Origin: a virus
Length of the DNA: 25,335 nucleotides
Reading direction: 5' to 3' (one strand)
IMG/VR virus record: IMGVR_UViG_3300021389_000142
Coordinates: 1-25,335 of that record
Under the pieces are notes generated by a model. The model was given only the letters and a program-made list of their open reading frames with translations. It did not search any database and was not told where the DNA came from. This document shows, in pieces, positions 1-25,335 of the stretch (its first letter is position 1; each line of letters opens with the position of its first letter). The translations under genes were made by a program, and so were the position numbers.

Positions 1-65
1 AAGGCATTAAAGCAGGTGGATTAACAGGGTGTGAATGGACACCTGGGGATGAACTATTAGGATGA
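1..65 (+). CDS. 3' end of an unidentified gene (partial)
   Basis: The only frame open to the left edge ends in TGA at 63-65 and gives a tail of about 20 residues ending in CEWTPGDELLG. Its stop overlaps the ATG of the next gene as ATGA, the same coupling seen at other junctions here, which supports a real upstream gene in the same operon. Too little is present to assign a function. Confidence 0.5.
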   Translation, partial: GIKAGGLTGCEWTPGDELLG

Positions 66-1036
66 TTTTATTTACAGCAGACTGGCATATTAAACTTGGA
101 CAAAAGAATGTACCTGTAGCGTGGGCATGTTCCCGCTATGAGATGTTCTTTGAACAAGTACAGGAAGCTATAGATAAACATAATGTGACTCTTCACATCA
201 TAGGTGGGGACTTGTTTGATCGAGTCCCTTCTATGGACGAGCTTACTTTGTACTTTGACTTTGTAAAGAGACAAAGTGTAAGAACAATTATCTATGATGG
301 CAACCATGAAGCCACTAAGAAAAACAAAACTTTCTTTGACAATTTAAAGAGAGTTACAACAGAATTAAACCCCTGTGTAGAAGTTATTACAGAAACATAC
401 TACGAAGACGACTGGGCAATATTACCTTACGCGGATTTGCACAGAAAGAACAGTATAGAAACGATAGATGCAGACTACTTATTCACTCATGTTCGTGGAG
501 AAATACCACCCCATGTTATGCCTGAAGTAGAACTAGAAAGATTTGATAAGTATAAATTGGTTTTTGCAGGAGACTTACATGCTCACGAGAATACTCAACG
601 AAATATTGTATATCCTGGCAGTCCAATGACTACATCATTTCATAGAAATATAGTAAAAACAGGGTACTTAGTTATAGATACTAATGCCCATCATTTTGAT
701 GAAGACTGGTGCTGGACATGGCATGAATTTGATTTGCCACAATTAATTAGAAAGACTATCGAAGACCCAGCGGGTATGCAACAAACAGACTTCCATCACA
801 CTATTTACGAAGTTACAGGAGATGTACAAGATTTGGCCAAAGTCAAAAACTCAGACCTTCTTGATAAGAAAGTAGTAAATAGAACAGTAGACGCACGACT
901 AGATTTAAGTGGAGACTTAACTATGTCAGATGAGTTAATTAAATATCTACAAGAGATACTTGCTCTTGATGATGCAAAAATAAAAAATATAATAGGAGTA
1001 TTCAATGATTATTCTTCAGAAGTTGAAGTGGGATAA
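62..1036 (+). CDS. 47: Recombination endonuclease subunit, gp47/SbcD-like metallophosphoesterase
   Basis: This is a 324-aa calcineurin-like phosphoesterase of the Mre11/SbcD/T4 gp47 type. The metal-site motifs appear in order: D7-x-H9 in ADWH, GGDLFD with D50, the GNHE motif at residues 80-83, and a GDLHAHE motif near residue 170. In T4 the gp46/gp47 complex resects double-strand ends for recombination-dependent replication and helps degrade host DNA. The next gene is the matching SbcC/gp46 partner and overlaps by 32 bp, so the two are very likely translated together and form one complex. The start ATG overlaps the preceding stop (ATGA). The length is close to T4 gp47. The family assignment is secure; the exact role in this phage is inferred from the family. 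Confidence 0.93.
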   Translation: MILFTADWHIKLGQKNVPVAWACSRYEMFFEQVQEAIDKHNVTLHIIGGDLFDRVPSMDELTLYFDFVKRQSVRTIIYDGNHEATKKNKTFFDNLKRVTTELNPCVEVITETYYEDDWAILPYADLHRKNSIETIDADYLFTHVRGEIPPHVMPEVELERFDKYKLVFAGDLHAHENTQRNIVYPGSPMTTSFHRNIVKTGYLVIDTNAHHFDEDWCWTWHEFDLPQLIRKTIEDPAGMQQTDFHHTIYEVTGDVQDLAKVKNSDLLDKKVVNRTVDARLDLSGDLTMSDELIKYLQEILALDDAKIKNIIGVFNDYSSEVEVG

Positions 1037-2819
1037 TTGTTTCTCATATGGAGAAGGCAACGAGTTAGACCTATCCAGAGATACACTTACACAATTAGTA
1101 GGTACAAACGGAGTGGGAAAATCCTCTATTCCCCTTATTTTAGAGGAAGTATTATTTAATAAGAATAGTAAAAATGTTAAGAAAGCCGACATCGCAAACC
1201 GTTATGTCAATAGCGGTTATAATATCAGCTTATCTTTTACAGTGGATGATTCTGACTACGTTATTAGCGTAAACAGAAAAGCTACACTTAAGTGTAAACT
1301 AACAAAAGATGGCGATGATATAAGCTCACACACAGCGTCAAATACGTACAAGACGCTTGGGGATATATTGGGCATTGATTTTAAGACATTTTCGCAATTA
1401 GTGTACCAGAATACTAATGCATCATTACAATTCTTAACAGCAACAGACACAAATCGTAAAAAGTTCTTAATTGATTTATTAAAACTTGATGACTATGTTG
1501 CATACTTTGATACATTTAAAGAGGCAGTACGTATTGCTTCTAGTGAAGTCACAATGGAGACTGCAAAAATTGCAACAATTGAGAAATGGTTAACAGACAA
1601 TATTCTCGAAGATAGTTCCATACTTGATAAAATGATTTTACCAAAAATGTCAGAAAAAGACGAAGAATCTTTGCGTTCTTTACAATACGAATTTGAAAAT
1701 ATCTCCGAAAAGAACAAAAAAATAAATCTGAATGAAAATCTGAAGGAACAGTTAAAATCGATAGACCTTGATAAAGCAAAAATGCAGTTAACAAGTTATC
1801 CTGAAGAACAACCTTACATTGAACATTTAGGAACAGTACAGACACTCAAAGTAGAGAGTCTAAGAGAAAAAGAGATGGTAGACAAATATGTAGACCTAAT
1901 GTCTCAAACAAATGCAGAATGTCCTACTTGCAGTCAAACTATAGATGACGAGTTTGTAGCAAGTCAGTTACAGAAGCATGAGACTAAACTTGTAAAGATT
2001 AACGAAGAGTTGCAAGAACAACAACAACTCACAGATACGATTGGTAAAGAGAATGAGATACATAAACAAGCAAAACGGAATATCAAACAGTGGGAGGATC
2101 TCTACAGGTCTATTGACATTGAGCTCCCAGAACAAGCAATCAATGCAGAAGAAATCCAAAAACAGATTGCGGAACTTCGTGCAAAAATTACCACTGTTAG
2201 GTCGTCTCTTCAGGAGGTCATAGATGAGAATACTAGACGAGAGAGACATAATACGAGAATTGGAATCATTCAAGAGCAAACAGAACAGTTTGAGACAGAC
2301 CTTAGTGAGTCTCAGTCTAGACTTGAGAGTGCAGAAAGCAAATTGGCGGTACTTGAAACACTTAAGAAAGCTTTCTCGACAAACGGACTCCTCGCATACA
2401 AGATAGAGTCTTTAGTAAAAGAGTTAGAGATTCTTACAAACGAATATCTAGCAGAATTTAGCGATGGCAGATTTGCCATCAATTTTGTAGTGGAGAATGA
2501 TAAATTAAATGTGGAAGTCTCAGATAATGGCAATATTATTGACATTCTTGCTCTTTCTAGCGGCGAGTTAGCGAGAGTAAATATTGCAACATTAGTATCA
2601 ATTAGAAAGTTAATGACTTCAATAAGTAGAAGTCAAATCAATGTTCTTTTCCTTGACGAAGTAAATCAAGCGTTAGATGAAGTTGGAAAAGAAAAAGTAG
2701 TGGAAGTATTATTAAAAGAAGAAAATTTAAATACTTATATGGTGTCACATGGTTGGACTCACCCATTACTAGAGAAAATAGAAATTACAAAAGAAGATAA
2801 TATTAGTTATCTTGAATAG
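1005..2819 (+). CDS. 46: Recombination endonuclease subunit, gp46/SbcC-like SMC-type ATPase
   Basis: This is a 604-aa Rad50/SbcC-like ATPase. A Walker A motif, GTNGVGKSS, lies at residues 33-41. Long Glu/Lys/Gln-rich coiled-coil segments flank a zinc-hook CPTC at residues 306-309. The ABC signature LSSGELARVN and a Walker B with catalytic Glu (VLFLDEV) lie in the last 90 residues. With gp47 it should form the end-resection complex, ATP binding closing the heads and the hook joining two coils. The coiled coils are short, as usual for phage versions compared with the roughly 1000-aa bacterial SbcC. It is followed by the only sizeable gap in the + strand block, which carries a promoter. Confidence 0.93.
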   Translation: MIILQKLKWDNCFSYGEGNELDLSRDTLTQLVGTNGVGKSSIPLILEEVLFNKNSKNVKKADIANRYVNSGYNISLSFTVDDSDYVISVNRKATLKCKLTKDGDDISSHTASNTYKTLGDILGIDFKTFSQLVYQNTNASLQFLTATDTNRKKFLIDLLKLDDYVAYFDTFKEAVRIASSEVTMETAKIATIEKWLTDNILEDSSILDKMILPKMSEKDEESLRSLQYEFENISEKNKKINLNENLKEQLKSIDLDKAKMQLTSYPEEQPYIEHLGTVQTLKVESLREKEMVDKYVDLMSQTNAECPTCSQTIDDEFVASQLQKHETKLVKINEELQEQQQLTDTIGKENEIHKQAKRNIKQWEDLYRSIDIELPEQAINAEEIQKQIAELRAKITTVRSSLQEVIDENTRRERHNTRIGIIQEQTEQFETDLSESQSRLESAESKLAVLETLKKAFSTNGLLAYKIESLVKELEILTNEYLAEFSDGRFAINFVVENDKLNVEVSDNGNIIDILALSSGELARVNIATLVSIRKLMTSISRSQINVLFLDEVNQALDEVGKEKVVEVLLKEENLNTYMVSHGWTHPLLEKIEITKEDNISYLE

Positions 2820-2836
2820 CAACACAAAAGTATATC

Positions 2837-2865
2837 TTGACACGAAACTTATTTTCTGTTATAAT
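2837..2865 (+). promoter_or_regulatory. Consensus sigma-70 promoter with extended -10
   Basis: TTGACA at 2837-2842 and TATAAT at 2860-2865 are separated by exactly 17 bp. A TG at 2857-2858 gives the extended -10 form (TGnTATAAT). It lies in the 66-bp gap before the glutaredoxin gene. A GGAGAAG ribosome binding site (2877-2883) follows, and the ATG is 20 nt after the -10 box, so the leader would be about 14 nt. It should let host RNA polymerase drive the nucleotide-metabolism run. Confidence 0.85.
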
Positions 2866-2885
2866 ATATATCTTATGGAGAAGAA

Positions 2886-3113
2886 ATGAAAGTAGAAATT
2901 TATAGTATACCAAATTGTACTTATTGCAAAAAAGCTAAGTTTTTAGCTGACCATGTAGATCAAGTAACTGAGGTATCATATAAAATGATTGGTGTAGATT
3001 TTTCTGCGTCTGACGTTAGGGAATTATTCCCAGGAGCAAGAACATTTCCACAAATACTAGTAGACGATAAACATATCGGTGGCTACGTAGAGTTGGAGAA
3101 GTTAATTGGTTAA
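2886..3113 (+). CDS. grx: Glutaredoxin
   Basis: This 75-aa protein is the size of a minimal glutaredoxin. It has the redox-active C11-T-Y-C14 motif after the first beta strand, a cis-proline segment (TFPQILVDD) and the glycine-rich GGYVEL glutathione-binding segment near the C-terminus. The likely role is to re-reduce the phage ribonucleotide reductase encoded about 1.3 kb downstream in the same direction, as with T4 NrdC. It is the first gene after a consensus promoter and has a strong ribosome binding site. Its 3' end overlaps the next gene by 8 bp. Confidence 0.93.
   Translation: MKVEIYSIPNCTYCKKAKFLADHVDQVTEVSYKMIGVDFSASDVRELFPGARTFPQILVDDKHIGGYVELEKLIG
3095..3101 (+). promoter_or_regulatory. 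Ribosome binding site supporting a TTG start
   Basis: GGAGAAG sits inside the end of the glutaredoxin gene. The core GGAG (3095-3098) ends 7 nt before TTG at 3106. No ATG or GTG in the right frame lies nearby, so this site is the main support for a TTG start of the next gene. Confidence 0.55.
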
Positions 3114-3594
3114 TAGCAGACAAAAAGGAAACAACGCAGAACTTAAAGTAGCAGAGATGCTTCATAGAATAACAGGAGAAGCTTTTACACAGACTCCTGG
3201 CAGTGGTAGTGGTAAAATAAAAGGGGACTTAATGATTCCTCATAAAGATAATAAGTTTACCATAGAAGTTAAATTCTATAGAGATATGGCATTTAATCAC
3301 AAAATATTTACTCAAAAGAGTAATACCTTTGTAGGGTGGTGGAATAAATTAGTAATACAGGCTGAACAAATGAATCAAGAGCCTTTACTTATATTCAAAG
3401 AGAATCACTCACAATGGTACGTGGCAACGACAAGAAAGCCATGTTACAAAAAACATATGTATATTAATTGGCTAGGGTGCTATGTTACCTTTGCTGAGAA
3501 ATTTTTCGAAACACAAAACTTGGAATTTACAAATGGCGATACAATTTATGAACCATGGAAAAGCGACCCCGAACGGGAATTTACTGATTGTTGA
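3106..3594 (+). CDS. PD-(D/E)XK nuclease, Holliday-junction-resolvase-like
   Basis: This 162-aa protein has the PD-(D/E)XK layout in its first third. An N-terminal GxxAE helix carries E12, a GKIKGD loop ends in D41, and a beta strand reads IEVK with E54 and K56. The residue order resembles small resolvase or VRR-type phage nucleases, so it may cut branched recombination or replication intermediates. Its position between gp46/47 and a flap exonuclease fits that role, but substrate preference cannot be read from sequence. The C-terminal half is Trp- and aromatic-rich and not recognised. The start is TTG with a good upstream GGAG, overlapping the glutaredoxin stop. The 3' end overlaps the next gene by about 60 bp. 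Confidence 0.75.
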   Translation: MVNSRQKGNNAELKVAEMLHRITGEAFTQTPGSGSGKIKGDLMIPHKDNKFTIEVKFYRDMAFNHKIFTQKSNTFVGWWNKLVIQAEQMNQEPLLIFKENHSQWYVATTRKPCYKKHMYINWLGCYVTFAEKFFETQNLEFTNGDTIYEPWKSDPEREFTDC

Positions 3595-4384
3595 TGGACT
3601 CAATCTAGCTTTTCGATGGAAACACCAAGGGACTACAGACTTCGAGCATGAATATGTTCGTACAGTGCAGTCTCTTGCAAAGTCCTATAACTGTGGAGAG
3701 ATAGTCGTATTAGGCGATGGCGGTAGTAACTATCGTAAAGAAATCTATCCAGAGTACAAAGCAAATCGTAAAGAACGATATGCAGAACAAACTGAAAAAG
3801 AAGCAAAAGAATTTGAAATGTTCTTAGCAGAATTTTCAACTACACTTAAAACTTTATCTCGTAAGGGTTATCTTACACTAAAGTATGCAGGTGTAGAGGC
3901 TGATGATATAGCCGCACTTATTACACAGAATCGAGAAGAATTAGGTCTTGATGAAATATGGATGGTGTCATCAGATAGAGACTGGGATTTACTAGTCGAT
4001 GGTAACATTAGTAGATTTTCTACAGTTACCAGAAAAGAAACAACACTCCTAAACTGGGACGAGCATTATGACTTTGACCCTGAGTACTTTTTAACATATA
4101 AGTGCTTAACTGGAGATAAAGGAGATAATGTTCCTGGTGTTGATGGAATCGGGCCTAAGAGAGCCACACAGATTATACAACAGTATGGAGATATCTTTGA
4201 TATTATGGCGAGTTTGCCAATAGAAGGAAAGTACAAATTCATTCAGAACTTAAATGAGTTCGGAGAAGAAGGACTAGAGATTGGATTAAAACTCATGGAC
4301 TTAACTTATGACGTAGACGGAGCAGTCTTAGGTCATTCAAAAGAAATTATAGGATTAGTAGAAGATTATGTCAGTAAAAATTGA
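3533..4384 (+). CDS. 5'-3' exonuclease, FEN/T4 RNase H-like
   Basis: This is a flap-endonuclease-family nuclease. It shows LLIVDG with the first metal Asp, a YRKEIYPEYKANR basic arch segment, VEADDIA near residues 122-128, the SSDRDWDLL metal motif near 145, and GDKGDNVPGVDGIGPKRA, the helix-three-turn-helix DNA-binding element, near 193-212. In T4 and T7 such enzymes remove RNA primers and degrade DNA from 5' ends. The frame is open from 3482, but the family core begins at LLIVDG. The likely starts are ATG 3533, which has TGGAA 7 nt upstream, or ATG 3548; the first is chosen with modest confidence. It overlaps the upstream nuclease by about 60 bp and NrdA by 17 bp. Confidence 0.9.
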   Translation: MAIQFMNHGKATPNGNLLIVDGLNLAFRWKHQGTTDFEHEYVRTVQSLAKSYNCGEIVVLGDGGSNYRKEIYPEYKANRKERYAEQTEKEAKEFEMFLAEFSTTLKTLSRKGYLTLKYAGVEADDIAALITQNREELGLDEIWMVSSDRDWDLLVDGNISRFSTVTRKETTLLNWDEHYDFDPEYFLTYKCLTGDKGDNVPGVDGIGPKRATQIIQQYGDIFDIMASLPIEGKYKFIQNLNEFGEEGLEIGLKLMDLTYDVDGAVLGHSKEIIGLVEDYVSKN

Positions 4385-6140
4385 TTTTAGTAAAGATACC
4401 CTTTTAGATAGTTTTGCATTAGCAACTCTAAAAGATAGATATATGGTAGGTGATGAGACTTCACCTCAAGAAGCTTTTGCTCGTGCTGCAGTTGCTTTTG
4501 CAGATGATGATGACCATGCACAAAGACTATACGATTATGTAAGTAAGTTGTGGTTTATGTTTGCAACTCCTGTATTATCAAATGGAGGTACTCGCAGAGG
4601 GTTACCTATTAGTTGTTTTTTAAATCATGTAGATGATAGTAGAGAAGGAATAACAGACCATTTTGTAGAAAATGCGTTCTTAAGTTCTTTTGGAGGAGGT
4701 ATTGGAGGAAACTGGAGTGACGTTAGATCTATGGGAAGTAAAACTTCTAAAGGCTCTGAGTCTACTGGTGTAATACCTTTTATAAAAGTTGTAGATGCTG
4801 AAATGTTGGCGTTTAGCCAAGGAGTAACTAGACGGGGTAGTTACGCTGGATATCTACATATTTCCCACCCCGAAATAGAGGAGTTCTTAGATGTTAGAAA
4901 ACCTACTGGCGGTGACACGAACCGCAAGTGTACTAATCTTCACCACGGGATCGTTATATCTGATGCTTTCATGGAGCTTATACACTCCGCTTCAAAGTAT
5001 CCTGATTTCGATGACAGTTGGAATTTGGTTGACCCTCACTCACAAGAAATAAAGAAAACTGTTTCTGCAAGAGCTTTGTGGGTAAAGATATTACAAAACA
5101 GAATAGAAACAGGAGAACCTTATGTAATGTATGAAGATGCAGTTCAAAATGGGTTGCCTGAGTTTCAAAAGAAAAAAGGATTAAAAGTACATCATTCCAA
5201 TTTATGTAGTGAAATTACTCTTGCAACAGACGAAGAGAGAACAGCAGTATGTTGTCTTTCTAGTGTAAATTTAGAGTACTATGATGAGTGGAAAAATCAT
5301 CCCTCATTCATCCCCGACTTGATTAGGATGCTAGATAATGTATTAACTTACTTTATTGAAAATGCACCTAGTCAACTAGATAAAGCTAAGTTCAGTGCTT
5401 ACAGGGAGAGAAGTATTGGGCTTGGTGCAATGGGGTTTCATGCGTACCTGCAAAAGAATAGTATTCCTTTTGAAAGTGCTATGGCAGGTGGCACTAATTT
5501 AGAAATGTTTGCGTTCATAAAAAGACACGCAGACAATGAAACTAGAAAACTTGCAGCAGAAAGAGGTGCTTGTCCAGATGACGATTCTTGCACAGTAAGA
5601 AATGCTCATCTATTGGCAATCGCTCCTAACGCTAGTTCTAGTATTATTTGTGGAAACACAAGTCCAAGTATTGAACCATATAGAGCCAATGCTTATACAC
5701 AAAAAACAAAAACAGGAAGTAACTTAGTAAAAAATAAATTCTTAGATGCAATCATCAAAGAAAAAGTTACTCCAGAACTGTATGAAGAAACATGGTCAAG
5801 TATAGTTGCGAACAAAGGAAGTGTTCAACACTTAGATATACTAGATGAATGGGAGAAAGATGTATTCAAAACAGCAGTTGAAATCAATCAGGCATGGGTA
5901 GTGGAACACGCTTCAGTTAGACAAGAATTTATTTGTCAGTCTCAAAGTGTAAATCTATTCTTCCCACCTGATGTAAATAAAGGGGATTTGCATAATGTTC
6001 ACATGTTAGCATGGGCAAAGAACTTAAAAACATTATATTACCTAAGAAGTGAAGCTATTGGTCGTGCCGATAATGTATCTTCTTTGGCTAAAAGAGAGAT
6101 AATTTTTGAACAATCAGATTGTCTAAGTTGCGAGGGATAA
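4368..6140 (+). CDS. nrdA: Ribonucleoside-diphosphate reductase, large subunit (class I alpha)
   Basis: This 590-aa protein reduces ribonucleotides to deoxyribonucleotides with NrdB. Visible catalytic residues are C83 (LPISCFLN), the N278-x-C280-x-E282 thiyl-radical loop (NLCSEI), C295 (AVCCLSSVNL), the radical-transfer pair Y557-Y558 (LYYLR) and a C-terminal CLSC pair (C585, C588) that shuttles electrons from glutaredoxin. It is much shorter than E. coli NrdA (about 760 aa). The N-terminus begins close to the catalytic barrel, so the ATP-cone allosteric domain is missing and overall dATP shut-off is probably absent. It overlaps the exonuclease by 17 bp and abuts nrdB exactly. Confidence 0.96.
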   Translation: MSVKIDFSKDTLLDSFALATLKDRYMVGDETSPQEAFARAAVAFADDDDHAQRLYDYVSKLWFMFATPVLSNGGTRRGLPISCFLNHVDDSREGITDHFVENAFLSSFGGGIGGNWSDVRSMGSKTSKGSESTGVIPFIKVVDAEMLAFSQGVTRRGSYAGYLHISHPEIEEFLDVRKPTGGDTNRKCTNLHHGIVISDAFMELIHSASKYPDFDDSWNLVDPHSQEIKKTVSARALWVKILQNRIETGEPYVMYEDAVQNGLPEFQKKKGLKVHHSNLCSEITLATDEERTAVCCLSSVNLEYYDEWKNHPSFIPDLIRMLDNVLTYFIENAPSQLDKAKFSAYRERSIGLGAMGFHAYLQKNSIPFESAMAGGTNLEMFAFIKRHADNETRKLAAERGACPDDDSCTVRNAHLLAIAPNASSSIICGNTSPSIEPYRANAYTQKTKTGSNLVKNKFLDAIIKEKVTPELYEETWSSIVANKGSVQHLDILDEWEKDVFKTAVEINQAWVVEHASVRQEFICQSQSVNLFFPPDVNKGDLHNVHMLAWAKNLKTLYYLRSEAIGRADNVSSLAKREIIFEQSDCLSCEG

Positions 6141-7103
6141 ATGAGCAAACTATTAGAAGAAAGAGACTATTATAAACCTTTTGATTATCCTTGGGCATTT
6201 GAGTTTTACAAAAAACAACAACAAATGCATTGGTTACCTGAAGAGGTACCACTCCAAGATGATATTAAAGATTATAACGTAAAACTATCAGAAGGCGAAA
6301 GAAAACTTATAGATAACATATTTAAGTTTTTTACACAAGCCGATGTAGATGTATGTTGTGGATATGCAAAGCATTATCTTCCAACATTTAAAGTACCAGA
6401 AATAAGAATGATGCTAGTAAGTTATGCTGCTATGGAAGCAGTACACCAAGAAGCGTATTCTTTATTACTGGAGACATTAGGAAAATCAGATGACCAATAT
6501 ACAGAGTTTTTTGAAATACAAGCTATGGCAGAAAAGCATGAGTATTTAACTGATTTTAATATGTCAAACGCCCACGAGATTGCAAAAACAATGGCAGTCT
6601 ACAGTGGGTTTACAGAAGGAGTACAACTATTTAGTAGTTTTGCTATACTTCTAAACTATCCTAGACATAACCTTATGAAAGGTATGGGGCAGATAGTAAC
6701 ATGGTCTATAAGAGATGAGTCACTTCACGTTGAAGGATTATCAAAACTCTTTAGGGCTTTTATTGCAGAAAATCCAGAAATATGGACAGATAAACTGAAA
6801 TACGAGATATATTGCGCAGCTGAACGCGTTGTTGAACTAGAAGATAAATTTATAGATGTTTGTTTTGATAAAGCAGACATTCCTGATTTAACAGCGAAAG
6901 AAGTAAAAGAATATATCAGATATATTGCAGATAGAAGATTATTAGGTCTAGGAATGAAAAACATATTCCATAGCACCACTAATCCACTGCCTTGGATTGA
7001 TATGCAAGTAAATGCAGTTGAGCATACCAACTTTTTTGAAAACCGTGCTACCGAGTATGCTAAGGCAAGTACACAAGGAAACTGGCAGGATATATTTAAA
7101 TGA
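6141..7103 (+). CDS. nrdB: Ribonucleoside-diphosphate reductase, small subunit (class I beta)
   Basis: This is a 320-aa ferritin-like radical-generating subunit. All six metal ligands can be placed with the spacing of E. coli NrdB: D68, E99, H102, E159, E193 and H196. The radical tyrosine is present at Y106, four residues after H102, so this is a tyrosyl-radical enzyme and not the Phe-bearing class Ic type. W31 in QQQMHW matches the conserved Trp near the N-terminus. The ATG directly follows the nrdA stop (TAAATG), suggesting coupled, roughly equal expression. Its own stop overlaps the next start as ATGA. Confidence 0.96.
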   Translation: MSKLLEERDYYKPFDYPWAFEFYKKQQQMHWLPEEVPLQDDIKDYNVKLSEGERKLIDNIFKFFTQADVDVCCGYAKHYLPTFKVPEIRMMLVSYAAMEAVHQEAYSLLLETLGKSDDQYTEFFEIQAMAEKHEYLTDFNMSNAHEIAKTMAVYSGFTEGVQLFSSFAILLNYPRHNLMKGMGQIVTWSIRDESLHVEGLSKLFRAFIAENPEIWTDKLKYEIYCAAERVVELEDKFIDVCFDKADIPDLTAKEVKEYIRYIADRRLLGLGMKNIFHSTTNPLPWIDMQVNAVEHTNFFENRATEYAKASTQGNWQDIFK

Positions 7104-7315
7104 GCAAAGAATCAATCACAATCGATAGCGTAGAGCATTTAATTGAAGACTTATCTAAAGAACAACAAGCTATAGTCATGTCTATAAATGAGGCAGATAA
7201 AGAGATTGAAAGAAGTAAACATCTTATAGCTATATGTCAAACAGCAAGACAGGCTTATATTAATGATTTAGGTAATCAATTAAATAGTGGCGAAGTTGGT
7301 GAAGAAGAAAGTTAG
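7100..7315 (+). CDS. Small coiled-coil protein, DUF6447-like
   Basis: This 71-aa protein begins with ITIDSVEHLIEDLS, followed by a charged helix with a QTARQAY segment and an acidic tail. The layout resembles the small DUF6447 proteins (an ITIDGxEY-type strand, then a helix ending in a QTARNAY-type motif), but that match is from memory. No catalytic motif is visible. The start overlaps the nrdB stop (ATGA) and the end overlaps the glycosyltransferase gene by up to 29 bp, so it is part of the run. The function is unknown. Confidence 0.65.
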   Translation: MSKESITIDSVEHLIEDLSKEQQAIVMSINEADKEIERSKHLIAICQTARQAYINDLGNQLNSGEVGEEES

Positions 7316-8573
7316 ATTTTACATATTAACAACTGCATCAAACAGGTTTTTAAAGTGGGGTTCTAAGGATGCTATCGATGATAGTAATTATAAAAACTTA
7401 AAACTCCATTTTGAACCTAGATGGTCTAACATACCGTATAAAGATGCAGTTGTTGTTATAAATACTCTAAACAATAAAAAATATGAAAAGCTAGTACAAG
7501 ATTGGTGTAATTTAAAAGGTATCGAATGTCATATAACCAAATCGAATGGGAGTCCAGGGAAAGGTAAAAATGAATTACTAAAGATATTTGAAAAATCTGA
7601 CGATGATTACATGGTGCAGATAGATGGCGATGATATACTAACCCCCTATGGGGTTTATCTGTATAAGAATCTTGCAAATAATAACCCGCCTGATAGTGTA
7701 ATTATCTATCATCAGTGGGCACAAACTGTAGATAAATATGGTCAACGAAAGTTTCATGGAATTATGAACAATGATAATAGACCATCTAATCAATCTAAAG
7801 ACAGTAAAATGATTTATGTCCAAGTACATAATATGTATATGAATATGCCTGAGTATAGAAAAGACATAGATGCCATGGGTGGAGTCAGTGGAGCTGTAAA
7901 AATATTTACACAGTACACAAGTGACATTCATGATTTGGCACGAACATACAATGAAACATATTGGTCAGCAGAAAAAGAAAGGGAACTAGTAGATAATCAC
8001 TGTAGACCAGTATGGTATTCAAAGAAAACAGCTAAGTACAGATTTGATGAAGAGATGAAGATAGGAGAAGATACAAGATACTATCTACAACTAAAAACTG
8101 CACATTTTAATGGAGACTTAGTAGTAAAAAGATTACAAGAAATTCCCTGTAGTTATGTTTATAATATGATTTATGGTGGTCTTGTAATGGAACACTCAAT
8201 GAACATGACTAATTTAAAATGGATGCGTTTATATATGATTAATCTACAGAAAGATATTGAAGAAGGAAAAGTAAAAAGAAATCCAAACTTACCTGATTTG
8301 TTTCCCTCTTTACCTGAAACAATTAATGACTATCATATAACTGAAACTATAGTAGAGGATGAAGTTACTGCACAGTATGATAAACGTATACAAGAACTAA
8401 AAACAAAGATAGATATATTAAAACATGGTGCTTCTCAAGACTGGCGTAAATTGGCTAGAAGTATGGGTGTAAAGTATATGGCAACAAAGTACCCTTTCCA
8501 TATGAATATACCTGTAACACAGCCAAATGAATACGGTCAAGAGCATTACTTTCACAAAAGGATAGTTGAATGA
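7287..8573 (+). CDS. Glycosyltransferase, GT-A fold (GT2-like)
   Basis: In this 428-aa protein the N-terminal part looks like a nucleotide-sugar transferase: a first strand VRFYILTTASNR, a segment IECHITKSNGSPGKGKNELL, and IDGDD (residues 112-116) as the DxD metal/nucleotide motif. The rest is aromatic- and Lys-rich, with a coiled-coil-like stretch (RIQELKTKIDILK) near the C-terminus. The start is uncertain: GTG 7287, TTG 7296 and GTG 7299 are all in frame, and 7299 would give the natural start KKKVRFY. It is first of three sugar-enzyme genes and its stop overlaps the next ATG (ATGA). The acceptor is unknown; LPS-type glycans or virion proteins are both possible. Confidence 0.7.
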   Translation: MAKLVKKKVRFYILTTASNRFLKWGSKDAIDDSNYKNLKLHFEPRWSNIPYKDAVVVINTLNNKKYEKLVQDWCNLKGIECHITKSNGSPGKGKNELLKIFEKSDDDYMVQIDGDDILTPYGVYLYKNLANNNPPDSVIIYHQWAQTVDKYGQRKFHGIMNNDNRPSNQSKDSKMIYVQVHNMYMNMPEYRKDIDAMGGVSGAVKIFTQYTSDIHDLARTYNETYWSAEKERELVDNHCRPVWYSKKTAKYRFDEEMKIGEDTRYYLQLKTAHFNGDLVVKRLQEIPCSYVYNMIYGGLVMEHSMNMTNLKWMRLYMINLQKDIEEGKVKRNPNLPDLFPSLPETINDYHITETIVEDEVTAQYDKRIQELKTKIDILKHGASQDWRKLARSMGVKYMATKYPFHMNIPVTQPNEYGQEHYFHKRIVE

Positions 8574-9199
8574 AAATTTTTATAGGTTATGAGTCTACAT
8601 ACCCAGAAATGTTTGAGGTGTGCAAAAAAAGTATACTTCGTTACAATTCCAATCATGAAATCATACCACTCAAAAAATCGGAAATATCAGAATATACTCG
8701 TCCACATCAAGGCGAGAGTACGGAATTTGCTTTTACTCGTTTTCTAGTACCACAGCTCTGTGACTACAAAGGGGAAGCTTTATTCTGTGATGGAGATTTC
8801 TTATGGCTCTGTGACCCTGAAGAAGTTATGGATTATTTTTCCGATGAACATGCAGTTCATGTAGTAAAACATCCTAATTTTCTCGTTCAAACCAGAAAAA
8901 TGAAAGGCAAGAAAAATCAAAGCTATCCTAGAAAATACTGGTCAAGTCTTATGCTTTTCAATAATCCTAAGTGTACGGAACTTACTTATGATTATGTAAA
9001 CCAAGCCCCAGCGGGTGCATTGCATGAGTTGCGGTGGGCGGACAGCATAGGGGAACTTCCCGCGCAGTTCAATGCCATGATAAATTATTACAAATTCAAA
9101 CGACCAAAAGCACTACATTTTACAGATGGCGGTCCTTGGTTAAATATAAACGATAGCTCGGAGTACACAGCAAAATGGATGAAACTTTACAAAAGTTAA
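8570..9199 (+). CDS. Glycosyltransferase, GT8-like
   Basis: This 209-aa GT-A-type protein starts MKIFIGYES. It has a conserved STEFAFTRFLVP segment, the DxD motif in LFCDGDFLWL (D74, D76), a buried LMLFNNPKC strand, and near the C-terminus HFTDGGPW, which resembles the H-x-x-G-x-x-KPW-type motif of GT8 enzymes. It should be a retaining nucleotide-sugar transferase. It overlaps its neighbours by 4 bp upstream and 25 bp downstream. The protein is short for GT8, as is common in phage forms. Acceptor and sugar are unknown. Confidence 0.75.
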   Translation: MKIFIGYESTYPEMFEVCKKSILRYNSNHEIIPLKKSEISEYTRPHQGESTEFAFTRFLVPQLCDYKGEALFCDGDFLWLCDPEEVMDYFSDEHAVHVVKHPNFLVQTRKMKGKKNQSYPRKYWSSLMLFNNPKCTELTYDYVNQAPAGALHELRWADSIGELPAQFNAMINYYKFKRPKALHFTDGGPWLNINDSSEYTAKWMKLYKS

Positions 9200-9837
9200 C
9201 AGAAAACAAAAACTTAATACTTGTGGGAAATTCAGTAGAAATTCTACAGTATGACTTTGGAGATTATATAGATAGTTTTGACACAGTTGTAAGATTTGGT
9301 AAAGGAATACCAGAAGACCAAATGGTTCAACATGTTGGTAAGCGTATGGATATATGGATTACAGGGTGGTTAAGAATGGTGCATTGGGGAGAAGCTAAAC
9401 ATGCTTATCCATTATTTAATCGCTGCCGTATACACTTGGACAAATACCCCCACCATAAAGGGCCACCACCGTTTGGACATAAACATGATATGTGGTCAGA
9501 TGAAGAACTTCACAAAATTTTCAATAAGATTGGAGCAAAAAATAATACTATTGGGGGAGGTCGTCCAAGTGCAGGATTTCTTGGTATTTTATATTTCTTA
9601 AAAAAATGTAAGTGTAAAAGCATAACTTTAATTGGTTTCGATTTCTTTTCTAAAAAATTGCCAATTAAAACAGGAAAAGATTATCCGTCAAGTTGGCATA
9701 TGCCCATTTCAGGCACAGAAAAAAATCCACACAATTCAAAAAAAGAAAAAGAAATAGTACAACGATGGGAGAAAGAAGGTAGGTTAAATTGGAAAATATT
9801 ATCTGATTTAAATGAGGAAATGTTAAAGTTTACCTAG
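9175..9837 (+). CDS. GT29 sialyltransferase-like protein
   Basis: This 220-aa protein has a layout like the GT29 sialylmotifs. LVGNS (16-20), then DYIDSFDTVVRF (30-41) and VGKRMDIW (54-61) resemble motif L. RPSAGFLGILYFL (130-142) followed by CKSITLIGFDFF (147-158) resembles motif S. H186 followed five residues later by E191 resembles the H-x4-E very-small motif. GT29 enzymes transfer sialic-acid-type sugars from CMP donors. There is no signal peptide or membrane anchor, so it would act in the host cytoplasm. It is the last gene of the + strand block and overlaps the convergent - strand gene by 15 bp. No CMP-sugar synthesis gene is visible, so the donor would come from the host or from elsewhere in the phage. 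Confidence 0.72.
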   Translation: MDETLQKLTENKNLILVGNSVEILQYDFGDYIDSFDTVVRFGKGIPEDQMVQHVGKRMDIWITGWLRMVHWGEAKHAYPLFNRCRIHLDKYPHHKGPPPFGHKHDMWSDEELHKIFNKIGAKNNTIGGGRPSAGFLGILYFLKKCKCKSITLIGFDFFSKKLPIKTGKDYPSSWHMPISGTEKNPHNSKKEKEIVQRWEKEGRLNWKILSDLNEEMLKFT

Positions 9838-10746
9838 TCTATAACCTACTTTAATCAATTGACTCGCAGTTGACTTTTGTCTCGTAGTTTTTATCATTAA
9901 ATTTTCACATAGCCTTGAATCTCTAAGATTTACAGGAATCCTATCAATTAAATTAGCATATAACTCCCAAGGGAAAGATAATTGTTTGCCCGCAGTTAAA
10001 TCTGTATAGTTAGATTCTAAAGATGTTGTCGGTAAGGCTAATGTAAAACATTTTCTTAGCATGACATTATAGTTTAAAAATTCTTTTGAAGGTAAAGCAT
10101 CCCATTCTATCAATAAGTCACTTTTACCTGACATGTATCTAGGTAACACTCCGTGTTCTGCTTCGTGTAATTTTGTAAAAAAGTATTTGTTAGTAGAAGC
10201 TAAAACTCTGCTATCGTAGTCATTATAAAATCCTCTTTCATAAAATAATTCATTATCGTGTAGAGTTTTTAACTTATCATAATTTATTAAGAAAAAGTTT
10301 GTATCCCAATTTGCAGGCATATCTGCTTTTGCAAAATCTAGCATGCCATAATAAGCAGAAAACTGTTTATGTCCTACAAAGGTTTTCTTCCTAGATAAAT
10401 GAGATAGTTTTTTTACGAAAAAACTTTCATCAGGTATTTCATTATTCCAACCATGTTTTAAAAATATTCTATTTCCACTTGCATATAATATTCTTTTATG
10501 TAATCCTCTATCTTTCCAGTGTAGTCTTAAATGTTGAATAGCTCTTGCTGCAAAGTCTTTTTGCCAATAGCTTTCATATATTTTTACATTAGTAATATTA
10601 TCAAATATCCAATTTACAGGTAAGTCATCAAAGTGTTTTTCGTCCACGTATAGATGTAAACGAAATTCCTCGTCTTCTTTGTCTATAAGGGATGCAATAG
10701 TGAAATAACTCCACTTTGGATTCCATGTATGTACTATCTCAATCAT
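9823..10746 (-). CDS. Unassigned protein with a degenerate GT8-like layout
   Basis: This 307-aa protein has no clear family match. Its order of elements is reminiscent of GT8 enzymes: FRLHLYVDEKHFDDL, then RILYASGNRIFLKHGW where GT8 proteins carry LYLDADVLV, then TNFFLINYDKLKTL like the usual SGVMLIN strand. The DxD is absent (ASGNR in its place), so a metal-dependent transfer reaction is doubtful. The start overlaps the upstream gene by 8 bp. It is the last gene of the fibre operon and its 3' end overlaps the convergent GT29-like gene by 15 bp. It could be an inactive or changed glycosyltransferase, or something unrelated. Confidence 0.6.
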   Translation of the reverse strand: MIEIVHTWNPKWSYFTIASLIDKEDEEFRLHLYVDEKHFDDLPVNWIFDNITNVKIYESYWQKDFAARAIQHLRLHWKDRGLHKRILYASGNRIFLKHGWNNEIPDESFFVKKLSHLSRKKTFVGHKQFSAYYGMLDFAKADMPANWDTNFFLINYDKLKTLHDNELFYERGFYNDYDSRVLASTNKYFFTKLHEAEHGVLPRYMSGKSDLLIEWDALPSKEFLNYNVMLRKCFTLALPTTSLESNYTDLTAGKQLSFPWELYANLIDRIPVNLRDSRLCENLMIKTTRQKSTASQLIKVGYRLGKL

Positions 10747-11641
10747 TTGTCTTTTTATACTCCCAAAAATTATTTAAATATAACTCTAGTCTTTGTTTTG
10801 CATCTGTGTCGAAGGAAAATATTATCCCCGAGTTTTTTGCAGAAAGTATCTTTTTAATTGCTAAGTGTCCATCTTTGTTTGAACATGCTTCATAAATACT
10901 TTCATATGTTAATAAACTTTTTTCTCTTTCTTTTTTTGTGTAACTTATCATGCTTAAATGTTTTTTAAGTAACAGTGCAATAAGCCCCATCTCACTATTT
11001 GGCATTGTCCCCACATGAGAACAGTTCATAAGTAACTCCATGCCTCCACTTTTTTTATCTAAAACATTTTCTTTTCCGAATTTTCTTTTTAGTTTAGCAA
11101 TAAATATAGGTGCAGTAATTGGGTGTGGTTTTATTACGTACCCTTTATCTACTAAGTTTTTTATTCTTCCTTGGTGAACACAATCTTTTTTGCAAAGTAA
11201 GTTTGAGCCGGGTGGAAATATTACTTTATCATATGTTTCTTCTGGAACTTTTAAATGATACTTATTTCTAAGATTTTTTATTATTCTATTTACTCGCACT
11301 TCGTCTATTTCTATGTCTGATTTTGCGATTCTGTTCATTAGTCTATCATTTATTTTGATAGATGGTACTCTCAAATATATTCCTGCACCTAAAAAATCTG
11401 TGTATAACCATTTTCTAATAGTATATAATTCGTTAGTATTAAACCATAAATCATATTCAAACTCACAACCGCCCCATGCATCAGGTATTAAGTCTCTTTT
11501 CATTTTTGCCAATTCGTCTAAATCTTCTTTAGGTCTTAATGAAGACCCAGACTTAAATATGTGGGTATTTTGATTGCCTAGTTCTTCTACAGTAGATAAA
11601 GGTACTAATCTATTTGCTTTTTTGCTTTTTTGTACTTTCAT
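10739..11641 (-). CDS. GT-B-like protein with KPHP motif (possible capsule/Kdo/sialyl-type transferase)
   Basis: This is a 300-aa Lys-rich protein. The C-terminal half resembles the nucleotide-binding half of GT-B capsule-type transferases. A first strand with a loop, VIFPPGSN, is followed by a helix ending KGYVIKPHPIT (the HP motif of polysialyl/Kdo-type enzymes). Then come FGKENVLDKKSGGMELLMNC and PNSEMGLIALLLKK, where such enzymes have an S/N-S-x-x-G-x-x-AL element. The N-terminal half is not recognised. It overlaps the upstream 60-aa gene by 32 bp and the downstream gene by 8 bp. The fold suggestion is moderate to weak and rests on motif order only. Confidence 0.55.
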   Translation of the reverse strand: MKVQKSKKANRLVPLSTVEELGNQNTHIFKSGSSLRPKEDLDELAKMKRDLIPDAWGGCEFEYDLWFNTNELYTIRKWLYTDFLGAGIYLRVPSIKINDRLMNRIAKSDIEIDEVRVNRIIKNLRNKYHLKVPEETYDKVIFPPGSNLLCKKDCVHQGRIKNLVDKGYVIKPHPITAPIFIAKLKRKFGKENVLDKKSGGMELLMNCSHVGTMPNSEMGLIALLLKKHLSMISYTKKEREKSLLTYESIYEACSNKDGHLAIKKILSAKNSGIIFSFDTDAKQRLELYLNNFWEYKKTND

Positions 11642-11792
11642 TTTTTAGCTGTTGGTTAAGTTCTATAATTTTCTTTTCTTGTTGTTTTAGTCTTTCTTCA
11701 AATTCGTGTATTGAATCAAAGAGAGCCGAGGATAGACTTTCTATCTTTCCATTTAGATATTTTACATCAATATCGTCGTCATGTAATTTCAT
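11610..11792 (-). CDS. Small coiled-coil protein following the giant fibre
   Basis: This 60-aa, strongly charged protein has a heptad-like helix (SIHEFEERLKQQEKKIIELNQQ) and a Lys-rich end. An AAGGA ribosome binding site precedes the ATG. The gene begins 20 bp after the stop of the 1384-aa fibre and runs 32 bp into the next gene. A coiled coil here could trimerise with a fibre or act as an assembly helper, but nothing in the sequence proves that. Confidence 0.6.
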   Translation of the reverse strand: MKLHDDDIDVKYLNGKIESLSSALFDSIHEFEERLKQQEKKIIELNQQLKNESTKKQKSK

Positions 11793-11812
11793 TGTTATTC
11801 CTTAGGTAATTA

Positions 11813-14800
11813 TTAGTTTTCCGACCACTGGCTACCATCCCAGAAGGACGCATTAAATGCTTCTGCACTGGATACTTCTGTATCAAATATTGTTCCAGCT
11901 GCTGATGCGGTAATTCTTTCAAACACTTGCGTAGACGTATCAAAGGTTGTTGTAGTTGTAGGAGTTGTCGTCCTAGTTGTATCTGATAATCTACTTGTTT
12001 GTATAGTTGTTGTTGTTGTTAGACCTGTTGCAAATACAGTAGTTCTAGTCGTATTAAATACTGTGCTTGTAGCAAATACTGTTGTTCTTGATGTATCTGT
12101 AGTTCTTGATGTATCAAAGGTAGAAGTAGTACTTCTGCTTGATCCAGTGGCTCTACTTGTAAGAGTCGCTAATGTTGTATTAAACGTAGATACTGTATTT
12201 TGTGAAGTAACCGTTCCTCTACTTGTGAGAGATGCTCTAGAAGTCGCAAAAGTAGAAACTGTATCTCTGACTGTAACTGTACCTCTAGTTGTTTCTGATA
12301 ATCTACTAGTGTTAAATGTAGAGATTGTATCTTTTGAAGTAAGTGTACTTTTACTTGTTCCTGTTGCAGTACTAGTGTCAAAAGTAGTTGTAGTACTTTT
12401 ACTTGTTCCAGTACTTCTAGTTGTAAGAGTTCCTTGACTAGTAGCATAGGTTGTTGTTGTTGCTCTACTTGTAAGAGTCGCTAGTGTTGTATCAGTTGCT
12501 TTACTTGTATTGAATATTGTAGTTGTATTTTTACTAGTTTCTGTAGCTCTTGTTGTATCAGATAGTTTGGAAGTATTAAATGTTGTGTCTGTTGCTCTAC
12601 TTGTTCCTGTTGCTCTCGTTGTATCAGATAGTCTAGTAGTATTAAATGTTGTAGTTGTACCTCTGTCTGTAATAGTTGCTAATGTTGTATTAAATACTGT
12701 AGTTGTTGTTCTACTCGTGCCGGTAGCCCTAGAAGATAATCTTGAAGTCTGATACGCTGTTGTAAATTCTGTAGTTCTACTTGTATTAGTAGTTTGAGTA
12801 GTAGTATAACTTGTTGATTGTGATGTACTACTTGTTCTACTTGTATTTGTTGAGAAGCTAGTATTATACGTAGTTGATTGTGATGTACTACTTGTTCTAC
12901 TAGTGTTTGTTGATCGAATAGTATTATAACTCGTTGCTTGAGAAGTATTAGTGCTTCTTGCAGTATTTGATAATCTAACTGTATTATAACTTGTTGATTG
13001 TGATGTACTACTTGTTCTACTTGTATTCGTACTTCTAATTGTATTATAACTAGTTGAAATACTTGTTGTTGTACTTACAGAAGTATTTGTATTCCTTGTA
13101 GTAGCAAATGAAGTGTTATTTGTAAATGCTGTTACTCTACTTGTATTTGTGCTTCTTGTAGTAGCAAATGATGTGTTGTCTACATATGCTGTTAGTCTAC
13201 TTGTATTTGTGCTTCTTGTAGTAGCAAATGAAGTGTTGTCTACATATGTTGTTATTCTTGCTGTATTTGTGTTATATGTAGTACTTCTTGTAGTATTATC
13301 TGTATACTCCGTTGTTCTTGCTGTATTTGTGTTTCTAGTAGTAGCTTGAGAAGTATTGTCTACATATGCTGTTAGTCTACTTGTATTTGTAGAATTTGTA
13401 AATCCTGTATTTCTAGCGGTATTTGTAGCAAATGATGTATTTCTACTTGTGTTTGTAGAATTTGTAAACCCTGTAGAGTTAGTAAATCCTGTACTTCTAC
13501 TTGTGTTTGTACCTCTTGCGGTATTTGTAGCAAATGATGTATTTCTACTTGTGTTTGTACCAAAAGATGTAGAGTTAGTAAATCCTGTATTATCTGAATA
13601 CTCCGTTAACCTTGCAGTATTCGTAGCAAATGATGTATTTCTACTTGTGTTTGTAGAGTTTGTAAATGATGTAGAATTTGTAAACCCTGTATTTCTACTT
13701 GTATTTGTAGCATTTGTAAATGATGTAGAGTTAGTAAATCCTGTACTTCTAGTTGTTCCATATGAAGTACCTCTACTTGTATTTGTGCTTCTTGTAGTAT
13801 TATTTGAATACTCGTATGCTGTTATAGTGTTGACGTAAAAAGCGACCTCCTGGCCGCTACTGAAGAAAGTATAATTAAAGTAGTTATAAGTAAATGCTGT
13901 AGTTGTTGACTGTGACGCTGGCCCTCCAGTTACGTAGGTAGTATTTACTGCAGCTAGTGCTGTATTTCTAGAAGTGTTATATGCTGTGTTTCTTGCTGTA
14001 TTTGTGTTTCTTGATGTAGCGGTATTATCTGAATACTCTGTTAATCTTGCAGTATTTGTATTTCTAGCTGTGTTAGTATTTGCTGCAAACTCTGTTAATC
14101 TACTTGTATTATTTGTAAATCCTGTATTTCTACTTGTGTTTGTACCTCTTGATGTAGCAGTGTTTCTTGTAGTATTTACACCAAACTCTGTTAATCTACT
14201 TGTATTATTTGTAAATCCTGTATTGTCTGTGTATGCTGTTACTCTCGCTGTGTTCGTATTTCTGGCTGTGTTAGTATTTACTGCATACTCTGTTAATCTG
14301 GTTGTATTATTTGTAAATCCTGTGCTTCTAGCAGTATTTGTATTTACCGCTGCTAGTCCTGTATTTCTACTTGTGTTTGTAGCAAAAGCAGTATTGTACG
14401 AAGTACTATTTGTAAAGCCTGTACTTCTTGATGTATTCGTAGCAAATGATGTATTTCTTGTAGTACTATTTGTAAACCCAGTACTTCTACTTGTATTTGT
14501 AGATTGAGTTGTAGTATAAGAAGTATTTACTGCAGCTAGTGCTGTATTTCTAGAAGTATTTGTAGATTGAGTTGTAGTATAAGAAGTATTTACTGCAGCT
14601 AGTCCTGTGTTTCTTGATGTAGCGGTAGATTGAGTTGTATTGTAAGTTGTACTTGCTACAAAAGCAGTAACCGTAGCATGGTTAGTGTTTCTAGTAGTAG
14701 CAAATGAAGTATTATCTGTGTATGTTGTTGTTGTATCAAACGTTGTAGTTCTGCTAGTAGCAAAACTAGTATTATCTTGATATGCTGTTGTTGTAGCAAA

Positions 14801-15967
14801 TGTCGTTGTTCTACTTGTAGCAAAACTGGTGTTGTCTGCGTATGCTGTTGTTGTATCAAACGTTGTAGTTCTGCTTGTTGACTGAGATGTATTATCTGTG
14901 TATGCTGTTGTTGTATCAAACGTTGTAGTTCTGCTAGTAGCAAATGAAGTACTATTTGTAAATTCTGTTAACCTATTTGTTAATATAACGGTATCAAAGA
15001 ACGTTGTAAATGTAGTTGTTGTTTCGTATGCAGTCGTAGTACTTTTTGTAGTGTTAAACGTTGTAATAGTAGTAAAATCAGTTGTAGTCGTAAGTGTTGT
15101 ATTAAACGTTGTAGTTGTAGTAAAAGTTGTCGTGGTATTATATGCAGTAGTTGTACTTAGACTAGTTTCAAATACTGTTGTAGTTTCAAAGGTAGTAGTT
15201 GTATTAAAAGCTGTGGTTGTACTCTTACTTGTATTAAACGTTGTAGTTGTAGTAAAAGTTGTAGTAGTATTAAACTCAGTAGTAGTAGTAGTGTTGGTAT
15301 CAAACGTTGTAGTAGTAGCAAATGTAGTAGTTGTATTAAATGCCGTGACTGTACCTTGAGTAGTAGCATAAACTGTAGTTGTGTTAAATGCTGTAACAGT
15401 ACTGAAAACTGTTGTTGTTGCAATAGTAGTATTAAATGTTGTAGTTGTATTGAACGCAGTAGTAGTAGTAAAATCAGTAGTTGTAGTTGTATTTGTATTA
15501 AAGGTTGTAGTTGTGTTAAATTGCGTTGTAGTTGTAAAATCTGTAACAGTAGTAATTGTTGTATTAAACGTAGTGGTTGTGTTAAATGCTGTAGTAGTTG
15601 TGAATGCAGTTGTCGTATTTACTGTAGTTGCAAACACTGTAGTAGTTGCGAATGTAGTTACTAAATTAGTTTCTGTACTTCTTGATGTATTAAACTCTGT
15701 TGTTCTACTAGTATTGAAAGTTGTTGTTGTATTGTAGTTTGTATCAAAAGCAGTGGTAGTGTTAAATGTTGTGACAATGTCAGTTGTATTTGTTACGCTT
15801 GACGTTGCAGTATTTCTTGATGTTTCATGCACGGCAGAGAACGGCCCAGCTAAGTTACCGTTATCGTTTACATATACTTCATTGACCCTTCGTATTGTTC
15901 CGCTATCATTGATTGCAAGAAAGGATATCTGACGTAATGTGCCACTATCATTAACATATATTGCCAT
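11813..15967 (-). CDS. Giant Thr/Asn/Ser-rich repeat fibre protein
   Basis: This 1384-aa protein is built almost wholly of short Thr/Asn/Ser-rich repeats. Residues 1-42 are different: three YVND/INDSG-type copies (YVNDSGTLRQI, INDSGTIRRV, YVNDNGNL), likely the virion-attachment end. Residues 117-292 are eight exact 22-residue units of pattern TTTxFN + TTTTFN + ten residues. The middle (about 340-1070) uses 20- or 21-residue units rich in NTSRNT, FATNT and RLTEY. Residues 1118-1293 are eight more exact 22-residue units. The last 40 residues are non-repetitive and hold both Trp. A non-repeat island lies near residues 677-722. No Cys, and no Met after the first, were seen. Alternating T-x-T and aromatic positions suggest a beta-structured fibre. 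The position among tail-fibre genes supports a virion role; adhesin, spacer or shield are alternatives. Confidence 0.85.
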   Translation of the reverse strand: MAIYVNDSGTLRQISFLAINDSGTIRRVNEVYVNDNGNLAGPFSAVHETSRNTATSSVTNTTDIVTTFNTTTAFDTNYNTTTTFNTSRTTEFNTSRSTETNLVTTFATTTVFATTVNTTTAFTTTTAFNTTTTFNTTITTVTDFTTTTQFNTTTTFNTNTTTTTDFTTTTAFNTTTTFNTTIATTTVFSTVTAFNTTTVYATTQGTVTAFNTTTTFATTTTFDTNTTTTTEFNTTTTFTTTTTFNTSKSTTTAFNTTTTFETTTVFETSLSTTTAYNTTTTFTTTTTFNTTLTTTTDFTTITTFNTTKSTTTAYETTTTFTTFFDTVILTNRLTEFTNSTSFATSRTTTFDTTTAYTDNTSQSTSRTTTFDTTTAYADNTSFATSRTTTFATTTAYQDNTSFATSRTTTFDTTTTYTDNTSFATTRNTNHATVTAFVASTTYNTTQSTATSRNTGLAAVNTSYTTTQSTNTSRNTALAAVNTSYTTTQSTNTSRSTGFTNSTTRNTSFATNTSRSTGFTNSTSYNTAFATNTSRNTGLAAVNTNTARSTGFTNNTTRLTEYAVNTNTARNTNTARVTAYTDNTGFTNNTSRLTEFGVNTTRNTATSRGTNTSRNTGFTNNTSRLTEFAANTNTARNTNTARLTEYSDNTATSRNTNTARNTAYNTSRNTALAAVNTTYVTGGPASQSTTTAFTYNYFNYTFFSSGQEVAFYVNTITAYEYSNNTTRSTNTSRGTSYGTTRSTGFTNSTSFTNATNTSRNTGFTNSTSFTNSTNTSRNTSFATNTARLTEYSDNTGFTNSTSFGTNTSRNTSFATNTARGTNTSRSTGFTNSTGFTNSTNTSRNTSFATNTARNTGFTNSTNTSRLTAYVDNTSQATTRNTNTARTTEYTDNTTRSTTYNTNTARITTYVDNTSFATTRSTNTSRLTAYVDNTSFATTRSTNTSRVTAFTNNTSFATTRNTNTSVSTTTSISTSYNTIRSTNTSRTSSTSQSTSYNTVRLSNTARSTNTSQATSYNTIRSTNTSRTSSTSQSTTYNTSFSTNTSRTSSTSQSTSYTTTQTTNTSRTTEFTTAYQTSRLSSRATGTSRTTTTVFNTTLATITDRGTTTTFNTTRLSDTTRATGTSRATDTTFNTSKLSDTTRATETSKNTTTIFNTSKATDTTLATLTSRATTTTYATSQGTLTTRSTGTSKSTTTTFDTSTATGTSKSTLTSKDTISTFNTSRLSETTRGTVTVRDTVSTFATSRASLTSRGTVTSQNTVSTFNTTLATLTSRATGSSRSTTSTFDTSRTTDTSRTTVFATSTVFNTTRTTVFATGLTTTTTIQTSRLSDTTRTTTPTTTTTFDTSTQVFERITASAAGTIFDTEVSSAEAFNASFWDGSQWSEN
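12089..12616. repeat. Eight tandem 66-bp (22-residue) repeats, C-terminal zone of the giant fibre
   Basis: Read on the - strand these bases encode eight consecutive units of exactly 22 residues with no insertion or loss. The first unit parses as TSRATDTTFN, TSKLSD and a six-residue piece of TTRATE type. Thr and Ser positions and the single aromatic are kept, while codons differ between units. The repeats are thus strong at protein level and weak at DNA level. Confidence 0.85.
12781..13380. repeat. 60-bp (20-residue) repeat zone in the giant fibre
   Basis: DNA similarity recurs at 60-bp offsets across this stretch. An identical 28-base string occurs at 12813-12840, 12873-12900 and 12993-13020 (offsets of 60 and 120). 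Between 13141 and 13380 successive 60-base blocks share most positions. The encoded units are of NTSRLTAYVDN + TSFATTRST type. Confidence 0.8.
14701..14940. repeat. Four tandem 60-bp (20-residue) repeats in the giant fibre
   Basis: Four 60-base blocks align column by column. They encode units of the form SRTTTFDTTTAY + TDNTSQST or DNTSFAT. Just downstream in the protein (about 14470-14640) the unit changes to 21 residues with an AAVNTSYTTTQST core. Confidence 0.8.
15092..15619. repeat. Eight tandem 66-bp (22-residue) repeats, N-terminal zone of the giant fibre
   Basis: These bases encode residues 117-292 as eight in-register 22-residue units made of two six-residue pieces (TTTxFN type) and one ten-residue piece (for example TSKSTTTAFN). 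In one unit counted by eye, 12 of 22 residues are Thr. The 6+6+10 architecture is the same as in the C-terminal zone about 2.5 kb away. Confidence 0.82.
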
Positions 15968-15970
15968 GTT

Positions 15971-16192
15971 TTAACTCGAATAAACAAACCATACATGACC
16001 ATCACTTGTGCCTGTGGTATTTGTTGGTGCTGTTGTTGTTATTGTAAAGGGTAGTCTAGCTTTTGCGATAGTACCTGAGCCTACTTTATTAGCAGCTACT
16101 GCACCTTCAAAGTTCCTACTAGCATCGATAACATCACTACCATCAATTTTTAATCCTGCGTCTTCGATATTAAAGTCTAATTTTTGTCCCAT
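15971..16192 (-). CDS. Small tail structural protein with a GDxWF-type end
   Basis: This 73-aa protein has an N-terminal half (IKIDGSDVID-like, NFEGAVAANKVGSGTIA) resembling fibre repeat material. The C-terminus APTNTTGTSDGHVWFVY matches the ...SDGDIWFxY segment often seen in phage tail proteins. The start lies 1 bp after the stop of the 1027-aa fibre, with a GAGG ribosome binding site, and the gene ends 3 bp before the giant fibre start. A linker or cap between the two large fibres is plausible but inferred from position only. Confidence 0.7.
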   Translation of the reverse strand: MGQKLDFNIEDAGLKIDGSDVIDASRNFEGAVAANKVGSGTIAKARLPFTITTTAPTNTTGTSDGHVWFVYSS

Positions 16193-16193
16193 T

Positions 16194-19100
16194 TTATACC
16201 TCTATTGTTGTCCTGATAAATTTGAACGCCATACTATCTGTACTTGCTGGCGTTGCTCTTAATCTTATATTACCTGATACTAAGTCTGCATCAAATGCTG
16301 CTTGTGCTCCATTTTCAAATATAGATGCGTACTGTGTTAAGTATACATCTGTACCATCATGGAATAATAAAATTTCTATTGCTTGAAAATCTGTGTCTGT
16401 TGAATTATGTACTTGTACTAAGTACTTAGCAGTTCTAAATGTAGCGGCTGCAAAACTGTCTAGTGTAAATTGTGTTGTACTTGATGAAGTTCCTGTTCCT
16501 ACATCAAAACCTGCTACTTCATCTATGTGAAGTTTCTGTTGTGGTGCTGAATCTTGGATACCTAAGTTACCAACTACATTTGTTGTATCGGCACCATCTC
16601 CAAGTGTAACTGCTCCAGAGAATGTAATGTTCCCTGTCATGTTTTTACCACCAAGTGCTGCACTTGATAATTGTGTTGTTGTTACAGAATTATTTGCAAT
16701 CTCACTTGACCCAACAGCGTTTGCTGCTATCTTAGCTGATGTTACAGAGTTAGCTCCTAGTTTTGCATTTGTTACATTACTATTAGCAATCTTTGCCGTT
16801 GTTACTTGTGAAGTTCCAATATGAATAGTATCAATACTACCCGATACGAGTTCTGATGAATCTACTGAGTTTGCAGCTAGTTCTGATGAACCTACTTGTC
16901 CTGTTCCTATTTGTGTGCTAGTAATAGAACCGTCTGCTATCTTAGCTGCTGTTACACAGTTATCCGCTAATTCTGCTGTTCCTACAATACCGTTTTGGAT
17001 TATACCAGCCGTGACCGAGTTAAGTGCTATTTCGCTTGTTCCAACAGCATTACCAGCTATCTTTGCACTTGTTACTGAGTTTGCTCCAATATGTATAGTG
17101 TCTATTGAACCTGTTACTAGTTCTGCGCTATCTACTGAGTTACTTGCTAATTCTGTTGCTGTTATAGACCCTGCAACTATTTTTGACTGAGTTACTGAAT
17201 TATCTGCTAAATCTGCTGTTACAATACTACCGTTTACTATCTTTGATGAGTTTACAGAGTTTGCTGCTAGTTTACCTAGTGTTACTTGTGCGTCTGCAAT
17301 ATGTGCTGTATCAATACTGCCATCTACATAATGTTCTGAATCTATAGAATCATCTGCAATTTTTGTGCCATCTACTGCATCAGCGGCTAACTTTCCATTA
17401 GTAATTGCTAAAGCATCTATACGATTAGTAGTTACTTGCTGTGAGCCTATGTGTCTTGTTAAAACTGCACCTGATATAATTTTTGTTGCATTTATATTGT
17501 TATCTGCAATATTTGCTGTTAAGATTGTATTTGCTGCTATCTCAGCTGTTGTAATACTTCCTGCTACAATCTTACTTGCATTTACAGTATTGTCTGCTAT
17601 TGCACTTGCTGTTCCTGTTAAGTTACCTGTAACATTTCCTTCTACGTTTGCTACAAGTGTGCCTGTTGTATAGCCTGTTCCTTCTGTGTTTACTACTGTA
17701 GTCGGTACAGTCTGTAAATCTTTAAATATTTTCCATTTACCTGAGTCTCCAGCATCTCTGAAGAAACCTGTGTATTTGTCTGTGCCTGCTACATCATACA
17801 GTCCGTAAAAACCGATGTCAACTGTATCTGCTGAGCTGTTTGTTGTTGCTAGTGCAAGTAGTGGGTCTGCTACATTAATTGTTGTAGAAGATACTGTAGT
17901 TGTTGTTCCTGATACAGTTAAGTTTCCAGATAACACAACGTTACCTGAGAATGTTTGTCCACCTAGTGCATCTGATTTTAATTCACTTGCACTTACGCTG
18001 TTTGCTGCTATCTTTGTTGCGTCTATTGCATTGTCTTGTATTTTTGCAGTTGCTACTGAATTACCTGCTAATTGTGCTGTATTTATTAGACCATCTGTAA
18101 TATAATTTACACTATCAATAGCATTGTCTGCTATATGTCTTGATACTATTTGGTCTGTTGCAATTTTTCCTGAAGTAACATTGTTATCTGCTATTTTAGC
18201 TGTTGTTACTTGTAAGTTTCTAATGTGGGTAGTATCTATACTAGCAGAAATTAATTCTGATGAATCTACTGAGTTTGCGGCAAGTTCTGAAGCACCTACT
18301 GCTCCAGCTGCTATATGTGATGCATCGATAACATCTGTACCTATTTTACTTGCTGTTACAGAGTTAGTTGCTAGTTCGCTTGAAGCTACTTGTCCTGCTC
18401 CAATTTTTCCTGCAGTGACAGAGTTAGGGGCTAAATGTATTGCATCTATACTACCTGTAACTAATTCTGCTGAATCTACTGAGTTTGCTGCTATGTGTCT
18501 TGCAACTATACTGTCTGTAGCTATTTTTGTTCCGTTTATATTGTTGTCAGCAATGTTTGCTGTTAAAATTGTATTTGCAGCTATCTTACCACTTGTTATA
18601 GCAAGGTCTGCAATATCTGCTGTCGCGATTGTTCCATTGACTATTTTTGCTGAAGTGACAGAATTATCTCCGAGTTTGGCAGTTGTGACAGCTCCCGCGG
18701 CGATTTTTGCAGTAGTAACCTGTAAAGCTCCTATGTGTATCGTATCGATCGAGCCAGTAATTAATTCTGCACTGTCAACACTGTTTGCTCCAAGTTGAGT
18801 GCTAGTGATACTCCCATCAGCAATATGATGGGCAGTAATGTTGTTCGCAGCAATTTTTGCAGTTGTAACTGCATTTGCCGAAATGTGAATTGTGTCGATA
18901 CTACCAGTAGCAATTTCACTTGAGTCAATTGAATTTTCTGCTATTTCACTCGAGGTTACTGCATTTCCAGCTATCTTCGCAGAGGTAACTTGGCCTGTAC
19001 CTATATGTATAGTATCAATACTTCCTGATACTAATTCTGAACTGTCTACTGAGTTTGCAGCTAAGCCTGCGGCTGTTACCGAGTTATCTGCTACTGCAGT

Positions 19101-19277
19101 TACAGCTGTTGCTTGTAGTTCAGCTGCTCCGACAGAGTTTGTTGCTAATTCTGCAGCTGTTACAGAATTTAAAGCTAACTCAGAAGCTGTAATAGCATTA
19201 GCCGCAATCTTACTTGCAACTACACTATTATTACCTATTGAGTCTTGTTGTACTAAAAACTTACCTATTAATGGCAT
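16194..19277 (-). CDS. Tail fibre with ten-residue repeats
   Basis: This 1027-aa protein starts MPLIGKFLVQQDSIG. Two arrays of ten-residue units of the type NSVTSAKIAA / GSIDTIHIGT occupy residues about 17-437 and 560-872. Each array ends in an ALGG-x4-GN motif leading into a non-repeat domain. The first such domain (about 438-560) contains VADPLLALATTNSSADTVDIG and GFFRDAGDSGKWKIFKDL-type sequence familiar from marine phage fibres. The second is the C-terminal domain (about 873-1027, LHIDEVAGFDVGTG ... YLVQVHNSTDTDFQAIEIL). Ten-residue repeats of this kind probably form a beta-helical shaft. It lies between virion genes in the leftward fibre operon. Attachment site and receptor are unknown. 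Confidence 0.9.
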   Translation of the reverse strand: MPLIGKFLVQQDSIGNNSVVASKIAANAITASELALNSVTAAELATNSVGAAELQATAVTAVADNSVTAAGLAANSVDSSELVSGSIDTIHIGTGQVTSAKIAGNAVTSSEIAENSIDSSEIATGSIDTIHISANAVTTAKIAANNITAHHIADGSITSTQLGANSVDSAELITGSIDTIHIGALQVTTAKIAAGAVTTAKLGDNSVTSAKIVNGTIATADIADLAITSGKIAANTILTANIADNNINGTKIATDSIVARHIAANSVDSAELVTGSIDAIHLAPNSVTAGKIGAGQVASSELATNSVTASKIGTDVIDASHIAAGAVGASELAANSVDSSELISASIDTTHIRNLQVTTAKIADNNVTSGKIATDQIVSRHIADNAIDSVNYITDGLINTAQLAGNSVATAKIQDNAIDATKIAANSVSASELKSDALGGQTFSGNVVLSGNLTVSGTTTTVSSTTINVADPLLALATTNSSADTVDIGFYGLYDVAGTDKYTGFFRDAGDSGKWKIFKDLQTVPTTVVNTEGTGYTTGTLVANVEGNVTGNLTGTASAIADNTVNASKIVAGSITTAEIAANTILTANIADNNINATKIISGAVLTRHIGSQQVTTNRIDALAITNGKLAADAVDGTKIADDSIDSEHYVDGSIDTAHIADAQVTLGKLAANSVNSSKIVNGSIVTADLADNSVTQSKIVAGSITATELASNSVDSAELVTGSIDTIHIGANSVTSAKIAGNAVGTSEIALNSVTAGIIQNGIVGTAELADNCVTAAKIADGSITSTQIGTGQVGSSELAANSVDSSELVSGSIDTIHIGTSQVTTAKIANSNVTNAKLGANSVTSAKIAANAVGSSEIANNSVTTTQLSSAALGGKNMTGNITFSGAVTLGDGADTTNVVGNLGIQDSAPQQKLHIDEVAGFDVGTGTSSSTTQFTLDSFAAATFRTAKYLVQVHNSTDTDFQAIEILLFHDGTDVYLTQYASIFENGAQAAFDADLVSGNIRLRATPASTDSMAFKFIRTTIEV
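16662..17600. repeat. 30-bp (ten-residue) repeat array, second array of the 1027-aa fibre
   Basis: Encodes successive units of the form x-[SA]-[VI]-x-[ST]-[AS]-[KE]-[IL]-A-x. A larger block recurs: NSVDSSELVSG, then SIDTIHIG, then QVTTAKIA, as in the first array. Codons differ between copies. Confidence 0.85.
17967..19229. repeat. 30-bp (ten-residue) repeat array, first array of the 1027-aa fibre
   Basis: About forty ten-residue units run nearly without slippage over residues 17-437. The NSVDSSEL / SIDTIHIG / QVTTAKIA block appears several times, suggesting growth by duplication of multi-unit blocks. Confidence 0.85.
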
Positions 19278-19278
19278 T

Positions 19279-19611
19279 TTATGTTTGCTCCAAATACGAT
19301 AGAACTATGTCTACTGAACTTGTCGTGTTTGATTGGCACTTTATAATGTCCCCTGCCTCTAAAACGACTTTCGCATCTCCACCTATTGGAGCTAGTGTTG
19401 AACCTGCTGGTATCTCTACTCCATTTACGATTGAGGCGTGATGGTTGGCACTCGCATTATATAATTGAACAGTCGCTGTAATGTCTGCTCCTGCAACGTT
19501 ACAGATATATAGTCCGATAATCGTTGTTGTTGTACTATTGGGGCAAGTATACACAGAGCTTAATCCTGTGCCTATATCTACTGCTGTTTCTGTCTTAAAT
19601 GCTGATGCCAT
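19279..19611 (-). CDS. Small virion structural protein
   Basis: This 110-aa protein is beta-rich. The opening is FKTETAVDIGTGLSSVYTCP, followed by TTTIIGLYICNVAGADITA and VEIPAGSTLAPIGGDAKVVLEAGDIIKC, a pattern of short strands with Gly turns typical of small phage beta-sandwich proteins. AGGA precedes the ATG. The gene ends 1 bp before the 1027-aa fibre start. The context says tail or fibre associated; no specific function can be given. Confidence 0.7.
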   Translation of the reverse strand: MASAFKTETAVDIGTGLSSVYTCPNSTTTTIIGLYICNVAGADITATVQLYNASANHHASIVNGVEIPAGSTLAPIGGDAKVVLEAGDIIKCQSNTTSSVDIVLSYLEQT

Positions 19612-19615
19612 AATA

Positions 19616-19825
19616 TTATCCTAATGCTATAGAGAAAGCTACTAGGTCGTCTGTTGTTAACGCTCCTGGTACATGACTGGCTAGTACTACTACTGTGCCA
19701 TCTGCTTTCTTTGTATAAATCTTTTGGTCAGCCACATTCATAGCAATTTCATGAGTTTGTAAATCACTTGTCTGTGGCACAGATAACGCTGTTTCTGACC
19801 TTTTTGGTTTAATAACTTGAGCCAT
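19616..19825 (-). CDS. Small fibre protein with Mtd-N-like domain
   Basis: This 69-aa protein, MAQVIKPKRSETALSVP followed by LQTHEIAMNVADQKIYTK and DGTVVVLA, looks like the N-terminal virion-attachment domain found at the start of many phage fibres (major tropism determinant N-terminal type), here standing almost alone. The neighbouring 541-aa fibre opens with the related MAQTIKIKRS, so the two share an anchoring domain. GGAGG lies about 10 nt before the ATG. Confidence 0.7.
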   Translation of the reverse strand: MAQVIKPKRSETALSVPQTSDLQTHEIAMNVADQKIYTKKADGTVVVLASHVPGALTTDDLVAFSIALG

Positions 19826-19827
19826 TC

Positions 19828-21453
19828 TTAGAATGTGCCTCCATCTATGTTATTACTCCATGCTATTGTTCCGTTCGCTCCAACCTGTAGAATTTGTCCT
19901 ACTGAATTTGTTGAATCGTATGTTCCGATTGATAAAGAAGCAAATGAGCCACCTGTATTAGCACCATATAATAGTACTCCTTCTGGTACAGAGGTTACTC
20001 CTTTTAATCTTAATGTGTCTGAGTTAATTTCGATTGATGCATCGTCAACATTTACAGATAATGTGTTTCCTGTTTTTCCAAGACCTACACCTGCTGTAAC
20101 ACTACCAGCTCCTGAGAACTGTGTAAATCCTAATCCAGTTGTTCCTAGTGTTGCTGAACCTGTTACATTTGAAAGTACAAAACCTGCGTCTGCACTTACT
20201 GTTCCTTCTTCAACAAAGCAGAAAACTCCACCAGTCATATCAGCTGATGAGTCATTATCTATTGCTCTTGTTAATACAAAAGGATTACTTCCGTCACCAA
20301 CTGTTGTTACTGTATAAATACCATTTTCTGTTGTATCTGTTTGATTTTTAACAAGTATTCTATTACCAGTAGTTGGGGAGACATCATCTATTGATATAGC
20401 TCCATTAGCATCTGCTGTTATAGTAGCGCCTACGCCTGAAGTACCATTATTATAGGTTGAAGCTATGTTTGCTGTTGTTGCAACTCTTACTGAATCTTTA
20501 ATATCTAGTGCTTGTTTTACTGCATCTACATATCCTTTATTTGCTGCATCTGTTGATGCTACAGGAGTTCCTACGTTTAGGATTTTGTTTCCACCTGCAT
20601 CTACAGTTTGTGAGCCAGCAATTGTTAAACCACCATCAAAGTCTACTGACGGTGTAAATGTTGTTGTTCCAGTTACAGTTATGGTATCTCCACCTGCATT
20701 ACCTAAAGTAACATTTCCATTGAAAGTTGAATTTCCGTCTACGTTTAAGTCGGAATCAAAATCTACATTGCCTTGACCATTAAGTGTACCTGCTATAATT
20801 GTATTACCAGTACCTCCTACTACAGAGAACTTATTAGTATTAATTGTTAAGTTACCTGTTGCGGCTATTGAAGTATTAGAAGTTAAAGAATTAACTGTTG
20901 CTGCACCTGATACATCTAATGTACCATTTAAGTCTACATTTTTACCTAACTCAATTTCTTCGCTACCATTTGTAGTGATTAATTTAATATAAGAAGTTCC
21001 GCCTTCATTAATATCTAATGCTGCTGCGTTATCATCTAGTATAGTAAGTGAGTTAGCTTGAGTAGCTAAGTTTAGTGTTCCACCATGCTTAAGAATTAAA
21101 TCTGCTGCTGATGTTATTGTTATGTTTCCGCTTGATACTGTTTTTAGTTCAAAAGCTGCGGATGTAGTTGCTATAGTATTGTTAGCGCCTGTAATTACAG
21201 TAGAGCCAGTTTTTAACTGGTCAATCTTACTGTCTGAGCCTACTAATATAGCTGAACTAGCTGTTAGAGTACCAGCTGAATGGTCAAGCATTGCAACATA
21301 CAAATCTCCTCCGATTGTTGTTACTGCGTTACCGACTGCCGGTGAGCCTACAAATAGCTTCTGCGAATTAGAAGAATATGCTAATTCACCAGCACCTAAT
21401 GAGGTAGGAGCAGCGGAGGAGCTACTTCTTTTGATTTTAATGGTTTGTGCCAT
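19828..21453 (-). CDS. Tail fibre protein
   Basis: In this 541-aa protein the N-terminus MAQTIKIKRSSS ... LGAGELAYSSNSQKLFVG is the Mtd-N-like anchoring domain. Residues about 90-300 are Gly/Asn/Thr-rich beta repeats (NLTINTNKFSVVGG, TLDVSGAATVNSL, STFNGNVTLGN). A segment near residue 305 onward, NKGYVDAVKQALDIKDSVRVAT, and ILVKNQTDTTENGIYTV form the well-known domain of phage fibres with a DIKxSVRVAT core. The C-terminus ends NNIDGGTF. AGGAA precedes the ATG. Probably a receptor-facing or baseplate-linked fibre; the receptor is unknown. Confidence 0.88.
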   Translation of the reverse strand: MAQTIKIKRSSSSAAPTSLGAGELAYSSNSQKLFVGSPAVGNAVTTIGGDLYVAMLDHSAGTLTASSAILVGSDSKIDQLKTGSTVITGANNTIATTSAAFELKTVSSGNITITSAADLILKHGGTLNLATQANSLTILDDNAAALDINEGGTSYIKLITTNGSEEIELGKNVDLNGTLDVSGAATVNSLTSNTSIAATGNLTINTNKFSVVGGTGNTIIAGTLNGQGNVDFDSDLNVDGNSTFNGNVTLGNAGGDTITVTGTTTFTPSVDFDGGLTIAGSQTVDAGGNKILNVGTPVASTDAANKGYVDAVKQALDIKDSVRVATTANIASTYNNGTSGVGATITADANGAISIDDVSPTTGNRILVKNQTDTTENGIYTVTTVGDGSNPFVLTRAIDNDSSADMTGGVFCFVEEGTVSADAGFVLSNVTGSATLGTTGLGFTQFSGAGSVTAGVGLGKTGNTLSVNVDDASIEINSDTLRLKGVTSVPEGVLLYGANTGGSFASLSIGTYDSTNSVGQILQVGANGTIAWSNNIDGGTF

Positions 21454-21473
21454 GATTATTTCCTATCGAGCTA

Positions 21474-21854
21474 TTAAAAGCCCCCTGCGTCTACCGTATC
21501 TGAGTCCGCTGATTCGTTCCCTATCATTATAGGCACAAATTCAAAGTTTCCGGTTGATGTTTCTCGGTAGATCTTTAACTGATTATCGTCAGTGTCATAA
21601 AATAAATCTCCTTCTGCCAGATTCGTTGTATCTGAAGAGGGAGCTGTTGTAGCAACATAAAATTGATTTGCTAAAAAGTTAAGAGCATCTTCTACATTGT
21701 CTGTACCCGTAAGGCTTCCTACAGGACTGGTGAAAGCAATAGTTGATGCTTCATTAGTTGTAGAAGCTACAGCAGAAGAGATTGTAAGAGTAGTAGTTGC
21801 AGACGTGGCAGTTATTGAGCTATTTTTAGGAGTTATAGTTACAGTTGTTGCCAT
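21474..21854 (-). CDS. Tail structural protein ending in a GGF motif
   Basis: This 126-aa protein is Thr/Ser-rich in its first third, then LTGTDNVEDALNFLANQFYV and a GDLFYDTDDNQLKIYRET segment, the pattern seen in phage tail proteins that present a short DxxxLKIY hairpin. The C-terminus DTVDAGGF resembles the IDGGTF end of the next fibre. Its start shares one base with the stop of the 112-aa gene (TAATG), so translation is coupled. The function is inferred only from context. Confidence 0.7.
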   Translation of the reverse strand: MATTVTITPKNSSITATSATTTLTISSAVASTTNEASTIAFTSPVGSLTGTDNVEDALNFLANQFYVATTAPSSDTTNLAEGDLFYDTDDNQLKIYRETSTGNFEFVPIMIGNESADSDTVDAGGF

Positions 21855-22192
21855 TATCTTGTTACATTTGGCGTAACTCTTGCTACGCCCTCGATTACTC
21901 TAGTAATACTATTTGCTGAAGTATTATGTATTTCTAAATCATAATAATATTTACCTGCTGCAATATTTGCTGTAACTGCATAACCTAGGTTCATAGTTAA
22001 TTTTCCTTGGGTTGGTGCCGATACTGGGCAAGTAAAAGTTGCTGTAAGAGTATTTGATGTAGGGGAAGGACGCAACTGTGCTGATGCGCTATGGTTAGAT
22101 AAATTAATTGGTGCTCCATCTTCGGCGAGCGCAATTTCAAGGGCGAAATCCGCTCCCTGGTCAATAACTATATCATATTTTCCTGCTGCCAT
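21854..22192 (-). CDS. BppU-N-like baseplate/tail protein
   Basis: This 112-aa protein opens AAGKYDIVIDQGADFALEI, then INLSNHSASAQLRPSPTS and IAAGKYYYDLEIHNT, ending RVIEGVARVTPNVTR. This order (an ID-Q-G-x-x-F strand, an xxAxxQLR strand, a Y-x-Y-DLE strand and a VTPxVTR end) is the pattern of the N-terminal domain of phage baseplate upper proteins and of many stand-alone tail proteins. It is the first gene after a consensus promoter, with GGAG at 22199-22202. It probably helps dock the fibres at the baseplate. Confidence 0.75.
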   Translation of the reverse strand: MAAGKYDIVIDQGADFALEIALAEDGAPINLSNHSASAQLRPSPTSNTLTATFTCPVSAPTQGKLTMNLGYAVTANIAAGKYYYDLEIHNTSANSITRVIEGVARVTPNVTR

Positions 22193-22212
22193 ATTGTACT
22201 CCTATATGCTAA

Positions 22213-22241
22213 ATTATATCAAAAACTTGAGGTGGTGTCAA
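22213..22241 (-). promoter_or_regulatory. Consensus sigma-70 promoter with extended -10, fibre operon
   Basis: On the - strand, TTGACA (22241-22236) and TATAAT (22218-22213) are separated by exactly 17 bp. TG precedes the -10 with one base between (TGATATAAT). The ATG of the 112-aa gene comes 20 nt after the -10 box, with GGAG between. It lies just downstream of the XkdW-like gene and starts a separate transcription unit for the fibres. An inverted repeat CTTGA-N7-TCAAG (22226-22242) covers the -35 box. Confidence 0.85.
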
Positions 22242-22270
22242 GAACTATTTTTGAGGGGTATATGCTTGAC

Positions 22271-22456
22271 CTACGAGTTCGGGAATTTGTCTTTAACAGC
22301 TTTCCTAGCTAAATAAAATTGTCCAGTTTTTGCTGTATCGCCAAACTTACCAGAATCAATATCGTGGTATAGTTTATCTAGTTGTTCTTTTAGTTGTGTG
22401 TAATAGTTTGCCCTTTTTTGTGCAGGTGTGTCACCTTTGCTTAAATTTATATTCAT
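22271..22456 (-). CDS. Small XkdW-like protein
   Basis: This 61-aa protein carries QLKEQLDKLYHDIDSGKFGD and AKTGQFYLARKAVKDKFP. The YxxxxDQLDxLWHDID-type motif is characteristic of small XkdW-family proteins placed next to tail-fibre genes in many phages. Their role is unknown, possibly in fibre assembly. Its start overlaps the upstream stop (ATGA). It is the last gene before the internal promoter. Confidence 0.7.
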   Translation of the reverse strand: MNINLSKGDTPAQKRANYYTQLKEQLDKLYHDIDSGKFGDTAKTGQFYLARKAVKDKFPNS

Positions 22457-22872
22457 TGTCCATACCTCTTTACTGTTATTGTTGTTCCACTATGTGATTT
22501 ATAGTGAAGTTTTTTAAATTTTATTACGTACTGTCCTGGTTCTTGAACTGTGAGTGTTAAAGTAGTATCTGTCATAATTCCTATAGAGTCGCCATCTTTA
22601 AATACTTCTGTACCTACTGGAACTCCTGTTACATTAACTACTTCATCAATAGCAGGATTTGTTGTTGAAAACACACAGTTAAATACACTTTTTTCGACTA
22701 AGGCAGTTGCGTCACTGTTTAGATAAAAATCACCATCAGGTAAATTATCTGAATCCAATGCAACGTGACTGTGTCCTAAATCTGTTTGTGCACTTATTAT
22801 TGTGTCATTTATTAGTCCTGTAGTAGACCACACTATTTCTTTATTACTATTGTAAAATATGTTATATATCAT
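22453..22872 (-). CDS. Tail protein, unassigned (139 aa)
   Basis: The start is set at ATG 22872. GGAGAAAG lies a few bases upstream and the ATG overlaps the preceding stop as ATGA; an in-frame ATG at 22923 has no such support. The protein begins MIYNIFYNSNKEIVWST. Its C-terminal third (VTGVPVGTEVFKDGDSIG, then TDTTLTLTVQEPGQYVIKF) looks like a small PEGA-like beta domain. This arrangement, followed by an XkdW-like gene, is common in phage tail regions. The function is unknown. Confidence 0.7.
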   Translation of the reverse strand: MIYNIFYNSNKEIVWSTTGLINDTIISAQTDLGHSHVALDSDNLPDGDFYLNSDATALVEKSVFNCVFSTTNPAIDEVVNVTGVPVGTEVFKDGDSIGIMTDTTLTLTVQEPGQYVIKFKKLHYKSHSGTTITVKRYGQ

Positions 22873-23486
22873 AAACTTTCTCCGTTTAAAAAATTTTCTG
22901 CTGTAAATATTACGCAACTCCAAAAATAACGAGCATTTGTAAGAACTGACCCAGCTGTCATATTTCCGTTTGAGTCAGGGTTATAATCATCATCATGACT
23001 TTGACTTACGTTATTCTTTAATACTATTGTATTGTTTGTTGTACTACTTATTACTAATCCGCTAAAACCTGCAATACCTGGGAATGTCACTTCGTCCCCT
23101 TCTTCTTCTCCTTCTTCTGTTCTTTCACTTTGCTCTATACCATAGGAAAAAGGAGGGTAAGTCTCAGTTGCTAAACCACTACTAATTTGATTGTAAGTGC
23201 ACCATCGAACAGCAAAACAAGGTACATATCCTAAGTTATGAGTAATTGTAGCTGTATGTTGATTATAGGTTACTCCATTATAAGAAAAACTAACTTGTGT
23301 TCCTGAAGTGGTAACTAAATCTGGAACTAGTATTCCTTGTGATGCTGAATGTACAATAAGACTTTCTGCGGCTCTTGAATCAAATCCCAAAGGTTGAGTA
23401 GAAGTTAATACATCTTGACCGTTTCTAGAAACAAATAATCCGTGATCTGTGCTTCCTCTTTTTCCTAATAGTACTCGATTTGCCAT
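22869..23486 (-). CDS. MANR-family tail protein, copy 3
   Basis: This 205-aa protein has the N-terminus MANRVLLGKRGSTDHGLFVS, then RNGQDVLT and LGFDSRA, shared with the two upstream genes. The middle has ATITHNLGYVPCFAVRW, a HNLGYxP segment often seen in phage virion proteins, then an acidic run (ERTEEGEEEGDE). The C-terminus is ARYFWSCVIFTAENFLNG. The start shares one base with the preceding stop (TAATG). The shared N-terminus suggests a common docking site with variable outer parts. Confidence 0.75.
   Translation of the reverse strand: MANRVLLGKRGSTDHGLFVSRNGQDVLTSTQPLGFDSRAAESLIVHSASQGILVPDLVTTSGTQVSFSYNGVTYNQHTATITHNLGYVPCFAVRWCTYNQISSGLATETYPPFSYGIEQSERTEEGEEEGDEVTFPGIAGFSGLVISSTTNNTIVLKNNVSQSHDDDYNPDSNGNMTAGSVLTNARYFWSCVIFTAENFLNGESL
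22877..22884 (-). promoter_or_regulatory. Ribosome binding site that fixes the start of the 139-aa gene
   Basis: GGAGAAAG on the - strand lies 4 nt before ATG 22872 (the GGAG core is 8 nt away). It decides for this start over the in-frame ATG 51 bases upstream, which falls inside the preceding gene. Confidence 0.6.
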
Positions 23487-23968
23487 TAGAATAACGCCAA
23501 GTTTGAGTATCTAGGTACTACAAAAGATTTTACACTTACAGAAGCAGTTCCTGTGTTTTCTATTGTTATTGTACTCAAGGACTCACTTATACTAAAATCA
23601 TAGCTTAATGCACTAGAAGTAGAACTGTACGCTGTGGGAGCCAAAAGTCCAAAACCTATAAAACCAAAATCAATTCCAAAATCTATACTACTTAGGTCTA
23701 AAGTCGCTGTATTTCCTGCGGTAACAGTAGAAGTAGAAGTAGTAGTAGTTCCTCCGCCTACTACAGGTATAGGAGCGAGTTGGTACATAGATATTATTCT
23801 TGCTAAACTTGTTCCTGTGCCATTATCAGTGTTAAAAATTAATTCGTCTGCAGTACAAGTAGTTACATCTTTTCCGGGTCTTGATATGTAAAGTCCAAAT
23901 CCTGGAGTACCTGAACTATGTCCATGATTACTATTTATATTTTTTCCTAATATTATTCTATTTGCCAT
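23486..23968 (-). CDS. MANR-family tail protein, copy 2
   Basis: This 160-aa protein begins MANRIILGKNINSNHG, then FGLYISRPGKDVTT and ELIFNT, matching its neighbours. ATG 23968 is chosen over an in-frame ATG 45 bases upstream because the family N-terminus begins here and it lies just after the preceding stop. An insertion (HGHSSGTPG) separates the two halves of the shared motif. The rest is Ser/Thr/Gly-rich with an IDFGIDFGFIGFG strand and lacks the LGYVP segment of the other two. Confidence 0.75.
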   Translation of the reverse strand: MANRIILGKNINSNHGHSSGTPGFGLYISRPGKDVTTCTADELIFNTDNGTGTSLARIISMYQLAPIPVVGGGTTTTSTSTVTAGNTATLDLSSIDFGIDFGFIGFGLLAPTAYSSTSSALSYDFSISESLSTITIENTGTASVSVKSFVVPRYSNLALF

Positions 23969-23970
23969 AA

Positions 23971-24870
23971 TTACGTTCCAAAGTAAGTACTTGTCATATA
24001 CCCATAAGCACAAGGTATTCTTAAAACAAAGAAACTTGCATTAATCATTTCTGTTTCTTGTTGAATATCTGCATTGTTATAAGTGTAGTCTCTTCCTATA
24101 CGAGCAGGATTACCAACATCAGTACCATTTGATGAGGAACTGGTTGGTGTATCAGCTGAGGCTTCTATTGGGTACATATGAGTAGAAGTTGTTTTAAATA
24201 AACTCAGTCTATTTACAGATTCATATATTTCTTCTTCGGGGTCTTCTCCTTCATATCCTCCTCCATGTTGTTCCGATAAAACTATTAAAGGTACATACCC
24301 TAAACCTGGTTTGCCTGAAGCAGTTAAATAATTAACTCCAGCAGAAGATAATTCTGGATAATCATAAGTTCCTCCTGCTATTCCTACGAATGTTTCTAAA
24401 GAATTTGATGCGGGATAAGTTATTACCATATCAGAACCTGTTTTTTCTAGTGCTAATCTATGGTCGGTTGAACTCAAGGTGCTTCTATAAGCTGTGACTC
24501 CTGTTATACTTGCAGCAATAATATCTGCTTTCATGTTATCTACAGTAGTAAAAGTAACTCCAAAACTTGTTGTTGTCGTTGACAAAGTTACAGTAGTGCC
24601 GTCAATAATAATTTTTTTGCCTGTTAGATTTACTGGATTTACAAATGCAGTACCAAATCTATTAACTGAACCTCTTACATATGCTTCTTGGTCGCTAGAA
24701 TAGTCTACAAAATTTAAACCTGCGCCTCCTGCATATATTTGCCCTGTTCTATTTTTTGTAGAGTCAAAGAGCATATCTTTATCTGCTCCAGTAGTAACAT
24801 CAGTACCTGCTCTAGATACTTTGAGTCCAAAAGTACTTCCTATATCTCCTAATAATATTCGATTTGCCAT
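23971..24870 (-). CDS. MANR-family tail protein, copy 1
   Basis: This 299-aa protein has N-terminus MANRILLGDIGSTFGLKVS, then RAGTDVTT and DMLFDSTKNRTGQIY. It is the longest of three adjacent relatives. A central part has KIIIDGTTVTLSTTTTSFG and VDNMKADIIAASI; later GLGYVPLIVLSEQ is followed by an acidic run (GEDPEEEIYE), the same order as in copy 3. It ends YMTSTYFGT. Its ATG shares one base with the stop of the partial upstream gene. Family resemblance to phage tail proteins is clear from the N-terminus; the function is unknown. Confidence 0.77.
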   Translation of the reverse strand: MANRILLGDIGSTFGLKVSRAGTDVTTGADKDMLFDSTKNRTGQIYAGGAGLNFVDYSSDQEAYVRGSVNRFGTAFVNPVNLTGKKIIIDGTTVTLSTTTTSFGVTFTTVDNMKADIIAASITGVTAYRSTLSSTDHRLALEKTGSDMVITYPASNSLETFVGIAGGTYDYPELSSAGVNYLTASGKPGLGYVPLIVLSEQHGGGYEGEDPEEEIYESVNRLSLFKTTSTHMYPIEASADTPTSSSSNGTDVGNPARIGRDYTYNNADIQQETEMINASFFVLRIPCAYGYMTSTYFGT

Positions 24871-25335
24871 TAGTCTGTAATTAAAATTCTCCCGTTTGTT
24901 CCATCTATTGTTATATTTCCTACTACTATACTTCCGCCAGAAGCAACACTCATACTTGACGTTACGTTTCCTGATGAATTTATAGCAGTACCATTATGTG
25001 TTGCTTTTCGTACACTTGCTACATTTATGCCATTTGAATCTGATGTTATTTGAGCATCAGCTGCTGTTAGTGTTATGTCGTTATTTGAGCCATTGTTTAA
25101 TCTTAAAGTTCCTGTACTTGGTCTACTAAAACTAATACTAGTGTTTCTAACTGTAGTAGGGGTTCTAGCAATAGCTATTGTGCCTGCTGATATGTTACTG
25201 GCGTTAGTAGCATCAGTATTGGGTACGTTACCTAGTCCTACATTATCTTTAGTGGTCTTATCATTTCTTATAGCAATACCATCTCCAGTAATACCAGTTA
25301 TAACACCTGTTGTACCATCAATTGCTATAGTAGAG
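24870..25335 (-). CDS. Tail fibre protein, C-terminal part (runs off the right edge)
   Basis: One frame is open on the - strand from the right edge to TAA at 24872-24870, giving 154 residues. It contains IAIDGTTGVITGITG, then KDNVGLGNVPNTDATNAS, the KxxVGLGNVxNT motif of many phage fibres, and further on SFSRPSTGTLRLNNGSNNDI and an end of ITIDGTNGRILITD. The 5' end lies outside the window. Its stop overlaps the first MANR gene (TAATG), so it belongs to the same leftward operon. Confidence 0.8.
   Translation of the reverse strand, partial: STIAIDGTTGVITGITGDGIAIRNDKTTKDNVGLGNVPNTDATNASNISAGTIAIARTPTTVRNTSISFSRPSTGTLRLNNGSNNDITLTAADAQITSDSNGINVASVRKATHNGTAINSSGNVTSSMSVASGGSIVVGNITIDGTNGRILITD

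Follow-up and report, generated by a model that had tools for sequence, protein, structure and literature searches.

A GT29-family glycosyltransferase gene beside fibre genes suggests that a T4-like, mostly marine phage clade builds an acidic-sugar decoration

Sialyltransferases of the animal type have been described chiefly in eukaryotes. For human ST3Gal1 (hST3Gal1), the roles of N147, S148, the serine of sialylmotif S and the base H316 of the very-small (VS) motif have been described, as has that of N170, a residue in contact with the phosphate of CMP, whose replacement (N170A) impairs the enzyme (PMC6884586). Arabidopsis RCKT1 (MGP2), also of family GT29, is a reported CMP-Kdo transferase of pectin (PMC11288761). 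Arabidopsis GALT29A is another member and a galactosyltransferase by its name, so that membership of the family does not fix the donor. Eukaryotic GT29 has been reported to come from bacteria (PMC10225777), where we find the family to be sparse: it occurs in 9 of 398 genomes (about 2%) of one phylum and in 3 of 395 genomes of another, one of these three lying above the cut-off. At least one protein of an uncultured Caudovirales phage (A0A6J5NLG3, matched by structure in our analysis) is already named GT29 in databases. The statement that GT29 is best known from eukaryotes, made in an earlier note on the DNA studied here, is thus correct as far as it goes but has to be read beside these bacterial genomes and this phage protein. 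GT29 in a phage has database precedent, and it is a conserved variant that is new here rather than the kind: a conserved clade and its glycan module.

We analysed a window of 25,335 nucleotides of viral DNA, the whole stretch under study. The genes relevant to this work are the following.

7287 to 8573, plus strand: GT2-like glycosyltransferase, 428 aa, with an acidic IDGDD motif (weak Pfam GT2 match, E 0.013, below cut-off; synteny)
8570 to 9199, plus strand: GT8-like glycosyltransferase, 209 aa, with a DxD-like CDGDF motif (weak GT8 and Caps_synth matches; invariant D74 and D76; synteny)
9175 to 9837, plus strand: GT29-family glycosyltransferase, 220 aa, predicted to be soluble (Pfam PF00777, family profile against the PDB, structure model)
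9823 to 10746, minus strand: conserved protein, 307 aa, adjoining the GT29 gene in all marine loci examined
10739 to 11641, minus strand: protein of 300 aa, predicted fold nearest the Kdo transferases KpsC and WbbB (model, structure matches)
11610 to 11792, minus strand: small conserved ORF, 60 aa, between the 300-aa and Thr-rich proteins (synteny)
11813 to 15967, minus strand: Thr-rich protein, 1384 aa, possible acceptor (composition, synteny)
16194 to 19277, minus strand: tail fibre-like repetitive protein, 1027 aa (PHROG tail fibre, E 1.9e-105)

The GT29 reading frame starts with ATG, and the strand opposite it is closed by many stops. Its product matched Pfam PF00777 with 33 bits (E 5.2e-8) against a curated cut-off of 23, GT29 being the only curated Pfam family above threshold by sequence; PHROGs and NCBIfam gave no match. 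All 36 of 36 aligned relatives matched the same family, with matches accepted at E values up to 1. A PDB search with the single sequence reached ST3Gal1 at noise level (E 0.38), and a family profile built from 15 relatives found ST3Gal1 at E 1.3e-10, ST8SiaIII at 1.1e-6 and ST6Gal1 at 1.4e-6. An AlphaFold model (pLDDT 82.9) had GT29 enzymes as all its best Foldseek matches (E 4.5e-8). In a VIA-align comparison, ST3Gal1 scored Z 15.3 over 181 residues, and the listed GT29 enzymes took the top rows at Z 12.5 to 15.3. The likeness could in principle be chance or remote, the protein belonging to another Rossmann-like family such as GT42 or the MptE-like/DUF115 group, since the GT42 enzyme CstII came next (Z 10.9) and an MptE-type pyrophosphokinase scored Z 9.9. 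With GT29 clearly ahead in fold and no other curated family above threshold by sequence, we regard this as hardly credible. Sequence profiles and predicted fold together leave us almost certain that the protein belongs to GT29, as the earlier note had suggested. Of the two outcomes that the note would have taken as a refutation, a missing GT29 profile match and a predicted fold unlike the GT-A variant of GT29, neither occurred. The sequence has no long hydrophobic stretch and the model no such helix, which agrees with its description as 220 residues lacking a membrane anchor; its placing in a phage next to fibre genes is likewise borne out by the tail fibre match and by synteny.

We then place this protein among its relatives. 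A scan of viral contigs found relatives at 361 places, and the best 80 of these 361 were kept. The retained loci hold 105 matching ORFs that correspond to 45 distinct proteins, which we call the marine clade, its habitat being deduced for the group and not taken from individual records. Among about 50,000 phage records, matches were limited to Stenotrophomonas phage DLP_6 and an uncultured 484-kb phage. The DLP_6 protein (AMQ65952.1), annotated as hypothetical, is a sequence relative with about 30% identity. In a phylogenetic tree, the marine proteins and DLP_6 group together with support of 97/93, apart from the bacterial members; eukaryotic GT29 is represented there by a pig ST3Gal1 fragment only, and that part of the tree is without resolution. 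Bacterial genome contigs yielded no match when searched with the window protein alone and two distant members when searched with the alignment. The 484-kb phage carries five GT29 genes (LR756508.1, 300000-335000, about 5 to 27 kb of locus L119) with more canonical motifs, in an apparent glycan-building island that also holds NeuB, a cytidylyltransferase-like gene, a GDP-mannose dehydratase, a GDP-fucose-synthase-like epimerase, a GT10 fucosyltransferase, two GT25 genes and two sulfotransferases.

The sialylmotif regions of the window protein are located as follows.

9211 to 9366, plus strand: motif L region, residues 13-64 (N19, S20 and R40 invariant; the phosphate-binding Asn replaced by G42)
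9556 to 9645, plus strand: motif S region, residues 128-157 (R130, P131, S132 and G134 invariant)
9694 to 9705, plus strand: W174-H175-M176-P177, tentative motif III counterpart (W, H and P without variation across the clade)
9730 to 9747, plus strand: VS motif, from H186, the candidate catalytic base, to E191 (H186 the same in all phage and bacterial members)

Motif L reads LILVGNS...IDSFDTVVRFGKGIP (residues 14-46) and motif S reads GGRPSAGFLGILYFLKKCKCKSITLIGFDF (residues 128-157); together with the VS-like element (H186-NSKK-E191) they stand in the order expected for GT29. Across the 45 distinct relatives, N19, S20, R40, R130, S132, W174, H175, H186 and E191 are invariant. The earlier note had named motifs L, S and an H-x4-E motif in the correct order; motifs and order hold, and so do the VS His and Glu, but nearly all relatives differ from the window protein in the spacing. 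Counted by alignment column, H-x3-E is found in 44 of 46 rows (the window protein as reference plus the 45 distinct proteins), and the H-x4-E of the window protein is a one-residue insertion. Conservation in the VS motif thus extends to H186 and E191 and not to the exact distance between them. Compared with hST3Gal1, N147 and S148 correspond to N19 and S20, the motif S serine to S132 and H316 to H186, all invariant in the phage clade. The position of N170 is Gly42 in all marine relatives, and the Neu5Ac-contacting tyrosine is not kept. A counterpart of motif III (H-Y-x-E/D type), which the earlier note does not mention, can be named only tentatively and would be displaced or degenerate: an S-W-H-(M/L)-P stretch is invariant, lies about 10 residues later in the alignment than the HYWE of other phage GT29s and is modelled with low confidence (about 55). 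That H175 has taken over the motif III role is a guess. The motif L cysteine is absent from the phage clade, and thus there is no L-S disulphide and the protein is not to be filed with the animal sialyltransferases. Since bacterial GT29 members also lack this cysteine, it is no criterion for belonging to GT29.

The surroundings of the gene are conserved as well. In the 28 marine loci examined, nrdB is followed by a small ORF, usually the GT2-like gene, the GT8-like gene and the GT29 gene, and then on the opposite strand by the 307-aa protein, the 300-aa protein, the 60-aa ORF and the Thr-rich protein; contigs that extend far enough go on to fibre genes. These counts come from best-matching loci with near-identical contigs included and are therefore not independent. 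When loci were found via the 300-aa neighbour, GT29 was present in 79 of 79 with enough flank, the 80th being too short. The GT8-like gene runs 25 bases into the GT29 gene, and in DLP_6 too it directly precedes the GT29 gene. More distant relatives lack the GT2-like gene or have another in its place. One sub-lineage (L075, L078, L086, L099 and L103) has no GT2-like gene and carries two further ORFs, of about 305 and 167-199 aa, between the GT8-like and GT29 genes. For the 307-aa protein, there was no family match above noise and no match among phage records.

In the 300-aa family, KPHPIT and NSEMG are invariant. Its model (pLDDT 85) matched KpsC at Z 9.6 and WbbB at Z 8.9 over a background of 7-8, and Foldseek found WbbB at E 1e-4. 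Capsule_synth matches fell below threshold in 3 of 24 family members, and a search of the PDB with the family sequence profile found no Kdo transferase. Retaining Kdo transferases have a known catalytic nucleophile (Asp). In its predicted structure the 300-aa protein shows a moderate resemblance to KpsC and WbbB. Relatives of this family occur in KVP40-type Vibrio phages, Caulobacter phages and DLP_6, annotated as hypothetical where seen; in the Caulobacter phages a tail fibre gene lies two genes before the homologue. The DLP_6 homologue is away from GT29, near neck genes.

What sugar the GT29 enzyme would transfer depends on its donor, which we judge likely to be CMP-activated. The window, 11 related contigs and DLP_6 hold neither a CMP-sugar synthetase (cytidylyltransferase) nor NeuB, so that a CMP-activated donor would probably be supplied by the host; the marine contigs are all fragments, which makes this absence weak evidence there. 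In the uncultured huge phage, GT29 genes adjoin NeuB and a cytidylyltransferase. Could the donor instead be of another type, such as UDP-Gal, or the active site be altered? The Asn-to-Gly change of motif L in every relative, the loss of a clear motif III and of the Neu5Ac-contacting Tyr, and the plant GALT29A all point that way, whereas the invariance of N19, S20, motif S and the VS His, and a neighbour that also resembles CMP-Kdo-using enzymes, speak for a CMP donor, and we consider a non-CMP donor or altered site improbable. For the CMP-activated donor, the proposal in the earlier note of a CMP-nonulosonic acid or similar compound from the host remains plausible as to host supply and is less secure as to the sugar, given the motif L glycine and the other donors used by some plant GT29s. 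Gram-negative bacteria make CMP-Kdo for lipopolysaccharide. In favour of CMP-Kdo are its expected supply by Gram-negative hosts, the likeness of the neighbour to Kdo transferases and the plant GT29 with this reported donor; it looks at least as likely a donor as a nonulosonic acid, and we would give Kdo an even chance against all other sugar acids.

Our proposal, in which we have about even confidence, is that of a soluble GT29-family enzyme, made in the infected cell, that takes a CMP-sugar acid from the host and performs one step of a glycan module whose most probable target is virion fibres. What our analysis shows is the GT29 family, the predicted fold, the conserved residues and the fixed gene order; catalysis, donor, joint action of the module and acceptor belong to the proposal. 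What is known of the family would make it an inverting enzyme that needs no metal and uses H186 of the VS motif as its catalytic base, while N19, S20 and S132 of motifs L and S may hold the host-derived CMP-activated 2-keto-3-deoxy sugar acid. This would most likely be CMP-Kdo, with a CMP-nonulosonic acid of the sialic, legionaminic or pseudaminic type as next candidate. The GT8-like enzyme, the GT2-like enzyme where present and the Kdo-transferase-like protein would contribute further steps of glycan assembly. The glycan would most probably decorate virion fibres, the Thr-rich protein being the obvious candidate and the host surface less probable. This protein contains 513 Thr (37%) and 167 Ser in 1384 residues, arranged in degenerate repeats, and had no PHROG match; naming it as acceptor is a guess from gene position. 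The 1027-aa tail fibre protein shows short imperfect repeats of the NSVDSAELVTGSIDTIHI type and many PHROG stretches. The glycosyltransferase genes of a mycobacteriophage have led to the suggestion that its capsid is glycosylated (PMC11256854).

Whether virion or host surface is the target seems to us evenly poised. An enzyme that modifies host lipopolysaccharide or capsule, for example by capping receptors against superinfection or re-adsorption to debris, would suit the GT2-, GT8- and GT29-like genes, which share a strand with nrdA/nrdB and not with the fibre operon, and glycans of this kind normally contain Kdo and nonulosonic acids. We still find it on the unlikely side, since a presumably lytic T4-like lineage has little use for seroconversion and two of the conserved neighbours are encoded on the strand of the fibre genes, beside the Thr-rich protein. 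Glycosylation of phage DNA bases, as carried out by T4 glucosyltransferases, was set aside as very improbable. The T4-like lineage and the adjoining nucleotide metabolism genes would be compatible with it, but a hydroxymethylase of the thymidylate-synthase family is missing from DLP_6 (complete) and from 12 marine records (all fragments), and no GT29 or KpsC-like enzyme is known to act on DNA. The text of the DLP_6 paper gives no clear digestion result on modified DNA. Returning to the virion as target, a far more specific version, in which GT29, the Kdo-transferase-like and the GT8-like enzymes of a widespread T4-like clade put host-derived Kdo or another ulosonic acid on O-linked glycans of a Thr-rich virion fibre, is doubtful; if true, phage particles would carry a sialic-acid-like cap.

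In conclusion, our analysis suggests that a T4-like, mostly marine phage clade with GT29 beside other glycosyltransferases and fibre genes builds an acidic-sugar decoration. If the virion is the target, these phages would coat themselves with host-derived acidic sugars. A conserved soluble clade with altered donor-site residues is also a simple system for learning the donor range of GT29. Further, since phages carry GT29 genes, the clade bears on the view of a bacterial origin of eukaryotic GT29 (PMC10225777).

Set beside known systems, the window protein is related in fold to Campylobacter CstII of GT42, which also uses a CMP-sugar donor, but the match is at Z 10.9 and there is none by sequence. 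A0A6J5NLG3 likewise has a GT29-like fold in a phage, is longer and is matched by structure only, while DLP_6 AMQ65952.1 shares the GT8-like neighbour at about 30% identity. The likeness to RCKT1 (MGP2) lies in the family and in Kdo being proposed rather than sialic acid, in a plant with little if any sialic acid (PMC11288761); it is drawn by family and not by direct sequence comparison, and RCKT1 is a plant Golgi membrane protein with a pectin acceptor. Animal GT29 enzymes (ST3Gal1, ST8SiaIII, ST6Gal1, ST6GalNAc2) differ in having a membrane anchor, the motif L Cys with its L-S disulphide, Asn instead of Gly at the position of Asn170, a motif III that is neither degenerate nor displaced, and a VS spacing one residue longer than in nearly all phage relatives. 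Common to both are the fold, motifs L and S, the VS His and Glu, and the order of the motifs.

Follow-up and report, generated by a model that had tools for sequence, protein, structure and literature searches.

Three tandem paralogous genes behind gpJ suggest a candidate heterotrimeric tail tip in diverse phages

Three adjacent tail genes follow the gene of a gpJ-like central tail-tip protein in the window, as the whole stretch of DNA analysed here is called (a linear IMG/VR virus record of 25,335 bases). Their products begin alike and differ beyond. Why would a phage carry three neighbouring genes with one N-terminus in common? A sequence-only reading had proposed a tandem duplication of an anchoring domain with swapped outer domains, providing several binding specificities or a heteromeric collar. 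The features of this region are as follows.

24870..25334, minus strand: gpJ-like central tail-tip gene, 3' end (154 aa, cut by the contig end), whose product ends ...ITIDGTNGRILITD
23971..24870, minus strand: position 1 protein, 299 aa (ORF and profile search)
24733..24870, minus strand: position 1, putative N-terminal docking module, residues 1-46 (similarity to the other two copies)
24337..24684, minus strand: position 1, inserted domain, about residues 63-178 (missing in the L022 orthologue; boundaries approximate)
23974..24315, minus strand: position 1, outer domain, residues 186-299, LGYVP onward (alignment with the insert-free L022 orthologue)
23486..23968, minus strand: position 2 protein, 160 aa from the ATG at 23968 (ORF and profile search)
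23804..23968, minus strand: position 2, putative N-terminal docking module whose two strands are separated by an inserted loop (alignment)
22869..23486, minus strand: position 3 protein, 205 aa (ORF and profile search)
23349..23486, minus strand: position 3, putative N-terminal docking module, residues 1-46 (similarity to the other two copies)
22872..23261, minus strand: position 3, outer domain, residues 76-205, TITHNLGYVP...NGESL (alignment; the profile against Rhizobium phage proteins reaches LGY.P)
22453..22872, minus strand: gene 3' of the trio, product MIYNIFYNSN... (weak phrog_18216 match)

These genes touch or nearly touch one another. The gpJ-like gene and position 1 overlap by TAATG, 2 nt separate the position 1 stop from the position 2 start, positions 2 and 3 again overlap by TAATG, and position 3 overlaps the next gene by ATGA. 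In the program's ORF listing, position 2 starts at a TTG upstream of the ATG at 23968. The gene beyond the trio has a possible counterpart at the same place in Rhizobium phages. Weak phrog_18216 matches were obtained with a slightly shortened form of the window protein (E 0.005) and with that of RHph_Y2_11 (E 2e-4), while the PHROG search gave no such match for the gene after the trio of RHph_Y1_11.

Pairwise comparison of the three window proteins revealed 56, 49 and 54% identity over the first 46 residues, with z values of 9.6-10.9 against 200 shuffles, and 30, 31 and 20% over the remainder (z -0.4 to 3.1). When the first 49 residues of position 3 were used as a query, the other two window copies were matched with E values of 6.5e-6 and 8.4e-4, and profile-profile alignments among the three window families covered 42, 58 and 39 columns, all of them N-terminal. 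The common segment extends to about residue 45, with an internal loop insertion in position 2. The duplicated docking segment that the sequence-only reading had recognised in three neighbouring tail genes is thereby well supported, the common N-terminus standing far above chance. The LGYVP motif assigned to copies 1 and 3 is also present in both, the acidic run coming later. The window trio further fits the module M.NR[VIL][LIV]LG..GL.[VI]S[KR].G.[DN]V of tandem trios in Rhizobium phages. The docking seed profile, designated A3, already includes window and Rhizobium sequences; independently of it, the window position 3 family aligned with the Rhizobium profile at 98% in hhalign over 75 columns, up to LGY.P.

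The divergence beyond this segment had been read as an exchange of outer domains, a claim that is not supported. Same-position orthologues from the window and L076 display a similar contrast, with 49, 54 and 52% identity over the first 46 residues and 40, 25 and 34% over the remainder, so that slower change of the N-terminus suffices and no breakpoint is needed. The order of the copies is also kept, and their outer domains are homologous in relatives: outside the window's group, hhalign connected the position 1 outer domain with those of positions 2 (93% over 80 columns) and 3 (91% over 77 columns), and positions 2 and 3 with each other at 53% over 22 columns, all 15 reversed controls remaining at or below 0.5%. 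Within the window's group, those position 1 proteins that have no insert matched position 1 elsewhere at 98% over 98 columns, in a comparison limited to outer domains of 60-170 aa, a range outside which the window's own position 1 protein fell. For position 3 of this group, the connection consisted of an LGY.P-type motif of 16 columns (70% and 31%), and for the position 2 outer domain nothing was detected by hhalign against relatives outside the group. Within the group, positions 1 and 3 reached 51% over 12 columns, and the pairs 1-2 and 2-3 only 0.3%. Homology past residue 46 thus appears weak among the window proteins, and weakest for position 2. Alignment of the three with relatives bears out the earlier reading for the N-terminal similarity, with little beyond it in the window, and deep profiles do not support it where the outer domains of relatives are concerned.

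The modularity that is visible consists of inserted domains in single copies. About 115 residues of the window position 1 protein are missing in the L022 orthologue, and the L022 position 3 protein has an insertion of its own. Two copies of at least 250 aa were found together in none of 89 loci, where chance leads to an expectation of only one or two such loci; the L141 record contains two frames of more than 1000 aa.

How constant is the number three? Searches of the fetched loci with an iterated docking profile identified exactly three modules in 137 of the 142 family-bearing loci, two in three loci, one in two and more in none. Five pieces of the window (L001, L002 and L023-L025) had been excluded before counting, and four module-free stretches with gpJ only (L030-L033) lie outside the 142. 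Loci often overlap one another on a shared contig, and the fairer numbers are therefore the 95 distinct triplets (defined by the first 45 residues of each copy) or the 46 clusters at 50% identity to which the 137 correspond. The window has the three-copy, contiguous, same-strand pattern, as do 136 other loci among the 142. As for the loci with a deficit, the trio runs off the contig end in L112, L114 and L116, and the near-identical contigs L141 and L142 have two modules each in the fetched stretch; the whole L141 record holds three, the missing one being located inside a 1751-aa frame. Among the 137, the weakest third copies are those of L138 and L139 (E 0.01), and the third copy of L109, cut by the contig end, comprises only 22 aa.

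Searches of whole records yielded exactly three modules in 14 of 14 records, in 15 of 20 in a second set and in both of two further contigs with a short spike gene. Exceptions in the second set included G023, with two modules and a weak third (E 0.0016), and the phages W03 and W04, with one. The bacterial genomes G027 and G030 gave four matches each, owing to a second site in both: in G027 this is L155, with three genes partly called by eye (as were modules in L163), and in G030 it is the lone copy L154, adjoining a tape-measure-like gene. Another lone copy is L159, and a single module occurs in two named phages, a TM7 phage and ctuNt529. A sample less dependent on the first matches was provided by the Hyphomicrobiales, the order of Mesorhizobium AR07, in which at least 11 of 397 genomes had a match at E 0.001. 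When the surroundings were searched again, 13 clusters were obtained, two of them already in hand. In eight, the profile detected three modules (weakest E 0.013), and three more reached this number only through weak or by-eye calls (the second site of G027, G108 and G205). The remaining two were single-copy, namely a truncated 86-aa ORF in G289 and the lone copy of G030. The triple occurrence is thus common to Rhizobium phages and Hyphomicrobiales genomes.

These counts bear on the proposal, made in the sequence-only reading, that the trio represents independent adhesins with different receptor specificities on a common anchor. Such adhesins would account for the common N-terminus and divergent remainder of the window proteins, as well as for the large inserts or extensions found in single copies. 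However, a number that stays so close to three speaks against a repertoire of specificities without fixed size, and the conserved order, the touching genes and the equal contrast between N-terminus and remainder in same-position orthologues all point away from independence. This explanation is considered very unlikely.

The position of the trio in the tail gene order is similarly informative. The C-terminus encoded by the window's partial upstream ORF is the same as that of a long ORF (at least 1666 aa in the fetched stretch) in L003 and L005, and the PF13550 Phage-tail_3 domain was found in four of five related records tested. An upstream ORF was found for 92 of the 95 distinct triplets examined, and in 80 of these it measured at least 500 aa and ended beside copy 1; a few triplets, such as L020, L072, L091 and L104, have a different ORF there. 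Junctions between copies were of 20 nt or less in 88 of 89 and 85 of 89 triplets, six of the 95 with unusual first copies having been excluded from this set. The Rhizobium etli CFN42 phage RHEph10 and the Rhizobium phages RHph_Y2_11, RHph_N1_10 and RHph_Y1_11 carry the same family, with three modules directly 3' of the gene in the J position and after a lambda-like tail block. In RHph_Y2_11, RHph_Y1_11 and RHph_N1_10 this block is annotated as M, L, K, I and tail host specificity protein J, and RHEph10 has other tail-protein names, the gene directly before its trio being annotated "tail protein". The trio proteins of these phages are compact (about 118-165 aa) and annotated only as hypothetical proteins. 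The window's phage contig is apparently marine, a term used here only as a descriptive name for the group of 50 triplets to which the window belongs.

A heteromeric ring or collar located elsewhere on the tail has a precedent in the three-gene heterotrimer of the phage Mysterious, of which six copies surround the baseplate, off the central fibre, according to the available part of PMC13252515. Yet the trio genes follow gpJ, which indicates the distal tip and not a collar, and in four contigs their upstream neighbour is a short gene that ends in a strand resembling the module's first half. A location away from the tip accordingly has little probability. What stands of the earlier suggestion is the heteromeric assembly, which remains the likeliest reading.

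Are the three copies interchangeable? Profiles built with the own cluster left out recovered the order 1-2-3 in 37 of the 46 clusters defined at 50% identity, for a chance expectation of 1/6. With stricter clusters at 40% identity (chance again 1/6), the order was recovered in 21 of 29 and failed in eight, and the outer domains alone recovered it in 19 of the 29. For the N-termini of the window's cluster, the assignment was correct only when made jointly (152.1 bits, versus 150.8 for the next order), the position 1 model giving the window position 3 protein 49.5 bits and its own model 41.6; from the outer domains, the leave-out profiles did not recover the order of this cluster. Since positional order is recovered overall, these comparisons favour a single ancient triplication.

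Fusions between copies provide a further line of evidence. Copies 1 and 2 share one open frame in L044, L157 and L158, as do copies 2 and 3 in L160, L168 and L169, and all three apparently occur in a single 518-aa frame in L162, a triple chain also expected from a serial stack of three homotrimers. The module total in fused loci remains three. Each fused module of L157 and L160 scored best with the profile of its own position; in the L044 fusion this was true of the second module only, and the first gave its highest score with the profile of position 3. Modules 1 and 2 of L162 also scored best with their own positions (E 8e-7 and 6e-9), the third being weak (E 0.43 for position 3 and 2.5 for position 2).

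The module itself can be divided between genes. Upstream of the trio in L044, L136, L168 and L169 lies an ORF of 88-173 aa that has RVLLG, RILIG or RVLIG a few residues before its end; the modules that follow start at the second strand. The position 3 protein of L044 is ambiguous in this respect: it starts with MANEVMF, followed by a long unrelated stretch, and may retain a first strand. In the L168 record, the docking profile (positions 4-43) matches through a stop codon, with one TAG inside, which from the coordinates corresponds to the end of the short gene running into copy 1. Among the single modules, that of the TM7 phage is separated from the equivalent strand by a split in the chain, and that of ctuNt529 lies in one chain with an RMLLG strand, adjoining a gene annotated as a phage stabilization protein. 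"Needle" is used here as a descriptive label for the short spike genes: the short upstream genes of L044, L136 and L151 had no needle family match, and one weak tail-fibre match was obtained (E 0.044). If the product of the short gene is a trimeric needle, it would offer one strand to each of three modules.

This arrangement is relevant to the main rival explanation, a serial stack in which each protein is homotrimeric and three discs are piled along the spike below gpJ in a 3:3:3 ratio. Trimeric fibres are commonly assembled from serial domains, and a stack would be compatible with both the conserved gene order and the apparent triple-fused chain of L162. Nevertheless, all three proteins have the same docking module, though each would have a different partner in the stack. 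Moreover, the RVLLG-type strand is present only in the short upstream gene of L136, L168 and L169, and in that of L044 with the possible exception of position 3, so that three strands would have to serve nine modules. Serial modules should also vary in number, and four or more were found in none of the 142 loci. A serial stack thus appears unlikely, though less so than the adhesin and collar explanations.

Drawing on the common module, its site after gpJ, the count of three, the conservation of positions, the fused open frames and the distribution of the first strand, we consider it rather probable that the three gene products form an obligate 1:1:1 heterotrimer capping the C-terminal end of a trimeric gpJ spike. 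Together, the common docking segment and the near-constant three suggest that one copy of each protein caps a three-fold spike, resulting in an asymmetric tip. The N-terminal module (MANRVLLG...GLxVSKPGxDV) would probably be a two-stranded hairpin continuing one of the three gpJ chains, and the C-terminal domains would meet at the distal tip, where contact with the host is probable and which would thus probably be host-sensing; inserted domains would make single arms different. As for its origin, we infer an ancestral homotrimeric spike with its tip in the same chain or encoded by a single-copy neighbour, from which the tip gene would have separated and undergone one triplication, the copies then becoming non-interchangeable. 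The broader proposition is evenly balanced in our judgement: that gpJ-type siphophages and phages with short needle-like spikes have a widespread tip in common, an obligate heterotrimer of three paralogues in which every subunit completes a beta-hairpin that one chain of the spike has started, and that its stages are extant as single chain, split single, split three, re-fused pairs and apparent triple.

Searches for known families and folds gave little further indication of function. In Pfam, no family was found for any of the three window proteins at E 1, and the best PHROG match had an E value of 0.18; for the Rhizobium and L022 relatives, Pfam and PHROGs offered no usable family (lowest PHROG E value of a trio member, 0.02). 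Against named phages, tblastn with the full window proteins 1 and 3 returned nothing at E 0.01, and protein 2 matched two Rhizobium phages at E 10. The 56-aa N-terminus of protein 3 retrieved 23 records, Rhizobium phages being the best (E 0.003); coliphage and other matches at E 3-10 were taken as chance. Profile searches of the PDB remained at chance level, the docking profile reaching no better than E 0.22 by sequence. AlphaFold2 monomers reached pLDDT values of 64 (protein 3) and 58 (protein 2), too weak for assigning a fold. With the low-confidence model of protein 3, the best Foldseek match had an E value of 0.22, the PDB gave nothing usable, and BFVD returned three uncharacterised or nameless viral proteins (329, 190 and 162 aa) below E 0.001. 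The outer domain had been considered H-type-lectin-like and the insert flagellin-IN-like; both ideas were dropped, as no search supported them.

If the proposed heterotrimer is correct, it would account for genes that Rhizobium phage annotations list as hypothetical, and a run of three docking modules behind gpJ, or behind a short spike gene, would become a sequence signature for tail tips, and for candidate receptor contacts, in metagenomic phages. Breaking the symmetry of the tip would let a three-fold axis carry a single distinctive arm or inserted domain, and the extant forms would represent a natural series for studying the passage from a homotrimeric machine to an obligate heterotrimer.

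Several known systems resemble parts of this arrangement. Solved tail structures show trimers of gpJ and of its counterpart in T1, as described in the available portions of PMC10721106 and PMC11945409. In Drexlerviridae and other small siphoviruses, receptor-binding loci are found downstream of gpJ (PMC8594841, PMC12309495, both as partly available). Like the trio, they encode separate proteins just after gpJ, with a proposed non-covalent seat on a gpJ-like tip. In contrast to it, they are allelic loci for an Ig-like homotrimer or a hand-like monomer, and the descriptions of them in the available parts of these two papers contain no mention of a three-paralogue set. Searches of the open-licence PubMed Central literature did not find a gpJ-linked set of this kind either. 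The virophage DSLV2 has three consecutive tail genes (QIG59353-QIG59355) whose products form a 1:1:1 heterotrimer according to co-expression, native PAGE and AlphaFold3, and for which a homotrimeric phage counterpart is described in the accessible sections of PMC12724248. Compared by description, they share with the window trio consecutive genes and conserved relative positions, and differ in belonging to a virophage whose tail is compared with T4 gp37 in the same sections. The docking profile had no match in Synechococcus phage S-CAM7 (NC_031927), and the phage protein YP_009322593.1, cited in PMC12724248, is absent among the 75 S-CAM7 features listed, which are numbered from YP_009322934. 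In mycobacteriophage Mysterious, gp35, gp36 and gp37 form a heterotrimer, gp35 having an N-terminal arm and a beta-sandwich core (PMC13252515, a 2026 preprint, in its available part). Here too, by description, three consecutively numbered beta-rich proteins form one heterotrimer at the end of a siphophage tail; unlike the proposed cap, the six heterotrimers are held around the baseplate by distal tail and hub proteins. Heterotrimeric tail proteins encoded by three genes are thus already known; a gpJ- or needle-linked trio with a common module, a near-constant number of three, and intermediate as well as re-fused forms did not turn up in the open-licence literature searched.

In the whole record of L141, a related locus (107,022 bases), the trio lies within open frames of 1751, 351 and 1080 aa, and docking modules, the N-terminal stretches of ~45 residues common to the three proteins, are therefore able to bear very large extensions. 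Copy 3, the last of the trio counted from the gpJ-like gene, is lengthened at its C-terminus in two other related loci (552 aa in L137 and 570 aa in L040), the former being a jumbo-sized record of 335,552 bases with a module count of exactly three. A long insert was found in copy 1 of L086, L087, L095 and L096, where it separates the docking module's two strands, as illustrated by L086, whose copy 1 reads MANRVVIGK...NEYGLQVS across the insert. Judging by these four copies, it is as if the loop of the probable hairpin were tolerant of inserts.

Modules were also found alone or split, in a Pelagibacterium genome (L154) and in ctuNt529 (L152), respectively:

L154 2026-2520, minus strand (counted on the reverse strand), lone module directly 3' of a tape-measure-like gene
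L152 4700-5930, module and LGYVP segment (a motif near the outer-domain start in the window's copies 1 and 3) in different, overlapping frames

The Pelagibacterium genome also has a complete trio at another site, and its lone module is possibly a prophage remnant. In ctuNt529, the first of the overlapping frames ends in another stretch that weakly resembles the module (E 0.009), and the split could reflect a frameshift or an assembly error.

The ORF ending beside copy 1 is unlike gpJ in L020, L072, L075, L091, L104, L109 and L111, with two recurrent sequence types together accounting for six of these seven loci.

Elsewhere in the window, the following features were identified:

21854-22192, minus strand, gene matching phrog_1084, a family of unknown function, and phrog_3304, annotated as L-shaped tail fibre assembly
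16194-19277, minus strand, very long ORF of 1027 aa
11813-15967, minus strand, very long ORF of 1384 aa
62-7103, plus strand, gene block on the strand opposite to the trio

The PHROG-matching gene is located two genes past the trio's downstream neighbour (22453..22872, minus strand). The opposite-strand block encodes SbcD-like and SbcC-like subunits, an exonuclease, and the large and small subunits of ribonucleotide reductase. The 1027-aa ORF repeatedly matched PHROG tail-fibre families, as well as cyanophage, pelagiphage and Gordonia phage proteins, and the best named matches listed for the ribonucleotide reductase large subunit were mostly from Pelagibacter phages (~63-66% identity).
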